In this document: positions 1-64,000 of the stretch, piece after piece | Layout of the letters: each line of letters begins with the position of its first letter | Numbering within the stretch: the stretch's first letter is position 1 | Assembly: GCA_913061095.1 (NCBI GenBank) | Contig: CAJXVM010000004.1 | Location: 1 to 64,000, forward strand | DNA length: 64,000 nt | From: an uncultured Ignavibacteria bacterium | GTDB taxonomy: Bacteria; Bacteroidota; Ignavibacteria; SZUA-365 | Direction of reading: 5' to 3' | The notes under the pieces: generated by a model | Seen by the model: only the letters and a program-made list of their open reading frames with translations | Database searches by the model: none | What the model was told of the DNA's origin: nothing | Position numbers and translations under genes: made by a program

Positions 1-2765
1 CCGTTGAGCCAGCTCGTGCGCAGGTTCGCGTTGTAGATGTACATGTTCAGCGCGCGGCGGTCGGTGTAGTTGACCACGCCGTCGTTGTTGGCGTCACCCG
101 GCCAGACCACACACGGAATGCGGCCTTCCGGCACCACGAGCAGCGCCGAGGGATACGGCATGTAGTCGCGGTAGACGTCGCAGCTGTTCTTCGTGTTGAA
201 GACCACTTCGATCTTGTAGGCACCCGGGGGCACGGTGGCCGGCAGGGTGATGTACTGCGTGCCGCTGAGCGGAACGCCGTACTGCTTCGCGGCGCTGAAG
301 GAGGTCTCGTAGACCAGCGCGTTGGTGACCGGATTGTAGAACTGCACGGTGAAGGTGACCGTCGAGGCGTACTCGGGGAAGGTCACACCGTACTTGACGC
401 CGATCGTGCCGGGAGCCTCGGCATAGCCGGCAGGCTGTCCCTGTCCGTCGACGAATTCGTAGGTCAGGCTGCCGGGCAGCACGTAGCAGGCCTCATCGGC
501 GCCGCGATACGGATTGACGCGCAGCTCATTGTCGATGTCGACCGTCACGTTCTGCAGCAGGGTGCCGAACAGGTCGGTGTCGTCCTCGGAGGCGCCGGTC
601 AGATGCAGGTCGCCGACGAGCGGGTTCTCGAAGAACACGGTCTTGGTGATCGAGTTCTGATCCATGCCCGAGGCGGTTTGCAGGGCGGCGAGATCGGTGC
701 GGTTACCGCTCCAGTACGCCAGAACGTTGCTGTTCGTGTAAAACACGTTGTAATCCGAGGCGCTCGGGTTGTACGCGCTGGAGGCGTAGTAGGTGGAAAA
801 GGCGCGACCGGACGTGCTCTGATTATAAATGATGTTGTTGTAGAGTTCGGCGTTCTGCGAATAGTAGTTCGACAGCACGGCATACGTCGTGGAGTTGTAC
901 ACCGGTGAACTGGAATAAATCGTGTTGTGCGCGATGTAGCTGTTGTCAGAATAGTAGTTCCGCAGGGCGGCGTACACGCGGCTGTTGTTGACGATCGAAA
1001 TGAAGTTGTTGACGATGCGCGTCGTACCGCTCTGATAGTAGTTCTGGCGGTAGATGTACATGCCGTACGCGTAGGAACCGCCGTCGATGAGGATGGAATT
1101 GCGTTCGAAGTTGTTGTTGTAGCCGTAGTACGACATCAGGCCGTAACGGTAGTAGTACGCCGGGGAGGTGGACTCGATGGTGTTGTCCACGAAATTCATG
1201 TTGCCCTGATAGTAATGGTAGATCACATACCAGTGCTGGCCGGTGAACTCGCAGTTCTCGATGGTGTTGTACTCCTCGGGGCTGGAGGAACTCGACCCGT
1301 ACCAGTACATGCCGTACGATCCTTCGCGGACACCGCAGTCGCGGATGGTGATGTAATTGTCCTCCGTCCCGGACTCGGAATTGATGACGGCCATGTCGTA
1401 ATAAGTCGGATACGACGTGCTCGTCGTATTGTAGCCGACCAGCTCACAGTTGTCGACGGTGATGTTTTCCGACCCACTGAAATTCAGCACATGCCCGAAG
1501 GAGGATCCGGTGGCGGTCATCGTCATGTTCTTGAAGGTCACGTATTCGGACCCGTCGAACTCGACGACGTAGTTCGCCGTGCTGGATGTCGCGCCGTAGG
1601 TCAGGTTGACATCCGGTGTGTTTCCGGTCTCGGACTGGAAGGTCACCGTATTGACGGCCGAGGCACCCGGAATGGCTCCGAGGGATATCTGTTCATTATA
1701 CGTGCCGGAACGGACATTGAAGACCGCCGGTCCGCAGAGACCGTAATTGTTCAGGTCGTTGACCGCCGAGGCGAAATCCGGATAATCCGGACTGGCACCG
1801 CCAATCGTGAAAATCCCGGCGATCGCGGCCTGAGCGGTCACACTTGCTGTATCATTGTTGTTGATCGTGTCCGCGACGCCGTTCGGCATGCTGGTCCAGA
1901 CGGTGATGGTGTACGGAGTGTTGGCGAGGAAATTGTAGGATCCCAGCGTGAGCTGCGTCTCGCGGTTGTTGAGCGTATCCAGACTGCCCGTCCAGTTGTA
2001 GGCGGTCTGCGGCGCGCCGTTGAGCGTCCAGTTGACGGTTGCCGAGGTCAGATAGTTCGTGCCGTTGTTGCGAAGCGTCACCTTTACGTCGTGCTGTCCG
2101 GCGCAGAAGTTCAACGGTGAGTCGATGGAGGCGATGCCGGCGTCGTTCGGACCGGTGATGCCTTCGTCATAGGTGACCCTGCCGCAGAACTGCCGGGGAT
2201 AAAAGCCAAAGGAAACGTTCGTGGTGTTGTTGTTCGGATTTGTTGTTCCGTAGACCCCCCAGAACTGGGTATCGATTGACATGTAGGAATCAGTGAACAC
2301 ATACGGTGTGGCCCCGGTGCGATAGCGGACACCACCCGTGCTGCAGATCAGCATGAAGCCCCATGTGGAGTTCGCATCCATAAGGAAATCGAGGTCGTAG
2401 GGGATTTCCGTGTAGCCGGTTGTGCTGGTGGATGTGTAGTTCGCCTGTCCCAGGAAATTCCAGCCGCTGTTCTGATTCGCGACCCCGCCCTGGCGCGCCC
2501 AGATCTCTACGGTCCCGCTTCCGGTATTGAAGGTGTTCCAGAAACGGTACAACCGCACGGACTTGGATGCCGTAATTTCAAACGTGATGCCCTGCTGACC
2601 GTTGTTCGCTGTAACGGTGTTCAGGGAATATGCACCCTGCGCATTCGCCTGCTGCGACGGCGCGGGGAAAAGGAGCAGCCCCAGCGCAAGGATTGCAGTC
2701 GTGATGATGGGGACACGGCGCAATGACCGCCCCCGCCGGGACAATACTGTCTTAATGAATCTCAT
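1..2765 (-). CDS. Secreted parallel beta-helix protein with dockerin-like segment (3' partial)
   Basis: Reading the minus strand from an ATG at 2765 gives about 921 open codons that run off the window at base 1, so the C terminus is missing. The N terminus has basic residues and then a hydrophobic stretch ending in Q-A-N-A-Q, a plausible Sec signal peptide. Residues about 45-180 look like a beta-sandwich, and about 195-305 resemble a CARDB-type domain (starts NDAGIASIDSP). From about 320 to 720 many short Asn/Tyr-rich turns such as NNNFERNS and YIAHNTIYSS form a right-handed beta-helix. Near residue 885 there is a dockerin-like calcium loop, GDANNDGVVNYTDRR. A role in surface adhesion or polysaccharide binding is inference. 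A GAGGT ribosome site lies just upstream. A T9SS signal may lie beyond the edge. Confidence 0.8.
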   Translation of the reverse strand, partial: MRFIKTVLSRRGRSLRRVPIITTAILALGLLLFPAPSQQANAQGAYSLNTVTANNGQQGITFEITASKSVRLYRFWNTFNTGSGTVEIWARQGGVANQNSGWNFLGQANYTSTSTTGYTEIPYDLDFLMDANSTWGFMLICSTGGVRYRTGATPYVFTDSYMSIDTQFWGVYGTTNPNNNTTNVSFGFYPRQFCGRVTYDEGITGPNDAGIASIDSPLNFCAGQHDVKVTLRNNGTNYLTSATVNWTLNGAPQTAYNWTGSLDTLNNRETQLTLGSYNFLANTPYTITVWTSMPNGVADTINNNDTASVTAQAAIAGIFTIGGASPDYPDFASAVNDLNNYGLCGPAVFNVRSGTYNEQISLGAIPGASAVNTVTFQSETGNTPDVNLTYGATSSTANYVVEFDGSEYVTFKNMTMTATGSSFGHVLNFSGSENITVDNCELVGYNTTSTSYPTYYDMAVINSESGTEDNYITIRDCGVREGSYGMYWYGSSSSSPEEYNTIENCEFTGQHWYVIYHYYQGNMNFVDNTIESTSPAYYYRYGLMSYYGYNNNFERNSILIDGGSYAYGMYIYRQNYYQSGTTRIVNNFISIVNNSRVYAALRNYYSDNSYIAHNTIYSSSPVYNSTTYAVLSNYYSQNAELYNNIIYNQSTSGRAFSTYYASSAYNPSASDYNVFYTNSNVLAYWSGNRTDLAALQTASGMDQNSITKTVFFENPLVGDLHLTGASEDDTDLFGTLLQNVTVDIDNELRVNPYRGADEACYVLPGSLTYEFVDGQGQPAGYAEAPGTIGVKYGVTFPEYASTVTFTVQFYNPVTNALVYETSFSAAKQYGVPLSGTQYITLPATVPPGAYKIEVVFNTKNSCDVYRDYMPYPSALLVVPEGRIPCVVWPGDANNDGVVNYTDRRALNMYIYNANLRTSWLN

Positions 2766-3439
2766 GCCAATACCTCATGGTTGTGTAAGATGATGAACGA
2801 GTATGATTTCGCACTCGATTTTCACTTGAAATGGATGCCTGTCGCGGAAAACGCGGCATCTGCGTGCCAGTCAACCTGTTCGGAACATATTCAAATCCCT
2901 TTTCGAGGAGGATGCCGGGGAGCGTATCCCGGTGGGCCGAATATTCACAGGGTCTGTTTCGAATACATCTGCGGGTCATTACATTAACATCGCAATTGTA
3001 GAATATGCAATGAAGGGATCAAAATCAAGGGCAATACATTGCCTGGGGGAAGGTCGGAAATATTTCCCTAATCCATTCAATAACATAGTGTTATATGGGA
3101 GGCGCCCCGAAAATGACATCTGTTTTCCTCTCGATTCTCTATTTTGCTGAGACAAATAGCAACAGTGATATATATTCACGATTTCCCTGTGATGCCTCTG
3201 GGCTTGCTCCTTACAGACAGGTGCGGCGCTGCTGGAATCAATGATCCTGAGGACGGGCAATGCTCCCTGTGGCGAGAAGTACCGCGGATAAGGGGCGAAA
3301 ACGGCGGCTGCGGAGACCCTTCCGTACCTTGTTATTGAAAGCGGCATATACTATGTTCAATCTTCATGCCGCGTCGCTCACATTCGCGCTCTGGCAGCAG
3401 GAATCACGCTTCCCTAGAATAGCGGAGAACTATCAATCC
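2766..3439. other. Gene-free intergenic region between divergent genes
   Basis: This 674 bp stretch separates the beta-helix gene (minus) from glmS (plus) and is visibly more AT-rich than its surroundings. The short open frames in it (up to about 120 codons) resemble no family and lack ribosome sites, so I call no gene. It should hold the promoters of both flanking genes. I also see a weak A/T-rich dyad with GTGA and TCAC ends at 3165-3179. I see no tRNA cloverleaf or convincing riboswitch. Confidence 0.5.
3329..3357 (+). promoter_or_regulatory. Possible promoter of glmS
   Basis: TTGTTA at 3329-3334 and TATGTT at 3352-3357 are separated by 17 bp, about 83 bp before the glmS ATG. An alternative -10, TATACT at 3347-3352, overlaps but lacks a good -35. 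Members of this group may use other promoter consensus sequences, so this is tentative. Confidence 0.3.
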
Positions 3440-5275
3440 ATGTGTGGAATTGTCGGATATATCGGCTTCCAGGAAGTCGCTCCGATTATTATCAACGGAC
3501 TGAAGCGTCTCGAATACCGGGGGTACGACTCAGCCGGTCTCGCGATGCTTTCCGACAGCACCGTCAGCATCCTCAAAAGGGCGGGAAAGGTCGCCGATCT
3601 CGAAACCCTGTTTGAAATGCGTCCCGTTTCATCAAACATCGGCATCGGGCACACGCGCTGGGCAACACACGGCGTTCCCAACGACGTGAACGCACATCCG
3701 CATGTCGACCAGACGCAGAAGATCGCACTGGTCCACAACGGGATCATCGAGAATCACGCCGCCATCAGGCAGCGGCTCGAACGCGACGGCGTCAGCTTTC
3801 AGACCGATACGGACACCGAGGCGCTCGTGCAGCTCATCTCGGCGTTCTACGATATCACGCATGACCTTGAACAGGCCGTGCGCTTCGCCCTCAACGAAGT
3901 GGACGGCACCTACGGTATCGCCGTCGTTTCAAGCCACGAACCCGACCGGCTGATCGCAGCCCGCAGAGGCAGTCCGCTCGTCCTGGGCATCAACGAGGGA
4001 GAATATTTCGTGGCTTCGGACGCCTCGGCCATCGTCGGACACACGCGCCAGGTGGTTTTTCTCGAGGATGGCGATGTGGCAACGATTTCACGGAATGGCT
4101 ACGAGGTGAAAACACTCGGCGACGAGATCGTCGAGCACGACATCGAGGAGATCACCTACGACATCGAGCAGATCGAGAAGGGCGGGTTCGAACATTTCAT
4201 GCTCAAGGAAATCCATGAGCAGCCGCAGACCATCATGGATTCCATGCGCGGACGACTGATTCTTGAAAAGGGAACCGCCAAACTCGGCGGTCTGCGCGAA
4301 GTGCTGCCGGTGCTCAACAACGCGCGCCGCATCATCATCACGGCCTGCGGCACGTCGTGGCATGCCGGACTCGTGGGTGAATACATGCTCGAGCATTACG
4401 CGCGTATTCCCGTCGAGGTGGAGTACGCCTCCGAATTCCGCTACCGCGACCCCATCATCAACGAAGATGATGTCGTCATCGCCATCAGCCAGAGCGGTGA
4501 AACGGCCGATACGCTGGCCGCCCTGCGTGAGGCGAAGCTCCGCGGCGCGACCGTGATCGGGATCTGCAACGTGGTGGGAAGCACCATCGCGCGCGAAACG
4601 CACGCCGGCGTGTATATCCACGCGGGACCGGAGATCGGCGTGGCATCGACCAAGGCGTTCACGGCGCAGCTCGTCGCACTCTCCCTGCTGACCTTGATGC
4701 TGGGCCGCAACCGTGGCTTCATCAGCTTCGAGGAGGGGAAGGAATTCGCGCATGAGCTTCTCAATATTCCCTCGAAAGTCGAACAGATTCTCAGTGACAC
4801 CAAGCCGATCGAGGACCTCGCCGAACGGTATTATCAGGGTGCCAACGCCCTGTATCTCGGACGCGGCTACAATTTCCCGGCAGCGCTGGAGGGCGCGCTC
4901 AAACTCAAGGAAATTTCCTACATTCACGCGGAAGGCTATCCCGCGGCGGAAATGAAACACGGTCCCATCGCGCTGATCGACGAGAACATGCCGGTGGTGA
5001 TCATCGCGCCGCAGGACCGCATCCACGAAAAGGTGATCAGCAACATCCAGGAGGTCAAGGCGCGCAAGGGGCAGGTCGTCGCCATCGTCAACCATGAAGA
5101 TGACGTCATTGACGGTCTCGCGGACCACGTCATCTGCATTCCCCGTACCGTTGATTTCCTTTCGCCGATGCTGACGAGCATCCCGCTGCAGCTGCTGGCC
5201 TATTTCATCGCCGTACGCCGCGGATGCAACGTCGATCAGCCGCGCAACCTCGCGAAAAGTGTGACCGTGGAATAA
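3440..5275 (+). CDS. glmS: Glutamine--fructose-6-phosphate aminotransferase (isomerizing)
   Basis: GlmS makes glucosamine-6-phosphate from fructose-6-phosphate and glutamine, the first step to UDP-GlcNAc for peptidoglycan and lipid A. The 611-residue product has the family's usual length. It begins MCGIVGYIG; after Met removal Cys is the N-terminal nucleophile of the class II glutaminase domain (about 1-225, with RWATHG and DTEALVQL). Two SIS sugar-isomerase domains follow (about 290-430 and 460-605), with [17 protein letters not shown] and the C-terminal [10 protein letters not shown] chose 3440 because the catalytic Cys must be residue 2; the frame stays open 60 codons upstream to 3260 but that extension resembles nothing. 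No glmS ribozyme is apparent. nadA follows after about 11 bp, so the two may be cotranscribed. Confidence 0.97.
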
Positions 5276-5286
5276 ACCGCGGCGGA

Positions 5287-6306
5287 ATGCAACACATGAA
5301 GCAAGACCCGGATACCACAATGACCCAGGCGGAGATGGTGCGCGATATCCTCCGGATGAAGGAGGAAATGCGCGCGGTCATCCTGGCGCATTATTATCAG
5401 GATTCCATCATCCAGGATATCGCGGACATCCGGGGCGACAGCTTCGAGCTGTCCCGCCGCGCCCGCGAGACGGATGCAGATGTCATCGTGTTCGCCGGCG
5501 TGCATTTCATGGCGGAGACCGCGAAGATTCTCAATCCCGAAAAGACCGTGCTCATTCCCGACATGAACGCGGGCTGTTCGCTGGCCGAAAGCGCGCCGGC
5601 GCATCTGTTCCGCCGCTTCCGCGAGCAGCACCCCGATCATCTCGCCGTGACCTACATCAACTGCACGGCCGAGGTGAAGGCGCTCAGCGATATCATCTGC
5701 ACGTCCAGCAGCGCCGAGCGCATCCTGGCCAGGATTCCCGAGGATCAGCCGGTCATCTTCGCGCCCGACAAGAATCTGGGTGAGTATGCGCGGGCGAAAA
5801 CCGGCCGCGAACTCCTGCTCTGGCAGGGGGTGTGCACGGTGCATGAACAGTTCAGCGAGCGCCGCATCAGCCAGCTGCGCGCGGAACATCCCGACGCCGA
5901 GTTCATCGCGCACCCCGAGTGCGAGGGTGTGGTTCTGCGGCAGGCGGACTTTGTCGGCTCCACTGGCGCATTGCTTGCGCATGTGCAGGAAAGTGCCGCG
6001 CGGGCATTCATCGTCGCTACGGAGTCTGGCATCCTTCATCAGATGCGCAGCCTGTCACCCGAAAAAGAGTATATTCCCGCTCCGCCGGAGAATGGCTGTG
6101 CCTGCAGCATCTGTGATTACATGAAAGTGAACACGCTCGAGAAGCTGCACCGCTGCATGCGCGAGCGGACACCGGCCGTGGAGGTGGAGGAGGACCTGCG
6201 GCGGAAGGCGCTGCGTCCGATCGAGCGCATGCTCGAGCTCGCGGACGCGGACACGGAGGAAGCGAAACGCATCGTTTCCGAGATCAGCCTTCCGTTCAGC
6301 GCCTGA
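5287..6306 (+). CDS. nadA: Quinolinate synthase
   Basis: NadA condenses iminoaspartate with dihydroxyacetone phosphate to quinolinate in de novo NAD synthesis, using an oxygen-sensitive [4Fe-4S] cluster. The product is about 339 residues. The cluster cysteines are recognisable in [17 protein letters not shown] and the C-terminal [29 protein letters not shown] near the N terminus, [10 protein letters not shown] and [11 protein letters not shown] are also family-typical. The start is uncertain: ATGs at 5287, 5296 and 5320 are all possible without a strong ribosome site. The frame could extend to 5224, but that would overlap glmS. NadB and NadC are not in this window. Confidence 0.95.
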
Positions 6307-6364
6307 AACGGAATTTCGATCCGACCGATACAACACTCATACGTCTTTACCAGATGAGGTCTCT

Positions 6365-8788
6365 ATGAAAAAACTGATTCTGACTGCAATGTTGGTCGTG
6401 CTGACAGCAGGCAGTGCCGGCGCGCAGCAGCTCGTCGATCTGTTTCACTATCAGCCCGAGCAGAACTATTTTGTGCTGAACCTGCCTGCGCGGGCCATGG
6501 CCGTTTCGCGTTTCGAGGTCGAACGTGCGGCGCGGCTTCATGAAATCAATGTCTGGTTTGCTCCCGATCAGAATGCGAGCGGCGGCGACAGTGTCAACGT
6601 CTATCTCTTCGGCAGAGAGACCGGCGGCGCCTATCCCCTGCTCCTGCAGCCGGTCATCACGATCAAGGCGTGGATCCCTGAAGGAACGAACACCCTGATA
6701 CGCTTCCCCTTCGGCGACCAGAAGCCGACATTCGTGCGTCCGACCAATTTCTTTATCGGTGTGCAGTCACTGGGCACCAATATTCGTGTCCGCATGGACC
6801 GTTACACGCAGACACCGACCTGTGCCACAGCCGAGGGTGATACAATGTACACCTCCTCGTACTGGCAGCCGGTTGATCCGCCGTTCATCCCGTACAATGC
6901 CTCCTTCAGCAGTGGTATGGCGATCAACAACTGGTACACGGGCTGCAAGGTCGAGTATCTCGATCCGCCGCAGAACATGTTCACCGAGGCGACGCTGCTC
7001 GCCGGCGTGAATGCGATGCCCGAATCGCGCCGCATCAGCTGGGGCGACTACAATGACGATGGACATCAGGATCTGATTTACGGATCGCATCTCTACGAGA
7101 ACGACGGGGACGGCACCTTCACAGACGTAGCCGCCACGGTCGGGTATGATGGCGGCAGCGATGTGAACATGTTCGCCGACATCGACAACGATGGTGATCT
7201 CGACATTGTCTGCCAGCCCGACAACGTTCTTTACATCAATGAAGATGGAAGCTTCACGAAGGACACCGAGCCGGGCTTCGGCATCAGCCGCAACACGACG
7301 GCGATGACCTTCGCCGACTACGACATGGATTCCTATCCCGACCTGTTCGTGGCGAACGGGGAATACATGTACGTACAGAATCCCCAGAATCCCGGTGATT
7401 CCGCTCTCGTTCGCGGTGCCGCCTGGGAGGCGTTCTTCTACGGGAATTCGCAGAACGGGAAATTCCGCGACATCAAGAGCATGGTACTTGGCGGATACCG
7501 CGCCGGCAACTATGGCCGGAACCCCTATGACCAGCAGCAGCAGGTGCAGGGGTACCGTCCGATCACCGGTGCAAACTGGGCCGATATTGACGGCGACGGC
7601 GACCTCGACCTGTACGCCTGCAACAACCGTCTGCAGCCCAACTATCTCTTCGAGAACCAGGGCAACGGTTTCCTGCGCGAGGTAGCGAGCCTGCACAGTG
7701 TGCAGGGCGTGGTGAAGACCGATCCGAATCTCGTCGGATTGTTCGGCAACACCCGCGGCTGTGACTTCGCGGACTATGACAATGACGGCGACGTGGACCT
7801 CTTCGTGGGTGAAGCGCTCGAGAAATGGCGCCTCCCCGCCGGTGACCGCACGGCCGTCTGGCAGAACAGCGGTCCTCCGAACAGCCAGTTCTCCCAGGTT
7901 GCCAACACCACCAGCGGACTCGGACTCAGCCTCTACGACGGCGACATTTCCTGGGGTGATTTCGACAATGACGGACTGGCCGACGTGCTGGTGACAGCGG
8001 GCGAGAACTGCTTCAACGCCACACTGTACCGGCAGAATCCGGACCAGAGTTTCGAGAACGTGACCTATATCGCGGGCATTGACGCGGTCAACAGCCTCGG
8101 CGCCGGCTGGGCGGATTACGACAACGACGGTGATCTCGATCTCGCCATCGCGACCGAGACCGGACTGAAGCTGTACCGCAATGACATGCAGGGCACCGGC
8201 AACTGGGTCGGCTTCAACCTTCGCAGCATCAATTCGAATGTGTATGCCATCGGCGCGAAGATCGAAGTCGTCGCCGGGGGCACGACCTACACCCGCTGGG
8301 TGACGGCAGGCAAGGGTGCCGGATCGCAGCAGCCTTACGTGCAGCATATCGGTATCGGCACGGCGTCATCCATTGAGTCCGTGATGGTGCGCTGGCCCGA
8401 CGGCAAGACGCTGACGCTCAACGACGTCGACATCAACATGATTCACGACATCATCGAGCAGCCGCCGGTATCCGTCGGCGACACGCCTTCCTCGCCCACG
8501 GCGATGCAGCTGCATCAGAATTATCCCAATCCCTTCTCGCGCAGCGCGGCATCCGCCACGCGCATCGAATGGGTACTCGGCGCACAGAGCGACGTCTCCC
8601 TCCGCATCTATGATACGCGCGGCGCACTCGTGCGCACGCTGGTCAGCGGCGCACGCGACGCCGGCAGTTACAGTGTCAGCTGGGACGGCCGCGATCGGAA
8701 CGGTGCGGCGGTCGCGAGCGGCACCTATCGCTACGTCCTTGACGTGAACGGCACAACAGCGGCCCGCAGTATGGTCGTGGTGAAGTAG
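6365..8788 (+). CDS. Secreted FG-GAP/VCBS and ASPIC/UnbV repeat protein with T9SS sorting domain
   Basis: The 807-residue product starts with a clear signal peptide (MKKLILTAMLVVLTAGSAGA, then QQ). From about residue 220 to 610 at least seven Ca-binding FG-GAP/VCBS motifs occur, for example DYNDDGHQDLIYG, DIDNDGDLDIV, DIDGDGDLDLYA and DYDNDGDVDLFVG, implying an integrin-like beta-propeller. An ASPIC/UnbV-like segment (about 615-700) follows. The last 90 residues match a type A sorting domain, with LHQNYPNPFS, SLRIYDTRG and a C-terminal AARSMVVVK. The protein is therefore probably exported by T9SS and anchored or released at the surface. Its ligand is unknown. The ribosome site is weak (GAGGT about 5 bp upstream). 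A strong terminator follows. Confidence 0.88.
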   Translation: MKKLILTAMLVVLTAGSAGAQQLVDLFHYQPEQNYFVLNLPARAMAVSRFEVERAARLHEINVWFAPDQNASGGDSVNVYLFGRETGGAYPLLLQPVITIKAWIPEGTNTLIRFPFGDQKPTFVRPTNFFIGVQSLGTNIRVRMDRYTQTPTCATAEGDTMYTSSYWQPVDPPFIPYNASFSSGMAINNWYTGCKVEYLDPPQNMFTEATLLAGVNAMPESRRISWGDYNDDGHQDLIYGSHLYENDGDGTFTDVAATVGYDGGSDVNMFADIDNDGDLDIVCQPDNVLYINEDGSFTKDTEPGFGISRNTTAMTFADYDMDSYPDLFVANGEYMYVQNPQNPGDSALVRGAAWEAFFYGNSQNGKFRDIKSMVLGGYRAGNYGRNPYDQQQQVQGYRPITGANWADIDGDGDLDLYACNNRLQPNYLFENQGNGFLREVASLHSVQGVVKTDPNLVGLFGNTRGCDFADYDNDGDVDLFVGEALEKWRLPAGDRTAVWQNSGPPNSQFSQVANTTSGLGLSLYDGDISWGDFDNDGLADVLVTAGENCFNATLYRQNPDQSFENVTYIAGIDAVNSLGAGWADYDNDGDLDLAIATETGLKLYRNDMQGTGNWVGFNLRSINSNVYAIGAKIEVVAGGTTYTRWVTAGKGAGSQQPYVQHIGIGTASSIESVMVRWPDGKTLTLNDVDINMIHDIIEQPPVSVGDTPSSPTAMQLHQNYPNPFSRSAASATRIEWVLGAQSDVSLRIYDTRGALVRTLVSGARDAGSYSVSWDGRDRNGAAVASGTYRYVLDVNGTTAARSMVVVK

Positions 8789-8820
8789 TCCTTTCGCAAA
8801 AGGAAAAAAATGAATACTAT

Positions 8821-8851
8821 AACGGAGCCCTCCGGGGCTCCGTTTCTTTTT
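8821..8851 (+). terminator. Rho-independent terminator
   Basis: A perfect 10-bp stem (AACGGAGCCC / GGGCTCCGTT) with a TCCG loop is followed by TCTTTTT. It ends the transcript of the FG-GAP protein gene, 32 bp past its stop and 15 bp before the next ATG. Confidence 0.9.
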
Positions 8852-8865
8852 CCCAACGGACATCC

Positions 8866-10812
8866 ATGAAGCGATATCTCTCCCTGCTGTTCCTTCTCCC
8901 GATGTTCCTATCCTCCGCGCATGCGCAGCACTATACACGCGATGCGCTGCGCCTCGGACTGATATCCGGCGTCAACCTCGGCGGCGAAGAGGCGACGATC
9001 AAGTACGCCGCCTACACGCCGCATCCCTACGGCATGTTTACCATCGAGTATTTCGCTTGGGACCGACTCGCACTCGCCGGATCGCTGTATGCCGGGACGC
9101 TGGCGGCCGAGCTTCGCGGTCGTTTCCAGTTCCCCGAATGGCCCGAGGAACGGATCTCATCATACGACACAAAGTATTACGGATTGTCAGTGGGCGCTGA
9201 TTATGCGTTTCCCGCCATCTGGGAGCTGACTCCGATTGCAAAGGCTCGTGTCGGCGGCATGATGCATCACACCCGCGTCAACGGGGAAGGTGGATTCGAC
9301 AACAGAATATCCCAGGGGGCACTGATCTGGGGGATCGGCGGGGGAGTCGAATACCCGGTCAGCCGCGTGCTGAACCTGACATTCTCCTATGATCTCGTAC
9401 TGACGAACTCGGATAAAATCGACGGCCTGCGGTCCGGCGAGCGCAACGACGCCCTTTCACTGCTCACGCTGGGGATCAACGTGCTGATCAAACCCGGGGA
9501 TGTCCCGCCGCCGCGATCGCGAGTCTATTCATCGCGCAGCGCGCGCATCACTCCGGAACGCAATCAGCGCGACCGTACGCCAGCCCCCCGTGACGACATG
9601 GAAGCCCCCGGTGACGATACGGAAGCATCCCGTGACGATTCATCGGTACCCGACCGGCACGGCACGTCACCTGTCGGAGGCACCGGCGGGCCGATCGCAG
9701 ATGACCGCCGCCGCGAGGACGTTCCGCCGGAGGAAACCGGACTGGCGCTTCAGACAGCGGCACCGCCGCCCGCGGCCGAAATGCGGGAAGCCGACGACGA
9801 TGCGCCGCTTCAGCTGTTCACGCAGCTGTCGATCGTTCCGATCCGCCGGCTGAGCGACCTGGAAGAGCGCCCCGAATTATTCACACTCAACGCCTGGCAG
9901 ACCGGTGATGAGCGCATGATTCTAAAAAGCTATGTGGAGATGCTCCGCGACGGGCGCGTCATCTACGAGGGAAACGCAGATCTGCTGCTGGATGATCCCA
10001 GCGATGCGTACACCGCCAATGAATTCATGGATCTGGAGACGCTGCTCAACAGAAACGAGGGGGATGCACCGCTGCCGCGTGGGAATTACGTGCTGCGCGT
10101 TTCCACCGTCGCATGGGAGCAGGAACTTAGCAGCCTGAGCCAGGCGAAATTCCTGAACGTGGATCTGCGCCCCATATTCGGCAGGCGCGCGGACACGGCC
10201 CGACAGGTGATCGTCAAACGCGCCGTCGATGTGATGGCGGAGGGTGACCGGGATCTGCTGGTGAACTTCTTCGCCGCGGGGAAGGATGCGGCCGGACGGG
10301 AAATACCTGAACGGCAGCGGGCGGAGCGGCTTCGTGATCCGTTACCCCTGGCTCCCATCGGTGTCGTGGGTGTTACAAGGGAGAGGCGGCTGGCCGACGA
10401 AGTGCAGAAAGCGTTTACCGAGGCGCTGCAGCTGCAGAACATCGCGGGATCCGAAGGCCGGAGCGAGGATCTCAAAATCATCGTTTCCGAACTGTATTTT
10501 CCCATCGACGAGGAACTGCTCTCCGAAGAATCACGCGTGCTGCTCGATAACGTTGCCCGACAGATCACGCAGCACCCGGAGGTGTTCGCCGAGATTCGCG
10601 GGTATGCGAATGATGTCGGTGACAGAACCGCCAACCGGGCGCTGGCGCGCAGGCGGGCGGAGCGGGTGCTCGAGTATCTCGTGCGGCAGAAGATCAGCTC
10701 CTACCGGCTGAGCATCGGCGAGGTGGAAACGGAGGCACTCATGACTGAGCCGAACAGGGATCCGCGGCTCGGACGGAAAGTCGAAATCATTCTCACGCAT
10801 CGCGGCATGTAA
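8866..10812 (+). CDS. OmpA-family outer membrane protein
   Basis: The 648-residue product has a signal peptide (MKRYLSLLFLLPMFLSSAHA, then Q). Residues about 22-205 alternate in a pattern expected of an eight-stranded outer-membrane barrel (SVGADYAFPAIWEL, GIGGGVEYPVSRVLNLTFSY). A charged, proline-rich linker (about 210-300) contains three 7-residue repeats. A middle domain of unknown type (about 305-480) follows. The C terminus (about 510-648) is an OmpA-like peptidoglycan-binding domain, with LYFPIDEELLSEES, IRGYANDVGDRTANRALARRRAERV and GRKVEIIL. It probably links outer membrane and cell wall. Similar proteins occur near T9SS genes, but no T9SS core gene is in this window. Confidence 0.85.
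   Translation: MKRYLSLLFLLPMFLSSAHAQHYTRDALRLGLISGVNLGGEEATIKYAAYTPHPYGMFTIEYFAWDRLALAGSLYAGTLAAELRGRFQFPEWPEERISSYDTKYYGLSVGADYAFPAIWELTPIAKARVGGMMHHTRVNGEGGFDNRISQGALIWGIGGGVEYPVSRVLNLTFSYDLVLTNSDKIDGLRSGERNDALSLLTLGINVLIKPGDVPPPRSRVYSSRSARITPERNQRDRTPAPRDDMEAPGDDTEASRDDSSVPDRHGTSPVGGTGGPIADDRRREDVPPEETGLALQTAAPPPAAEMREADDDAPLQLFTQLSIVPIRRLSDLEERPELFTLNAWQTGDERMILKSYVEMLRDGRVIYEGNADLLLDDPSDAYTANEFMDLETLLNRNEGDAPLPRGNYVLRVSTVAWEQELSSLSQAKFLNVDLRPIFGRRADTARQVIVKRAVDVMAEGDRDLLVNFFAAGKDAAGREIPERQRAERLRDPLPLAPIGVVGVTRERRLADEVQKAFTEALQLQNIAGSEGRSEDLKIIVSELYFPIDEELLSEESRVLLDNVARQITQHPEVFAEIRGYANDVGDRTANRALARRRAERVLEYLVRQKISSYRLSIGEVETEALMTEPNRDPRLGRKVEIILTHRGM
9583..9645 (+). repeat. Three tandem 21-bp repeats inside the OmpA-family gene
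   Basis: Units at 9583-9603, 9604-9624 and 9625-9645 share GTGACGA cores and encode 7-residue repeats of the type APxDDxE in the disordered linker between barrel and OmpA domain. The third unit is the most diverged. In-frame units like this can change copy number without breaking the gene. Confidence 0.75.
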
Positions 10813-10830
10813 GGGCACTCTGCCCGAGCC

Positions 10831-10860
10831 GGCTGATCACAGGACGTGACGTGATCAGCC
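10831..10860. terminator. Bidirectional hairpin between convergent genes
   Basis: A perfect 10-bp inverted repeat, GGCTGATCAC / GTGATCAGCC with a 10-nt loop, lies between the OmpA-family gene (plus) and btpA (minus). Its right arm includes the btpA stop codon (10855-10857). There is no U-tract, so it may protect 3' ends instead of terminating by itself. Confidence 0.6.
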
Positions 10861-11649
10861 GATGATGCTGCGGGCTTCCTGCACAAAGGTGCGGGCGGCA
10901 TCCGGGTCGACCGGTGCGGCTGTGATACGGCCGGTCTTGATGGCGGTGCCGACGATCACGCCGTGCGCGAGTGCCAGCGATTCGGCCAGCGTCTCAAGGC
11001 GCACGCCGCTGCCGACATAGACGGGCGCGGCCGTTGCGTCCGCCGCACTCTGTACCTCGGCAAGATCAGCGGCTTCGCCGGTGCCGCTTCCCGAAATGAT
11101 AATGCCGTCGGCGAGCCCGCGCTCCACGGTGTCGCGCACGGATTCTCCGATGGAGGCGGGAGCCAGCGGGGCGGCGTGCTTGACGAAGACGTCGGCGAGC
11201 AGATGCACATGCATCGCATCAATGCAGCGCCGGTGCCGCAGCGTGTCATGCGCTGTCCCTTCGATGATTCCCTGATCGGTGTGCATGGCGCCCGTGTGGA
11301 TATTGACTCGGATGAAGGCGGCGCCGGTCGCAGCCGCGATGGAGAGGCTTGAATCGACATCGTTGCGAAGCACCTGGAGTCCGAACGGGAGCTCCGTCTC
11401 CTGCCTGATGGCGGAGACGATCGCTGTCATGTCGGCGGTCACATGTTTGCCGGCGTCTGTTTTCGCGAAGGGGACATCACCGTAATTCTCGACGAGGAAG
11501 GCGTCGAAACCCGCCTCCTCGAGATGCACGGCGTCGCTGATCGCCCGCTCAATGATGTTCTCACGCGAACCGCCGTATCCCGGCGCACCGGGCAGCGGCA
11601 GCAGATGAACCATGCCGATCAGGCGGATGGAGGTCAGTGGCATACTCAT
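10855..11649 (-). CDS. BtpA-family protein
   Basis: The 264-residue product matches the BtpA family throughout: IGMVHLLPLPGAPGYGG at the N terminus, DAFLVENYGDVPF, VLRNDVDSSLSIAAATGAAFIRVN, HLLADVFVKHA, DGIIISGSGTGEAAD and VYVGSGVR. This is a TIM-barrel fold. In cyanobacteria BtpA affects photosystem I stability, but relatives occur widely in non-phototrophs, where the role is unknown; a sugar or nucleoside enzyme is possible. A strong AGGAGGT ribosome site precedes the ATG at 11649 (a second ATG is at 11643). The gene begins 39 bp after lpdA, suggesting one operon. Confidence 0.88.
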   Translation of the reverse strand: MSMPLTSIRLIGMVHLLPLPGAPGYGGSRENIIERAISDAVHLEEAGFDAFLVENYGDVPFAKTDAGKHVTADMTAIVSAIRQETELPFGLQVLRNDVDSSLSIAAATGAAFIRVNIHTGAMHTDQGIIEGTAHDTLRHRRCIDAMHVHLLADVFVKHAAPLAPASIGESVRDTVERGLADGIIISGSGTGEAADLAEVQSAADATAAPVYVGSGVRLETLAESLALAHGVIVGTAIKTGRITAAPVDPDAARTFVQEARSIIG

Positions 11650-11688
11650 GGCGTTCTACCTCCTCAGTATCTGTTGGGAAATTCCGTC

Positions 11689-13086
11689 TCAGAAGTTGAC
11701 GGATTCATCATAGGCGACCGCCGCCGCTTCCATCAGCGCCTCGGAGAGGGTTGGATGGGCATGCACGGTCTTGATCACCTCGTGTTCCGTTGTTTCAAGC
11801 GTGCGGCCAAGTGCCGCCTCGGCAATCAGTTCCGTCGCTTCGGAACCAATGATGTGCGTGCCGAGAAGTTCGCCGTATTTGGCGTCGAAGATCATTTTCA
11901 CGAAGCCTTCGGGGTGTCCCGCCGCAACGGCCTTGCCGGATGCGGTGAAGGGGAATTTCCCGACCTTGATTTCGTATCCGAGTTCTTTCGCCTTTTTTTC
12001 CGTCAGTCCGACGCTGGCCACCTGCGGCTGGCAGTAGGTGCAGCCGGGAATATTTTCGTAATTGATGGGCGCGGGCTGTTTCCCGGCGATGGCTTCGACA
12101 CAGGTGATGCCTTCCGCGGAGGCGACATGCGCGAGCCAGGGCGGTCCGACCACGTCACCGATGGCAAAGACGCCCTCCACGTTCGTGCGGTAGTATTCGT
12201 CCACCTTGATATAGCCGCGGTCCAGCTCGACGCCGAGTTTCTCGAGGCCGATATTCTCAACGTTGCCCTGCACGCCCACGGCCATCAGCGCAACGTCGCC
12301 CTCCAGCGTTTCCTCTCCCTTGGGAGTCGTGACCCTGACCTTCACGCCGGATTTCGTTTTCTCGATGGATTCGACCTTTGTTTTGGTCTTCATCGTCATC
12401 TTTTTCTTGCGGAAATTCCGCTCCAGTTCCTTCGAAACCTCTTCATCCTCAATGGGAAGAAGGTGATCGAGCATCTCGACGATGGTGACATCGGTACCGA
12501 GCGCATTGTAGAAATACGCGAATTCCACACCGATTGCGCCGGCGCCGAGCACGATCAGACGCTCCGGCCGCTTCTTCAGGGACATGGCCTCGAAGTAGGA
12601 GATGATCTTTTTCCCGTCGATCTCGATGCCGGGGATGCTGCGGGGACGCGCACCGGTGGCGAGGATGATGTGCTGTGCCTCGATCTCCCCGGTCTTTTTG
12701 CCGTCACTGTCGAAGGTCCCGACCCTGTTTTTGGCGAGCAGCTTGCCGAAGGCGTCAATGTGATCGACCTTGTACTTTTTGAACAGGAATCCCACGCCCT
12801 TCGACATCCTGTCGGCGATGCCGCGGCTTCGCTCGATGATGCGGGTGAAATCGAACGATACGTTGTCGAATTTCAGTCCGTATTCCTCGGCATGCTGCAC
12901 GGTTTCCCAGATCTCCGCATTGCGGAGCAGTGATTTGGTCGGAATGCAGCCCCAGTTCAGGCAGATCCCGCCGAGGTGTTTCGCCTCGATACAGGCGGTC
13001 TTGAATCCGAGCTGCGAGGCGCGGATGGCGGCGACGTAGCCTCCCGGGCCACCGCCGACGACGACGACGTCATATGATTGTGCCAT
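11689..13086 (-). CDS. lpdA: Dihydrolipoyl dehydrogenase (E3)
   Basis: E3 reoxidises dihydrolipoamide of 2-oxoacid dehydrogenase complexes or the glycine cleavage system, reducing NAD+ through FAD and a redox disulfide. The 465-residue product carries the FAD GxGxxG motif (GGGPGGYVAA) near residue 11, the redox pair in CLNWGCIPTKSLL, the NAD-binding VLGAGAIGVEFA, the second FAD motif VFAIGDVVGPPWLAH and the C-terminal catalytic HAHPTLSEAL. All are intact. The ATG at 13086 has GGAG about 11 nt upstream. No E1 or E2 gene is adjacent. btpA follows 39 bp later and is probably cotranscribed. Confidence 0.96.
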   Translation of the reverse strand: MAQSYDVVVVGGGPGGYVAAIRASQLGFKTACIEAKHLGGICLNWGCIPTKSLLRNAEIWETVQHAEEYGLKFDNVSFDFTRIIERSRGIADRMSKGVGFLFKKYKVDHIDAFGKLLAKNRVGTFDSDGKKTGEIEAQHIILATGARPRSIPGIEIDGKKIISYFEAMSLKKRPERLIVLGAGAIGVEFAYFYNALGTDVTIVEMLDHLLPIEDEEVSKELERNFRKKKMTMKTKTKVESIEKTKSGVKVRVTTPKGEETLEGDVALMAVGVQGNVENIGLEKLGVELDRGYIKVDEYYRTNVEGVFAIGDVVGPPWLAHVASAEGITCVEAIAGKQPAPINYENIPGCTYCQPQVASVGLTEKKAKELGYEIKVGKFPFTASGKAVAAGHPEGFVKMIFDAKYGELLGTHIIGSEATELIAEAALGRTLETTEHEVIKTVHAHPTLSEALMEAAAVAYDESVNF

Positions 13087-13125
13087 ATGTTCTGATCTCC
13101 ACTGCTAACATGTTGATATGGTTGC

Positions 13126-13148
13126 GCGGCGTTCCTCGCGAACGCCGC
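13126..13148 (-). terminator. Hairpin between the DinB gene and lpdA
   Basis: The inverted repeat GCGGCGTTC / GAACGCCGC has a 5-nt loop and lies 26 bp after the DinB stop. It has no good U-tract, so attenuation or 3'-end protection is possible. Confidence 0.45.
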
Positions 13149-13174
13149 TTCGTCTGTGTGCGTGCGTGAACCGC

Positions 13175-13720
13175 TTACTCCATCGTGCCGGGATTGAAGC
13201 TTCCCGGGAGCGCGGTGTGCAGGTCCTTTGTCAGCGCCGGCTCAAGCCCGAGCAGCCGCACGTATACCGTGAGCTGCCCGCGGTGATACATCTCGTGCTG
13301 GATGGTGTCCTGCAGGATAATCATGCGCGTCTCCTTGGTGCCATCGAGTTTCGGAACGAGCTGCTGCAGGTGCAGGTCCCCCGCTTCGCGGAGACGCTGG
13401 TCGGCATCCTTGTACTGCTCGACGAGCAGGTTGACCAGCTTTTCCTGTGTGTCTGCGCGGGAAATGTTCGGTGCATAGACATTGGCGAGCTGCGACATGC
13501 TCGCACGGTGCAGATTGGTGTCTTCCCGCAGAAGTTCCTCGACGGTGATGATGGAGAATTCCAGTACGTGCTGGACGACATCAATGATGCTGCGCATCTC
13601 CAGCGTGGCGCGGAATGTCACGCGCGCCGGCGGAATGCTGCTGATTTCGCGGATCAGGCCGCGGCGGACGTTATACCACTTTGCGAGTGTTTCTTCGAGA
13701 TGCGTTGTGGGAACGGGCAT
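13175..13720 (-). CDS. DinB-family protein
   Basis: The 181-residue product has the four-helix DinB/YfiT-like pattern: a His in VVQHVLEF near residue 46 and the C-terminal pair in QHEMYHRGQLTVYVRLLG, which together form the usual three-His metal site. Many members are metal-dependent thiol (bacillithiol or mycothiol) transferases; this protein's substrate is unknown. I take the ATG at 13720 because AGGAG sits 9 nt before it; a TTG at 13726 would also fit. It lies 127 bp after the flavin reductase-like gene on the same strand. Confidence 0.82.
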   Translation of the reverse strand: MPVPTTHLEETLAKWYNVRRGLIREISSIPPARVTFRATLEMRSIIDVVQHVLEFSIITVEELLREDTNLHRASMSQLANVYAPNISRADTQEKLVNLLVEQYKDADQRLREAGDLHLQQLVPKLDGTKETRMIILQDTIQHEMYHRGQLTVYVRLLGLEPALTKDLHTALPGSFNPGTME

Positions 13721-13847
13721 AAGCAAGCACTCCTGCTGTTCAGTACATGCGTAATGTACAAAATCAATGGGCGAATGTCCCGCAGCGGCACGGTATCACG
13801 GCGGCCGGACTGACGGGACGGACCTGCGTGTACAGGCGAGCGGTCTG

Positions 13848-14840
13848 TCAGAAACCCGCGATGATCCCGGGATCGGACATCAGGGCGCATTCCCACGCGA
13901 ACTCCGGATCGCCGTCGTCGAGCGCTGCCTGAGCGCAGCGCTGCAGCAGCGGTGCGATCTGCTCGGGCGCAAGCGCGTATTCCTTCCAGTCCTTCATCAG
14001 TGCCGTCAGTGCCCTGCGCGGATTGCCCGTGCGGATTTCCACGTCGAACTGGTCGGGTCCCGTCTGTCCCGGAAAGACCTCCGCCAGAAGCTTCTCCCAC
14101 CGTGCGCGGATGGCCTGCGCATCGGGCAGGAATGCGATGCCCCCCAGCCGGGCGAGATCCCGGCCGGTGAGAATCGGACTGCTGCGGATATGTGCGGGCA
14201 GGGCATCGACACCGATGCCGTTGTGCTCCAGTTTCGGCAGCTCGAACAGAGCATCGCCGCTTGCCCGGCAGTACCAGTTGTACCCCATGCGCGCGACGAG
14301 ATCGAGACGGTTCGGATCGATGCGTTCGCCTTCGAAGGCGGATTCGCGGATGTGAAAACGCAGCACCTCACCGATCATCAGGTTGCCGCTGCCGGGCTTG
14401 CCGCCAGTGTCGACGTGCTCCATCAGCCGGCACTCCATCACGAAGGGCGATTCCGCAACGCCCGGCGGTGTGACGGCCACCGGGGGCAGCTTCGTGAAGC
14501 CCGCCTTCTCGAATTCATCCATACCGCGTTCGTATTCCGCGGATGCCAGGTTGATCTGTTCGACCATCGCATAGGAGATCGCGCTGATAGTGAATTCTCC
14601 CGTGTCACGGATGTTTTCGAACGTATGCTTCGGTGTGCCGTCCTTTCCACGGTACGAAGGGGAAACCACGACCACGGGGGGATTCGCTCCGAAGGCATTG
14701 AAGAAACTGAACGGCGAGAGATTGTGCCGTCCCTCGCGGTCAACGGTGGAGACCAGCGCGATGGGACGCGGTGCCACTCCGCTGAGCAGCGTCCGGTGGA
14801 CGAACGGAACGGGATGCTCGGCTGGATCGATGATTTTCAT
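13848..14840 (-). CDS. Flavin reductase-like domain protein with C-terminal extension
   Basis: Residues about 15-205 match the flavin reductase-like FMN-binding split barrel: SGVAPRPIALVSTVDREGRHNLSPFSFFNAF is the conserved start, followed by DTGEFTISAIS, GVAESPFVMECRL and LMIGEVLRFHI. Residues about 215-330 form an extra C-terminal part that I do not recognise (LTALMKDWKEYALAPEQ), making it longer than simple family members (about 200 residues). The gene starts 5 bp after the FAH-family gene, so the two are almost certainly cotranscribed; a joint role in degrading an aromatic or keto acid is inference. Confidence 0.85.
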   Translation of the reverse strand: MKIIDPAEHPVPFVHRTLLSGVAPRPIALVSTVDREGRHNLSPFSFFNAFGANPPVVVVSPSYRGKDGTPKHTFENIRDTGEFTISAISYAMVEQINLASAEYERGMDEFEKAGFTKLPPVAVTPPGVAESPFVMECRLMEHVDTGGKPGSGNLMIGEVLRFHIRESAFEGERIDPNRLDLVARMGYNWYCRASGDALFELPKLEHNGIGVDALPAHIRSSPILTGRDLARLGGIAFLPDAQAIRARWEKLLAEVFPGQTGPDQFDVEIRTGNPRRALTALMKDWKEYALAPEQIAPLLQRCAQAALDDGDPEFAWECALMSDPGIIAGF

Positions 14841-14845
14841 GATGC

Positions 14846-15853
14846 TTATCCGACTTTTTTCAGCGTGTTTTCGAGCTTGCCCAGTTTTTCAATGGCGCAC
14901 TCGACGGTGTCGCCGTCCTTGAGCCACCAGGCGGGATCATAGACCTTCGAACCGTTCAGTTCGAGAAAACAGCCCGTGCCCACCGTTCCGGAGCCGATGA
15001 CGTCACCCGGGTAGAGCGTGACACCATAGGAAGCGCGCTCGATGATCTGCGCGAAGGTCCAGGTCATGTCTTTGAGGTTGCCCCGGCTCACCTCCTCGCC
15101 GTTGACGTTCGCGGTCATGACGAGATCGTAGCGGTCGCCGTCCTCGCCGGGAATGCGATTCTCCTCGAGTTCGTCCTTTGTTACCATCCAGGGACCGATG
15201 GAGGTCGCGAAATCCTTGCCCTTGGCGGGACCGAGGTTGAGCTTCATTTCATGCATCTGCAGGGCGCGGGCGCTCCAGTCGTTCATCACCATGTAGCCCG
15301 CGATGTATGCGTCGGCTTCCGACGCCTTGATATTCCTGCCCTCTTTCCCGATTACGATCGCGCACTCGAGTTCGAAATCCATCTTGTCGAGATGCATGTC
15401 CATCACGTCGACGTCACCGGGACCGGTGATCGAATTGTGATTGGTGAAGTAGAAAATGGGGATTTCATCGTATTCCGGGATCATGTCTACTCCGCGGTTG
15501 CGGCGCGCGGCTTCCACGTGCTGGCGGAAAGCGTAGCCGTCGCGGACGGAAGTCGGCCGGGGCACCGGCGCGAGCAGGCGGACGTCGTCGTGCGGATACG
15601 AATATGCGATGGTTTCTCCTTCGACCTCGAAGGGCATGCCGGCATCGATGAACCAGCGCTCGACCTTGCGCGCCGTTGCGATGGCGGCGTCTCCTCCACG
15701 CAGAAAGGCGTTCATTTCATTGGGAAGCAGGTCATCGCCCTCTTTCTGTGTGTAGCGCTGCATCGTATGCGCGGCCTGCAAATCCATGACCACGTTCTCC
15801 ACGAGGTCTCCCAGCATGTGGCGTCCGTTGTGCTCGAATGTGACGAGTTTCAT
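14846..15853 (-). CDS. Fumarylacetoacetate hydrolase family protein
   Basis: Proteins of this fold hydrolyse or hydrate acylpyruvates such as fumarylacetoacetate, using a divalent metal. The 335-residue product has the conserved block LECAIVIGKEGRNIKASEA, then YMVMNDWSARALQ, GKDFATSIGPWMVT, and the C-terminal YPGDVIGSGTVGTGC and LKDGDTVECAIEKLG. Start 15853 is supported by AGAAGGA upstream; the frame continues 19 codons upstream without family similarity. It sits 28 bp after the MetH-like gene and 5 bp before the flavin reductase-like gene. No homogentisate dioxygenase is nearby, so a tyrosine-degradation role is not established. Confidence 0.92.
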   Translation of the reverse strand: MKLVTFEHNGRHMLGDLVENVVMDLQAAHTMQRYTQKEGDDLLPNEMNAFLRGGDAAIATARKVERWFIDAGMPFEVEGETIAYSYPHDDVRLLAPVPRPTSVRDGYAFRQHVEAARRNRGVDMIPEYDEIPIFYFTNHNSITGPGDVDVMDMHLDKMDFELECAIVIGKEGRNIKASEADAYIAGYMVMNDWSARALQMHEMKLNLGPAKGKDFATSIGPWMVTKDELEENRIPGEDGDRYDLVMTANVNGEEVSRGNLKDMTWTFAQIIERASYGVTLYPGDVIGSGTVGTGCFLELNGSKVYDPAWWLKDGDTVECAIEKLGKLENTLKKVG

Positions 15854-15881
15854 CTGTGTATTCCTTCTCTGAATTAAACTG

Positions 15882-17702
15882 TTACTGTTGTTCCCATTTC
15901 CTGTGGTCACCGATCAGATCCATCGCCAGCTCGCGGCCCTTGTCGTCGATTCTGTACAGCGGCATGATTTTGCTCGCATGAACGATGGCCATGTCGAGAC
16001 CGGCCTCGCAGGCCTCATGCAGAAATACCGAGTTCAGCACATGCCGTGCCTGTGGATTGAGGCCGAATGAGACATTCGAAACGCCCAGGCTGACGAAGCA
16101 GCGCGGGAAGGTTTCTTTGATCATGCGGATGGACTCGATGGTTTCTATCGCCGACCGGCGAAATTCCTCGTCTCCGCTGCCCAGCGTGAACGTCAGCGGA
16201 TCGAATATGATATCCTCGTCGCGCAGGCCGTATTTCTCCGTCGCCAGAGAGCGGATACGCGCGGCGATGTCCAGTTTCTTCTGCGCCGTTTTGGCCATGC
16301 CGTCCTCGTCGATCGTGAGCGCGACGACCGCGGCGCCGTATGTCTTACACAACGCCAGAACCTTCGCCATGCGTTCCTCACCGTCCTCGAGATTGATGGA
16401 ATTGACGATGGCCTTGCCGGCGTAGAGCTTGAGCGCCTCCTCAATGACGGGTACTTCGGTGCTGTCGATCATGAGCGGGATGCTGACCTGCGTGTTGAAC
16501 CGCGTGACGACTTCGCGCATATCGCGCACTTCGTCGCGACCGACATAGGCCGTGCAGATATCCAGGAGATGGGCGCCCTCGCGGATCTGCTCCTTCGCCA
16601 TGGCGACCATGTCGTCAAAGCGGTCTTCGAGCAGCAGTTCGCGGAATTTCTTCGAGCCGTTCGCGTTGCAGCGCTCACCGATCAGCAGCGGCGGCGGATC
16701 GAGATGCAGCGGCACCGCGGAATACAGTGACGAGACGGAAACACTGTTGTCGATCGTGCGCGGCGCGGGAGTGAGTTCACGGGCGATGGCGGCGAGACGT
16801 CTGATATGCTCGGCCGTGGTCCCGCAGCAGCCGCCGATGATGTTGACGCCGAGGTCGCCGACGAAGCGCCGCATGGAGGCTTCCAGTTCATCGGGCGTGA
16901 GGCGGTAGCAGGTGTGCCCGCCGACGTTCTCCGGGATGCCGGCGTTTGGCATCACAAAGACGGGCCGCGGTGAATGCTGGCAGATGGTTCGCAGGTTCTC
17001 CTCCATTTCTTCCGGTCCCGTCGCGCAGTTCATCCCGAACACACTGACGATGTCGTACGGATCAATGGTGGTGAGCGCCGCGGAGATTTCAGTGCCCATG
17101 AGCATGGTGCCCATGGTTTCGATGGTAACGGAGACGATGACGGGCAGGCGGCTGCCACGCTCCGCGAACACGCCGGCTGCGGCTGCGAGGGTTGCCTTGA
17201 CCTGCAGCATGTCCTGGCATGTTTCGATGCACAGGAGATCGACGCCGCCGTCGATCAGTCCTTCCACCTGTTCCGCGTACGCGTCCCGCAGCGCGTCGAA
17301 ACCGATGTGGCCGAGCGAGGGCAGCTTTGTCGTGGGACCGATGGATCCGGCCACGAAGCGGGGCTGCGCAGCGCTTGCATAGGTGTCCGCCATGCGCCGG
17401 GCGATGGCGGCCGCTTCGCGGTTGATCTCGCGCGTTAGGTGCGCGATGTCATACTCCGCGAGCACGACGCTGGTGGCGCCGAAGGTGTTTGTTTCAATGA
17501 TGTCCGCGCCGGCCTCGAGAAAATCGCGGTGCACCGCTTCCACGGCTGCCGGGTTGGAGAGCACGAGATGCTCGTTGCATCCCTCCAGTGCCGGGCCGCC
17601 GAAATCCTCCGCGGTGAGATCCTGCGCCTGCAGGCTGGTGCCGGTGGCACCGTCGAAAACGAGAACGCGCTTCGCCAGCGCATCGAGAAATGATGTATGC
17701 AT
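15882..17702 (-). CDS. MetH-like homocysteine methyltransferase lacking the cobalamin domains
   Basis: The product has two MetH modules. Residues about 10-300 are the homocysteine-binding barrel (VFDGATGTSLQ, IIETNTFGAT, zinc Cys in GMNCATGP and GGCCGTTAEH). Residues about 325-600 are the pterin-binding barrel (LLIGERCNANGSKKFRELL, HLLDICTAYVGRDEV, PLMIDSTE, GKAIVNSINLEDG, GVSNVSFGLN). The protein stops where MetH would continue into the cap and B12-binding domains; about 600 residues against roughly 1200 for full MetH. No B12 or reactivation domain follows: the FAH gene begins 28 bp later. A partner corrinoid protein may be encoded elsewhere. Start is 17702, or 17738 in frame; neither has a clear ribosome site. 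Confidence 0.88.
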   Translation of the reverse strand: MHTSFLDALAKRVLVFDGATGTSLQAQDLTAEDFGGPALEGCNEHLVLSNPAAVEAVHRDFLEAGADIIETNTFGATSVVLAEYDIAHLTREINREAAAIARRMADTYASAAQPRFVAGSIGPTTKLPSLGHIGFDALRDAYAEQVEGLIDGGVDLLCIETCQDMLQVKATLAAAAGVFAERGSRLPVIVSVTIETMGTMLMGTEISAALTTIDPYDIVSVFGMNCATGPEEMEENLRTICQHSPRPVFVMPNAGIPENVGGHTCYRLTPDELEASMRRFVGDLGVNIIGGCCGTTAEHIRRLAAIARELTPAPRTIDNSVSVSSLYSAVPLHLDPPPLLIGERCNANGSKKFRELLLEDRFDDMVAMAKEQIREGAHLLDICTAYVGRDEVRDMREVVTRFNTQVSIPLMIDSTEVPVIEEALKLYAGKAIVNSINLEDGEERMAKVLALCKTYGAAVVALTIDEDGMAKTAQKKLDIAARIRSLATEKYGLRDEDIIFDPLTFTLGSGDEEFRRSAIETIESIRMIKETFPRCFVSLGVSNVSFGLNPQARHVLNSVFLHEACEAGLDMAIVHASKIMPLYRIDDKGRELAMDLIGDHRKWEQQ

Positions 17703-17799
17703 GCCGATTCGTACCAGTCTGTTGTAAACGCGTAACATACGAAAATCGCCGCATACTGTCAGGATGCGCCCCTTTCACCGAACAGGGATATCGGATGAT

Positions 17800-17828
17800 T
17801 TGACTCTCAGCATCCCAATGAGTAATTG
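17800..17828 (+). promoter_or_regulatory. Possible promoter of the macro-domain operon
   Basis: TTGACT at 17800-17805 is followed after 17 bp by TAATTG at 17823-17828, about 50 bp before the macro-domain ATG. The -35 is good and the -10 is weak. Confidence 0.35.
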
Positions 17829-17877
17829 TACGGTTCAGCATCGGCGGTATGGCAGGAGAAAGCGGAGGTGTGAAACG

Positions 17878-18426
17878 ATGATCACAAGGAACAGTATCTC
17901 AATCGAATGCGTGCAGGGGAATATCGCGGCGCAGCCGGATATGGACGCGATCGTCAATGCGGCCAATGCGCAGCTTCGCACGGGAGGGGGTGTCGCCGGA
18001 GCGATTCACTCCGCCGCCGGATCCGGCCTGGAGGAAGAAGCACGGAAACAGGCACCGATCAGTCCGGGCGAGGCCGTCATCACGGGAGCGCATGACCTGC
18101 CCAACCGGCATGTCATCCACTGCCTGGGACCGGTGTACGGGCAGGACGAGCCGTCCGACGAACTCCTCGCCTCCTGCTATCGCAACGCGCTGCGCCTCGC
18201 CGAGGAGTACGTGCTCGAATCCATCGCCTTCCCGGCCATTTCCACCGGGATTTTCGGTTACCCGATGGACCGGGCCGCCCGCGTTGCGTTTCAAACGGTG
18301 CTCGCGGAGATCCCGCAGCTGCACAACGTACGCCGCATCCGCTTCGTCCTGTACCGGGAAGGTGACCACCAGCTGCATGAGGGTATTCTCAGGGAAATGG
18401 CAGGCGACACCGAGACAGGGGACTGA
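17878..18426 (+). CDS. Macro-domain protein, O-acetyl-ADP-ribose deacetylase-like
   Basis: The 182-residue product is a single macro domain: DAIVNAANAQLRTGGGVAGAI is split here as DAIVNAANAQL and GGGVAGAIHSAAG, the ADP-ribose-binding and catalytic loop, with ISPGEAVITGAHDLP, VIHCLGPVYG and the phosphate loop FPAISTGIFGYP. Relatives bind ADP-ribose or remove it from O-acetyl-ADP-ribose and proteins. Start 17878 is supported by GGAGGTG nearby upstream; the frame is open to 17764 without similarity. It is followed 5 bp later by the CYTH gene, so it is the first gene of a plus-strand unit. Confidence 0.93.
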   Translation: MITRNSISIECVQGNIAAQPDMDAIVNAANAQLRTGGGVAGAIHSAAGSGLEEEARKQAPISPGEAVITGAHDLPNRHVIHCLGPVYGQDEPSDELLASCYRNALRLAEEYVLESIAFPAISTGIFGYPMDRAARVAFQTVLAEIPQLHNVRRIRFVLYREGDHQLHEGILREMAGDTETGD

Positions 18427-18431
18427 CGCCC

Positions 18432-18938
18432 ATGCCGCGGAATGTCGAAATAAAGGCCCGTCTCGACGATGCCGACCGTCTGCACGCACGCATGCGGGAA
18501 CTTGCCGACACCGGTCCCGAAGAGATATTTCAGGATGACACATTCTTCGCCGTGCCGGAAGGGCGCCTGAAGCTGCGCGTGTTCGCTGACGACAGTGGCG
18601 AACTTATCTTCTACAGACGTCCCGATGCGGCGGGACCGAAAGAATCCTTCTATCTCATTGCATCTGCGGAAAGTCCCAATGCGCTGCGCGCGGTGCTTGC
18701 GCAGGCGTACGGTACCGTCGGCCGGGTGCGGAAAGTGCGCACGCTCTTTCTCATCGGTCGCACGCGTGTTCATCTCGACCGCGTCGAGGAGCTCGGAGAC
18801 TTCCTGGAGCTCGAGGTCGTGCTGCGCGAGGAAGAAGCGTTCAGTACAGGTGAAGCAGAAGCCCGTCATCTGCTCGGGCTGCTCGGAATACGTGACGATC
18901 AGCTTGTGGAGGGAGCGTATCTCGATTTGAAGCACTAA
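18432..18938 (+). CDS. CYTH-domain protein (class IV adenylate cyclase/CyaB-like)
   Basis: The 168-residue product shows the CYTH tunnel-fold pattern: N-terminal NVEIKAR (the EXEXK variant), DTFFAVPEGRLKLR, ELIFYRRPD, VRKVRTLFLIGRTRVHLD and the acidic pair in FLELEVVL. Known members cleave or make organic triphosphates (thiamine triphosphatase, inorganic triphosphatase, class IV adenylate cyclase). The short form and the RVHLDRVEELGDFLELE block are most like CyaB-type proteins, but activity cannot be read from the sequence. Confidence 0.88.
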   Translation: MPRNVEIKARLDDADRLHARMRELADTGPEEIFQDDTFFAVPEGRLKLRVFADDSGELIFYRRPDAAGPKESFYLIASAESPNALRAVLAQAYGTVGRVRKVRTLFLIGRTRVHLDRVEELGDFLELEVVLREEEAFSTGEAEARHLLGLLGIRDDQLVEGAYLDLKH

Positions 18939-18945
18939 TACCTGT

Positions 18946-19446
18946 ATGTCCTCACCCGACGCCACATATCATTTTGATGCCCCGGTGCTGCGAACGGAGC
19001 AGGGGACAATCCGCCACTATCTGCCGATTCCGGATGAAATCGGCAGTGCGCTCCGGGATGCCGGGGTGCGACGCGTTATTGCCGTGCTCAATGGCCGCGA
19101 GTTCAGGCGGGCGCTGATCGGGCGCGGCGACGGCTCCCGCTGCGTGGTCCTCGGACATGAGGTGCTTCAAAGCATCGGTGCATCGGACGGGGAGATGGTG
19201 TCTGTCGGAATATATGCCGATCCGGATCCTGACCGGGTCGACATCCCCGAGGAATTTGCCGCTGTCCTGGAGCAGGATCCTGAGGCGATGGAGCGGTTCT
19301 CATCGATGACTCCCGGGATGCAGCGTTCGCTCGCTCTGCATGTGTCATCGGCGAAACGCGAACAGACACGCATCGCGCGGGCGCTCGATCTCGCCAGGAA
19401 GCTCCGCACGCGTACTCTGTATGGAGACCGGGGAGAAAATGAATAA
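18946..19446 (+). CDS. DUF1905/YdeI-like family protein
   Basis: The 166-residue product begins with a DUF1905-like beta-barrel (FDAPVLRTEQGTIRHYLPIP, VRRVIAVLNGREFRRALIGR, DGEMVSVGIYADPDP), followed by a helical tail typical of YdeI/OmpD-associated proteins (VDIPEEFAAVLEQDPEAMERF, SSAKREQTRIARALDLARKL). Some relatives are annotated as bacteriocin-protection proteins; the biochemical function is unknown. It lies 7 bp after the CYTH gene and overlaps the next gene by 8 bp, so it belongs to the same operon. Confidence 0.78.
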   Translation: MSSPDATYHFDAPVLRTEQGTIRHYLPIPDEIGSALRDAGVRRVIAVLNGREFRRALIGRGDGSRCVVLGHEVLQSIGASDGEMVSVGIYADPDPDRVDIPEEFAAVLEQDPEAMERFSSMTPGMQRSLALHVSSAKREQTRIARALDLARKLRTRTLYGDRGENE

Positions 19447-19861
19447 TGAAAAAGAGGTGTCCTCAGTGCTTCGCAGGAAGATTTTGATCGGAGTGATGGC
19501 GTTTCAGGGGCTCAGCGGACTTGTTGGCGGATTCGGGCTCATGGCGGATCCGTCGGGCGCGTCCCTGCAGATTCCACTCGAATGGCTCGAGGGATCGCCG
19601 TTCACGGATTATCTGATTCCCGGAATCGTTTTGTTCCTGATCCTCGGGGTGATCCCGCTGGGCGTGGTGGTTGGTCTCCGGAAACGGATGCGTTGGTCGC
19701 GCCATGCGGCGATTGCCGTCGGCGTCGCGCTCTGCATCTGGATCGCCGTCGAGATTGCCGTTATCGGATATCAGGCCGATCCTCCCCTGCAGCTGATTTA
19801 CGGGATCGTGGGGATTGCAATTCTTCTGCTTTCCCTTTCTTTGCCGAAAAAGGCCCCCTGA
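19439..19861 (+). CDS. Small integral membrane protein, unknown function
   Basis: The 140-residue product has four likely membrane helices: about 13-35 (ILIGVMAFQGLSGLVGGFGL), 55-77 (YLIPGIVLFLILGVIPLGVV), 85-107 (HAAIAVGVALCIWIAVEIAV) and 115-135 (LIYGIVGIAILLLSLSL). The start at 19439 is supported by GGGGAGAAA directly upstream; it overlaps the previous gene by 8 bp. I do not recognise the family beyond small four-helix membrane proteins. Nothing suggests a transporter or enzyme motif. Confidence 0.7.
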   Translation: MNNEKEVSSVLRRKILIGVMAFQGLSGLVGGFGLMADPSGASLQIPLEWLEGSPFTDYLIPGIVLFLILGVIPLGVVVGLRKRMRWSRHAAIAVGVALCIWIAVEIAVIGYQADPPLQLIYGIVGIAILLLSLSLPKKAP

Positions 19862-20050
19862 CGCTGTCTGACGAAGCGGAAGATTGATCAGCGCATCGGA
19901 GGCTTCCGCATCAATGATTCCGCCACATGCGGGGAATGAAACATCCGTGGCGGCACTCCGTATATGCGGTTCTATGTGCAAACCTCTTCCCACGAAACTG
20001 CTGTTCCTCCTGCTCGAGATGAGTGCCGGGGGAACGGGAGTCATGCCGTC

Positions 20051-20533
20051 ATGACGGCGCAGCTGCATGAGGAATTGATTCTCGATGGCCAGCGCCTGAC
20101 GATGGCCTGTACGCCGGACCTGCCGGAGCAGCATACGCGCATCATCGAAACGCCGCACTGGCAGCCCGAGGCGGAAGACGATGAAACGATCACGTCCACC
20201 GCGTGCTGGCGTGGATATCTCGGAACCTGGGAGATCCGGGACGAACGTCTGTACCTGCTGCGTCTGCGCGGACGGCTCGCAATCACCGGTGATGAGCCGC
20301 TTTTCGCTGCATGGTACAGCGGGATACTCCACGTCCCGCGCGGGGAACTCCTGCGTTACGTGCACATGGGCTTCGCATCGGTGTTCGAGGAGGAACTCCG
20401 TATCACCATTGAAGGCGGCTGCGTCACCGACCGAACGACGATCGATAATCGCGGCCATTCAGACGAGGAGGATCGCCTGATATGGAATGAGCTCGAAATG
20501 GGGCTCGACGAGGAGGATGACTGGCAGCCCTGA
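20051..20533 (+). CDS. Conserved hypothetical protein
   Basis: The 160-residue product opens with MTAQLHEELILDGQR, then CWRGYLGTWEIRDERLYLL, GRLAITGDEPLFAAWYSG and LLRYVHMGFASVFEEELRI, ending in an acidic tail. I recall a family of cytosolic hypothetical proteins with this CWRxYxGTWEI and YVHMGFxSVxEEE pattern, but no function. The frame is open to 19964 but similarity begins near 20051. Its TGA (20531-20533) abuts the stop codon of the convergent thioredoxin-like gene, giving TGATCA. Confidence 0.72.
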   Translation: MTAQLHEELILDGQRLTMACTPDLPEQHTRIIETPHWQPEAEDDETITSTACWRGYLGTWEIRDERLYLLRLRGRLAITGDEPLFAAWYSGILHVPRGELLRYVHMGFASVFEEELRITIEGGCVTDRTTIDNRGHSDEEDRLIWNELEMGLDEEDDWQP

Positions 20534-21085
20534 TCAGACTTTCCACTTGATTGAACAGCCCATCGACGGCACGGCATCGATACTGATGTCCCGTCCGGCG
20601 AGAAGATCGTCGAGCACGATGCGCAGATCGTGTTGCGTCACGTTGTGCGGTTCCTGCCAGTTATCGTCGATGCGGCCGTTGTAGCGCAATTTCCGGTCCT
20701 TGTCGAAGACAAAAATATCGGGGGTACAGGCCGCGTCATAGGTGCGGGCCACCTTCTGTGTCTCGTCGTGGAGGTAGGGGAACGGATACTTTTTTTCCTT
20801 TGCGCGCTCCTCCATCATGATAAAGGAATCCGCGGGATAGCGCTCGGCGTCGTTCGAATTGATGAGCACGAAGCGTACTCCCCTGTCCCGGTAGTCGTTC
20901 TGTATCTGAATCAGACGGTCTTCGCTTGCAATGGCATACGGACAATGGTTGCAGGTGAACACAACCACGAGGATTTTCGCATCACTGAAATCCTCCGGCG
21001 TATATGCCCGCTTATCCACTCCCGGAAGCTCAAAATGCGGCATCGCCGTTCCGACCGCCATTCCTTTCGAATACATCAGTGCCAT
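20534..21085 (-). CDS. Thioredoxin-fold (AhpC/TSA-like) protein
   Basis: The 183-residue product has a redoxin pattern: AMPHFELPGVDKRAYTPEDF, then ILVVVFTCNHCPYA with a CxxC pair at residues 45 and 48, YRDRGVRFVLINSND, and the cis-proline segment DAACTPDIFVFDKDRKLRYNGRIDDN. Members are annotated as thioredoxin-family or peroxiredoxin-like proteins; it has no signal peptide, so it is likely cytosolic. Start 21085 is my choice by homology to the typical N terminus; an ATG at 21127 is possible and neither has a good ribosome site. Confidence 0.82.
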   Translation of the reverse strand: MALMYSKGMAVGTAMPHFELPGVDKRAYTPEDFSDAKILVVVFTCNHCPYAIASEDRLIQIQNDYRDRGVRFVLINSNDAERYPADSFIMMEERAKEKKYPFPYLHDETQKVARTYDAACTPDIFVFDKDRKLRYNGRIDDNWQEPHNVTQHDLRIVLDDLLAGRDISIDAVPSMGCSIKWKV

Positions 21086-21244
21086 GGGTCTGTCGCAGCT
21101 TGTTGATACATGCCCGTAATCTATCATGTGAGCGCGGAATTGCAAATATCTGCCACGTTTTCGGGATGAAGGCAGGAGTGTCTCCACCAGCTTGCATTCT
21201 ATGGCGCGGAATGCGCATTTTCCCGCTTCACCAGCGGTATCCGC

Positions 21245-23254
21245 ATGAAACCGATCCCACGGATTTTCAACTCCTGCCTTTTTGTCCTGCTGTTCCTGAC
21301 GGCAGTGTCGGGTCGTGTGCAGTCACAGGCGCTGCAGCTCCATGCTCCGGAGCTTGTGCTCGAGGAGGTGCATTTCACGCTCCGCGTTACCGTTCTCGAT
21401 GCGGAGGGCAGACGTGACACCACGGCATCCGGCGTGCTGCGTCTCGAGGGGGTGGGGATCGGAGACCAGGTTCTCCGCGAGCTGCGAATCGAGCGCGGCA
21501 GCGTTCACAGCAAGGAGGCCGTCGTAACGGAGAGCGGGGACATGCAGATTGCGGCGACGTTTTTTCCGGACCCACCAATCGTGACGGATACGGCATCCCC
21601 TGATTCAGCTGGACCGCCCGTGTTGCCCGATGAAGCGGGGGTTACGGCCACCCATCGCCTGCGCAGTATCCCGGGCATTCTCAGCATTCTTCCGCCGCTG
21701 CTGGCGATCGTGCTGGCGCTGCTGCTGCGACAGGTTGTCGTTTCGCTGTTCGCCGGCGTCTGGCTCGGAGCGGTGTTCGTATTCGGCTACGACCCGTTTG
21801 CAGGATTTCTGCGTGTGCTCGATCATTATATCATCAACGCACTCGCGGATCCCGATCATATGTCCATCATCGCGTTTTCCATGCTGTTCGGGGGCATGGT
21901 CGGCGTCATATCCAAAAGCGGCGGCACACTCGGCATCGCTGATCTTCTCACGCGGATCGCCCGGCGTCCCCGCGGGGGACAGATCGCCACCTGGCTTCTG
22001 GGATTCACGATTTTCTTCGATGATTATGCCAATTCGCTGATCGTCGGGAACACCATGCGTCCGATCACTGACCGTCTGCGCATCTCGCGGGAGAAACTCG
22101 CGTTTCTCGTCGATGCCACAGCCGCGCCCGTGACAGCGGTGCTTTTCATCAGCACATGGATCGGCTACGAAGTCGGCCTCATCGATGCGGCAATGAAGCA
22201 GGTTGATCTCGCCGCGCACAATGCGTACGCCGTCTTTCTGGATATGCTGCCGTACAGTTTCTATCCCATTCTGACCCTGATCTTCGGTTTCCTCATCGCA
22301 TCGTCTGACCGGGATTTCGGATCGATGGCGAAGGCCGAGGAACGGGCGAGGCGCAGCGGCAGGCTGTACCGCGAGGGGGCGCAGCTTGCCACCGATCTGA
22401 CCGACAGCTCGGCCGTGCTCCCCGAGGAGCATGTTCGTCCCCGGTGGTGGAATGCCGTGCTGCCCATCCTGACGGTCATTCTGGTGGCGCTGGGCGGCCT
22501 CTGGGTCACCGGGACGGAAGCGGTATCGGCTGCCGGGGGCACGGATTTCAGTATCGGGAATGTCATCGGACAGGCGGATTCCTATGCGGCGCTGCTGTGG
22601 GCGTCGCTGCTGAGCTGCGTCGTCGCGATCGCCCTCGCAGTGGGGCAGCGCATTCTCCGCATCACCGAGGCGATGGACGCCTGGTTCAACGGGCTCAAAT
22701 CGATGCTGCTGGCCATGCTCATCCTCACGCTTGCATGGAGCATCGGTGCAATCACGGCCGAGCTTCACACCGCTGACTACCTCGTTCAGATTCTCAAGGG
22801 CAGTCTCCCGCCGCGCTGGCTCCCTGCGACGACATTCGTCGTGGCTGCCGTCATCAGTTTTTCCACGGGGACCAGCTGGGGCACGATGGGAATCATGATG
22901 CCCATTGTCATCCCTCTTTCCGTCGTGCTCGGCCAGGATGCCGGCCTGGCGGCCGATCCCGCCTATACAGTCACGCTCGGCACCATCGCCTCCGTCCTTG
23001 CCGGGGCCGTGTTCGGCGATCACTGTTCCCCCATTTCCGACACGACCATTCTCAGTTCGATGGCCTCGGCCTGTGATCACATCGATCATGTACGTACGCA
23101 GCTTCCGTACGCGCTCCTTGTCGGCGCGGTCGCCGTCCTCGTCGGACTCATCCCCACTGCCTACGGTCTCTCCCCGGTATTCTCCTACGTGATCGGTTTT
23201 CTGCTGCTCGCCGGTGTGCTGCGCTGGAAAGGGCGTCGTGCATCAGGTGATTGA
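21245..23254 (+). CDS. NhaC-family Na+/H+ antiporter with extracytoplasmic N-terminal domain
   Basis: Residues about 150-669 form an NhaC-type transporter of 11-12 helices: IPGILSILPPLLAIVLALLL, LGFTIFFDDYANSLIVGNTM, STWIGYEVGL, SFSTGTSWGTMGIMMPI and FGDHCSPISDTTILSSMAS are characteristic, the last holding conserved polar residues. It probably exchanges Na+ for H+ or an organic substrate. Unusually, residues 1-28 look like a cleavable signal peptide (ending VQSQA), followed by about 100 residues of beta-rich sequence (ELVLEEVHFTLRVTVLDAEG) that should face the periplasm. The gene stands alone, with the next unit's promoter overlapping its stop. Confidence 0.87.
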   Translation: MKPIPRIFNSCLFVLLFLTAVSGRVQSQALQLHAPELVLEEVHFTLRVTVLDAEGRRDTTASGVLRLEGVGIGDQVLRELRIERGSVHSKEAVVTESGDMQIAATFFPDPPIVTDTASPDSAGPPVLPDEAGVTATHRLRSIPGILSILPPLLAIVLALLLRQVVVSLFAGVWLGAVFVFGYDPFAGFLRVLDHYIINALADPDHMSIIAFSMLFGGMVGVISKSGGTLGIADLLTRIARRPRGGQIATWLLGFTIFFDDYANSLIVGNTMRPITDRLRISREKLAFLVDATAAPVTAVLFISTWIGYEVGLIDAAMKQVDLAAHNAYAVFLDMLPYSFYPILTLIFGFLIASSDRDFGSMAKAEERARRSGRLYREGAQLATDLTDSSAVLPEEHVRPRWWNAVLPILTVILVALGGLWVTGTEAVSAAGGTDFSIGNVIGQADSYAALLWASLLSCVVAIALAVGQRILRITEAMDAWFNGLKSMLLAMLILTLAWSIGAITAELHTADYLVQILKGSLPPRWLPATTFVVAAVISFSTGTSWGTMGIMMPIVIPLSVVLGQDAGLAADPAYTVTLGTIASVLAGAVFGDHCSPISDTTILSSMASACDHIDHVRTQLPYALLVGAVAVLVGLIPTAYGLSPVFSYVIGFLLLAGVLRWKGRRASGD

Positions 23255-23278
23255 TAATGTCCGGGAATCTGCTATTTT
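23251..23278 (+). promoter_or_regulatory. Probable promoter of the transporter-signalling operon
   Basis: TTGATA at 23251-23256 and TATTTT at 23273-23278 are separated by 16 bp. The -35 overlaps the TGA of the upstream NhaC gene. The first gene of the six-gene unit starts 67 bp later. Confidence 0.45.
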
Positions 23279-23344
23279 AAATCCCGTATTTCCCATTGGC
23301 AGTTGTATGACCATGTCGACACATCGGAAAGGGGTATCCTTCCC

Positions 23345-24508
23345 ATGACGCATATCCTGGTTGTGGATGATGAGCCTGATCTCGAGCTGCTGATTCGTCA
23401 GCGCTTTCGGCGCAAGATCCGCGAGGGAGAATATGATTTCTCCTTCGCGCCGAACGGACTCGATGCGCTCGGTATCGTGGACGACAGCAGTCAGCTTGAT
23501 GTCGTGCTGTGTGACATCAACATGCCCGTGATGGACGGCCTGACGTTTCTCTCGAAACTATCGGAGCGCGAGGCACGCGACTTCAAGACCGTCATCGTTT
23601 CCGCATACGGCGATATGCAGAATATCCGTACGGCCATGAACCGCGGGGCATTCGATTTCATCACCAAACCCATCGATTTCGAGGATCTTGAACTCACGAT
23701 TGAAAAAACGGTGCGGCAGGTTCGTGCCCAGCGCGAGGCACGGGAGACCGAGCAGAAGCTGCAGCTGCTGAACCGTGAGCTGGAAGTCGCCAACCGGGTG
23801 CAGCAGGAAATCATTCCCAAGAAATTTCCCGCCTTTCCGGAACACGGTGAATTTTCGCTGTATGCTTCCATGCATTCCGCTTCGAGTGTCGGCGGGGATT
23901 TCTATGACTTCTTCAAGATCAGCGACCATGCGCTGGGCGTTGCCGTCGCGGACGTGTCGGGTAAAGGCGTGCCTGCCGCGCTGATCATGACCGCCAGCCG
24001 CTCCCTGCTCAAGTCGCATGCCATGCAGGAGCGGTCACCGGCTGACTGCCTGACGCGCGTCAACCGCTCCCTTTGCGCGGAGAACCTGTCGTCGATGTTC
24101 GTGTCGCTTTTCTACGGTGTGCTGGATTTCCGTGAGGGGCGCTTCACCTACAGCAGCGCCGGACACAATCCCCCTTATCGTATTCAGGGGAACAGTATAG
24201 AGCATCTGGAACCGGTGAAAGGGACCGTGCTCGGTGTGGATGCCGATCTGAAGTACCGGGAAAACACCGTAACTCTGCAGCCGGGTGAACGGCTGCTGAT
24301 ATACACTGACGGCATCGTCGAAGCCTTCAACACCGAGCGGGAAGAATTTTCCGACGCGCGGCTGCAGCGGCTGCTCACTGAGCATCATCCCCCGACAGTC
24401 GAAAATCTGGTTTCCCGGGTGATGGAAGAAGTACGCCGGTATTCCGGCGATATGGTGCAGTCCGATGACATGACGGTTCTCGCGCTGGAATATCATGGGC
24501 CGCGCTAG
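23345..24508 (+). CDS. Response regulator with SpoIIE/PP2C phosphatase output domain
   Basis: Residues about 1-125 are a receiver domain (ILVVDDEPD; phospho-acceptor Asp near 57 in VVLCDINMPVMDG; SAYGD; FDFITKPIDFEDL). A short coiled coil (about 130-160, ending VANRVQQEIIPKKFP) leads to an RsbU/SpoIIE-type PP2C domain (about 170-387) with GGDFYDFF, VADVSGKGVPAAL, SAGHNPPY, LLIYTDGIVEAFN and SDDMTVLAL, which contain the metal Asp residues. Phosphorylation probably controls dephosphorylation of a STAS protein; a STAS gene lies two genes downstream and a histidine kinase ends the operon. Start 23345 matches the receiver-domain start; the frame is open to 23303. Confidence 0.93.
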   Translation: MTHILVVDDEPDLELLIRQRFRRKIREGEYDFSFAPNGLDALGIVDDSSQLDVVLCDINMPVMDGLTFLSKLSEREARDFKTVIVSAYGDMQNIRTAMNRGAFDFITKPIDFEDLELTIEKTVRQVRAQREARETEQKLQLLNRELEVANRVQQEIIPKKFPAFPEHGEFSLYASMHSASSVGGDFYDFFKISDHALGVAVADVSGKGVPAALIMTASRSLLKSHAMQERSPADCLTRVNRSLCAENLSSMFVSLFYGVLDFREGRFTYSSAGHNPPYRIQGNSIEHLEPVKGTVLGVDADLKYRENTVTLQPGERLLIYTDGIVEAFNTEREEFSDARLQRLLTEHHPPTVENLVSRVMEEVRRYSGDMVQSDDMTVLALEYHGPR

Positions 24509-24574
24509 ACCATCGTCGCATCGGCGCGGCACCGCCCACGCCATATTCATGCAATAATGCATAGAGGAGGTATC

Positions 24575-25606
24575 ATGATTACGAACATGCGTCGTATCGC
24601 TCGCAGCATGATGCTGCTTGCCGTCGCGGCATTGACACTTACGGTTCTGTCGTCCTGTCAGAAAGAACCGCCGAAGGAAGAGACGGGGGAGAAGAAAACC
24701 TGGAAACTCAGCATGATCAAGTATGATGAACTGCGTCAGACAGAGGACGCACAGAGAGGCTTCATGGAAGGTCTCGATGCTGCGGGGCTTCGTGAAGGCG
24801 TGGACTACACCGTCGTGACGCGCAGTGCACAGGGCGATAATGACGCCCTGCTCGCCATGATCGATGCCACAACCGTGGACGGGACGGATATGATCGTCTC
24901 ACTGCAGACGCCGACGCTGCATGCGGCGGTTAAGCGCGGGGAGGGAGCCCCGCTCGTGTTCATGGTGGTGGCGAATCCCTACGTGATATCGACGGTCGGC
25001 AGAAACGACGAGGACCATTTACCGTATCTGACCGGCGTGTATACAAATACCGCCTTTCAGACCATGCTGTCATATGTCAAGCGCGTCATGCCGAATGCAA
25101 AAACGATCGGTTCACTGTTTACGCCCGATGAACTGAATGCCATTTATTACAAGGAACAGCTTGCCATGGACGGCGCAAAAGCCGGTTTCAAGGTTGAACT
25201 TGAAGGGGTGAACTACAAGTCGTCCGTTCCACTGGCAACGCAGTCGCTGATCGACAAAGGCATCGACGCCATCGTTCAGATCGAAGACAATATGACAAGT
25301 GCGGTGTTCAGCAGTATCACGGAAGTCGCACGCGAAAACGGCATCCCCGTATTCTCCTTTGTCAACGAGCAGGCGAAGCATGGCTCGGTCATCGTCTATG
25401 CTCCCGACTACGTTGAGGGCGCACGCAGGGCGGGAAGTTTCGCGGCACGTATCATGCGCGGCGAGGAACCGGTCACCATCCCCTTGGAACAGATTGAGCG
25501 ATTCAGCACGATCGTGAATATGAGGGCGGCGCGTGAAGCGGGGCTCACGATCCCGCAGGATATTATCGATGCCGCAGATGTTGTTCTCGACGACCAGGTG
25601 GAATAA
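24575..25606 (+). CDS. ABC transporter substrate-binding lipoprotein (TrpX-like)
   Basis: The 343-residue product has a lipoprotein signal: a hydrophobic stretch followed by VLSSC, Cys near residue 28. The mature part matches the ABC_sub_bind/TrpX-type periplasmic-binding fold: KLSMIKYDELRQTEDAQRGF, NDALLAMIDATTVDGTDMIV, TNTAFQTMLSYVKRVMPNAKTIG, EVARENGIPVFSF and GSVIVYAPDY. Relatives bind tryptophan, other amino acids or unidentified ligands. The start at 24575 has a strong AGGAGGT just upstream. It sits between a response regulator and a STAS gene, with its permease and ATPase two genes downstream, so a sensing role is possible. Ligand unknown. Confidence 0.88.
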   Translation: MITNMRRIARSMMLLAVAALTLTVLSSCQKEPPKEETGEKKTWKLSMIKYDELRQTEDAQRGFMEGLDAAGLREGVDYTVVTRSAQGDNDALLAMIDATTVDGTDMIVSLQTPTLHAAVKRGEGAPLVFMVVANPYVISTVGRNDEDHLPYLTGVYTNTAFQTMLSYVKRVMPNAKTIGSLFTPDELNAIYYKEQLAMDGAKAGFKVELEGVNYKSSVPLATQSLIDKGIDAIVQIEDNMTSAVFSSITEVARENGIPVFSFVNEQAKHGSVIVYAPDYVEGARRAGSFAARIMRGEEPVTIPLEQIERFSTIVNMRAAREAGLTIPQDIIDAADVVLDDQVE

Positions 25607-25645
25607 CGCGCGGCGTTGAATCGTCGGAACAACTGCGGAGGGCTC

Positions 25646-26857
25646 ATGGATATCATTCGTTCCGGAACCGGCAAAGCGCCAACCCTGCGCGTCAGCGGAA
25701 AGCTCGATGCGTACTGGTCTGACGCCCTGTCCGGTGAACTCGAATCCTGCGTTCGCAGAGGCGCGCAGAACATCGAGCTCAATCTCAGTAATATCTCGTT
25801 CATCAGTTCGGCCGGACTGCGTGTGCTGCTCGTCTACATCAAGCAGATGCGTGCGATCAACGGCCACCTGCGCATCGTGGAGCCCTCCGAGAAGGTGCGG
25901 GAGATTTTTGATCTCTCGGGGCTGACGGATCTGCTGCTCGCTGACAGTGATGCCCCCGAGGCGGCAGACGATGCGGAGCCGATGAAGCAGACGCCGGACG
26001 GGACGGGGCTGTATCGCCGGACAGCCTCCGGTGAGGGGCGCAATGGAATGCTCGAGGTGTATCTCGCACCGACGGGGGAGAAGCCGGCATACCCACAGGT
26101 GAAATTCCCCTCCACACGAATCGGGGTGGGCATCGGTGCATTCGGTGACGTCGAAAGCGGTGCCGAGCGGCAGTTCGGTGAATTCCTCGCGGCCGGAGGC
26201 ATTGCAGTCTGTGTGCCCACGGATCGGAGGCGTCACCCTGACTATATGATTGAAGACGGTGTCTTCATTCCCACCGTCGCCATGTATTCCGGTCTTTCCG
26301 CGGAAGCGTCCTGGAGCGAGGAACTGCGTTTCGATACCGCCGAAGGCCGGCGCGGTGTTCCGCTCTCCACGCTCGCCGGGATCGCACTCGAAGGAAAAAA
26401 GGCTGCCGCCGTGCTCATCATCGCCGAAACGGCATCCCTGATCGGGACGACCCTGAAACGCTCCCCGTTGGATGCCGGAATGGATTTTTCCGTACCCGGG
26501 CTGCGCAGGCAGTTCTCATTTACGACCGAGCCGTCCTGGCAGAAAAGCACGACGATTACTACTGGCATTGTTTCCAGCACACCATCCGCCTTACTGCGTC
26601 CACTGCATCGTAACGCGGAATATTACGGGCACCTCCATTCAGCAGTGTTTTCCTACCGCCCTGTCCCGGCTGGACGAACGGACAGCAGCGAATTCATTCG
26701 ATCGCTCTTCGATGAGGAAATCATTTATTCCGTCCTTCACCTGATGTACGACGACCGCCATACACTCAGCAGCGTCGAAAGCGAATTCATCCGGGGCGCT
26801 GTTCTCGTGAGTCCACTGGAATATCTCCCGACGGAGGAGGGGCTGGCCAATGACTGA
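25646..26857 (+). CDS. STAS-domain protein fused to an unrecognised C-terminal domain
   Basis: Residues 1-98 are a STAS anti-sigma-antagonist domain: LRVSGKLDAYWSDAL, NIELNLSNISFISSAGLRVLL (with the usual phosphorylatable Ser region) and KVREIFDLSGLTDLL. Residues about 135-403 form a second domain I do not recognise, with GVGIGAFGDVESGAERQFGE, AVCVPTDRRRHPDYMI, FIPTVAMYSGLSAEA and HLHSAVFSYRPV; it resembles a soluble alpha/beta domain and has no membrane helix. Start 25646 is supported by GCGGAGGG; its end overlaps the permease start by 8 bp. The neighbouring SpoIIE phosphatase is the probable STAS phosphatase; no RsbW-type kinase is seen in the window. Confidence 0.8.
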   Translation: MDIIRSGTGKAPTLRVSGKLDAYWSDALSGELESCVRRGAQNIELNLSNISFISSAGLRVLLVYIKQMRAINGHLRIVEPSEKVREIFDLSGLTDLLLADSDAPEAADDAEPMKQTPDGTGLYRRTASGEGRNGMLEVYLAPTGEKPAYPQVKFPSTRIGVGIGAFGDVESGAERQFGEFLAAGGIAVCVPTDRRRHPDYMIEDGVFIPTVAMYSGLSAEASWSEELRFDTAEGRRGVPLSTLAGIALEGKKAAAVLIIAETASLIGTTLKRSPLDAGMDFSVPGLRRQFSFTTEPSWQKSTTITTGIVSSTPSALLRPLHRNAEYYGHLHSAVFSYRPVPAGRTDSSEFIRSLFDEEIIYSVLHLMYDDRHTLSSVESEFIRGAVLVSPLEYLPTEEGLAND

Positions 26858-27806
26858 AATCCTTGCGCAGACCATTAACTCAGTTGCGCGCGGCCTGTTT
26901 CTCGTTCCCATGGTGCTCGGCGTGTTCATCAGTTACCGGATTCTCCGTTTCCCGGATGTCACGGTTGACGGAGCGTTTTACCTGGGTGGTACCCTCTCAG
27001 CCGTGATGATCATCCACGGCTTCGACCCTGTGAGTGCCACACTGTTCGGCATGGTCGGAGGAGCGGCCGCCGGACTCTGTACGGGTATCCTGATAACGCG
27101 ATTCGGCATTCAGCGCATCCTGGCCGGGATACTGGTCACCATGGCACTGTACAGTATCAACTTCTACATCCTCGGACAGGGCGCGTACAGTTTCACCCTG
27201 GATGACGTGTATCTGAAAACCTGGGCCCGAGAGCTCGCGATGACGCTCTTCGGAACAGACAGGCAGGTGTATGTCATGGGGACGGGACTTTCCGCACCGA
27301 TGCTAAGCATGCTGTACGTATCTCTCGCCGTCATCCTCGTGCTTCTGACCGTGCTCATTCTGTTCTTCCGTACGCGCTTCGGTCTTGCCATGCGTGCGGG
27401 CGGAGAAAACCCCTCCGCCGCGCGAACGGTCGGGGCGAATGTATCGACACTTACCGTGACAACGCTGCTGCTGGCGAATGCGCTGACAGGATTGTCCGGG
27501 GCCTTGTATGCGCAGGATCTTGGAACGGTGGAAACCGCCGCCGGGCTGGGACAGATCGTCGTCGGACTGGCATGTGTGCTCATCGGTGACGCGTTTTTCC
27601 AGCGTCGCAGTTTCAGTACCCGCCTGATTGGAGCCGCCCTCGGCGCTCTTATCTACAAGGTTATTCTCGGACTTATCATGCTCCTTGGCGATATCCATGC
27701 GATGACGAAACTTCTGACGGCGGCCTTTGTATTTCTTGCTCTCATGCTGCCGATCTGGCTGCGTGGCCACGGGAAGCGAGCAGATAAATCGGAGGTCGCT
27801 GTATGA
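26850..27806 (+). CDS. ABC transporter permease (LivH/TrpY-like)
   Basis: The 318-residue product has about eight to nine helices and the inner-membrane permease signature of branched-chain/ribose-type importers: VPMVLGVFISYRILRFPDVTVDG near the start (given here as VLGVFISYRILRFPD), TRFGIQRILAGILVTMALY, LFFRTRFGLAMRAGGENPSA (cytoplasmic EAA-like loop), and LGQIVVGLACVLIGDAFF. It pairs with the substrate-binding lipoprotein two genes upstream and the ATPase downstream (4-bp overlap). It overlaps the STAS gene by 8 bp, arguing for translational coupling. Confidence 0.9.
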   Translation: MTEILAQTINSVARGLFLVPMVLGVFISYRILRFPDVTVDGAFYLGGTLSAVMIIHGFDPVSATLFGMVGGAAAGLCTGILITRFGIQRILAGILVTMALYSINFYILGQGAYSFTLDDVYLKTWARELAMTLFGTDRQVYVMGTGLSAPMLSMLYVSLAVILVLLTVLILFFRTRFGLAMRAGGENPSAARTVGANVSTLTVTTLLLANALTGLSGALYAQDLGTVETAAGLGQIVVGLACVLIGDAFFQRRSFSTRLIGAALGALIYKVILGLIMLLGDIHAMTKLLTAAFVFLALMLPIWLRGHGKRADKSEVAV

Positions 27807-28621
27807 CCGCACTTGAACTTCAGGATGTCTGCAAGAGCTATCACAACGCTAATGGTGTGCCGATGCAGGCGGTATGCAGCATCAGTCTGAGCATTCAGCG
27901 GGGTGCCTTCGTCATCATCGTCGGATCCAACGGCTCGGGGAAAACCACCCTGTTGAACCTCATTGCCGGATCGGAGCAGCCCGATGGAGGACGTATCCTG
28001 CTCGACGGGAAGGATATTACCGATCTTGCGGAACATCGTCGGGCAGCGGATATCGGGCGGGTCTTCCAGGATCCGTTCCGGGGCACAGTCGCGGGGATGT
28101 CGGTCGAGGAGAATCTTGCACTCGCCGCCCGCCGGGGCCAGCGGTTCGATCTCGGCTTCGCGCTCGACGGGAAGCTGCGTGAGGAGATTCATGAACGGCT
28201 CGCGTCGCTTCATATCGGTCTCGAGCAGCGTCTTCGTCAGCCCATGGCCACACTTTCGGGCGGACAGCGCCAGGTGGTTACCATGCTCATGGCAACATGG
28301 CATCGACCCCGCCTGCTGCTTCTCGATGAGCATACCGCCGCACTTGATCCGCAGAACGCGGAACTTGTCCTTTCGCTGACCGGGCGTATCCTCAGTCAGG
28401 GTGAGATGACGGTGATCATGGTGACTCACTCGATGAAGCAGGCCGTCCATTTCGGTGAACGACTCCTGATGATGCACCGCGGGCGGATCACGCTGGATAT
28501 CTCAGGGACGGAGAAACTCCGGGCTCAGCCGGTTGAACTCGAAAAGCATTTCGAGGAGCTGCGCCGGGAGGAACTGCTTGATGAATCCGTGGCACAGCTG
28601 CTGCGCGAGCAGTATATCTAG
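27803..28621 (+). CDS. ABC transporter ATP-binding protein (TrpZ-like)
   Basis: The 272-residue product is a full nucleotide-binding domain: Walker A GSNGSGKTTLLNL, Q-loop region RVFQDPFRGTVAGMSVEENL, signature LSGGQRQVV, Walker B LLLLDEHTAALDP and the switch His in VMVTHSMKQAVHFG. It drives the import complex formed with the permease and the lipoprotein of the same operon. The 4-bp ATGA overlap with the permease indicates coupling. The frame ends with TAG at 28619-28621, 51 bp before the kinase ATG. Confidence 0.94.
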   Translation: MTALELQDVCKSYHNANGVPMQAVCSISLSIQRGAFVIIVGSNGSGKTTLLNLIAGSEQPDGGRILLDGKDITDLAEHRRAADIGRVFQDPFRGTVAGMSVEENLALAARRGQRFDLGFALDGKLREEIHERLASLHIGLEQRLRQPMATLSGGQRQVVTMLMATWHRPRLLLLDEHTAALDPQNAELVLSLTGRILSQGEMTVIMVTHSMKQAVHFGERLLMMHRGRITLDISGTEKLRAQPVELEKHFEELRREELLDESVAQLLREQYI

Positions 28622-28672
28622 ATGTTCGCCGCCGCCTGCGGCGGACGCCGTATCATTGCCGGAAGGAGAATG

Positions 28673-29806
28673 ATGACATCTCTCGATTGTTTTAGCGTTT
28701 GCATGACACCTCTCGGCGGTATTCCGGCTGACGGAATATCCCCAGTGCTCCTGATGCAGAGTCCGCTTTCAGGCGAAAGTGTACTTTTGCCGCTTCTGCT
28801 GATCGTTGCGGCGGTGGCAGTGCTGTTCCTCCTGCTGCAGATGCGGCGCATTCGCCGGCATGAACGGCTGCTGGAACGGCGCGTCGAGGAGCAGTCGCGC
28901 GAACTCACTGTGCGTTCCGATGCAACAGCCCATGAGCAGACTTCCCTCAGGGAACTCGAAACCGAACTGCAGCTGGCACGCGAGAAACTCTCCTACGCCA
29001 GTACGCTCGCCTCCCTGGGACAGATGACCGCCGGGATCGCGCATGAGATCAAGAATCCCATCAATTTTGTCAAGAACTTCGCCGAATCATCCGTCGAAAT
29101 CAGTGAGGAATTGAACACGGAGATCATTGCCGGAACGTCGGCTCCCGAGAAGCTTCCAGGCCGCATCCGTCCGCTGATCGATGAACTGGTCACAAACGCA
29201 CAGAAAATTTCCGAGCATGCACAGCGCGTGGATCGCATCGTGCAGAGCATGCTGCTTCATTCGCATGGCCGTCCGTCAGACCCCGTTCCGACGACGGTCA
29301 ATGAATTTGTTGATCAGTACGTAACGCTGGCCTTTCACGGCATGCGTGCGCAGGTGCAGGACTTCACCGTCACCATTGAAAAGCATTACGATGAAACGAC
29401 CGGTGAGGTACCTCTCGTACCCCAGGACATGGCGCGTGTGCTTGTGAATCTGCTCAACAATGCATTCCATGCGGTCAACGAACGACGGATGAGGGAAAAC
29501 GGTCCCGCCTATGAACCGCGTGTACGCGTGGAAACCATGCGCGCGCAAGACCATCTGAGCATCACCATCGAGGATAACGGCGGCGGCATTGACAGCGCGC
29601 TCGCCGATCGCATTTTCGAACCGTTTTTCACAACGAAGAATGCCGGCACCGGCACCGGCCTCGGGCTCTCCCTGAGCCGGGATATCGTTGTCAGGGGACA
29701 CGGCGGCGACCTCTACTACGAAGCCCCGCAGGGTGGGGGCGGGGCGCGTTTCGTCATCATTCTTCCTCTCGCTTCCGCGAAGGAGGGAGACGCGGCTCAG
29801 GAATAG
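28673..29806 (+). CDS. Membrane-anchored sensor histidine kinase
   Basis: The product (377 residues from 28673) has one or two N-terminal membrane helices ([19 protein letters not shown]) but almost no extracytoplasmic sensor domain. A coiled coil leads to the H-box [12 protein letters not shown] with the phospho-accepting His near residue 124. The HATPase domain is complete: N-box [35 protein letters not shown]. Class is HisKA-like. Without its own sensor, it may read the state of the adjacent ABC transporter and phosphorylate the SpoIIE-type regulator at the start of the operon. I chose the second of two adjacent ATGs because of AAGGAG spacing; 28622 and 28670 are alternatives. Its end overlaps the convergent ClC gene by 10 bp. 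Confidence 0.9.
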
Positions 29807-31917
29807 GGATTGTTGTGGCGGAAGCGTTCGATGTTTTCTTCCTCCCCGAGGATCAGCACATTGTCCCCTTCTTCGAACACATAATCCGCCGTCGGGAGCG
29901 CACCGGGCCGTGCTGACGGATCATCAGCGTCGGCATCCCCGCGCTTGCGGATGAGAATGACCTCCACGCCGAAGCGGTTTCGCACGTCGAGCTCGCGGAT
30001 CGTTTTCCCCACGAACTGATCGGAAATGGTCGTTTCGACAATCTGATGTGTGTCGAACACCTCGATGGTGCGGTCCCTCTCCATCCCGGTGACGATTGAA
30101 TGCATGCCACCGGCCAGATCTTTCTTGAAGATCTCCTTGTTGTACATGTCGATCACGTCCTTTGCGCGCACGCGGCCAAGAAGCAGCCGGGACTGCTCAT
30201 TTTCAATCACCGGCAGCTGACGGCTGTCGACACGACCGAATTGATGCATCACCAGGTCGAGATTGTCTTCGGGCTGCAGGCACTGCATGTCACTGCTCAT
30301 GAGATCGGATGCGATGACCAGTTCGGGTGGAATGTCCTTGTCCTCGATGAACTCCTTGGCCTGCTGCAGTGTGATCACGCCTTTCAGCGCCCCTTCCCGG
30401 TCCACCACGAAATATTCCTCATGCTTGCCGGCGAGCATCACCTGCAGGAGGTCGGGCAGTGTCGCGGTGTTGAGAATGATATTCTGATCGCGCCGCATGA
30501 TGTCTTTCACCCGGTGCTGGCGGAGGAGGTTGACGTCTCGTCCACCGAACAGATCGATTCCCTTGCGCACCAGCTTCAGCGTGTAAATCGATTCCTTCTT
30601 CAGCTTCGTGGTGAACACCGTGGCGATGATGGTTGAGATCATCAGCGGGAGGATGATCTTGTAGTCGTTGGTCATCTCGAAAATGATGAGAATGGCGGTG
30701 ATCGGCGCATGTGTTGCGCCGGCGACCACGGCACCCATCCCGACCAGAGAATACGCACCCGATGAGGCGGAATATTCCGGCATGATCATGTGCACGAGGG
30801 CTCCGAAAAATCCTCCGGTCATGGTGCCGAGGAAGAGGGAAGGAGCAAAAATTCCGCCGGATCCTCCCGAGCCGAGACTGATGCTCGTCGCGACAATCTT
30901 CGCGAAAATCAGCATCAGCATGATCGACCAGGACAGGTGTCCGAGCAGCGCGGCGTTCATCGTATCATAGCCGACACCGTAGATGTGCGGCACGAACACG
31001 CCCATGCAGCCGATGAGAAGCCCGCCGATCATTGTCTTGATGACCCCGTTGAGCTTCAGGTTGTCAAAGAAGTCCTCGAGCGAATAGAGTGTCTTCGTGA
31101 ACAGCAGGGCCACCGCACCCGCAAGCAGTCCGAGAAGAGCATACGGGATGAGCTCGAGCGGGCTGACAAGGTGGTATTTCGGGACTTCGAACGCGGGGAA
31201 ATCTCCCAGGAAATGCCGCGAGACCACCGTGGCGATCACCGAGGAGATGACGATCGGACTGAACTGCGCCACACCGAAATCCCCGAGGATGATTTCCACA
31301 CTGAACAGTGCGCCGGCGACGGGCGCGTTGAAGGCCGCGGCGATGCCCGAGGCGGCGCCGCAGGCGACGAAGGTTTTGTTGCGGCGGGGATTGACGCGCA
31401 GCAGCTGGCCGATCATGGAGCCGATGGACGATCCGATCTGGATTACCGGTCCTTCGCGTCCCACCGACCCGCCGGCGCCGATGTACACCGAGGAGGCAAA
31501 CAGCTTCGCGAGCACCACCCGCGGCCGGATCTTGCCGTTGTGCAGTGCGATGGCTTCCATCACCTCCGGAACGCCGTGCCCCTTCGCTTCGCGCGAGAAG
31601 TAATACACCACCGCGCCGACAATCGCGCTGCCGATGACGGGAATCGCAATCTTCCATCCCCACGGCACCGTCCCGAGGTAGTCGAGTGTCAGATCCCAGT
31701 CGCCCCAGAAGAGCTTCTTGAACAGCTTGATCATCCACTGAATAGCTACCGCACCGAGACCGCCCAGCAGTCCGATGATCACCGCGACGATGACCATGAA
31801 GGTGTGTTCCGTGCCTCGGAAGCGGTGGAAATACTGCTCCAGCCTGTCACGCAGATCGAACACTATCCTGGAGATGTGAGAAGTGTTGAATTGCAATGGA
31901 TCAGGTGAGTCGATCAA
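29797..31917 (-). CDS. ClC-family chloride channel/antiporter with CBS and TrkA-C domains
   Basis: Residues about 40-445 are a ClC channel: GAGGSVGREGPVIQIGS (gating Glu), GSGGSGGIFAPSLFLG and a broadly conserved set of helices. Residues about 470-590 hold two CBS repeats (VKDIMRRDQNIIL, SDLMSSDMQCLQPED), and about 630-706 form a TrkA-C-like regulatory domain (TISDQFVGKTIRELDVRNRF, VFEEGDNVLILGEEENI). Such arrangement suggests nucleotide or ligand control of Cl-/H+ exchange. The only start consistent with the full N terminus is TTG at 31917 without a clear ribosome site. The C-terminal end overlaps the convergent kinase gene. Confidence 0.93.
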   Translation of the reverse strand: MIDSPDPLQFNTSHISRIVFDLRDRLEQYFHRFRGTEHTFMVIVAVIIGLLGGLGAVAIQWMIKLFKKLFWGDWDLTLDYLGTVPWGWKIAIPVIGSAIVGAVVYYFSREAKGHGVPEVMEAIALHNGKIRPRVVLAKLFASSVYIGAGGSVGREGPVIQIGSSIGSMIGQLLRVNPRRNKTFVACGAASGIAAAFNAPVAGALFSVEIILGDFGVAQFSPIVISSVIATVVSRHFLGDFPAFEVPKYHLVSPLELIPYALLGLLAGAVALLFTKTLYSLEDFFDNLKLNGVIKTMIGGLLIGCMGVFVPHIYGVGYDTMNAALLGHLSWSIMLMLIFAKIVATSISLGSGGSGGIFAPSLFLGTMTGGFFGALVHMIMPEYSASSGAYSLVGMGAVVAGATHAPITAILIIFEMTNDYKIILPLMISTIIATVFTTKLKKESIYTLKLVRKGIDLFGGRDVNLLRQHRVKDIMRRDQNIILNTATLPDLLQVMLAGKHEEYFVVDREGALKGVITLQQAKEFIEDKDIPPELVIASDLMSSDMQCLQPEDNLDLVMHQFGRVDSRQLPVIENEQSRLLLGRVRAKDVIDMYNKEIFKKDLAGGMHSIVTGMERDRTIEVFDTHQIVETTISDQFVGKTIRELDVRNRFGVEVILIRKRGDADADDPSARPGALPTADYVFEEGDNVLILGEEENIERFRHNNPYS

Positions 31918-31972
31918 GGGTGTGTTCCATCAGGCGTAAGATAAGAATTCCTGTGGAAATACGGACCCGAAT

Positions 31973-31986
31973 GGAGAATATTCTCC
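31973..31986. promoter_or_regulatory. Perfect 14-bp palindrome in divergent promoter region
   Basis: GGAGAATATTCTCC lies in the 172 bp between the ClC gene (minus) and the metalloprotease gene (plus). A dyad of this size between divergent genes is a candidate operator; I see no clear promoter elements beside it. Confidence 0.35.
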
Positions 31987-32089
31987 TGTGCTTCCCGGCA
32001 AGGATGCGAAGGAGAACTTTTTTTCTCATACAGAATGATTATTCTTCCTGCTGGCTGTCATATGATCAGAGTATCGTAAAGCGAGGTGT

Positions 32090-35089
32090 ATGATGTCACG
32101 GGTCAGACGAACAATCCATAGTGTCATTCTCATTGTCGTGTTACCGCTGCTTGTCCAAGCACAGTCCGGCACGGGAGGGACGGAAGCTTCAAAGGAGATT
32201 CCGCTGCCGGTGCAGGAATGGACGCTCGGAACACGATCCGCGGAAAATCCCACGACTGCCCGCGCGGCTGTCGATGCGCTCCCCGAAGGAACCTCCTGCC
32301 TGCTGCATCCGGTGACAGGGACGGTGCACCGGGCCTTCGGCGGCGACATGCGTATCCCCGGTTTTGACCGCATCACGGAGACGAATGTGCGCGATGCGGC
32401 GTCGGCGTTTCTCACCGCCTATCGCACCGCGATCGGGATCGATCCCGAGCGGCTCGTGCTGCAGCGCATGACGCATGTGCGCGGCCGCTGGTATATCACG
32501 TGGCGCCAGGTGCATGACGGCATGGATGTGCTGCTCTCGGAAGTGGAACTGCGCCTGTTCGACACCGGGAACATCGCCGCCTTCGGCGCGGTCGTGTACC
32601 CGGACCTTCATGCGCCGGATAACGCCCTGCTCAGTATCGCCGATGCCGTCGAGGCTGCCGCCAGAGGGCTCGATGTCGCGTCCTCCCTGCGCAAGCGCAG
32701 TGACGTGAGCGAGGCGGTACAACGAACGGCCATCCTGCCGGTGGGTGACGGATCGCGTATCCGGTATCATCGTGTATACGAAATCCCATTAGAAGAACGT
32801 GACGGACAACGATGGATATCGTATGTGGATGCGGCCGGGGGTGATCTGCTGTGGCGCCGGCAGGCGAGTTTCACGGCGGGCAGCGAAGTGCACGCTCACG
32901 GCGGTGTGACGCTCGTGCATCCGCACGAACCCGTACTCACCGATCGCGCGTTCAGTGACATGTACGTCACCATCGGAGGCACGAGATATACCACGGATGC
33001 CGACGGACGCATTGCCGTCGATATCGATGCCGAGCAGCCTGTCACTGCCTTGTTCGAAGGACCCTGGTGCAAGGTCGCGTTCACCGACCACGAGGAAGGA
33101 AGCTGCAGTGACACCGTGCAGCCGGGCGGTACGCTGGATCTGAACTGGAACAACGACAACTCGCATCGCTTCGAACGCATCCTCTTTTACCACACGAATT
33201 ACAACCGCGCATATCTGCGCAGCATCGATCCGGAATTTGACGCGCTGGATTTTCAATTGGCCGTCTCCGTCGAGTTCGCCGGTGAGCGGCCCAACGCCAT
33301 GTCCATGGGCGATCAGGTGCGCTTCATCGCCGCCGGACACGAGAGCATGCGCATGGCGGCCGCGCCCATGGTGCTGTACCATGAACTCGGGCACAGCGTC
33401 AACATCAAGATGTACGAACAGCTCGGCGTGACAAATGGCATGGAAAACCGCACCTGCCAGGAGGGCATGGCCGATCTGCACGCCTCGATGATCACCGACC
33501 ATCCCCGCGTGGGCACCGGCGTGTTCGTCGACGACGAGACGCGCATCATGCGCAACCTCGAAAACGACATGGTGTATCCTGACAGTCTCACCGGCGAGGG
33601 ACATCATGACGGCCAGGTTCTCTCCGGCGCCTTCTGGGATATCCGGAAATCGACATCGCTCGAGGTCGCCCGCGAGCTCTCGCATTTCGCGAAGTACGGA
33701 CTTCCGGACGATCCCAACGACGGCCTCGCCTTTGCCGAGTGGTTCGTCGAGACGCTCGTCGCGGACGACGATGACGGTGACCTCGGCAACGGCACGCCGC
33801 ATTACCGTGAAATCGTTGCGGCCTTCAACCGCCACAACATCGGTACGGATCTCTACATGGCGGCGAATTTCCGGCACGTACCGGTCGCCGATACGCAGGA
33901 TACGCTGCATCCCTATCCTGTTCGCTTCACGATCAAGACCATGAATCTGCCGGAAGCCGGTCTGAAGGATGTGCGCGTCGTGTATACGCTCGATGACAGC
34001 AACGTTGAATACGAGGTGGATGCTGTGCCCGCCGGGCAGGGAGAAATGGAAGCGCTGATCCCGGCGCAGCCCGCGGGCACCATGGTGTTCTATTATATCA
34101 TCGGCACGGAAATGTTGTCGAATGAGAAAGTCCGTTTCACCGCCGATCCGCGCACACAGCGGCCATGGCTTTTTCTTGTGGGATATCAGCCCGTATTTGT
34201 CGATCCCTTCGAGCAGGACCGCGGCTGGACCGTCGGCGCAGCGGCAGACCGGGCGACACGCGGGAAGTGGGAACGCGCCGTCCCTGAGGAAGCGGATCTG
34301 CGCAGCATGGGCGGTCCGTACATCCAGCCCGGTGAGGATCACACCGACAACGGCGAGAAGTGCTACGTTACCGGTGCCGCCGGCGGCTTTGGCTTCATGA
34401 ACAGCATTCCGGACGGACGCACGACGCTCATTTCGCCGGTATTCGATCTGTCACAGACCCGGGCACCGCTGCTTCAGCTGTACTATTTCTTTACCACGAT
34501 GCAGAATCCCATGGCTCCCGATCCGGAGCCCGCCGTATTCAGCATCGCGCTTTCCGATGACGGCGGTGCGAGCTGGGTGACCGTGTTTGATACCGACCGT
34601 GACGCGCCCGCATGGACGCAGCTGACCGTTCCCATCGCGCGGTTTGTGAATCTCACCAGTGCCGTACAGCTGCGCATCGCCGTTGATGTCACGGCCGGCA
34701 GCATGGGCATGCCCGATGTTATGGGCAATGCGCTGGTGGATGATTTCGCCATCTACTCGGCCGAACCGGGCAGCGTTACGCATGCGTCGTCACCAGCATC
34801 GATGCCCCGGACGACAGCCATCATCGAGACATATCCGCATCCTCTGCCTCAACATACATTCACGACCATCACCTGCAGGCTCGATGACGCCGGCCAGGTC
34901 ACCCTGGACGTGTACGACATGCTCGGCCGCCGGGTCGCCGGGCTGCTTCGCGCGCAGCTGCCCGCAGGTGAGCACAGCGTACGGTGGGATGGATCCACCA
35001 TGAGCGGCCGGCGCGTCACTGCCGGAACATACATACTCTCGCTCACTACCTCCCACGGGGTGGCGACGCGCGCGCTCATTATTCGCTGA
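32090..35089 (+). CDS. Secreted zinc metalloprotease with T9SS sorting domain
   Basis: The 999-residue product has a signal peptide (ending VQA, then Q) and a propeptide-like FTP/PepSY region (about 90-190, RWYITWRQVHDGMDVLLSEV). The catalytic domain holds HELGH at about residues 431-435 and a downstream glutamate in TCQEGMADLHASMI, fitting a fungalysin-like (M36-type) zinc protease, then DLGNGTPHYREIVAAFNRH. A beta-sandwich region follows, and the last 90 residues form a type A sorting domain (LDVYDMLGRRVAGLL, AGTYILSLTTSHG, RALIIR). It is probably exported, processed and surface-attached. A GAGGTGT ribosome site precedes ATGATG at 32090. Confidence 0.88.
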   Translation: MMSRVRRTIHSVILIVVLPLLVQAQSGTGGTEASKEIPLPVQEWTLGTRSAENPTTARAAVDALPEGTSCLLHPVTGTVHRAFGGDMRIPGFDRITETNVRDAASAFLTAYRTAIGIDPERLVLQRMTHVRGRWYITWRQVHDGMDVLLSEVELRLFDTGNIAAFGAVVYPDLHAPDNALLSIADAVEAAARGLDVASSLRKRSDVSEAVQRTAILPVGDGSRIRYHRVYEIPLEERDGQRWISYVDAAGGDLLWRRQASFTAGSEVHAHGGVTLVHPHEPVLTDRAFSDMYVTIGGTRYTTDADGRIAVDIDAEQPVTALFEGPWCKVAFTDHEEGSCSDTVQPGGTLDLNWNNDNSHRFERILFYHTNYNRAYLRSIDPEFDALDFQLAVSVEFAGERPNAMSMGDQVRFIAAGHESMRMAAAPMVLYHELGHSVNIKMYEQLGVTNGMENRTCQEGMADLHASMITDHPRVGTGVFVDDETRIMRNLENDMVYPDSLTGEGHHDGQVLSGAFWDIRKSTSLEVARELSHFAKYGLPDDPNDGLAFAEWFVETLVADDDDGDLGNGTPHYREIVAAFNRHNIGTDLYMAANFRHVPVADTQDTLHPYPVRFTIKTMNLPEAGLKDVRVVYTLDDSNVEYEVDAVPAGQGEMEALIPAQPAGTMVFYYIIGTEMLSNEKVRFTADPRTQRPWLFLVGYQPVFVDPFEQDRGWTVGAAADRATRGKWERAVPEEADLRSMGGPYIQPGEDHTDNGEKCYVTGAAGGFGFMNSIPDGRTTLISPVFDLSQTRAPLLQLYYFFTTMQNPMAPDPEPAVFSIALSDDGGASWVTVFDTDRDAPAWTQLTVPIARFVNLTSAVQLRIAVDVTAGSMGMPDVMGNALVDDFAIYSAEPGSVTHASSPASMPRTTAIIETYPHPLPQHTFTTITCRLDDAGQVTLDVYDMLGRRVAGLLRAQLPAGEHSVRWDGSTMSGRRVTAGTYILSLTTSHGVATRALIIR

Positions 35090-35121
35090 CCCGGTAAAGG
35101 AGCCATCCTCCGTACAAACGC

Positions 35122-35149
35122 AGCGGGTCCGCCATATGGCGGACCCGCT
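35122..35149. terminator. Perfect palindromic hairpin between convergent genes
   Basis: AGCGGGTCCGCC / GGCGGACCCGCT with an ATAT centre forms a 12-bp stem, 32 bp after the metalloprotease stop and 30 bp before the end of the convergent YbjQ gene. It probably ends both transcripts, although the T-run is weak. Confidence 0.75.
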
Positions 35150-35179
35150 TGCCTTTCATCCACTGACATATCCGGAGAA

Positions 35180-35500
35180 TCACCGCAATGTGACGGCGGT
35201 ACCGCTGGCGGTGACCATGAGCATGCCGCCGCTGGCGCCGAGATTCTCGTAGTCGAGATCCACACCGACCACTGCGTTTGCGCCGAGTGCCGCGGCGCGC
35301 TCCTCCATCTCACGCAGCGCGATATCTTTCGCATCACGCAGTTCCTTTTCGTACGTCGCCGAACGTCCGCCCACGATATCGCGGATGCCCGCGAACATAT
35401 CCTTGAAAATGTTGGCGCCGAGAATCGCCTCACCGGTCACGATGCCTTTGTATTCCTTGATGGTTTTTCCTTCCACGCCGTGTGTGGTCGTGATGATCAT
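35180..35500 (-). CDS. YbjQ/UPF0145-family protein
   Basis: The 106-residue product fits the YbjQ (UPF0145) family in length and motifs: [20 protein letters not shown], a long helix [20 protein letters not shown], then [18 protein letters not shown]. Members form small pentameric or similar oligomers and are called heavy-metal-binding domains by annotation, with function unclear. GGAGTGACAC precedes the ATG at 35500. Confidence 0.9.
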
Positions 35501-35649
35501 GTGTCACTCCGTCTGTGTTGATGATTGATGGATGTATCGTTCGTATGGTTTCCGAAACCTGCTTCAATGTGCGGCACGCAGATGAAGCTGCGGACCCTCC
35601 CTTCCGTGCATCGCAATGTGACTGTCGCTGCCGAGTGCGCAGGAGAACG

Positions 35650-35976
35650 CTACTGGACCAGTGCGTACAGATAATACACGAGGTACATCAGCGCGGACGT
35701 AATCAGCGTCGTGATCGCCGTTCCGATGAGGACGCGCCGCAGCGACTCCTCGACGATATGAAATGACAGCGTATGGAAAAACACAAGATTCGCGATGGAT
35801 GCCAGGAAGTACAGCTCAGAGCTTTGCACGTAGCGACCGACCAGCTCGAAGGGAAAGAGGGTGAACAGCAGCAGGATGGTCATCCCGGTCACGGCAATGA
35901 CAACCAGTGCCTGCAGAAGATATTTGACCTGAAGCTGTATGGGAGTGCGGGGATCGTTGTGCTCGGGCTGCTCCAT
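35650..35976 (-). CDS. Small membrane protein, unknown function
   Basis: The 108-residue product has a polar N terminus and three likely membrane helices: about 20-42 (LLQALVVIAVTGMTILLLF), 52-75 (LYFLASIANLVFFHTLSFHI) and 82-106 (VLIGTAITTLITSALMYLVY). I do not recognise a family. It starts 12 bp after the YCF48-like gene and may be cotranscribed with it. Confidence 0.6.
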   Translation of the reverse strand: MEQPEHNDPRTPIQLQVKYLLQALVVIAVTGMTILLLFTLFPFELVGRYVQSSELYFLASIANLVFFHTLSFHIVEESLRRVLIGTAITTLITSALMYLVYYLYALVQ

Positions 35977-35988
35977 GGGATCACATGT

Positions 35989-37500
35989 TTACGGTGTCAG
36001 GATTATGATGGATCGTTCGTGAATACCGGGACCGTCGAGCGCGGCCAGATATGTGCCCGCGGGCAGGCCCGCCGCATTCCAGCGGAACGCATGAGTCCCC
36101 GCGGCGAGTTGTCCCTCATGCAGCAGCGCAATGCGACGGCCGTCCACGCTATGGATGGCGAGTCGCAGCGACGCCGCCTCGGGCAGTTGCACATGGATCG
36201 TGGACGAATGACGCGCGGGATTGGGCGCGGCGCTGAGCGCGGCATGCGGCAGCGGCGCCGGACCATCGAGCGACAGCACGGGAGAAAACTCCCAGCTGCC
36301 GTCGAGATCGATCTGCCTGAGCCGGTACTGCAGCGCGACGCCCGCAGGCGGGGATGCATCCGCATAGCGGTACGAACGTTCGATGCGGGAATCCCCGGCT
36401 CCGGCGACAAAACCGAGCACTTCCCAGTCGCGGTCACTGCGCCGCTGTACTTCGAAGCCGAAATTTCCATCCTCTGTCGCCGTGCGCCACTGCAGCTCCA
36501 CGCCGCCGTCGATCGTGTGTAATGCGGAGAATGCGCTCAGCTCAACCGGTACACCGCCGTTTGTCGTTTTCAACACGGTCCCGTTATCCCCCGCGACCAT
36601 GCCCGTCGTCGGATCGGTAAAAAAGACGGAATTGAGATGCGTGGTCACGCCGCTGGCCTGTGTGGACCAGGTGCTTCCGCCGTCGCTGGTATGGATGATC
36701 GTACCTTGCTCGCCGACTGCCCAGCCGTCATTTGTGCTGCCGAAGAACAGGCGGTTGAGATTGCGCGTGGTCGGTGACGTCACTGAAGCCCAGGTCTGGC
36801 CGGCATCCGTGGTGTTCATCAGCAGGCCGCCGTCCCCGACAATAAATCCGGTGTTGGCGTTGGTGAAAAACACGTGATTCAGATCCGTGTTCGTGCCGCT
36901 GGTGACCTGCGACCAGGCGGCGCCACTGTTTGTTGTGCTGAGAATGACGCCGCCGTCGCCGACGATGAAACCGTTGAGCAGATCGGTAAAGAATACGCCG
37001 TTGAGGCGTTTCGGCACGGGACTGAGACGGAACACCCAGCTGTTGCCTCCGTTGTTGCTGAAGAGGATCACACCGCTCTCACCGACCACCGTCATCATCG
37101 TTCCGGCGGCGGGATCGTGCACGAAGATATCATAGAGGTTCTCATTCGTTCCGCCGTTCCACGTATTCCAGCTGATACCGACGTTGGTGGAGTAGCGCAT
37201 CGTGCCATTGTCGCCCACGACCGCGATCACCGGCGCGAACGTGTTCATGACAAACACCTTGTGCAGGTCTTCGGTCGTCCCCACGGTTCCGCTGCTCCAT
37301 GTCAGCCCGCCGTCGGTCGTGCCGATGACCAGTCCGTCATCGCCCACGGCGATGGTCATGCTCGCCGAGGCGGAAAAAATGCCGCGCAGGGACTTCCCGG
37401 TTCCGGGTGTGAGTTTCGTCCAGCCCTGGGCGCTGGCCGTGGATGCTGTTAGGGAAAGAACAAGGACGAGCGAAAAGGCACGGGTGATAAAATGCTTCAT
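35989..37500 (-). CDS. Secreted YCF48-like beta-propeller protein with T9SS sorting domain
   Basis: The 503-residue product has a signal peptide (ending ASTASA, then Q) and about seven propeller repeats of the YCF48/BNR type, each with G-D/E-x-G and a T-x-x-G-x-x-W ending: GDDGLVIGTTDGGLTW, GDNGTMRYSTNVGISW, GESGVILFSNNGGNSW, GDGGLLMNTTDAGQTW, GEQGTIIHTSDGGSTW. A fibronectin-like segment (VELQWRTATEDGNFGFEVQR) and a type A sorting domain (IHVQLPEAASLRLAIHSVDG, HERSIIILTP) follow. In cyanobacteria YCF48 assists photosystem II; here a secreted, structural or adhesive role is more likely. GGAGG precedes the ATG. Confidence 0.9.
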   Translation of the reverse strand: MKHFITRAFSLVLVLSLTASTASAQGWTKLTPGTGKSLRGIFSASASMTIAVGDDGLVIGTTDGGLTWSSGTVGTTEDLHKVFVMNTFAPVIAVVGDNGTMRYSTNVGISWNTWNGGTNENLYDIFVHDPAAGTMMTVVGESGVILFSNNGGNSWVFRLSPVPKRLNGVFFTDLLNGFIVGDGGVILSTTNSGAAWSQVTSGTNTDLNHVFFTNANTGFIVGDGGLLMNTTDAGQTWASVTSPTTRNLNRLFFGSTNDGWAVGEQGTIIHTSDGGSTWSTQASGVTTHLNSVFFTDPTTGMVAGDNGTVLKTTNGGVPVELSAFSALHTIDGGVELQWRTATEDGNFGFEVQRRSDRDWEVLGFVAGAGDSRIERSYRYADASPPAGVALQYRLRQIDLDGSWEFSPVLSLDGPAPLPHAALSAAPNPARHSSTIHVQLPEAASLRLAIHSVDGRRIALLHEGQLAAGTHAFRWNAAGLPAGTYLAALDGPGIHERSIIILTP

Positions 37501-37719
37501 GCGAATCCTCCATCAGGCGATACAGGTCCCGGGAAACGTTGAGTGCAAAATATAGCCCCGGCGACACTGAGATTCCAGCGGGTGCGCGGAGATTGATTTG
37601 AGCTCCTCGCCATCCGCGTTCGGAGATCCCTGCTGCAGTGCTTCGAAGAGTGCAATTGAGTCGGGCGGAGAGTATGCGTATCTTTCATGCTCAATCCCGA
37701 GTCATTGAAGGAGCTCCTC

Positions 37720-38610
37720 ATGAAAGCGATCGTGTCCCTCGTTGCATTGCTGTTCGTATCCGCCGCCGCAATGGCGCAGACAGTGACCTTCCAAATCCAA
37801 CCCTATCCCGCAGGAACAGTCATCCAAACGATCGACAGTCTTGAGATGGACGGTGTGCTCTCCGTCCTCGCCCAGGATAAGGAGCAATCCTTCGATATAC
37901 TGCACATGGAGAAGAAACACCTGACAAGGACTGTGCTCGAAAGCGATGGTGCAAGGCAGACGAAATACCGTATCGCTTACGATGTGGCCTATGAAAAAGA
38001 TATGCAGCCGATGCGCCGGCCGAAGGAAAGCGCACCTCCCGTCACCGACTCCCCATATACATTCGAACAGTTCGATGAGAACGCTCCCGCTGACAGCGCA
38101 GTACTGAAATCACGCCGTGCAATTATCGTCAAGGACTATCTGGTCACGCGCGATGACGGCAATCCCATTTCGGAAGAGGAGGAGGCTTTCCTTGGCAGTG
38201 AGCACCGTGCCAAATTGGAATCATCTCTCAGGAACGCATTAAACGGTCGCACCATGGAGGTCGGCGAAGAACTGCTGTTCGACGAGGAATCGCTGGCCAT
38301 GATGGAGACCGGTATGATTGAAGGTGACATGAATGCACGTGATGCTCGCATGCGACTGAAAGCACTTGAATCCGTGGATGGATCCCAGACAGCGGTGCTC
38401 GATTTCGATGCGATGATCACCGGGGGTGAAAACGTGATGGAAATGGAAGTGAGAATGCAGGGAGTGCTGCATATCGGCGTGGATAACCTTTGGCCGGTAT
38501 CCCTTGAAATGACCGGTACCGTCACCGGTGCGGGAATGCATCAGGGAGCGACGATGGGCATTGACGCTGAAATCCACGGAATGAAAAAGTTAGTGTACCG
38601 CATGAACTGA
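37720..38610 (+). CDS. Secreted hypothetical protein
   Basis: The 296-residue product has a clear signal peptide (MKAIVSLVALLFVSAAAMA, then Q). The mature part is acidic and rich in E, D and M, with predicted beta strands in its C-terminal half (TAVLDFDAMITGGENVMEME, SLEMTGTVTGAG). No family is recognised; it lacks a sorting domain, so it may be periplasmic. Start 37720 is supported by AAGGAG close upstream; the frame is open to 37687. It lies 6 bp before the radical SAM gene and may be cotranscribed. Confidence 0.72.
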   Translation: MKAIVSLVALLFVSAAAMAQTVTFQIQPYPAGTVIQTIDSLEMDGVLSVLAQDKEQSFDILHMEKKHLTRTVLESDGARQTKYRIAYDVAYEKDMQPMRRPKESAPPVTDSPYTFEQFDENAPADSAVLKSRRAIIVKDYLVTRDDGNPISEEEEAFLGSEHRAKLESSLRNALNGRTMEVGEELLFDEESLAMMETGMIEGDMNARDARMRLKALESVDGSQTAVLDFDAMITGGENVMEMEVRMQGVLHIGVDNLWPVSLEMTGTVTGAGMHQGATMGIDAEIHGMKKLVYRMN

Positions 38611-38616
38611 TCACAT

Positions 38617-39684
38617 ATGACAGACACTGTACCAACGACATACTGGCACGCGCTCGACGACGGACGCGTGGTCTGCGACGTCTGTCCCCGGCACTGTACG
38701 CTCGCGGAGGGACAGCGCGGACTCTGCTTCGTGCGCATGAATCAGGGAGGGGAAGTCGTCCTCACTACCTGGGGCCGTTCATCAGGATTCTGCGTGGATC
38801 CCATCGAGAAAAAGCCGCTGAATCATTTTTATCCCGGCAGCGCCGTGCTGTCCTTCGGCACCGCGGGCTGCAATCTCACCTGCCGCTTCTGCCAGAACTG
38901 GGATATCAGCAAGTCGCGGCAGATGGACCGTATCGCCGACCTGGCGACGCCCGAGGCCATTGCCGACGCAGCCGAGCGCAGCGGCTGCCGCAGCGTGGCC
39001 TACACGTATAACGATCCGGTGATCTTTCACGAATATGCGATCGACGTCGCGCAGGCATGTGCCGGGCGCGGGATCAAATCCGTCGCCGTGACCGCGGGCT
39101 ATGTCTGCGATGAACCGCGGAAGGAATTCTACCGGTACATGGACGCGGCGAACATTGACCTGAAAGGATTTTCCGAATCATTTTACCGGAAGCTCTGCTC
39201 GGCGGAGCTCTCCGTCGTGAAGGAGACGCTGCAGTACATCGCCCGGGAGACGGATGTGTGGATGGAGATCACCACGCTCCTCATTCCGGGACAGAATGAT
39301 TCCGACGACGAACTTGACGCCATGACACGCTGGATCGCCGAGGCGCTCGGGGAGGACGTGCCGCTGCACTTTTCCGCTTTCCATCCGGATTACAAAATGA
39401 TGGACGTGCCGCCGACACCCGCCGCCACGCTCACGCGGGCACGGAACATCGCAAAACGCAACGGATTGCGCTACGTGTACACCGGCAACGTTCACGACGA
39501 GCACGGCGGAAGCACATACTGTCACAACTGCGGCGCGGTGCTCATCGGGCGCGACTGGTATGAACTGACCCGATGGGAACTGGACGAGCACGGGCGCTGC
39601 CGGTCATGCGGAACTCCCTGCGCGGGACATTTCGATCCCGAGCCGGGAACCTGGGGCGCGCGGCGCATGCCGGTACGGATTTAG
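38617..39684 (+). CDS. Radical SAM enzyme of the AmmeMemoRadiSam type
   Basis: The 355-residue product starts with an extra Cys pair region (VCDVCPRHCTLAEGQRGLC), then the radical SAM signature in SFGTAGCNLTCRFCQNWDIS (CxxxCxxC), and later SVAYTYNDPVIFHEYAIDVA, NIDLKGFSESFYRKLC and HFSAFHPDYKM. A C-terminal Cys motif (CHNCGAVLIGRDWY, CRSCGTPC) may bind zinc. The family (related to pyruvate formate-lyase activase) usually occurs with AMMECR1 and Memo genes, which I do not see here. Substrate unknown. The TAG stop lies next to a large palindromic repeat. Confidence 0.9.
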   Translation: MTDTVPTTYWHALDDGRVVCDVCPRHCTLAEGQRGLCFVRMNQGGEVVLTTWGRSSGFCVDPIEKKPLNHFYPGSAVLSFGTAGCNLTCRFCQNWDISKSRQMDRIADLATPEAIADAAERSGCRSVAYTYNDPVIFHEYAIDVAQACAGRGIKSVAVTAGYVCDEPRKEFYRYMDAANIDLKGFSESFYRKLCSAELSVVKETLQYIARETDVWMEITTLLIPGQNDSDDELDAMTRWIAEALGEDVPLHFSAFHPDYKMMDVPPTPAATLTRARNIAKRNGLRYVYTGNVHDEHGGSTYCHNCGAVLIGRDWYELTRWELDEHGRCRSCGTPCAGHFDPEPGTWGARRMPVRI

Positions 39685-39685
39685 G

Positions 39686-39825
39686 GAGATTACGCAGAGA
39701 ATCATATCACGGATTCGCACAGAGTACACGCAGATTTGCACAGATTGGTTTGCACAAAAAACAATCTGTGTGAATCTGCGCATGAATCTGCGAAAATCTG
39801 TGATATGATTACTCTGCGTAATCTC
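39686..39825. repeat. Large imperfect palindromic repeat, copy 1 (family A)
   Basis: Two arms of about 62-64 nt (39686-39747 and 39762-39825) are inverted and nearly complementary, built from words such as CAGATTT, CACAGATTG, ATCATATCAC and ACGCAGA, around a 14-nt loop. It lies between the radical SAM gene and the symporter gene, with the stop codon TAG 2 bp before it. A second copy is at 62035-62194. A transcript would fold into a very long hairpin. Confidence 0.88.
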
Positions 39826-39867
39826 TTATACTAGCCGGTAGCGATATCCACCACGTGAATCCACCGC

Positions 39868-41364
39868 ATGCGCTTCCGCAAACCTGCCCTCCATATCCAG
39901 ATCCTTCTCGGCCTTATCTTCGGCGCGGTGTTCGGCGTATTCTTCGCCGTCGACCAGCAGCTGCTCATCCTCGAAGTGCCCGACGGCGCGGAACTGCGCG
40001 AGGTCGAGGTGCGCGACTGGGATGAAATCCTTGTGATGCAGGGTGAACGTGAGGTGGATTTCGGGTCGGGCGACCAGGCGGAAATCCTGCACATGTTCCG
40101 GCAGATGAAGAAAAAGTCCGACGCAGCAGTGAACCTGCGTGTAACCGGCGGCGGACGCACGCGCGCGATCAACGATGTGCGCAGCATGCGCAAGGAGCAG
40201 ACCATTGCCACCGTCATCAAGCCGCTCGGGGATATCTTCATCCGTCTCCTGATGATGATTGCCATTCCGCTGGTGTTTGCCTCGCTGCTCGTGGGTGTCT
40301 CAAGTCTGCACGACGTCACGAAAATGGCGCGCATCGGCGGCAAGACCATCGCGTATTACATTCTCACCACCGCACTGGCGATTTCCATCGGACTGACCTT
40401 CGGGAATGTTGTGCAGCCGGGAGGAAGAATGGACCCGGTGGCAAAGGAGCGTCTCCTTGCCGCCTATCAGGAGGATGCGGCGGAGCGCATCGAGCAGAAT
40501 ATTTCCGTCGATTTCCTCGATTACATCGTCAACCTCGTGCCGAAGAACGTGGCCCAGGCCCTCGCCGAAGCGGAAATGCTGCAGATCATCTTCTTCGCAC
40601 TCCTGCTTGGCATCACGCTGCTGTTCATCGACAGGCAGAAGGCGCAGCACGTGATCGGCTTTTTTGATGCGATCAGCGACGCGATGATCAAGATGGTCGA
40701 CTTTGTCATGCTCATCGCTCCCTATGCCGTCTTTGCGCTGATTGCCGCCACCATCGCGGAATTTGGTTTCGGCATTCTGCAGACACTGCTGTGGTATATC
40801 GTGGCCGTGGTGGGAGGCCTCGCCGTGCAGACCTTTGTCGTCTATCCGCTGCTGCTCAAGCTGTTCGGGCGCGATGTGCCGCTGGGGAATTTCCTGCGGG
40901 AGCTTCGTCCCGCGCAGCTCGTCGCCTTCACCACCAGCAGTTCCGCGGCTACGCTGCCGGTGACCATGGAGAGCTGTGAAAATGTCGGCGCCCCGAAGTC
41001 AGTCACGAGCTTCGTGCTTCCCCTTGGCGCCACGATCAACATGGATGGAACCGCGCTTTACCAGGGTGTCGCTGCCGTATTCATCGCGCAGGTCTACGGT
41101 ATGGATCTTTCGATCACGCAGCAGCTTACGGTCGTCCTGACTGCGACGCTCGCCTCCATCGGCACGGCACCAGTCCCCGGCGTGGGCATCATCATGCTGA
41201 TCATCGTGCTGCGCTCCGTCGGCGTTCCGGAAACAGGCATCGCGCTCATCCTCGGCGTGGATCGCATTCTCGACATGTGCCGCACCATCACCAACGTCAC
41301 CTCCGACGCCACCGCCACCATGATCGTCTCCTCCACTGAGAAAGTCTTCAAACCGAGGGAATAG
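39868..41364 (+). CDS. Dicarboxylate/amino acid:cation symporter (DAACS/GltP family) with TM1-TM2 insertion
   Basis: The 498-residue product matches the glutamate/aspartate/dicarboxylate symporter family: LLMMIAIPLVFASLLVGV, TSSSAATLPVTMES (hairpin HP1), FVLPLGATINMDGTALYQGV (TM7), TVVLTATLASIGTAPVPGVG (HP2) and LGVDRILDMCRTITNV (TM8). It probably imports an acidic amino acid or dicarboxylate with Na+ or H+. The family is usually near 420 residues; here about 85 residues (29-112) separate TM1 and TM2 and should face the periplasm (LREVEVRDWDEILVMQGERE). Start ATG 39868 has no strong ribosome site. Confidence 0.9.
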   Translation: MRFRKPALHIQILLGLIFGAVFGVFFAVDQQLLILEVPDGAELREVEVRDWDEILVMQGEREVDFGSGDQAEILHMFRQMKKKSDAAVNLRVTGGGRTRAINDVRSMRKEQTIATVIKPLGDIFIRLLMMIAIPLVFASLLVGVSSLHDVTKMARIGGKTIAYYILTTALAISIGLTFGNVVQPGGRMDPVAKERLLAAYQEDAAERIEQNISVDFLDYIVNLVPKNVAQALAEAEMLQIIFFALLLGITLLFIDRQKAQHVIGFFDAISDAMIKMVDFVMLIAPYAVFALIAATIAEFGFGILQTLLWYIVAVVGGLAVQTFVVYPLLLKLFGRDVPLGNFLRELRPAQLVAFTTSSSAATLPVTMESCENVGAPKSVTSFVLPLGATINMDGTALYQGVAAVFIAQVYGMDLSITQQLTVVLTATLASIGTAPVPGVGIIMLIIVLRSVGVPETGIALILGVDRILDMCRTITNVTSDATATMIVSSTEKVFKPRE

Positions 41365-41377
41365 ATTTTTCTCGGGG

Positions 41378-41488
41378 GGCACGAAGTCACGAGGACTTGA
41401 AGACACGAAGGAAAAGAAAACGGCGGCCCGTGTGGGCCGCCGCCTGACAGATCTTTTGTGTCCTGGTGTCTTCGAGTCTTCGTGCCTC
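41378..41488. repeat. CGAAG-word inverted repeat with central hairpin (family B)
   Basis: Left arm 41378-41412 and right arm 41457-41488 are inverted forms of reiterated CACGAAG / AGACAC words (rc of the right arm begins GAGGCACGAAG). The element spans the space between the symporter (plus) and superoxide dismutase (minus) genes. Three related elements lie at 56425, 58441 and 59755. Confidence 0.75.
41421..41442. terminator. Bidirectional terminator hairpin inside a family B repeat
   Basis: CGGCGGCCC / GGGCCGCCG with a GTGT loop forms a 9-bp GC-rich stem between convergent genes. The A-rich left flank (GGAAAAGAAAA) would supply a U-rich tail on the minus strand. Confidence 0.72.
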
Positions 41489-41501
41489 AAAGAGTCATCC
41501 G

Positions 41502-42239
41502 TCACTTCATGACGGCTTCGAGGCGGTTACCGACGTCTTCCCAGTTGACGACCTGCATGAAGTTGTCGAGGTATTCGCCGCGGCGGTTCTGGTACTTCAG
41601 GTAGTATGCGTGTTCCCAGACATCCACAACGAGAAGCGGCGCGACACCCCACTGCGTGAGATTCTGATGCTTCTCCGCCTGCAGCACGACGAGGCGCCGG
41701 CCGAGCGGCTCCCAGGCGAGAATTCCCCAGCCCGATCCCTCGACCTTGGCGGAGGTATTTTTGTACTGCGCCATAAACGCGTCCACCGAGCCGAAATCCG
41801 TTTCGAGCTGCCGCTTCAGCATGCCTTTCGGCGACCCGCTTTTATCGGCGTTGATCATGTTCTGCCAGAAAATCGTGTGCAGAATGTGTCCCGACCCATG
41901 GAACGCCGCCTTTTGCGCGAAACGGTCGATCAGTCCGTAGTCGCCCGAGCCGCGTGCCTGCTCCATGTCCTTCAGTGCGGCGTTGAGTCCTTTCACGTAC
42001 CCGTTGTGATGGATGTCATGATGCAGCCGCATCGTTTGTGCGTCGATATGCGGCTCCAGGGCCTCGTATGCGTAGGGAAGCGGGGGCAGGGTGTATTCTC
42101 CGGCGTCGTTTACTGCCATCGAAAACAGTGCCCGCTCGTCACGGTCCATGCGTTCTGCAAAACCGGCGTAGGGTGTCAGCATTGAGGCGCCGACAGCCGC
42201 CGCGCCGACTTTCATGAAGTCGCGTCTGTTCTTGCTCAT
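41502..42239 (-). CDS. Fe/Mn superoxide dismutase with Tat signal
   Basis: The 245-residue product starts with NRRDFMKVGAAAVG, a twin-arginine signal, so folded enzyme is probably exported. The mature part is a full SodA/SodB domain: LPPLPYAYEALEPHI, His in LHHDIHHNGYVKGLN, HGSGHILHTIFW, and the C-terminal D-x-W-E-H in DVWEHAYYLKYQNRRGEYL. The metal ligands are all present; iron or manganese cannot be told by eye. It detoxifies superoxide in the periplasm or outside the cell. AGAAGGA precedes the ATG. Most bacterial Fe/Mn SODs are cytosolic. Confidence 0.94.
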   Translation of the reverse strand: MSKNRRDFMKVGAAAVGASMLTPYAGFAERMDRDERALFSMAVNDAGEYTLPPLPYAYEALEPHIDAQTMRLHHDIHHNGYVKGLNAALKDMEQARGSGDYGLIDRFAQKAAFHGSGHILHTIFWQNMINADKSGSPKGMLKRQLETDFGSVDAFMAQYKNTSAKVEGSGWGILAWEPLGRRLVVLQAEKHQNLTQWGVAPLLVVDVWEHAYYLKYQNRRGEYLDNFMQVVNWEDVGNRLEAVMK

Positions 42240-42402
42240 ATATTCAATCCTTCTGATATCATGATGAAACTACTCATGCGTAAAACAGAAGATTGAAATC
42301 GAATCGTTCCGTTGCGAGATTTCCCTCATTTCCCGGATTCCCCTATATTTAATGATTCGGAAGTTTTCTTTCATCTGTCGACATCATACGGAAGGAATTC
42401 AC

Positions 42403-42819
42403 ATGCAGCGAACACTCGCAATCGTCAAACCCGACGGCGTCGCCGCCGGACTCATCGGTGAAGTCGTCAAGCGCATCGAACAGGAGGGACTCCGCATCGT
42501 GGGCATGCGCATGGAACACATGACGCAGACCCGCGCCGAAGGATTCTACTACGTGCACCGCGACAAACCGTTTTTCAATTCCCTGATGGAATTCATGACC
42601 TCCGGTCCCGTCGTGCTCATGGTGCTCGAGGGCGTGGACGCCGTCAAGCGCTGGCGTTCCCTGATGGGCGCGACCAATCCCGAGAACGCCGATCCCGGCA
42701 CGATCCGCCGCGACATGGCCACCAGCATCGAACGCAACGTCGCACACGGCTCCGATGCAGAGGACACGGCCTCCTTCGAGGTCAACTATTTCTTCAAGGG
42801 AACGGAACTGATGCAGTAA
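42403..42819 (+). CDS. ndk: Nucleoside diphosphate kinase
   Basis: Ndk transfers the gamma phosphate from ATP to NDPs through a phospho-His. The 138-residue product has the family's usual length: TLAIVKPDGVAAGLIGEV, the active His at about residue 115 in RNVAHGSDAED, and GPVVLMVLEG plus NPENADPGTIRRD. Start 42403 is supported by GGAAGGAATTC upstream. A -10-like TATATT at 42344-42349 may belong to its promoter. Confidence 0.96.
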   Translation: MQRTLAIVKPDGVAAGLIGEVVKRIEQEGLRIVGMRMEHMTQTRAEGFYYVHRDKPFFNSLMEFMTSGPVVLMVLEGVDAVKRWRSLMGATNPENADPGTIRRDMATSIERNVAHGSDAEDTASFEVNYFFKGTELMQ

Positions 42820-42929
42820 CGGCAGGAGAGGGGGGAGCGCAGGCGTGCGGATGCGACCGGTCGCAGTGGCTGTCTGCATTTCTCCGAGCAGGAGAACGGG
42901 ACTCGGAGGCAAATTCAGGAGCGGGGATG

Positions 42930-44969
42930 TCAGCGCTTCCGGATGACAGCCGCAGTGCGGGGATAATACTGCTGCAGCGTTTCCGTCGCGCCCGCCTGCA
43001 GCGGATGCTGCTGAAGCATTGCGGCGAATTCTTCCCGCCCGCTGAACCGCGTATGAATAATCCAGATCACGATCGCATGAACGATCCTCCGATGGCGGCC
43101 GCTGTATGCGGCCGCTTCGCGTAATGCGGTCAGGATGGTCTCATCGTCGGCATCCGAGAACAGCGCGAGACCGATCCGCGCGAAGGCCGCGTAGGTGGGG
43201 TGGGCCGGACTCTGCATCGCGACGCGCATGGCGCGCATGGACTGCTCGGTGTCACGTCCGAGCGTCTCCGATGACAGGGCATAGAGAATGTGTACCACCG
43301 GGTGCACGAATTGTCCCTTCCGCTCCGCCCGGCTGATCTGCATCTCCAGCACCACGTTTGCTTCCGAGGTGTTGCCGCGGCGCAGCATACTGAGCACGCG
43401 CGCGAGGAACTGTCCGAGGCTGTCCCCCTCGCGCTCCTCCTGCGGGATGCTGAGAACCACCTGCTCGCGGCTGGCGTGCTTCGTCTTCAGCGGTGCCAGC
43501 TGCATGGCCTGGCGGTAGGTCTCCATGATCTGATCCATCGGCAGTCCAATGGCTGGCGAGAGCGCGCGCAGCTGCTCGGCGATCTCCTCCTCGTTGAGGT
43601 CCTCCGTGGTGTTCTGCGCTTTCATGAGAATGGACTGATACTCCAGCTCCGGCTCGTGGCCGAGACGCGAATGCAGCATCAGCGCCGAGGCGATGGAGTT
43701 CTGCGCGTCCGGATCGCTGCCGCGCGAGAGTCGCAGTTCGTTCAGATAATGGGCCGTCATGCGATGCAGCGATTCTTTCTCCTCCGCCGTCAGCTCATTG
43801 TACAGTGCAGTGTGAATCGCGTGCTGTGTGAAGCGGTACACGGTGGATTCCTTCCCGTTGATCAGCCGGAACCCAACCGGCTCCACGATGCCGTGCTTCG
43901 TGCGGATGCGCCGCAGTCCGCGGATCAGATCCAGCGAGGCGCGCTGTGTCAGGTGCATCAGTTCGTGCAGGGAAAACTGGTAGCCGAGCACCGACGCGGT
44001 GAGCAGCAGTGTCAGGTCCGCCTCCTGCAGCGACTTCATCAGCCAGTTCGTGACCAGGCGGATTTCCGCGGGCAGCCCGCGGTAGGCCTCGAGATCGCCC
44101 GTCACCACGCCGCGATCGTCGAGCACATCCTCGACAAGCAGGTGCTGGATATAGGACTGCAGGAAAAACGGATTGCCGCCCGTCTTCTGCTCCAGCCACA
44201 GGAGCAGGTCGGGCTGGGCCGGACTCTTCGGGAAATACGAGCGGAAATATTCGCGGATCTGGTCGCTGCTGAAGGGCGGGAGCGTGATCTCCGTGGAAAA
44301 CGGCTCCTGCGAAAACTGCGTGTACAGCGTCAGCAAATCGGGGGATGCTTCCAGCTCGTCTCGGCGTGCGCTGAGTACAACGGTAATGCGGGAGTCGCGG
44401 TATTCCTCTTCAGAGAAGAAGCGGTGCAGAGCTTCGACCGTGGGAATATCGGTCCATTGCACGTCGTCGATAACGATCAGTACCGGCGATTCCTCGGCAA
44501 TCGTCTTGAGATCGCCAAGATACTCGCGCACGAAATTCGAGAAATCCACCTCGCGCTTTCCGCTCTTGAACTCGTTGAGATCGCGGCGGAGCTCCTTGAC
44601 GCCGTATGCCACGTCACCGACAATCGGGATGATCGCCAGCACCGTGAGGGAAATGTTCTTGATCAGATTGCGCCTGCGCCGCGTGTTGGCCTGGTTGGCG
44701 AGCAGATCCTCGAAAATGTCCTTCAACGGCTGATGCGGTTTGAGCATGTTGGTGGACTGATTCCCCAGCGGGGAAGAACACTGCGCGTACGAGACGAGAA
44801 TGTCGTCGCTTTCACGGTCGAGATAATTCCGGAGGAAATATGTCTTGCCCTGTCCGGTCTCCCCGAAAAACCACACAACCTGCAGTCCGCTCTCGCGGCT
44901 GCGCCGCAACACGGTGTCGAACTGCGTGCGGATATCGGGGCGGGGGATGTAAATCTGTTCGCTGTCCAC
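42930..44969 (-). CDS. STAND/AAA_16-like ATPase with helical C-terminal region
   Basis: The 679-residue product has an N-terminal ATPase of the AAA_16/STAND kind: Walker A FGETGQGKTYF near residue 36, Walker B VLIVIDDVQW near 175, a sensor segment ITVVLSARRDEL, and winged-helix-like NPFFLQSYIQHLL. A hydrophobic stretch at about 103-125 (ISLTVLAIIPIVGDVAYG) is unusual inside an ATPase. The C-terminal half is helical, consistent with tetratricopeptide-like repeats. There is no DNA-binding or cyclase domain. The GTG start at 44969 directly follows the stop of the membrane-protein gene, so the two are translationally coupled. It may be a signalling or defence ATPase, but that is inference. Confidence 0.78.
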   Translation of the reverse strand: MDSEQIYIPRPDIRTQFDTVLRRSRESGLQVVWFFGETGQGKTYFLRNYLDRESDDILVSYAQCSSPLGNQSTNMLKPHQPLKDIFEDLLANQANTRRRRNLIKNISLTVLAIIPIVGDVAYGVKELRRDLNEFKSGKREVDFSNFVREYLGDLKTIAEESPVLIVIDDVQWTDIPTVEALHRFFSEEEYRDSRITVVLSARRDELEASPDLLTLYTQFSQEPFSTEITLPPFSSDQIREYFRSYFPKSPAQPDLLLWLEQKTGGNPFFLQSYIQHLLVEDVLDDRGVVTGDLEAYRGLPAEIRLVTNWLMKSLQEADLTLLLTASVLGYQFSLHELMHLTQRASLDLIRGLRRIRTKHGIVEPVGFRLINGKESTVYRFTQHAIHTALYNELTAEEKESLHRMTAHYLNELRLSRGSDPDAQNSIASALMLHSRLGHEPELEYQSILMKAQNTTEDLNEEEIAEQLRALSPAIGLPMDQIMETYRQAMQLAPLKTKHASREQVVLSIPQEEREGDSLGQFLARVLSMLRRGNTSEANVVLEMQISRAERKGQFVHPVVHILYALSSETLGRDTEQSMRAMRVAMQSPAHPTYAAFARIGLALFSDADDETILTALREAAAYSGRHRRIVHAIVIWIIHTRFSGREEFAAMLQQHPLQAGATETLQQYYPRTAAVIRKR

Positions 44970-46079
44970 TTACACGCTCCGCCTGCGTTCGGCTTCCTTG
45001 ATCATCATGCTGAGTACTTCGTCGAGAAGGCGCTGCTCCTCGTATTCCGAAATACTGTCGCCGGTGGGAATGCCGCCGCCCCCGCCGCCTGCCCCGGCCT
45101 TCCCGAGCACCTCATGCAGGGCTTCGGTCTGCTGCTTGATCGCGTCGCGCTGCTCGGCCTCCAGCTCCTTGACCACGCGGTCGAGCCGCTCCTCCTGCGC
45201 CGAACCGGCGAAGGTCACCATGAGCACGATCAGCAGGATGAATTCGATGGAGAGCGCCATGAGAATGAGCGACGGTTCTTCCTGCGGAATGAGCTTGAGT
45301 CCGCGAAGACCGATCACGAAAATCAGGATGGCGGCGCCGCCGGAAACCAGTCCCTGGATCAGGTTGCCGTAGGAAGCCGAAATCCGGTAGCGGAAATAGA
45401 ATGTGATGGGGATGAATGGATTCGCTGTTTCCCCGTTCACCCAGCGGCGCACGGCGTTGTAGTCTTCGATCTCCGAGAGCACGACCTGCGGCAGCGTGGT
45501 GAAGCGCAGCATCTGCTCGCGTCGGTCGCGGTCCGCATTCAGGATGGCCTGGAAATCCACGTCATGTGCGTCGAACTGCTTTTCCAGCAGGGAGCCCACG
45601 CGGTCGTATTCCCGCATCAGCTTGCCGCGGATCCACGCAAGATTCCCGGATGGGAGGAACATCGAGATCAGGAACGCCACCAGTCCGGCGAGAAAAATGT
45701 GCAGCGGCAGAAATGCGAAGTAGGGGTTTACGAAATACAGCGTCCGCTCCGTCTGCATCACGTACTCCTTCAGCTCGCGCTTGCCGCGCAGCTCGTTCAA
45801 TGTTCTGTCCTGCGGTTCGTATTCCCCGTTGCGGATGGCGTAGAAAATGTCGTTGAGCCGCGCGCGCTGCTGGCCGTAACTCTCGCCGGTGGAGAGATCG
45901 CGGCTCATGATGATCCATTCGGCGGGCAGCACCTTCGTGTAGAGGACGTAATTCGGGAAAACCCCCTCCACGACGTTTTTCACCACCGTCTCCTGCAGGC
46001 TGATCGAGCCGAAGAGCGTCGCGGCGAACACGAGGAAAAAGGCGATAAAACCGGTGGAGCGTTGGGAGGATTCGGCCAT
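44970..46079 (-). CDS. Multi-spanning membrane protein partnered with the STAND-like ATPase
   Basis: The 369-residue product has four likely helices: about 10-28 (TGFIAFFLVFAATLFGSI), 125-148 (YFAFLPLHIFLAGLVAFLI), 255-275 (LIQGLVSGGAAILIFVIG) and 285-308 (PSLILMALSIEFILLIVL). After the last helix comes a coiled coil (ERLDRVVKELEAEQRDAI), a glycine run (GAGGGGGGIPTG) and an acidic/basic tail. I recognise no family. Start 46079 is my choice; the frame is open upstream to 46226. The stop codon abuts the GTG of the ATPase gene, so the pair probably acts together at the membrane. Confidence 0.7.
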   Translation of the reverse strand: MAESSQRSTGFIAFFLVFAATLFGSISLQETVVKNVVEGVFPNYVLYTKVLPAEWIIMSRDLSTGESYGQQRARLNDIFYAIRNGEYEPQDRTLNELRGKRELKEYVMQTERTLYFVNPYFAFLPLHIFLAGLVAFLISMFLPSGNLAWIRGKLMREYDRVGSLLEKQFDAHDVDFQAILNADRDRREQMLRFTTLPQVVLSEIEDYNAVRRWVNGETANPFIPITFYFRYRISASYGNLIQGLVSGGAAILIFVIGLRGLKLIPQEEPSLILMALSIEFILLIVLMVTFAGSAQEERLDRVVKELEAEQRDAIKQQTEALHEVLGKAGAGGGGGGIPTGDSISEYEEQRLLDEVLSMMIKEAERRRSV

Positions 46080-46206
46080 GCAGCTGTCCGGAGTGTGCGA
46101 TGTGATCGTGAACGGACGTAAAGTAGGCAAAAACACGGCAAGTTCGCAATCGTCAGGGGCGGCATTCCGCCCTCTCGTTTTCGCCGCCGTCGTTGTATGT
46201 TGCAGT

Positions 46207-47280
46207 ATGAAATCACTCGAAGACATCGGCTACACGGCTGATCTCGACGCCGCCTTCCGCGCGCTGGATGCGCCGCATCTCGTTCCGGGACGCGTGGCCG
46301 GCGTCAACCGCAGCAACTTCGACATCCTCTGGGAGGGCGGACTCCTCCGCGCCGAGCCCACCGGCCGCCTGCTCTTCGCCGCCGACGACAGCATGGAAAT
46401 CCCCACTGTCGGTGACTGGGTGGCCATGCAGACGCTCAACGACGACACGTTCGGACTCATCCACCACCTCCTGCCGCGCCGCAGCGTTCTGCGCCGCAAG
46501 GATCCCGGACGCAACATCGAGTACCAGCTTCTCGGCGCCAACATCGACACCGCGCTGTGCATGCAGTCCGCCGACCGCGACTACAACCTCAACCGTCTCG
46601 AACGGTACCTCGTTATGGTGCGCGACGGCGGCATCGCGCCGGTGGTCGTGCTCACGAAAGCCGATCTGGTGGATGCGGAGGAGCGGGCGATAATGCTCGA
46701 CGGACTTCGCGAAACCGCCGGCGGCGTGCCCTGCCTGTTCATCAGCACACAGGAGGGGGTGGGATTGGAGTCCGTGCGCAAACTGCTCACCCCTGGAACA
46801 ACCGCCTGCCTGCTCGGATCCTCCGGCGTGGGCAAAACCACCCTGCTCAATGCGCTGCTCGGCGGTGAATCCTTCGCCACGCGTGACGTGCGCGAAACCG
46901 ATCACCGCGGACGTCACACCACGACACGCCGTCAGCTGCTCATGCTCGACAGCGGCGCGCTGCTCATCGATTCACCCGGACTGCGCGAGCTCGGAAGTTT
47001 CGGCGCGGATGCCGGCTTCAGCGAGACCTTTGGCGACATCGAGCGCCTCGCCGCGGAATGCCGTTTCAAGGACTGCACCCATCAGCACGAAAAAGGATGC
47101 GCTGTCATCGCGGCGATCGAAGCCGGCGAACTTGACGCGGGCCATTTCGAGAACTACGAGAAGATGCAGCGCGAGGCCGCGCATTACGAACGCTCCTACC
47201 TCGAGCGCCGCCGCCGCGACAGGGAATTCGGCAAAATGGTCAAACGCATCACGAAGAATAACGACAAGCGCAATCGCTGA
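46207..47280 (+). CDS. rsgA: Ribosome small subunit-dependent GTPase A
   Basis: RsgA is a circularly permuted GTPase that assists late 30S assembly. In the 357-residue product the order is G4 (VVVLTKADLVD), then G1 LLGSSGVGKTTLLNALLGG, G2 GRHTTTRRQ and G3 DSPGLRELG, as expected. An N-terminal OB-like domain (about 25-90) precedes, and the zinc motif CRFKDCTHQHEKGCAV (C, C, H, C) follows. Start 46207 is based on homology, with no obvious ribosome site. It is divergent from the membrane protein/ATPase pair. Confidence 0.95.
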   Translation: MKSLEDIGYTADLDAAFRALDAPHLVPGRVAGVNRSNFDILWEGGLLRAEPTGRLLFAADDSMEIPTVGDWVAMQTLNDDTFGLIHHLLPRRSVLRRKDPGRNIEYQLLGANIDTALCMQSADRDYNLNRLERYLVMVRDGGIAPVVVLTKADLVDAEERAIMLDGLRETAGGVPCLFISTQEGVGLESVRKLLTPGTTACLLGSSGVGKTTLLNALLGGESFATRDVRETDHRGRHTTTRRQLLMLDSGALLIDSPGLRELGSFGADAGFSETFGDIERLAAECRFKDCTHQHEKGCAVIAAIEAGELDAGHFENYEKMQREAAHYERSYLERRRRDREFGKMVKRITKNNDKRNR

Positions 47281-47355
47281 CGTTGATCCCCATCACACAT
47301 CTTCCTAGTTTTAAGAATGAAGGATTTTCTGCCAACCAAGAACCAATAACCCACC

Positions 47356-48285
47356 GTGAACCACCTCTTCGGCCCCGTACCATCCCGCCGTCTCGGCATC
47401 TCCCTCGGCATCGACCTCACACCGCAGAAGGCCTGCACACTGAACTGCGTTTACTGCGAATGCGGTAAAACAGATGACCTCACACTCGAGCGAAAAGAAT
47501 ATATCCCCACAGGCGAGGTCATCGCCGAGCTGAAAGAATACCTCTCCACCGATCCCGAGCTCGATGCCATCACCTTCTCCGGCAGCGGTGAACCGACGCT
47601 GCACAGCGGCATCGGCGAGATCATCGCGTGGCTCAAGCGCGAGTATCCGCAGCACCGCGTTGTTATCCTCACAAACGGAACTCTGCTCTGGCAGCCGGAA
47701 GTTCGCGCGGCGCTCATGCCCGCCGATCTCGTTGTCCCATCACTGGATGCCGTTTCTGAAGATATTTTCCATCGGATCAACCGGCCGAATAAAAATCTTT
47801 CCAATGCGGAGATTATCGAGGGACTCGTAACCTTCTGCGCCGAATTCGATGGGGAAGTGTGGCTCGAGGTGTTCCTCATTCCCGGCGTCAACGATACGCA
47901 GGAGGAACTGACGCGCTTTCGCGACGTCTTCGAACGGCTGCAGGTCGACCGAATTCAGCTCAATTCCCTTGACCGTCCGGGAGCGATGCCCTGGGTGGAG
48001 CCCATGCCCCGCGAAAACCTGATGGCCATCGCCGACATGCTCGGTGACGAGGTCGAAGTGATCGGCAAGCCCATCGTGCGCAGACGCTGCGCATCCTTCA
48101 GCGAGAACCTCCGCGGCCGCATCCTCGCCACCATCCGCGTGCGTCCTTCAACCATCGACGACCTCGCCGTTACGCTCGGCATGCACGTCCTCGACATCGG
48201 TAAATACCTCGACGTCATGATCGGGGAAGGGGAAGTGGAGCAGCACCGCGGGGAGCGGGGGGTGTTTTACCAGGCGAAACGATAG
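47356..48285 (+). CDS. Radical SAM protein (COG0731-like)
   Basis: The 309-residue product begins FGPVPSRRLGISLGID, then the radical SAM CxxxCxxC in CTLNCVYCECG, AITFSGSGEPTLHSGI, VVILTNGT and PSLDAVSEDIF. The C-terminal 70 residues resemble a winged helix (ILATIRVRPSTIDDLAVTLG), as in this family. Members are related to wyosine-forming enzymes but the bacterial function is unknown. The start is GTG at 47356. A 33-nt-arm palindrome follows at 48313-48388. Confidence 0.85.
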   Translation: MNHLFGPVPSRRLGISLGIDLTPQKACTLNCVYCECGKTDDLTLERKEYIPTGEVIAELKEYLSTDPELDAITFSGSGEPTLHSGIGEIIAWLKREYPQHRVVILTNGTLLWQPEVRAALMPADLVVPSLDAVSEDIFHRINRPNKNLSNAEIIEGLVTFCAEFDGEVWLEVFLIPGVNDTQEELTRFRDVFERLQVDRIQLNSLDRPGAMPWVEPMPRENLMAIADMLGDEVEVIGKPIVRRRCASFSENLRGRILATIRVRPSTIDDLAVTLGMHVLDIGKYLDVMIGEGEVEQHRGERGVFYQAKR

Positions 48286-48312
48286 CCGAATAGGCCAGCG
48301 GATTCGAACGAC

Positions 48313-48388
48313 AAGTACAAAGTGCAGAGTGCAAAGTGCAAATCCAGGCAAATCAGGATTTGCACTTTGCACTTTGTCCTTTGCACTT
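48313..48388. repeat. Palindromic repeat of GTGCAAA words between convergent genes
   Basis: Left arm 48313-48345 and right arm 48356-48388 (33 nt each, 29 of 33 positions complementary) enclose a 10-nt loop. The arms are made of reiterated AAGTGCAAA words. It ends 2 bp before the stop of the convergent M48 gene. Confidence 0.88.
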
Positions 48389-48390
48389 GA

Positions 48391-49680
48391 TCAGAACAGG
48401 TCCTTGACCCCGATGCGCACTTTCTGCCTGTGCGGGATTTTCTCCTTCGCCACGTGGCGGATGTGTCTGATCCGCTCGAGCATGGGCGGGTGGGAGTAGT
48501 TCAGGAACACGTATGCGGGATGAGGAGTGACATTGCTGAGGTTGGATACGGAAAGTGTTTTCAGGGCGCTGATCATGGACTCCGGCCGGCGGTAGGTGCG
48601 CACGGCATAGCGGTCGGCCTCGAACTCGTGCTTCCGCGACAGCGCGTTCATTCCGATCGAGAGCAGGTACGACACCGGCGAGTACAGCATACCGAAGAAC
48701 ACGAGCCCGGCATAGACGGACACGTGGTCCATGAAAAACGCATGGGCGAGCGCGGGCTCGCTGACAAAAAGCCCGAGCAGGAAGAACATCACACCAGTCT
48801 CCACGATGCCGATCAGCATGCCGATGATGATGTGCTTCTTCTTGTAATGCCCGATTTCATGCGCCAGCACCGCGGTCAGCTCCTCGGTCGCGTGCTTCTC
48901 GATCAGCGTGTCGAAGAGCACGATGCGCTTGTGTTTCCCGAAGCCGGTGAAAAAGGCGTTCGAGCGGCTCGAGCGCTTCGAGCCGTCCATCACGTAAATC
49001 CCCTGCAGTGGGAAACGCACGGATTCGGCGTAGCGGGTGATCTCCTCGCGCAGTTCGCCTTCCTCGAGCGGGGTGAATTTGTTGAACAGCGGGAGAATCC
49101 ATGTCGGCGCGATGTACTGCATGACAAGCGTGAAGGCGGTCACCGCCAGCCAGGCGTACAGCCAGGCGATGGTGCCGGCCGTCTGGAACAGCCAGAGGAT
49201 GAGCGCCAGCACGGGACCGCCGATGAGTACCGCCAGGGCAATGCTTTTCAGGATATCGAGAATGAAGGTCTTCACCGTGGTACGGTTGAAGCCGAAGCGC
49301 TCCTCGATCACGAATGTGGAATAGATGGAGAAGGGGAGTTCGAGGATGCCGAGACCCAGTGCGAGGATGCCGATGTATGCGAGTCCGGTGCCGATCGGAC
49401 CAAATTCGAAGGCGCGCACCTGCAGGTCCAGCCAGTTGAACCCGCCCGAGAACCAGAACACAAGCATCACCGCCAAATCGAAGGCGGTGGATGCGAAACC
49501 GAATTTCGTTCGTACCCGCGTGTATTTCTGTGACCGCGCGTATTCATCCTCGTCGTACACATCCTTGAATTCATCGGGCAGCTTTGGCGACAGCGCCCGC
49601 AGGTTCAGCACATCCGCCCAGATCTCCAGAGCGGTCGTGATGACGAGCGTGATAAGAATGATGACGGCATAGATATTCAT
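48391..49680 (-). CDS. M48-family (Ste24/CAAX prenyl protease 1-like) membrane metalloprotease
   Basis: The 429-residue product has several membrane helices and the zinc motif AVLAHEIGHYKKKH (HExxH), with a downstream Glu in ALSRKHEFEADRYAV. The N-terminal pattern FRALSPKLPDEFKDVYDEDE is given as LSPKLPDEFKDVYDEDEYAR, typical of Ste24-like enzymes. It probably cleaves membrane or exported proteins; a CAAX role is unlikely in bacteria. Start 49680 is by homology; the open frame continues to 49842 over repetitive DNA. Confidence 0.92.
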   Translation of the reverse strand: MNIYAVIILITLVITTALEIWADVLNLRALSPKLPDEFKDVYDEDEYARSQKYTRVRTKFGFASTAFDLAVMLVFWFSGGFNWLDLQVRAFEFGPIGTGLAYIGILALGLGILELPFSIYSTFVIEERFGFNRTTVKTFILDILKSIALAVLIGGPVLALILWLFQTAGTIAWLYAWLAVTAFTLVMQYIAPTWILPLFNKFTPLEEGELREEITRYAESVRFPLQGIYVMDGSKRSSRSNAFFTGFGKHKRIVLFDTLIEKHATEELTAVLAHEIGHYKKKHIIIGMLIGIVETGVMFFLLGLFVSEPALAHAFFMDHVSVYAGLVFFGMLYSPVSYLLSIGMNALSRKHEFEADRYAVRTYRRPESMISALKTLSVSNLSNVTPHPAYVFLNYSHPPMLERIRHIRHVAKEKIPHRQKVRIGVKDLF

Positions 49681-50112
49681 ACAATCAATATAGGGAATAT
49701 GTTGTTGGTGATTGGTTGTTGGTTTTTGGTTGCAATGGGCTGCCTGCCCGCCGTAGCGCAGCGGAGGCGGGTTGGCCGTTGGCTGCCGAAGGTCCGCCGC
49801 AGCGCAGCGGAGGCGGATTGGCCGTTGGCTTCTTCCCGACATTCACTCCTGCTCGTGCTACTGCTCCTGCACCACACGGGCGAGATGAATTTCGCCCCTC
49901 CATCCTGCCCGCTGCCTCCTGCGCCCGCAGGGCCACCATTTGTTCATTAAAAAAAGGATAAGTACGTTTGTATTTATTGACGATCCGTCTGCCCGAAATC
50001 CGTCTGTCACGGATCCCACCGGCAGGCGCGAGGGGCCCCGCCCGCGTCGACATCCACTGCGTGAGCAGCACAGCATCGAATTGGAAATTTCCCCAGTGTA
50101 TTGGAGGCTTTC
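49681..50112. other. Gene-free repetitive intergenic region
   Basis: This 432 bp stretch between the divergent M48 and flotillin genes holds no supported gene. It contains reiterated GGTTGTTGG words at about 49697-49735, a tandem pair of hairpin units at 49746-49830, and a short A-tract (TTAAAAAAAGG near 49945-49957). The promoters of both flanking genes should be here, but I cannot place them confidently. The open frames crossing it are products of the low-stop-codon repeats. Confidence 0.6.
49746..49830. repeat. Tandem pair of 39-bp hairpin units
   Basis: Units at 49746-49784 and 49792-49830 differ at three of 39 positions. Each carries inverted CCCGCC / GGCGGG (unit 1) or TCCGCC / GGCGGA (unit 2) around AGCGCAGCGGA. 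Two of the three differences are a compensating C-G to T-A pair in the stem. Confidence 0.85.
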
Positions 50113-51501
50113 ATGGTTACTTGGATCATCGTCATCGCTGTCGTCGTCCTCCTGGTCGCCGGCTTTATCTTCTGGATGACCAGACAGTATCGCAAGGCCG
50201 GTCCTAACGAGGTCCTGGTCATCTCCGGACGAAAAAGCTCGATTACGACCCCCGACGGAACGCAACAGGAGATCGGATATAAATTCCGCATCGGCGGCGG
50301 TTCCTTCGTCAATCCCTTCACCGAGCAGGCCGATACCCTGCCCATCGACGTCGTGACGGTGACGATCAAGACGCCGGAAGTGCTCTCCAAGGACGGCATT
50401 CCCATCCTCTCGGAATCCAGCGCCCAGGTGAAAATCGACACGAATGAATACGCGATTTTCCTGGCCACGCAGAACTTCATGGGCGGCGGCACTGAGGCCG
50501 TGCACGAGGTCGCGCAAACCGTGCTCGAGGGCAAGGTACGTGAGGCCATCGGCGGCATGACCATCTCCGAACTGTATCAGGACCGCGCCGAATTCGCCAA
50601 CCGCGTCTATAACGCCGTTGTGCGGGATCTCGGCAGCATGGGACTGGTGATGATCTCCTTCGCGCTCAAGGACATCAACGACACACAGGGATATCTCGAG
50701 GCGCTCTCCAAGCCGAAAATTGCCGCCGCAAAGCGCGACGCCGTCGTCAAGCAGGCTGAGTACGACCGTGACGCCGCCATTTTCGCCGCACAGGCGAACA
50801 AGGAGGCTGAGGTCGCCAAGCTCGCCGCCGCCGCCGAAGTCGCCGGCCGCAACTGGAAGAACGAAGAGCTCAAGGCAAAGTCGCAGATCGAGGTCAACAA
50901 GGTGCGCGCCCAGGCCGACAGCTCCTATGAGCTCGAGCGCTACCGCCTTGCACAGGACGTGAAGCAGGAGGAGTACAAGGTCAAGCTCATCGAAACGCAG
51001 GAGCAGGCGAAAGTCCAGGCCGAGGAAATCACGCGCAAGGAAAAGGAACTCGAGGCGACCATCATCAAGCCGGCCGAGGCCCGCAAGGTGCAGATCATCT
51101 CCGAGGCCGAAGCCGAGAGCGCCCGGCTGCTCAAGGAATTCGAGGCCAAGTCGCAGGCCCGCGCGAAGGAAAACGAAATGGAGGCCGACCGCATCAAGAT
51201 GCTCGGCCGGTCCGAAGCCGACGCGATGATCGAGAAGGCGAAGGCCTACGAGCAGTACAACCAGGCCGCCATGTACCAGATGATTCTCGATGTGCTGCCG
51301 GAACTCACAAAGAACGTCGCCGAACCGCTCTCGCGCATCGACAAGATCACGCTCATCGGCGGTGCGGACGGCAAGCTCGGCACCTCGCAGCTCACCGGAC
51401 AGATCGCAGATGTGCTCGCCAACGTGCCCGAGGTCGTCAAGTCGCTCACCGGCGTCGACCTCGCGAAGTTCCTCAAGGATAAGCTCGCGAGCGAAGACTG
51501 A
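50113..51501 (+). CDS. Flotillin/SPFH-domain protein
   Basis: The 462-residue product has an N-terminal membrane anchor (about 3-22, WIIVIAVVVLLVAGFIFW), the SPFH domain (about 30-190; AGPNEVLVISGRKS, NPFTEQADTLPID, VREAIGGMTISELYQDR) and a long Ala/Glu-rich coiled coil (about 200-400) typical of flotillins. Such proteins form membrane microdomain scaffolds. Start 50113 has TTGGAGG upstream; an in-frame ATG at 50101 is possible. It lies 103 bp before the aminotransferase fusion gene on the same strand. Confidence 0.93.
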   Translation: MVTWIIVIAVVVLLVAGFIFWMTRQYRKAGPNEVLVISGRKSSITTPDGTQQEIGYKFRIGGGSFVNPFTEQADTLPIDVVTVTIKTPEVLSKDGIPILSESSAQVKIDTNEYAIFLATQNFMGGGTEAVHEVAQTVLEGKVREAIGGMTISELYQDRAEFANRVYNAVVRDLGSMGLVMISFALKDINDTQGYLEALSKPKIAAAKRDAVVKQAEYDRDAAIFAAQANKEAEVAKLAAAAEVAGRNWKNEELKAKSQIEVNKVRAQADSSYELERYRLAQDVKQEEYKVKLIETQEQAKVQAEEITRKEKELEATIIKPAEARKVQIISEAEAESARLLKEFEAKSQARAKENEMEADRIKMLGRSEADAMIEKAKAYEQYNQAAMYQMILDVLPELTKNVAEPLSRIDKITLIGGADGKLGTSQLTGQIADVLANVPEVVKSLTGVDLAKFLKDKLASED

Positions 51502-51604
51502 GAGTCGCCGCGCGCATAACCGTTTCACCGGTCCGTGTCCGCTTCCAATTCAGTTCCCTGCGGCGCGGATGCATCCAGCAAACGATCATCATTGAGGTAG
51601 CAAC

Positions 51605-53959
51605 GTGACGGCAGATAGAATTCATTTGATCGGTTCATCGCCGACGCTGAAGGTCGCCGCGAAGGCCAAGGCGCTCAAGGAGCAGGGGATCGATGTCATC
51701 GATCTCAGCGTGGGTGAGCCCGACTTCCCGACACCCGCCCATATCAAGGAGGCCGGTAAGCGGGCGATCGACGAGAATTTCACAAAGTACACCGCCAACG
51801 AGGGCATCCTCCCGCTGCGCAAGGCCATCGCGCGGCATCTCGAAGAGGAGTACCAGCTTTCCTACGACCCTGCATCCGAGATCATTGTCTCCAGCGGCGC
51901 GAAGCACTCCATCTACAACGCCATCATGGCTATCGTCAATGACGGCGACGAGGTGATCATTCCCGCTCCCTACTGGGTGTCATATCCAGAAATGGTCAAG
52001 CTGGGCAACGGGCGGCCCGTGATTATTCAAACGCGGGAAGAGGACGGCTTCCGGCTCACCCCCGAACAGCTGCGCGACACGGTCAACGCGAGCACAAAGG
52101 CGGTATTTCTCAACAATCCATCAAACCCCACCGGCAGCGGTTACACGCGCGAGGAACTCGAGGCGCTGGCCGACGTCATCATTGAAGAGGACATCATCTG
52201 CATTGCTGACGAGATCTACGGCAAGCTGATGTACGACAGCCTCAAGTTCACACGCTTCGCGTCGCTGGGTGAGGAAATCAGAAAGCGTACCATCACTGTC
52301 GACGGTGTGTCAAAAGCCTACTCGATGACCGGATGGCGCATCGGCTGGGCGGCCGCCTCGCCGGAAATTACCTCCGCGATGGCGAAAGTGCAGAGCCACG
52401 CAACGTCCAATGCCAGCTCGATCTCCCAGCGCGCGGCGCTGGAAGCGTACAAAGGACCCCAGTACGAAATCTCCAAGATGGCGGCGGAGTTCGAGAAACG
52501 TCGCAACTTCGTGGTGTACAAGCTGCAGTCCATGCCCGGCGTCTCCTGTCCGATGCCCCGCGGCGCGTTTTACGCATTCCCCAACATGTCGTCGTTCTAC
52601 AGGATGGAATACGACGGCGTGCCCATCCGCAACAGCTACGGCATGGCGTATTTCCTGCTCAAGCATGCGAACGTGGCCATCGTGCCCGGCGACGCCTTCG
52701 GCTCGGATGATTTCATCCGCATCAGCTACGCCAATTCGATGAGCAACCTGCTGGAGGGAATGGAACGCATCGCCGAAGCGCTCTCCAAGCTCAAGCCCGC
52801 GCCGAAGCGCAAGCTCATCAAGCTCGTCAACACCGAGACCGTGGTCAAGCATCAGGTGCCGGTGGACTGGGATGTGAAGGTCGGCATCCGCGACGCACTC
52901 GTGGCGGAGGCGGAGGCGCATCTCGGCTACAGCAATTACTTCGAGTGGAACGCGAATATCAACGGCATGATCGTGCAGCTGCGCACGAATGTCGGCCATC
53001 TCTACGATTTCTGGATGGAGAACTGGTATCCGGCGCAGCTGGAGGCCGACATCGAACCGCATGGTGTGATCTATGCGGTGGACGGCGTGCCCGGACGTGA
53101 ATCCCACGCGTTCTACAATTCTGAAACCAAGACCGGCGTGCTGTTCAACGCGGATCACTACGGTTCGCTGCGCTCACTGGCGCTCGGACTCACCACCGAC
53201 GTGGCCGAACGCCTGTTCGATATCCATGCCATCCGCGCGATGACCATGGACATCAACGGCGAAGGCATCATGTTCATCGGTCCCGAAGGCACGAAGAAAA
53301 CCGACCTGTTCTGGCGGCTCTTCCAGGAGGACGAGGCGGCGGCCATGCACAGTTACGACTATCTCTTTGTGCGCTACGGTGGCGGATACGCTGCGGCCGA
53401 CAATCCCGAGCGCAAGATATACATGCCCACGAAGGCCGTCTCCGCGCACGACGCGCTCGCGAAGCTCTTCGACAAGAGCAAATGCGAGAACGTGATCACG
53501 AAGGTGGAGGACTGCCGCAACGATGAGCACCGGCTGCACGAAAGCTGTCCGCTCAACAGCGGCGCGCCGTACAGCTACGACTGTGCGAAGAAGAGCCACG
53601 CGATGCTCGATCCCTACTGGCTGGGCGGCATGGCGCGGCACGTCAAGCGCATCGACATCCGTCACGTGTTCATCCTCCGCAACGACCCCGTTTCCTCCTC
53701 GATGCAGAAGCTCGATCTCGACGATGCGCTGAACATCGTGGAGATGGGATATCCCGCGGGCACGTCCGCCGGCGGCAAGCAGCACGCGTTTTACAATCCC
53801 CACCTCCTCGTGAAATCAGACGAGCGGATGGAGCTGCAGAAGCGCTTCTTCACGAAGCTGTTCCAGTCTGCCGACGTGTACCAGCTCAACGCGGGCACGG
53901 CGACGGTGACCGATATGACGCAGCAGATTTTGACACATGTCAGCGGCAACGGAAGGTAA
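51605..53959 (+). CDS. Aminotransferase class I fused to a PEPCK/HPrK-like P-loop domain
   Basis: Residues 1 to about 395 are a class I aminotransferase close to aspartate transaminases: IDLSVGEPDFPTP, SPTNPTG as NPSNPTGSGY, IADEIYGKLMY, PLP-lysine segment VDGVSKAYSMTGWRIG and DFIRISYANS. Residues about 420-784 are a second domain in the same frame. Its P-loop IMFIGPEGTKKTDLF (near 558-566) lacks the usual second Gly-Lys pattern of PEPCK (GTGKT), and RSKCEN-like KSKCENV follows. Phosphotransfer activity is therefore uncertain. GTG start 51605 has TGAGGT upstream. It ends 3 bp before the PEPCK-like gene, implying a joint role in aspartate-to-PEP flow. Confidence 0.82.
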   Translation: MTADRIHLIGSSPTLKVAAKAKALKEQGIDVIDLSVGEPDFPTPAHIKEAGKRAIDENFTKYTANEGILPLRKAIARHLEEEYQLSYDPASEIIVSSGAKHSIYNAIMAIVNDGDEVIIPAPYWVSYPEMVKLGNGRPVIIQTREEDGFRLTPEQLRDTVNASTKAVFLNNPSNPTGSGYTREELEALADVIIEEDIICIADEIYGKLMYDSLKFTRFASLGEEIRKRTITVDGVSKAYSMTGWRIGWAAASPEITSAMAKVQSHATSNASSISQRAALEAYKGPQYEISKMAAEFEKRRNFVVYKLQSMPGVSCPMPRGAFYAFPNMSSFYRMEYDGVPIRNSYGMAYFLLKHANVAIVPGDAFGSDDFIRISYANSMSNLLEGMERIAEALSKLKPAPKRKLIKLVNTETVVKHQVPVDWDVKVGIRDALVAEAEAHLGYSNYFEWNANINGMIVQLRTNVGHLYDFWMENWYPAQLEADIEPHGVIYAVDGVPGRESHAFYNSETKTGVLFNADHYGSLRSLALGLTTDVAERLFDIHAIRAMTMDINGEGIMFIGPEGTKKTDLFWRLFQEDEAAAMHSYDYLFVRYGGGYAAADNPERKIYMPTKAVSAHDALAKLFDKSKCENVITKVEDCRNDEHRLHESCPLNSGAPYSYDCAKKSHAMLDPYWLGGMARHVKRIDIRHVFILRNDPVSSSMQKLDLDDALNIVEMGYPAGTSAGGKQHAFYNPHLLVKSDERMELQKRFFTKLFQSADVYQLNAGTATVTDMTQQILTHVSGNGR

Positions 53960-53962
53960 CCC

Positions 53963-55831
53963 ATGGCGAAAGACATCTATAACAACGACGTATACAAAAG
54001 CTTTTACGAGCGGCTCGTGCCGCTGCTGAACAGTCCGAACATCAGGGAAGTCGATCTCAACTGGCTCGAGCCGCGCGTGAAGAAGTTTGCGCAGAAGACC
54101 GAGTACGGCTCCCATGTCTGGCGTTCGGTGCAGAGCTCGCGCCTCGCCGCCAAGACCGTGTACCTCGGATCAGAGCGCGTGCGCCTGCCGAAGCTTCTGC
54201 CCTACCAGGAAAAGGTGGTGAAGAATGCGCCCGATGAGCTGGAGAAGGTGCTCAAGTGGATGACCACGCTGCCCTTCATCAAGCTCACGCGGCAGATGGG
54301 CGACAATCCCGACTTCAATCCCACCTGCACGCTGTATCTCAGCGTGGGCGATTTCCGCAATGCGCGTCTTGCCTATCAGTGGGGCAACCTGCTCGATGAA
54401 CCCAGCGGACGTCCCGGACCGAACATCACGATGATTCACATTCCCGAGGAGCATCAGAGCCGCCAGCAGATCCTCACCATGCCCGAGTTCAACCTGAACA
54501 TCTGTCTCGGCAGCGACTATCTCGGGGAGAACAAGAAGGGATTCCTGCGCCAGGCCATGTGGCTGGCTGACGAGCATGGCATGCTCGGACTTCACGCGGG
54601 CAGCAAGGTCGTCGAGGCACGCGACGCGCAGTCGAACGAGCTGAAGCGCCACGGCGTCATTCTCTTCGGCATGACCGCGACGGGGAAATCCACCTGGAGC
54701 TGCCATCAGCTGGAGATGGATCCCAAGCGCGGCGAAATGACCTATGCCTCGCAGGACGACATCTGCTTCCTGCGTGACGACGGCGCCGCGTTCGGTTCGG
54801 AGCACAATTTCTATGTGAAGACCGACGTGCGGAAATCCGACCAGGAAGCGATGCATTATGCGCTGACGCACAAGAGCGCACTGCTCGAAAACATCATGGT
54901 GGATGCCGACGGCAAGGTGGATTTCCTGGACGAGAGCCTCTGCGGCAACGGCCGCGCCGTGGTGCGCATGGACAAACTCTTCATCGAGCGGGACGGCAAG
55001 CTCATCTCCATCGCTGCGGATTCGATCAATCTTCCGAGTCTCGACAAGAACGACGCGCTGTGGTTCGCCTTCATCACGCGGCGCAATACCATCATGCCGT
55101 TTGCACAGAAGCTCACGCCCGAGCAGGGCGTGCTGGCCTACCTGTTCGGGGAATCGACGCTCAGCTTCGCCGCCAATCCCGAGAAGGCGGGTGATTCCGT
55201 GCGCATTGTCGGCACCGACGACTTCATCATCGGCAGCCGCGGCCAGAAGGTCAATCGATTCCACGACATCATCATGAAGCTCGTCAACAAGTATCCCGGA
55301 CAGGTGAACTTCCGTCTGTACAACACCGGCGGCATGGGCGAGATCATCGAGGAAACCGAGGAAGGCGGCAAGATGACCAAACACATGCTGCGCAAAGCCG
55401 AACGCGTGCCGCTGGATCTGATGGCCGCCATTCAGCGCGGCGACCTGCGCGGCACCAACAAATGGGAGCGCGGCATCCTCGGTACCGAATCCATCGTCGA
55501 GGCCGACGGGCGACCGATGGAGGAATGGGACGTGCACAAGCTCTACAACAAGGAGCAGATCAACTATTACATCAGGGATCTGATCCAGGGCCGCCGCGCC
55601 TTCCTCGAGGAAATTTCCAAAGAGGGATTGCGTCCCGAAATCATCGCCTCCGCCGAGCGCAGCTTCCGTGCCATGGGCGACACCACGAAATCTGCGACCG
55701 CGGCCGCCCCCATGCAGCAGATGGCCATGCCCTCCGGCGGACCCGTCACCGCGACCGAGCCCCGCGTCGTCGTGCAGCGCGAGGAGCCCGTCCGTCGTCC
55801 CCGCAAGCCGGGCGTCTGGCGCTGGCGCTAA
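53963..55831 (+). CDS. Phosphoenolpyruvate carboxykinase (ATP)-like protein
   Basis: ATP-dependent PEPCK converts oxaloacetate and ATP to PEP and CO2. The 622-residue product is divergent from the usual 530: kinase motif VILFGMTATGKSTWS near residue 236 (usually GLSGTGKTTLS), DDICFLRDDG, a lysine segment FYVKTDVRKSDQEAM, ALLENIMVDADGKVDF, RRNTIMPFAQKLTPEQG, and NTGGMGEIIEE (usually NTGW). The overall order fits PEPCK, but several usual residues differ. A disordered basic tail (about 575-622) is extra. I leave out a gene symbol because of these differences. It follows the aminotransferase fusion by 3 bp. Confidence 0.78.
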   Translation: MAKDIYNNDVYKSFYERLVPLLNSPNIREVDLNWLEPRVKKFAQKTEYGSHVWRSVQSSRLAAKTVYLGSERVRLPKLLPYQEKVVKNAPDELEKVLKWMTTLPFIKLTRQMGDNPDFNPTCTLYLSVGDFRNARLAYQWGNLLDEPSGRPGPNITMIHIPEEHQSRQQILTMPEFNLNICLGSDYLGENKKGFLRQAMWLADEHGMLGLHAGSKVVEARDAQSNELKRHGVILFGMTATGKSTWSCHQLEMDPKRGEMTYASQDDICFLRDDGAAFGSEHNFYVKTDVRKSDQEAMHYALTHKSALLENIMVDADGKVDFLDESLCGNGRAVVRMDKLFIERDGKLISIAADSINLPSLDKNDALWFAFITRRNTIMPFAQKLTPEQGVLAYLFGESTLSFAANPEKAGDSVRIVGTDDFIIGSRGQKVNRFHDIIMKLVNKYPGQVNFRLYNTGGMGEIIEETEEGGKMTKHMLRKAERVPLDLMAAIQRGDLRGTNKWERGILGTESIVEADGRPMEEWDVHKLYNKEQINYYIRDLIQGRRAFLEEISKEGLRPEIIASAERSFRAMGDTTKSATAAAPMQQMAMPSGGPVTATEPRVVVQREEPVRRPRKPGVWRWR

Positions 55832-55839
55832 GACGCGTA

Positions 55840-55960
55840 GAGGATCGTATAGGATTGTATAGAATAGCTGGATTTGTGCAGGTAGCTGGATAGTAGCGCC
55901 GAGCCAGCGGCTCGGCGTATTCTCTATTGTTCCTCCACGATCCTGTCCGATCCTCCACGC
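55840..55960. repeat. Inverted GATCGTATAGGA-word repeat with central hairpin
   Basis: Left words GAGGATCGTATAGGATTG start at about 55840; the rc of the right end (about 55921-55957) gives GAGGATCGGACAGGATCGTG. Between them lies CGCCGAGCC / GGCTCGGCG with an AGC loop (55897-55917), a 9-bp stem. It fills the space between the PEPCK-like gene and ybaK and should terminate the upstream transcript. Confidence 0.78.
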
Positions 55961-55961
55961 C

Positions 55962-56426
55962 ATGAAAACCAACGCCACCCGCATTCTCGAAACCCGCAGC
56001 ATCCCGCACGAGCAGATCACCTACGACAGCTCGGACGGTGAGATCGATGCAATTTCCGTGGCGGACAAGATCGGCGCGGAGCATGAGCAGGTGTTCAAGA
56101 CGCTGGTGGCGCGGGGGGACAAGACGGGCATCGTCGTGTTCTGCGTTCCGGGACCGTTCGAACTGAACCTCAAGAAAGCCGCCGCGGCGAGCGGGAACAA
56201 GAAGGTGGAGCTCATCGCGGTGAAAGAGCTGCTGCCTCTTACCGGATACATCCGCGGCGGATGTTCGCCCGTCGGCATGAAGAAGCAGTACCCGACGTGG
56301 ATCGACGAGACCGCGCTGCTCTACGGGCGCATCTACGTCAGCGCCGGCGCCCACGGCGCACAGATCCTCATCGCTCCCCGCACCCTCGCCGACCTCATCG
56401 ACGCCCGATTCGAGGATATCTCTTGA
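55962..56426 (+). CDS. ybaK: Cys-tRNA(Pro)/Cys-tRNA(Cys) deacylase, YbaK/EbsC family
   Basis: YbaK removes cysteine wrongly attached to tRNA(Pro). The 154-residue product has the family's normal length: the catalytic Lys in QVFKTLVARGDK, CVPGPFELNLKKAAAASG, GYIRGGCSPVGMKKQYP and YVSAGAHGAQILIAP. All are consistent with YbaK instead of ProX. ATG 55962 lies right beside a palindromic repeat and has no strong ribosome site. Its TGA stop overlaps the start of a family B repeat. Confidence 0.92.
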   Translation: MKTNATRILETRSIPHEQITYDSSDGEIDAISVADKIGAEHEQVFKTLVARGDKTGIVVFCVPGPFELNLKKAAAASGNKKVELIAVKELLPLTGYIRGGCSPVGMKKQYPTWIDETALLYGRIYVSAGAHGAQILIAPRTLADLIDARFEDIS

Positions 56427-56472
56427 AGGACATATCCTTCGCTCCCTTCGCATCTTCGTTGTTTCCATTCCT
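56425..56472. repeat. Partial family B (CGAAG-word) repeat
   Basis: The segment beginning GAAGGACATATCCTTCGCTC closely matches 58468-58512, with GAAGGATGTATCCTTCGCTC there and CTTCGTTGTT(T/C)CCATT after both. Only one arm is present here, so it may be a truncated copy. It starts within the ybaK stop codon. Confidence 0.8.
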
Positions 56473-56579
56473 GATGCAACTTTTACGGGGGTTGGGGCTC
56501 TATTGGGGTGACGGCATTGCACAACGGATTCCGGCACGACGCCGGGGCGGACCGCACTGAACTACGAACGCACTGATTC

Positions 56580-57143
56580 ATGGATGCATCCACACGGCAG
56601 GACAGATTTCTCGCGCTGCTGAATCCGCAGTACGACGCGTTCGTTCGTTACGTGCACGCCATGGCGCGGAATACGGAGGACGCCCGCGACCTCGTCGGCG
56701 AAACACTGCTGATCGCCTTCGAGCACTTCGATGAAATCCGTGAGAAGGAATCGTTCCTGTTCTACCTGATCACCATCGCCAAGCGGCTGCACTGGAAGGC
56801 GGCGAAACGGCGGAAGCGGCTGCTTCCTCTTGAACGGCAGTATGAAGATCTGCGGATCGATCCCGGCCCGTCCCCGGAACTCTCGCCCGACATCGCCGCG
56901 CTGTACGCAGCTATCGACCGGCTTCCGTTGCGTCTGCGCGAGGCCCTGGTGCTGTTCGAACTGACGGGACTGCGGCTCGACGAAATCCGCCGCATCCAGG
57001 GCGGGACGCTCTCCGGCGTGAAATCCCGCGTCGCCCGTGCACGCAAGAAGCTCGCCCGCATGCTCGGCGCGGATATCCCGGAAGAGATCACTCGTCGTCA
57101 GCCGCACACATCTGAACCAGTGAACATCGAGACGAAAGGATGA
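56580..57143 (+). CDS. ECF-type RNA polymerase sigma factor
   Basis: The 187-residue product has sigma region 2 (about 10-80: PQYDAFVRYVHAMARNTEDA, RDLVGETLLIAFEHFDEIRE) and region 4 (about 105-165: AIDRLPLRLREALVLFELTG, LDEIRRIQGGTLSGVKSRVA). It belongs to the ECF group of alternative sigma factors. The next gene overlaps it by 4 bp (ATGA) and encodes a membrane protein, the usual place for an anti-sigma factor. Confidence 0.92.
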   Translation: MDASTRQDRFLALLNPQYDAFVRYVHAMARNTEDARDLVGETLLIAFEHFDEIREKESFLFYLITIAKRLHWKAAKRRKRLLPLERQYEDLRIDPGPSPELSPDIAALYAAIDRLPLRLREALVLFELTGLRLDEIRRIQGGTLSGVKSRVARARKKLARMLGADIPEEITRRQPHTSEPVNIETKG

Positions 57144-58432
57144 GCAAGGACATGCATTCACTGGACAAACTGCTGAAACAAGCACGATCACAACCTCCCT
57201 TCATTGAACTGGAGGAAGCGGAACGATTCATCGCCCGTCACGCGGGCAAACCCGCACCACCGGTCCCTCGTGCGATGCCGTCACCACTACGCATCATCAT
57301 CGCAATCGGAGGAGTCATGGCCATCATCGCAATTATCCTTGTCCTGCTCATCACTGGCTCACCGCAGCAAAAGAATGCTAATCCAGCTGAGAATCTGCAG
57401 AACACCGAATCGGATGCCCTGCTGTCACAAACGGAGCGAGAACACACCCCTGCTTCCAAAACGCAGACCTTCCGAGGAGGCACGACTGGAGGTGATGACT
57501 CTGTGAAGACAAACAGCAATAGCGGGACGAGTGCAACGCCCCATTCTCAGGACGGTGAAGAATCCGAGATACATCCTGAGGAAGCTGCACGCCGAAATAC
57601 ACAGCTCCGGATGAATGCAGAATTCGCAGAGTGGACACGGAAACGTATACAAGGGTACACGATCTTCGATCTGGATACCGCAGAACTGCGGCGTATTGGC
57701 CTTCATTTGACAGAAGGTGGTGGGATCAAGGAGGATTTTTATGAGAAGGCTCCGTCTACAGAGTTGCAGGAACATGCCGACGGGAGTGTTACCTACACCA
57801 TCCGTATAAAGCGGGATACTACCATTCAGCAAACAACGAACGAGGATCTGCAGCCGGCAGTTCTTGTCACGAATTCCGTTGGAAGGACATACAAGTATAT
57901 GACTTCAACGAAAAGTGCTGCGCTTCAAAATGCAAATGGAGAGGGAGATTCCTATCTGCATACCCTGGTTCCAGTTCGTGTTTTGGTGTCAAATTTCGAA
58001 CTCGAGGCGGCTGGGAAGGATTTCTATTACATTTACTGGTTTCCGGCGACGAAGCAATTTCTGCAGCTTCTTCCCGAACGCGTGCGGAGGCGTGTCGAAG
58101 AGCTGCGTAAGGAGCGCGAACTGCGTAAGCGCTTGGAGAATGAAGGGAACAGCACTGTTCCCAGAACGCTCGCCGCGAACATTCATCCCAATCCCATCAC
58201 GCAGGGCACGGCGACGGTGGAGTACACACTCGACGAACCCGGCCGCGTGGCCGTGTCCATGTACGACGTGACCGGGGAGCGTGTGCGCGAACTGGCCGTC
58301 TCGGAGCAGCGGGAGAAGGGCACCTGGCAGCAGAGCATCTCCCTCGACGGCATGGCCGGCGGGCTCTACCTCCTCGCCGTCACCACCGACCACGGCCAGC
58401 AATCCGTCCAACCCGTCATCCTGAAACGCTAG
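57140..58432 (+). CDS. Single-pass membrane protein with C-terminal T9SS-like sorting domain, partner of the ECF sigma factor
   Basis: The 430-residue product has a 48-residue N-terminal part that should be cytoplasmic, one membrane helix (about 50-72, IIIAIGGVMAIIAIILVLLI) and a large outer part. The N terminus could bind the sigma factor, but no zinc-type anti-sigma motif is visible. The last 90 residues (ANIHPNPITQGTATVEYTLD, SMYDVTGERVRELAV, GGLYLLAVTTDHG, QPVILKR) match a type A sorting domain, unusual for a membrane-anchored protein. The 4-bp overlap with the sigma gene suggests coupling. A family B repeat follows the stop. Confidence 0.72.
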   Translation: MSKDMHSLDKLLKQARSQPPFIELEEAERFIARHAGKPAPPVPRAMPSPLRIIIAIGGVMAIIAIILVLLITGSPQQKNANPAENLQNTESDALLSQTEREHTPASKTQTFRGGTTGGDDSVKTNSNSGTSATPHSQDGEESEIHPEEAARRNTQLRMNAEFAEWTRKRIQGYTIFDLDTAELRRIGLHLTEGGGIKEDFYEKAPSTELQEHADGSVTYTIRIKRDTTIQQTTNEDLQPAVLVTNSVGRTYKYMTSTKSAALQNANGEGDSYLHTLVPVRVLVSNFELEAAGKDFYYIYWFPATKQFLQLLPERVRRRVEELRKERELRKRLENEGNSTVPRTLAANIHPNPITQGTATVEYTLDEPGRVAVSMYDVTGERVRELAVSEQREKGTWQQSISLDGMAGGLYLLAVTTDHGQQSVQPVILKR

Positions 58433-58440
58433 AAGGGTAT

Positions 58441-58556
58441 GGGAACAACGAAGCGAACGAAGAAAACGAAGGATGTATCCTTCGCTCCCTTCGTGTCTTC
58501 GTTGTTCCCATTCTCTTCGTGTCTTCGCGTCCTGGTGTCATTGTGCCCCCAAGAGA
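58441..58556. repeat. Family B (CGAAG-word) palindromic repeat
   Basis: Positions 58441-58509 form an inverted pair: GGGAACAACGAAG on the left and its complement CTTCGTTGTTCCC at the right, around GAAGGATGTATCCTTC. A tail (58510-58556) of CTTCGTGTCTTCGCG words ends CCCCCAAGAG, as does the copy at 59755. Confidence 0.85.
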
Positions 58557-58559
58557 TAA

Positions 58560-58640
58560 TCACGCGACCTGGAAGAGGTACAGCATCCCCAGCAGGAGGA
58601 TGACGATGAGCATGCCGAGGTGGCGCGGGGCGGCGTTCAT
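58560..58640 (-). CDS. 26-residue predicted membrane peptide
   Basis: The minus strand from ATG 58640 encodes MNAAPRHLGM followed by LIVILLLGMLYLFQVA and a TGA at 58560-58562. It has one hydrophobic helix of about 16 residues and a short basic N terminus. GGGAGG sits 8 nt before the ATG, an excellent ribosome site, which overlaps the end of the upstream lipoprotein gene (stop 58652-58654). The signal, spacing and composition support a real small protein, likely coupled to the lipoprotein; I know no family. Function is unknown. Confidence 0.62.
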   Translation of the reverse strand: MNAAPRHLGMLIVILLLGMLYLFQVA

Positions 58641-58651
58641 GACAGCCTCCC

Positions 58652-59596
58652 TCACCAGTTCCAAGGCAAAAGCTTCTTCACGAATGTCTTGATCTCCGGC
58701 CAGTAGACGAGCACGGCCACGGTCAGCGACAACGTGCCGCCGGTGATCACCGCCGCCTCGAGCATCGCGAGGGGACCAAGCGGTTGGGCATTCTGTCCCG
58801 CCGCAATTGCACCGATGACATCCGCCGCCATGACAATCTCCGAACGGCTTGTCGCCTCCACGATCACATCCGTCGCGGTCTTGCCCAGCGATCCGCCGGA
58901 TGTGCCACTGACTGTCGCTGTTCCGCTGCCAACGGCGCCATACTCAATCCCGTAGACCGTGCACATCATCCGCTTCCAGTAGGCGAAACTGTGCTTGGCC
59001 ACGCTGATGGCGATGCGCGCCGCGGTCTCCGTGCTGTCGCCCGCCGGCCAGGACTCGGCGAGGATGTCCCGCTCGATATCAAGCAGCCCCGTCTCGACTT
59101 CCGCGAAGCGGTTCTCCCGGCAGAGCAGCTCGCCGATACGATGGAGATATTCCTCCTCGCGCGCGGTCAGCGACGGACTCTCAAACGCCGCCAGCCGCTG
59201 CGGGGCACTGTCGTCGATTTTCATCGCGAACGCTGCCTGCACGAGCTCCATGCTCCGGTCTGCGCTTAGATCATATTCGTCCTGCGCCCAGGCTGCGCCG
59301 CTGGTCTGGATGCGGCCGAGCATGTGCGAGGCGTCGAGCGTATCCCATGCATGCAGTGATGCGATCACCGCATGCACCAGGTCGTTGTGCCGCTGTCCGA
59401 CATGTTCGAACGGATTCGCGGTGTTGACTGGACCATATACGATGTCGCTTTTCCGCATCGCGAGATATTCGGACGGTACTTCCGGCGCCTCGGTCTGCGG
59501 CTCCGAACAGGCCGCGAGCAGGACAAACGAGGTCAGCGCAACAAATAGAAAACGGATCGGACGCGCACAGTACGTCCATGTGCTGGATGCTTCCAT
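58652..59596 (-). CDS. Lipoprotein of unknown function with C-terminal hydrophobic segment
   Basis: The 314-residue product has a lipoprotein signal: hydrophobic stretch FLFVALTSFVLLAAC, with Cys near residue 30. The middle is helical (LTAREEEYLHRIGELLCREN). The C-terminal part has a Gly/Thr-rich region (GAVGSGTATVSGTSGGSLGK) and a membrane-like segment (about 280-302, TGGTLSLTVAVLVYW), then a basic tail. No family is recognised. GGGAGATATC precedes the ATG, and a good promoter lies upstream at 59670-59697. The 26-residue peptide gene follows 11 bp after the stop. Confidence 0.7.
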   Translation of the reverse strand: MEASSTWTYCARPIRFLFVALTSFVLLAACSEPQTEAPEVPSEYLAMRKSDIVYGPVNTANPFEHVGQRHNDLVHAVIASLHAWDTLDASHMLGRIQTSGAAWAQDEYDLSADRSMELVQAAFAMKIDDSAPQRLAAFESPSLTAREEEYLHRIGELLCRENRFAEVETGLLDIERDILAESWPAGDSTETAARIAISVAKHSFAYWKRMMCTVYGIEYGAVGSGTATVSGTSGGSLGKTATDVIVEATSRSEIVMAADVIGAIAAGQNAQPLGPLAMLEAAVITGGTLSLTVAVLVYWPEIKTFVKKLLPWNW

Positions 59597-59669
59597 GATA
59601 TCTCCCTATGAGTATGTAATGAAACGAAACGGGACTCCCTGTTCCCGTGTATCAGATAACGTGATCCTG

Positions 59670-59697
59670 AATATACACCGTCAGCACCGAATGGCAA
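59670..59697 (-). promoter_or_regulatory. Sigma-70-like promoter of the lipoprotein gene
   Basis: On the minus strand TTGCCA (59692-59697) is followed after 16 bp by TATATT (59670-59675). The lipoprotein ATG is 73 bp downstream. Both hexamers match the consensus at five of six positions. Confidence 0.55.
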
Positions 59698-59712
59698 GGG
59701 AAAAGTGCGTGC

Positions 59713-59760
59713 CTGTGGAAAAAGAAAAGGGCTTTATCGAATCCTCTCGATAAAACCCTT
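59713..59760 (-). terminator. Terminator hairpin after the FKBP gene
   Basis: On the minus strand AAGGGTTTTATCGA / TCGATAAAGCCCTT forms a long stem around a 6-nt loop and is followed by TTCTTTTTCC. It ends the FKBP transcript, about 80 bp past its stop. Confidence 0.82.
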
Positions 59761-59834
59761 CGTTTTCTTCGTTCGCTTCGTTGTTCTCATTCCTTGGTGT
59801 CTTCGCGACCTCGTGTCTTCGTGACCCCAAGAGC
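59755..59834. repeat. Family B (CGAAG-word) repeat beside a terminator
   Basis: CTTCGTTTTCTTCGTTCGCT and later GTGTCTTCGCGACCTCGTGT words end with ACCCCAAGAG, close to the tail of the 58441 copy (GTGCCCCCAAGAG). It stops 7 bp before the FKBP stop codon. Confidence 0.75.
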
Positions 59835-59840
59835 AATATC

Positions 59841-60272
59841 CTACTCTTCGATCCCGACCAGCTCGATCTCGAATTTTAGATCCTTCCCGGCGAGGGGATG
59901 ATTCGCATCGAGCGTCACGGCATCGTCAGACACGGCCGTGATCTTGACGGGGATGGCGCCGCCGTCCTGCTGATGCAGCTGAAGATCCATCCCGACCTCG
60001 GGATCGATCTCGTCGGGGATGTCGGAAGGATTGACGTTGATCACGAAATCCTCGCGGTAATCGCCATAGGCATCCTTCGACTCGATGGTCACGTCGACCT
60101 TGTCGCCGACTTCCATGCCCTCGACGGCATCGTTGAAGCCGGAAATCACCTGTCCTGCGCCGACCTGGAACGACAGCGGTTCGCGCTCGCGGGACGAGTC
60201 GAACACCGTGCCGTCGGTCAGTGAACCGGTATAATGAACGCGAACGGTATCGCCAGTTTTTGCAGTAGCCAA
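59841..60272 (-). CDS. FKBP-type peptidyl-prolyl isomerase, SlyD-like
   Basis: The 143-residue product has the FKBP/SlyD pattern: VRVHYTGSLTDGTVFDSS, then PLSFQVGAGQVISGFNDAVE, GMEVGDKVDVTIESKDAYG, an insert-in-flap domain (MDLQLHQQDGGAIPVKIT) and LAGKDLKFEIELVGIEE. It isomerises prolyl bonds and acts as a chaperone; the His-rich tail of E. coli SlyD is absent, so nickel binding is doubtful. I chose a TTG start at 60272, six bases after GGAG; another TTG at 60284 would add four residues. Confidence 0.92.
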   Translation of the reverse strand: MATAKTGDTVRVHYTGSLTDGTVFDSSREREPLSFQVGAGQVISGFNDAVEGMEVGDKVDVTIESKDAYGDYREDFVINVNPSDIPDEIDPEVGMDLQLHQQDGGAIPVKITAVSDDAVTLDANHPLAGKDLKFEIELVGIEE

Positions 60273-60344
60273 AATGAACTCCAATTATGATGAAAGGGAC
60301 ACTGTAAACAAGGTAGGGATTGAAGAAGTGAATGAAAAGTCAAT

Positions 60345-61076
60345 TCATCCTTCATTCTTTACGGCGCGCCGCGCAGCGGACAGCCTCCACCACGGAACAT
60401 ACGGCCATGCGTGATGCTCGTAATGATAACCGAAATGATAGCACGAGAGGAAGGACAGCGCGACACTGTAATCGTTCGAACGCGCGCGGTGCGGCTCCTC
60501 GTAGCCCTCCGGCGGTTCGCGGTGCGGGAGATACGTCCCGAAATAAAACAGCTGAAACGTGCTCATGATCGCCGGCAGCGCCCAGAAGAGGATGAGGTTC
60601 AGGTTGCCGACACCGACGAGATGCAGCAGGACGTTGTAAATGATCGCCATCCCGAGAATCTGCTTCCACGTCACGTAGGTGAAGAAGAAATGCAGGTACC
60701 AGCGCAGCAGTCCCCGGTGCTCGCCGTCATGAAAATCAGGGTCGTCGCCGCTCGCGGGATACCGGTGATGCTCGCGATGCTTGCGCAGCAGCATGTCGAA
60801 GGAGAACAGCGCGTACAGCATCGTCACCGTGCGACCGATCCATCTGTTCAGCCGCGGATGCTTCGGTGCCACCGTACCGTGCATCGCGTCATGCGCGGTG
60901 ATGAACAGACCCGTGTAGAGGAAGGTGTTCAGCAGCATGAACAGGGGGATGACCGACCAGTGCACCGCTCCGAGATCCAGCGAGAGCGAATACACCAGCG
61001 CGGCGATCCAGGCGATGATCACGATGCCGGCCACGATCAGTCCGCGCCAGCGGTATGCGGGAAGGGGGATATCCAT
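60345..61076 (-). CDS. crtW: Beta-carotene ketolase, CrtW-type
   Basis: CrtW adds keto groups to carotenoid rings with a di-iron centre. The 243-residue product has the family's normal length and three His clusters: FITAHDAMHGTVAP, LLRKHREHHRYP and YHFGYHYEHHAWPYVPWWRL. DDPDFHDGE and several membrane helices also match. It should make echinenone- or canthaxanthin-like ketocarotenoids in the membrane. No other carotenoid gene is in the window. GAGGAG precedes the ATG at 61076; the gene starts 4 bp after the flavin reductase-like gene, so they are cotranscribed. Confidence 0.9.
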   Translation of the reverse strand: MDIPLPAYRWRGLIVAGIVIIAWIAALVYSLSLDLGAVHWSVIPLFMLLNTFLYTGLFITAHDAMHGTVAPKHPRLNRWIGRTVTMLYALFSFDMLLRKHREHHRYPASGDDPDFHDGEHRGLLRWYLHFFFTYVTWKQILGMAIIYNVLLHLVGVGNLNLILFWALPAIMSTFQLFYFGTYLPHREPPEGYEEPHRARSNDYSVALSFLSCYHFGYHYEHHAWPYVPWWRLSAARRAVKNEG

Positions 61077-61080
61077 CTCG

Positions 61081-61647
61081 TCACTCCTCGAATGTTCTGA
61101 TGAACGCGCGGTCGCGCTCGCCGTCGATACGGTGTTTTTCCTCCAGCGCGATGCGGACATCCTCGGGCTGCACTGCAAAGGCGTCGCGCTTGCGCAGGGG
61201 CGTGCATCCAGCCTGCAACTCCTGCGCAATGATGTCGGCGAGATACACGATACGGTCTCCTGCGTTGAGGGATGTCACGATGCGGCATTCCGCCCAGCCG
61301 CAGCAGCCCTCGATCACCGGGAGGCCGGTGGGAGTGCGCCAGACATTCATGCCCTCGAATTTGTCGCGGTCGCGCCCGGAGTGAAGTCCGAAACGCGGCA
61401 GCAGCTGGTGCTGTCCGGCGGCGAGCATGTGCAGGATGAAGCGTCCGCTGAGGGCGATCAGCTCATGCGTGTAATTCTGCGGGGACAGGATGGCAGCGAT
61501 GCGGGGATGATCGGGCACCAGCGTCGCCGGCATGATCCACGTCGCCACCTGCCCGTTGTCGCGTCCCTCATGATGCGCAGTGAGGACGAAAATCTCGTGA
61601 TTCGTCAGCGAGAACATCGACTGCGGATATGCTTCGACGTCGCTCAT
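61081..61647 (-). CDS. Flavin reductase-like (FMN-binding split-barrel) protein
   Basis: The 188-residue product has the family's usual length. Recognisable parts are EIFVLTAHHEGRDNGQVATW, ATLVPDHPRIAAILSPQNYT, SGRFILHMLAAGQ, GLPVIEGCCGWAECRI and DRIVYLADII. Such proteins bind FMN or FAD and reduce it with NAD(P)H, or supply electrons to an oxygenase. It sits between the frataxin-like gene (4-bp ATGA overlap) and crtW (4 bp), so a role in electron supply to the ketolase is plausible but unproved. Confidence 0.82.
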   Translation of the reverse strand: MSDVEAYPQSMFSLTNHEIFVLTAHHEGRDNGQVATWIMPATLVPDHPRIAAILSPQNYTHELIALSGRFILHMLAAGQHQLLPRFGLHSGRDRDKFEGMNVWRTPTGLPVIEGCCGWAECRIVTSLNAGDRIVYLADIIAQELQAGCTPLRKRDAFAVQPEDVRIALEEKHRIDGERDRAFIRTFEE

Positions 61648-61976
61648 AGCAGATCCGGCAGCGTGACGGTGGTACCGAGTTTGTCGTTGATCATCGTGCT
61701 GAGCGCGGTGAGCAGGGGACGCTCGTCGGAGCGCGCATACCAGTGCTCCTCCACCGCGTCCCAGTAAAAGGGCACGAGGATTTCGCCTTTGATCACCTCG
61801 ATGGTCTGCTCCTCCGCGTTCGGCGTGAGGGTGATGAACGTGCCGTCTTCGAACATCAGACGCAGTCCGTGTTTCTGCGGATACGGTTCCACGCCGTCGA
61901 GCGCCAGTTCCTCGATGGCGCGGTCGATGGCCTCGAATGTTTCGCGAATGGTAACGTCAAAATCCTGTCTGTCCAT
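61644..61976 (-). CDS. Frataxin/CyaY-like small protein
   Basis: The 110-residue product fits frataxin in length and order: an acidic first helix (FDVTIRETFEAIDRAIEELA), then a sheet with KHGLRLMFEDGTFITLTPNA, EVIKGEILVPFYWDAVEEHW and a last helix LLTALSTMINDKLGTTVTL. The pattern GLRLMFEDGTFITL resembles GVLTLxFxxG of CyaY, but the usual I/V-W-L-S/A sheet residues are weak here. Frataxins bind iron and regulate Fe-S assembly. The call is tentative. It is the first gene of the unit with the flavin reductase-like gene and crtW. Confidence 0.45.
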   Translation of the reverse strand: MDRQDFDVTIRETFEAIDRAIEELALDGVEPYPQKHGLRLMFEDGTFITLTPNAEEQTIEVIKGEILVPFYWDAVEEHWYARSDERPLLTALSTMINDKLGTTVTLPDLL

Positions 61977-62034
61977 ATATCAGGGTCTGTTGTTGGTGGT
62001 AATGGGATAACAACAATATACGGATGGAGGTTCA

Positions 62035-62194
62035 GGATTAGGACAGATTGCACAGAGAGTCATATCACAGATTTTCGCAGAGTACACGCAGATTTCCACA
62101 GATTGCTTTTTCGAAATTATCAATCTGTGCAAATCTGTGCACGAATCTGCGTGAGTCTGTGATATGATTCTCTGTGAAATCTGCCCTAATCTCC
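62035..62194. repeat. Large imperfect palindromic repeat, copy 2 (family A)
   Basis: Left arm about 62035-62105 and right arm about 62121-62194 are inverted and share words with copy 1 (CATATCACAG, AGTACACGCAGATTT, CACAGATTG). The loop is about 15 nt. The right arm includes the TAG stop (62186-62188) and last codons of the TlpA-like gene. Confidence 0.88.
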
Positions 62195-62791
62195 GAGATG
62201 CTCCTCCAGCAGCGTCCTCAGTTTCTCCCCATGAATCCAATCCCCCTCCGCGATCACCCGCGCATCCCTCCCCACCAGCACGTAATGCGGGATGTTTTCC
62301 AGCCCGAAGCTCAGCGACACCGCGTCGTTGAATCCTCCCGCCAGCCGCCCGTGCTTCCAGGGCATCGCGAAATGCTTCTCACGGAACTCCCGCACGCGCT
62401 CGTCACTCGAATCGAATGACAGGCTTAAAATGTTGAATCCCCGCGGATGATATTCTTCGTAGATTTCTTCGAGCTCGGGCAGGGCGTCCACGCACGGGGG
62501 ACACCAGGTCGCCCAGAAATCCACCAGATACACCTCCCCGTCGAATTCCAGGTTGCCGATGTAGCGCGCGGTGTCGTCGAGCGAACGCACCATGAACGGC
62601 GGTGCGGGCATGCCCGAGAGATCTGACGCGGTACCGGATGCGCCCGGGAATGCGGGATCCGACGCGGAGTCCCCGCGCGGGGGGATGTCAATGCGACCAC
62701 TCTCATGAATGGATTGCTGTCCGCCGCCCTGGGCGATGAGCATGAGGGGGAGGAAGAACATCGCGCACAGTATTCCGAGGGAACGCACCAT
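62186..62791 (-). CDS. TlpA-like thiol-disulfide oxidoreductase, exported
   Basis: The 201-residue product has a signal-like hydrophobic stretch (GILCAMFFLPLMLIAQG) and a thioredoxin fold with WATWCPPC (CxxC) near residue 105. LVDFWATWCPPCVDALPELE, ILSLSFDSSDERVREF and a C-terminal VLVGRDARVIAEGDW are typical of TlpA/ResA-like periplasmic reductases. It may reduce disulfides of cytochromes or outer-membrane proteins. Start 62791 is chosen by signal position; the frame is open to 62878. The stop codon lies inside a family A repeat. Confidence 0.88.
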   Translation of the reverse strand: MVRSLGILCAMFFLPLMLIAQGGGQQSIHESGRIDIPPRGDSASDPAFPGASGTASDLSGMPAPPFMVRSLDDTARYIGNLEFDGEVYLVDFWATWCPPCVDALPELEEIYEEYHPRGFNILSLSFDSSDERVREFREKHFAMPWKHGRLAGGFNDAVSLSFGLENIPHYVLVGRDARVIAEGDWIHGEKLRTLLEEHLGD

Positions 62792-62893
62792 GCATGTAAG
62801 ATGCACTGCGGAGGGGATTCGTTCCAAGCCATGATTCCTTCCGAGACGGAAATTTTCTACCTTGAATACCCGCATCACCCACTGGATCCCCGT

Positions 62894-64000
62894 ATGCGCT
62901 TATTTCACATACTCGTACTTTTCACCCTCCTGACCACTGTGTTTCCCGCGCAGCCGCTCCCCGCGCAGTCGCTGCTCATTGACGGACGATTTGCGGACTG
63001 GAACGCCGTCCCCGCCGCCGCAAGCGATGCCTCCGGCGACGGCGGCGCGTCGGGTATCGATTTCCGCATGCTGCGTATCGCGCACGACGATGACCGCGTG
63101 TACATCCAGTTCGACACCGGCACGGAAATGCTGCTGCAGGAGGATAACACGCTGCAGCTTTACATCGATACCGATGGCTCGGCCGCGACGGGACAACAGG
63201 TGCACGGCATGGGCGCGGAGCTGACCTGGACCTTCGGCGGACGCGAGGGACAGGTGCGCTATGATTTCAATATCCTTCCGGTCAACCACGCCGCGATCGG
63301 TCTCACTCCGTCGCCGACGATGACATCCACGCGCTTCGAACTGGCGCTCGACCGCGCGGCGCAGGTGGGCGGACAGCAGCTGATCTCGGGCGACAGCATC
63401 CGCGTGAAACTCGTGGTCGGTGAGCCCGACGGCGATCGCATCCCCGACGGTGACGGCGGCGCCGTGCATCGCCTCGACGCGCCGGGTATCGATCCTCCCG
63501 AACAGATATCCCTGCAGCCGAAGGCCGCAGGGGCCGCGCGCCTGCTGACCTGGAACGTCCTGCGCGACGGCCTCACCGACCGCTCGCGGCAGGACGCCTT
63601 CGCGCGCATCCTCACGGCCGTGCAGCCCGACATCATGTGTTTCCAGGAGTGCTTCGACGCGACGGCGGGACAGGTGCTGCTTTTCGTGCGCGCGGTCATC
63701 GATCCCCCCGCGGGACGCAGCTGGCGCACGCTCAAGCTCGACCAGGGGAATGTGCTCATCACGCATTTCGACATCGAAGACAGCTGGGAAATCCAGCCCG
63801 GCTACCGCGAGTCGGCCTACCTGCTGCGCTCGCCCGCCGGGGATCCGATGCTGCTGATCAACGCGCACCTCCGCTGCTGCGGGGCCGACGAACAGCGCCA
63901 GGAGGAGGCCGACGGCGTCATCGCGTTTCTGCGCGATGCGAAGTCCTTCGACGGACGCCTCACGCTCGCGCGCGGCACGCCGATGGTGATGGCCGGGGAT
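62894..64000 (+). CDS. Secreted endonuclease/exonuclease/phosphatase-family protein (3' partial)
   Basis: Translation from ATG 62894 gives 369 residues to the window edge, without a stop. A signal peptide (HILVLFTLLTTVFPAQPLPA, then QS) is followed by a beta-rich N-terminal domain (about 28-195, LLIDGRFADWNAVPAAASD, DDDRVYIQFDTGTEM), and from about 208 an endonuclease/exonuclease/phosphatase domain: LLTWNVLRDGL, IMCFQECFDA, and LLINAHLRCCG. The metal residues Asn and Glu are visible; the C-terminal Asp-His part is cut off. It could cleave nucleic acids or phosphoesters outside the cytoplasm. The gene starts 103 bp from the divergent TlpA-like ATG. Confidence 0.82.
   Translation, partial: MRLFHILVLFTLLTTVFPAQPLPAQSLLIDGRFADWNAVPAAASDASGDGGASGIDFRMLRIAHDDDRVYIQFDTGTEMLLQEDNTLQLYIDTDGSAATGQQVHGMGAELTWTFGGREGQVRYDFNILPVNHAAIGLTPSPTMTSTRFELALDRAAQVGGQQLISGDSIRVKLVVGEPDGDRIPDGDGGAVHRLDAPGIDPPEQISLQPKAAGAARLLTWNVLRDGLTDRSRQDAFARILTAVQPDIMCFQECFDATAGQVLLFVRAVIDPPAGRSWRTLKLDQGNVLITHFDIEDSWEIQPGYRESAYLLRSPAGDPMLLINAHLRCCGADEQRQEEADGVIAFLRDAKSFDGRLTLARGTPMVMAGD

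Follow-up and report, generated by a model that had tools for sequence, protein, structure and literature searches.

An aspartate aminotransferase fused to a degenerate PEPCK-fold domain, a candidate regulatory module of the oxaloacetate-PEP node, lies beside a divergent PEPCK gene

In a 64,000-nucleotide stretch of DNA from an uncultured Ignavibacteria bacterium (the window), a single open frame joins an aspartate aminotransferase domain (hereafter AAT) to a C-terminal domain (hereafter DOM) that is predicted to fold like phosphoenolpyruvate carboxykinase (PEPCK) and that has lost the oxaloacetate/Mn2+ site; a divergent PEPCK gene follows directly. PEPCK stands at the junction of the TCA cycle and gluconeogenesis. 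Our first-ranked reading, which we hold tentatively, is that DOM is a pseudoenzyme of PEPCK fold whose most likely function is that of a ligand-sensing module regulating the oxaloacetate-PEP node, and that it has probably become a control part and not a catalyst. The fold of DOM, its residue losses, the single origin of the fusion and its gene linkage are computed results, and are given below with the alternatives that they bear on. The relevant features of the window are as follows.

50101..51501, + strand: flotillin/SPFH-domain protein at the head of the conserved cluster (Band_7, 6.7e-27; Flot, 2.3e-7)
51605..53959, + strand: AAT-DOM fusion gene, 784 aa (single open frame; fusion kept in about 50 genomes)
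51605..52774, + strand: AAT, the aspartate aminotransferase domain, catalytic residues intact (Aminotran_1_2, 4e-75)
52775..53956, + strand: DOM, the C-terminal PEPCK-fold domain, about 390 aa (AlphaFold2, Foldseek, VIA, residue map)
53279..53302, + strand: degenerate P-loop GPEGTKKT, fusion residues 559-566 (sequence, alignments)
53963..55831, + strand: divergent ATP-PEPCK-type gene, 622 aa (PF01293, 85.6 bits; catalytic residues kept)

Gene layout

The fusion frame starts with GTG at 51605 and runs without interruption to a stop codon at 53957-53959, and the adjacent PEPCK gene starts at 53963, 3 bp past that stop. The first-pass annotation had described one frame made of a class I aminotransferase and a second domain with the P-loop GPEGTKKT, followed 3 bp later by a divergent ATP-PEPCK. 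All of this was borne out: the aminotransferase family match and the P-loop were located within the open frame, and the downstream gene scores above the cut-off of the ATP-PEPCK family and below that of the PEPCK subfamily model NF006821. As the same single frame recurs in about 50 assemblies, the fusion is not a sequencing artefact. GC and GC3 are similar in flotillin, AAT, DOM and PEPCK, so none of the four parts is marked as a recent foreign insert.

The aminotransferase domain

AAT occupies about the first 394 residues of the fusion and belongs to the class I aminotransferases, with a match to Aminotran_1_2 (PF00155) over residues 30-389 (E 4e-75, 253.7 bits) and the residues of the PLP site in place. 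Its nearest solved structure is the aspartate aminotransferase 1j32 (E 1e-100), and Lys237, Asp202, Tyr205, Asn174, Arg372, Arg245 and Lys100 are invariant in 48/48 fusions. Compared with characterized class I aspartate aminotransferases (1j32, 1bjw), AAT has the full-length catalytic domain and every active-site residue tested, but it bears the fused DOM and falls under the NCBIfam equivalog cut-offs for aspartate transaminases. Judged from its sequence, AAT is a catalytically complete aspartate aminotransferase, its specificity being predicted. It is the sole close aspartate aminotransferase of its type in its own genome, where the next paralogue is 30% identical.

Fold of the C-terminal domain

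Taken as a single sequence, DOM of the window matched no Pfam or NCBIfam family, including PF07475 (HPr kinase/phosphorylase), and only two chance matches were obtained in the PDB (E 0.13). Because single-sequence searches gave nothing usable, profile and structure searches were needed. A profile built from 56 relatives reached HPr kinases in the PDB as its best solved sequence matches (E 2.5e-4). When compared with a PEPCK profile, a wider DOM profile aligned over 258 columns with 98.6% probability (E 6.7e-16), and a narrower pair of alignments gave 87% probability. The AlphaFold2 model of DOM (pLDDT 90.2, pTM 0.88) had ATP-PEPCKs as its top solved-structure matches, followed by GTP-PEPCKs (Foldseek E 1e-16), and was superposed with VIA on the Thermus ATP-PEPCK 1j3b with a Z of 29.5 over 344 residues at 3.0 Å. 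The PEPCK superfamily fold thus covers most of the modelled domain, and DOM is predicted to have the whole PEPCK fold, beyond a mere P-loop; the proposal that the fused domain is PEPCK-like, which a lack of fold similarity would have overturned, is upheld by the structure searches. DOM is homologous to the ATP-PEPCKs (PF01293; E. coli PckA, Thermus 1j3b) and shares their fold, but it lacks their oxaloacetate/Mn2+ site and is only 14-17% identical to them in structural alignments. It falls in the same superfamily as HPr kinase/phosphorylase, from which it differs by a larger, PEPCK-type N-terminal part and by the lack of any HPr context seen.

For the whole fusion, modelled as a monomer, AlphaFold2 gave a pLDDT of 87 and a pTM of 0.53, and therefore predicted no fixed arrangement of AAT and DOM and no defined contact between them. 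Channelling of oxaloacetate, an idea raised by the first-pass annotation, is not supported so far by the predicted fusion monomer.

Active-site residues and archaeal relatives

Residues of DOM and of the adjacent PEPCK were mapped to E. coli PckA numbering; as the hhalign and MAFFT columns at D268/D269 were off by one, these positions were read from the GDD motif (QDD in the adjacent PEPCK). In the window, DOM has lost Y207 (His), K212 (Arg), K213 (Ser), H232 (Arg), G253 (Lys), D268 (Tyr) and R333 (His), the second P-loop glycine, G253, corresponding to Lys564 of the fusion. It retains T252, K254, T255 and D269; the phosphate-loop residues T563 and K565 and the kinase-2 aspartate D585 (fusion numbering) are thus in place. 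Across the fusions, K254 is retained in 47/48, T252 in 46/48, T255 in 44/48 (as Thr or Ser) and D269 in 43/48, with Glu in the remainder. Almost no bacterial fusion retains the Mn2+ ligands K213 and H232, and most lack Y207 and R333, which bind substrate. DOM therefore lacks the set that marks a catalytically active PEPCK (Y207, K213, H232, R333), in agreement with the earlier description of its active site as degenerate, and we consider it a pseudo-PEPCK, one that retains the kinase-2 Asp and the Thr and Lys of the phosphate loop without the oxaloacetate/Mn2+ site. Degeneration is graded: fusions from Zixibacteria and TA06 have near-normal P-loops, and those of Aminicenantes and of the window's group are of the GPKGTKKT type. 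Many positions that are invariant among the fusions are dispersed over DOM.

The nearest relatives of DOM are standalone archaeal proteins that have no family name. Their P-loops are intact (GTGKT-type), and DD, Y207, K212, H232 and R333 are in place, with Ser or Pro at K213. Some exceed the PF07475 cut-off of 33.3 (L076, 34.5; L141, 36.0; L151, 38.7), and L076 ties DOM to both PF07475 and PF01293. Isolated cases aside, no shared partner stands out among the genes around these archaeal relatives. In one archaeon (L136), a DOM-like domain that has lost its oxaloacetate site shares a 904-residue frame with a PEPCK of the adjacent type in the place of AAT, the PEPCK half scoring 436 bits against NF006821, over its cut-off. 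In another archaeon (L139), the gene of the DOM relative overlaps a PEP carboxylase gene.

These residues also bear on whether DOM might still be catalytic, perhaps as a kinase or phosphotransferase that uses a different phosphate donor such as PPi, for which the extra P-loop lysine would be adaptive. We regard this as improbable. The strong conservation of the Walker Lys and Thr and the kinase-2 Asp, the intact P-loops and the retained Y207, K212, H232 and R333 of the archaeal relatives, and the place of HPr kinases as best solved sequence matches of the profile would all suit such an activity, but the bacterial fusions have parted with K213 and H232 nearly throughout and with Y207 and R333 in most cases.

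The adjacent PEPCK

The gene downstream of the fusion scores 85.6 bits against PEPCK_ATP (PF01293; cut-off 26.5), 280.8 bits against NF006821 (cut-off 369) and 44.4 bits against the pckA equivalog TIGR00224 (cut-off 590), placing it, as far as sequence models go, in a divergent branch of the family. The active-site alignment called for by the first-pass annotation found its catalytic residues kept: Y207, K212, K213, H232, K254, D268, D269 and R333 are present in 34/34 members of the adjacent-type family. The gene is homologous to E. coli PckA and keeps its catalytic residues; it differs in the P-loop (S250 to Thr, G251 to Ala, T255 to Ser), and the similarity is local only. It is the only PEPCK, of the ATP or the GTP kind, detected in its own genome, whose completeness is rated at 100%. 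Fusion-bearing genomes that lack the adjacent type have a canonical GTP-PEPCK (8 genomes) or a canonical ATP-PEPCK (2 genomes), and this exchange supports the prediction that the adjacent PEPCK is a working PEPCK. No PEPCK of any kind was seen in a few further fusion-bearing bacterial assemblies, whose completeness is unknown, nor in the archaeal ones.

Origin and gene linkage

About 50 assemblies, from several bacterial phyla, carry AAT and DOM in one frame. The bacterial fusions form one clade (support 99/88) beside the archaeal proteins, within which TA06 branches first, followed by Zixibacteria/KSB1; the tree is rooted at its midpoint, and the archaeal DOM-PEPCK protein sits on a long branch, its place being uncertain. 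The fusion arose once. As to the proviso that a separate, unlinked gene for the domain in relatives would speak against a functional fusion, such genes were found in the archaeal relatives only, and every bacterial copy of DOM that was found is fused to the aminotransferase wherever the locus is complete.

In 37/52 bacterial loci with enough sequence, the next gene after the fusion is a PEPCK of the adjacent type in the same orientation (the set comprises 55 loci when three archaeal ones are included). Of 61 relatives, 14 carry both genes, 2 carry only one of them and 45 carry none, giving a Fisher p of 1e-11, a value that overstates independence because the carriers fall, nested, within a single part of the tree. 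This linkage speaks for the main rival to a regulatory role, in which DOM is a docking subunit that binds the adjacent PEPCK, so that an AAT-PEPCK complex hands over oxaloacetate. The conserved neighbourhood, the joint presence in 14 of the 16 relatives that have either gene and joint absence in 45, the archaeal DOM-PEPCK fusion of L136 and the fact that the two reactions are consecutive would all be expected of a docking subunit. We nevertheless judge docking somewhat unlikely, while noting that it is compatible with regulation. AAT-DOM is kept in the ten genomes whose PEPCK is canonical, and in one close relative (L167) the aminotransferase stops near residue 397 and PEPCK comes next after a gap, so that DOM was lost, AAT was kept beside PEPCK, and DOM is dispensable at least there. 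Relative to AAT, DOM evolves only slightly faster in fusion genomes that lack the adjacent type (median DOM/AAT distance ratio in a relaxed-selection test of 1.56, versus 1.40 with the adjacent type; the ranges overlap). The stricter idea that DOM is an obligate subunit of the adjacent PEPCK is weakened by the fusion genomes that use a canonical PEPCK. Accounts in which the fused domain is a regulatory subunit, as had been suggested, divide: a likely regulatory role stands as a prediction from sequence, and obligate partnership with the adjacent PEPCK is so far unsupported, given 10 genomes with another PEPCK.

The loss of DOM in L167, together with the low inter-domain confidence of the fusion model, could also be explained if the genes were merely co-regulated metabolic neighbours and DOM a passive remnant that lends the aminotransferase stability. 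This is very improbable considering that DOM has persisted ever since the fusion arose, across several phyla and with many invariant positions.

Proposed role

We rank the regulatory reading first because the phosphate-binding constellation is kept, because DOM is kept when PEPCK is swapped, and because its partners are three enzymes of the oxaloacetate-PEP node, namely AAT in bacteria, PEPCK in L136 and PEP carboxylase in one archaeon, L139. Retention of DOM where PEPCK has been replaced fits action on the attached AAT. Counting against regulation are the replaced P-loop glycine, which might block nucleotide binding, the dispensability of DOM in L167 and the pTM of the fusion monomer.

The mechanism that we infer takes in ligand binding, regulation, complex formation, flotillin interaction with membrane placement, and the direction of flux. 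An ancestor akin to the standalone archaeal PEPCK/HPrK-like proteins would have been joined once to an aspartate aminotransferase. It would then have lost the residues for oxaloacetate and Mn2+ but not the kinase-2 Asp or the Thr and Lys that bind phosphate. DOM would bind a phosphorylated ligand (a nucleotide, PEP or similar) and so set the activity of the attached AAT and, where the adjacent PEPCK is present, may contact it too. AAT (aspartate to oxaloacetate) would be co-expressed with the adjacent PEPCK (oxaloacetate to PEP, or the reverse) as one step serving gluconeogenesis or anaplerosis, with flotillin perhaps holding the enzymes at the membrane. Although the protein families are unrelated and regulation by DOM is proposed by inference, malic enzyme MaeB is a works-like analogue and direct precedent at the same node: it combines a catalytic domain with a C-terminal inactive enzyme domain, and this fused dead phosphotransacetylase domain carries allosteric control, according to a 2020 review of the node (PMC8100219).

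No report of the AAT-DOM fusion was found in the literature searched, which covered few subscription journals, and the fusion is not mentioned in the portions searched of that review or of a survey of metabolic gene fusions from 2016 (PMC4921024). A broader and more doubtful proposal is a two-part PEPCK system on a flotillin platform, made up of a catalytic PEPCK and a partner pseudo-PEPCK that is physically tied to the substrate-making enzyme and kin to an uncharacterised archaeal PEPCK/HPrK-like family of the node. If true, a dead PEPCK fused to a substrate-making enzyme and kept in several phyla would be a new form of regulation or organisation of the PEPCK step. The analysis also exposes a widespread archaeal branch of the PEPCK/HPrK superfamily that has no name, as well as a divergent PEPCK whose placement by annotation models is poor.

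One further observation concerns the gene upstream, which was absent from the first-pass annotation. Of the 42 loci with enough upstream DNA, 41 have a flotillin-like gene immediately before the fusion and in the same orientation, and this gene is the fusion's most faithful neighbour.

Archaeal relatives of the fused domain

Relatives of the C-terminal PEPCK-fold domain (DOM) of the aspartate aminotransferase fusion (AAT-DOM) are carried by about 16% of the sampled genomes from two archaeal phyla. At one archaeal locus (L136, 5619-8330, minus strand), a DOM-like domain and a PEPCK of the NF006821 subfamily share a single 904-aa frame. Unnamed standalone PEPCK/HPrK-like proteins of about 320 and about 400 aa were also observed in archaea (loci L138-L155 and L117-L135), and their P-loops are intact. 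The start of the DOM-like open frame at locus L139 (4799-7508) is overlapped by an archaeal PEP carboxylase gene (TIGR02751), and that of the DOM-like gene at L076 (4105-6080), from a Bathyarchaeota MAG, by a ureohydrolase-like gene, which was assigned by eye to the agmatinase family.

At L116 (3-1274), part of an AAT-DOM fusion of bacterial type lies on a short contig whose genome is assigned to an archaeal phylum; this contig is probably mis-binned. The labels of loci L023 and L058 are likewise at odds with their positions in the tree of bacterial fusions and archaeal relatives.

Genomic neighborhood

The most constant neighbor of the fusion is a flotillin/SPFH gene (window 50101-51501), present in 41 of the 42 loci with enough upstream DNA, and it adjoins the fusion also at loci without the PEPCK gene. 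In one same-family relative (L167, 5813-9070, minus strand), the PEPCK-fold domain is absent, and the order is a standalone aminotransferase, a gap and then PEPCK, the match to which contains one TGA. Elsewhere in the window, 42930-44966 (minus strand) encodes a 678-aa AAA_16/STAND-like ATPase.
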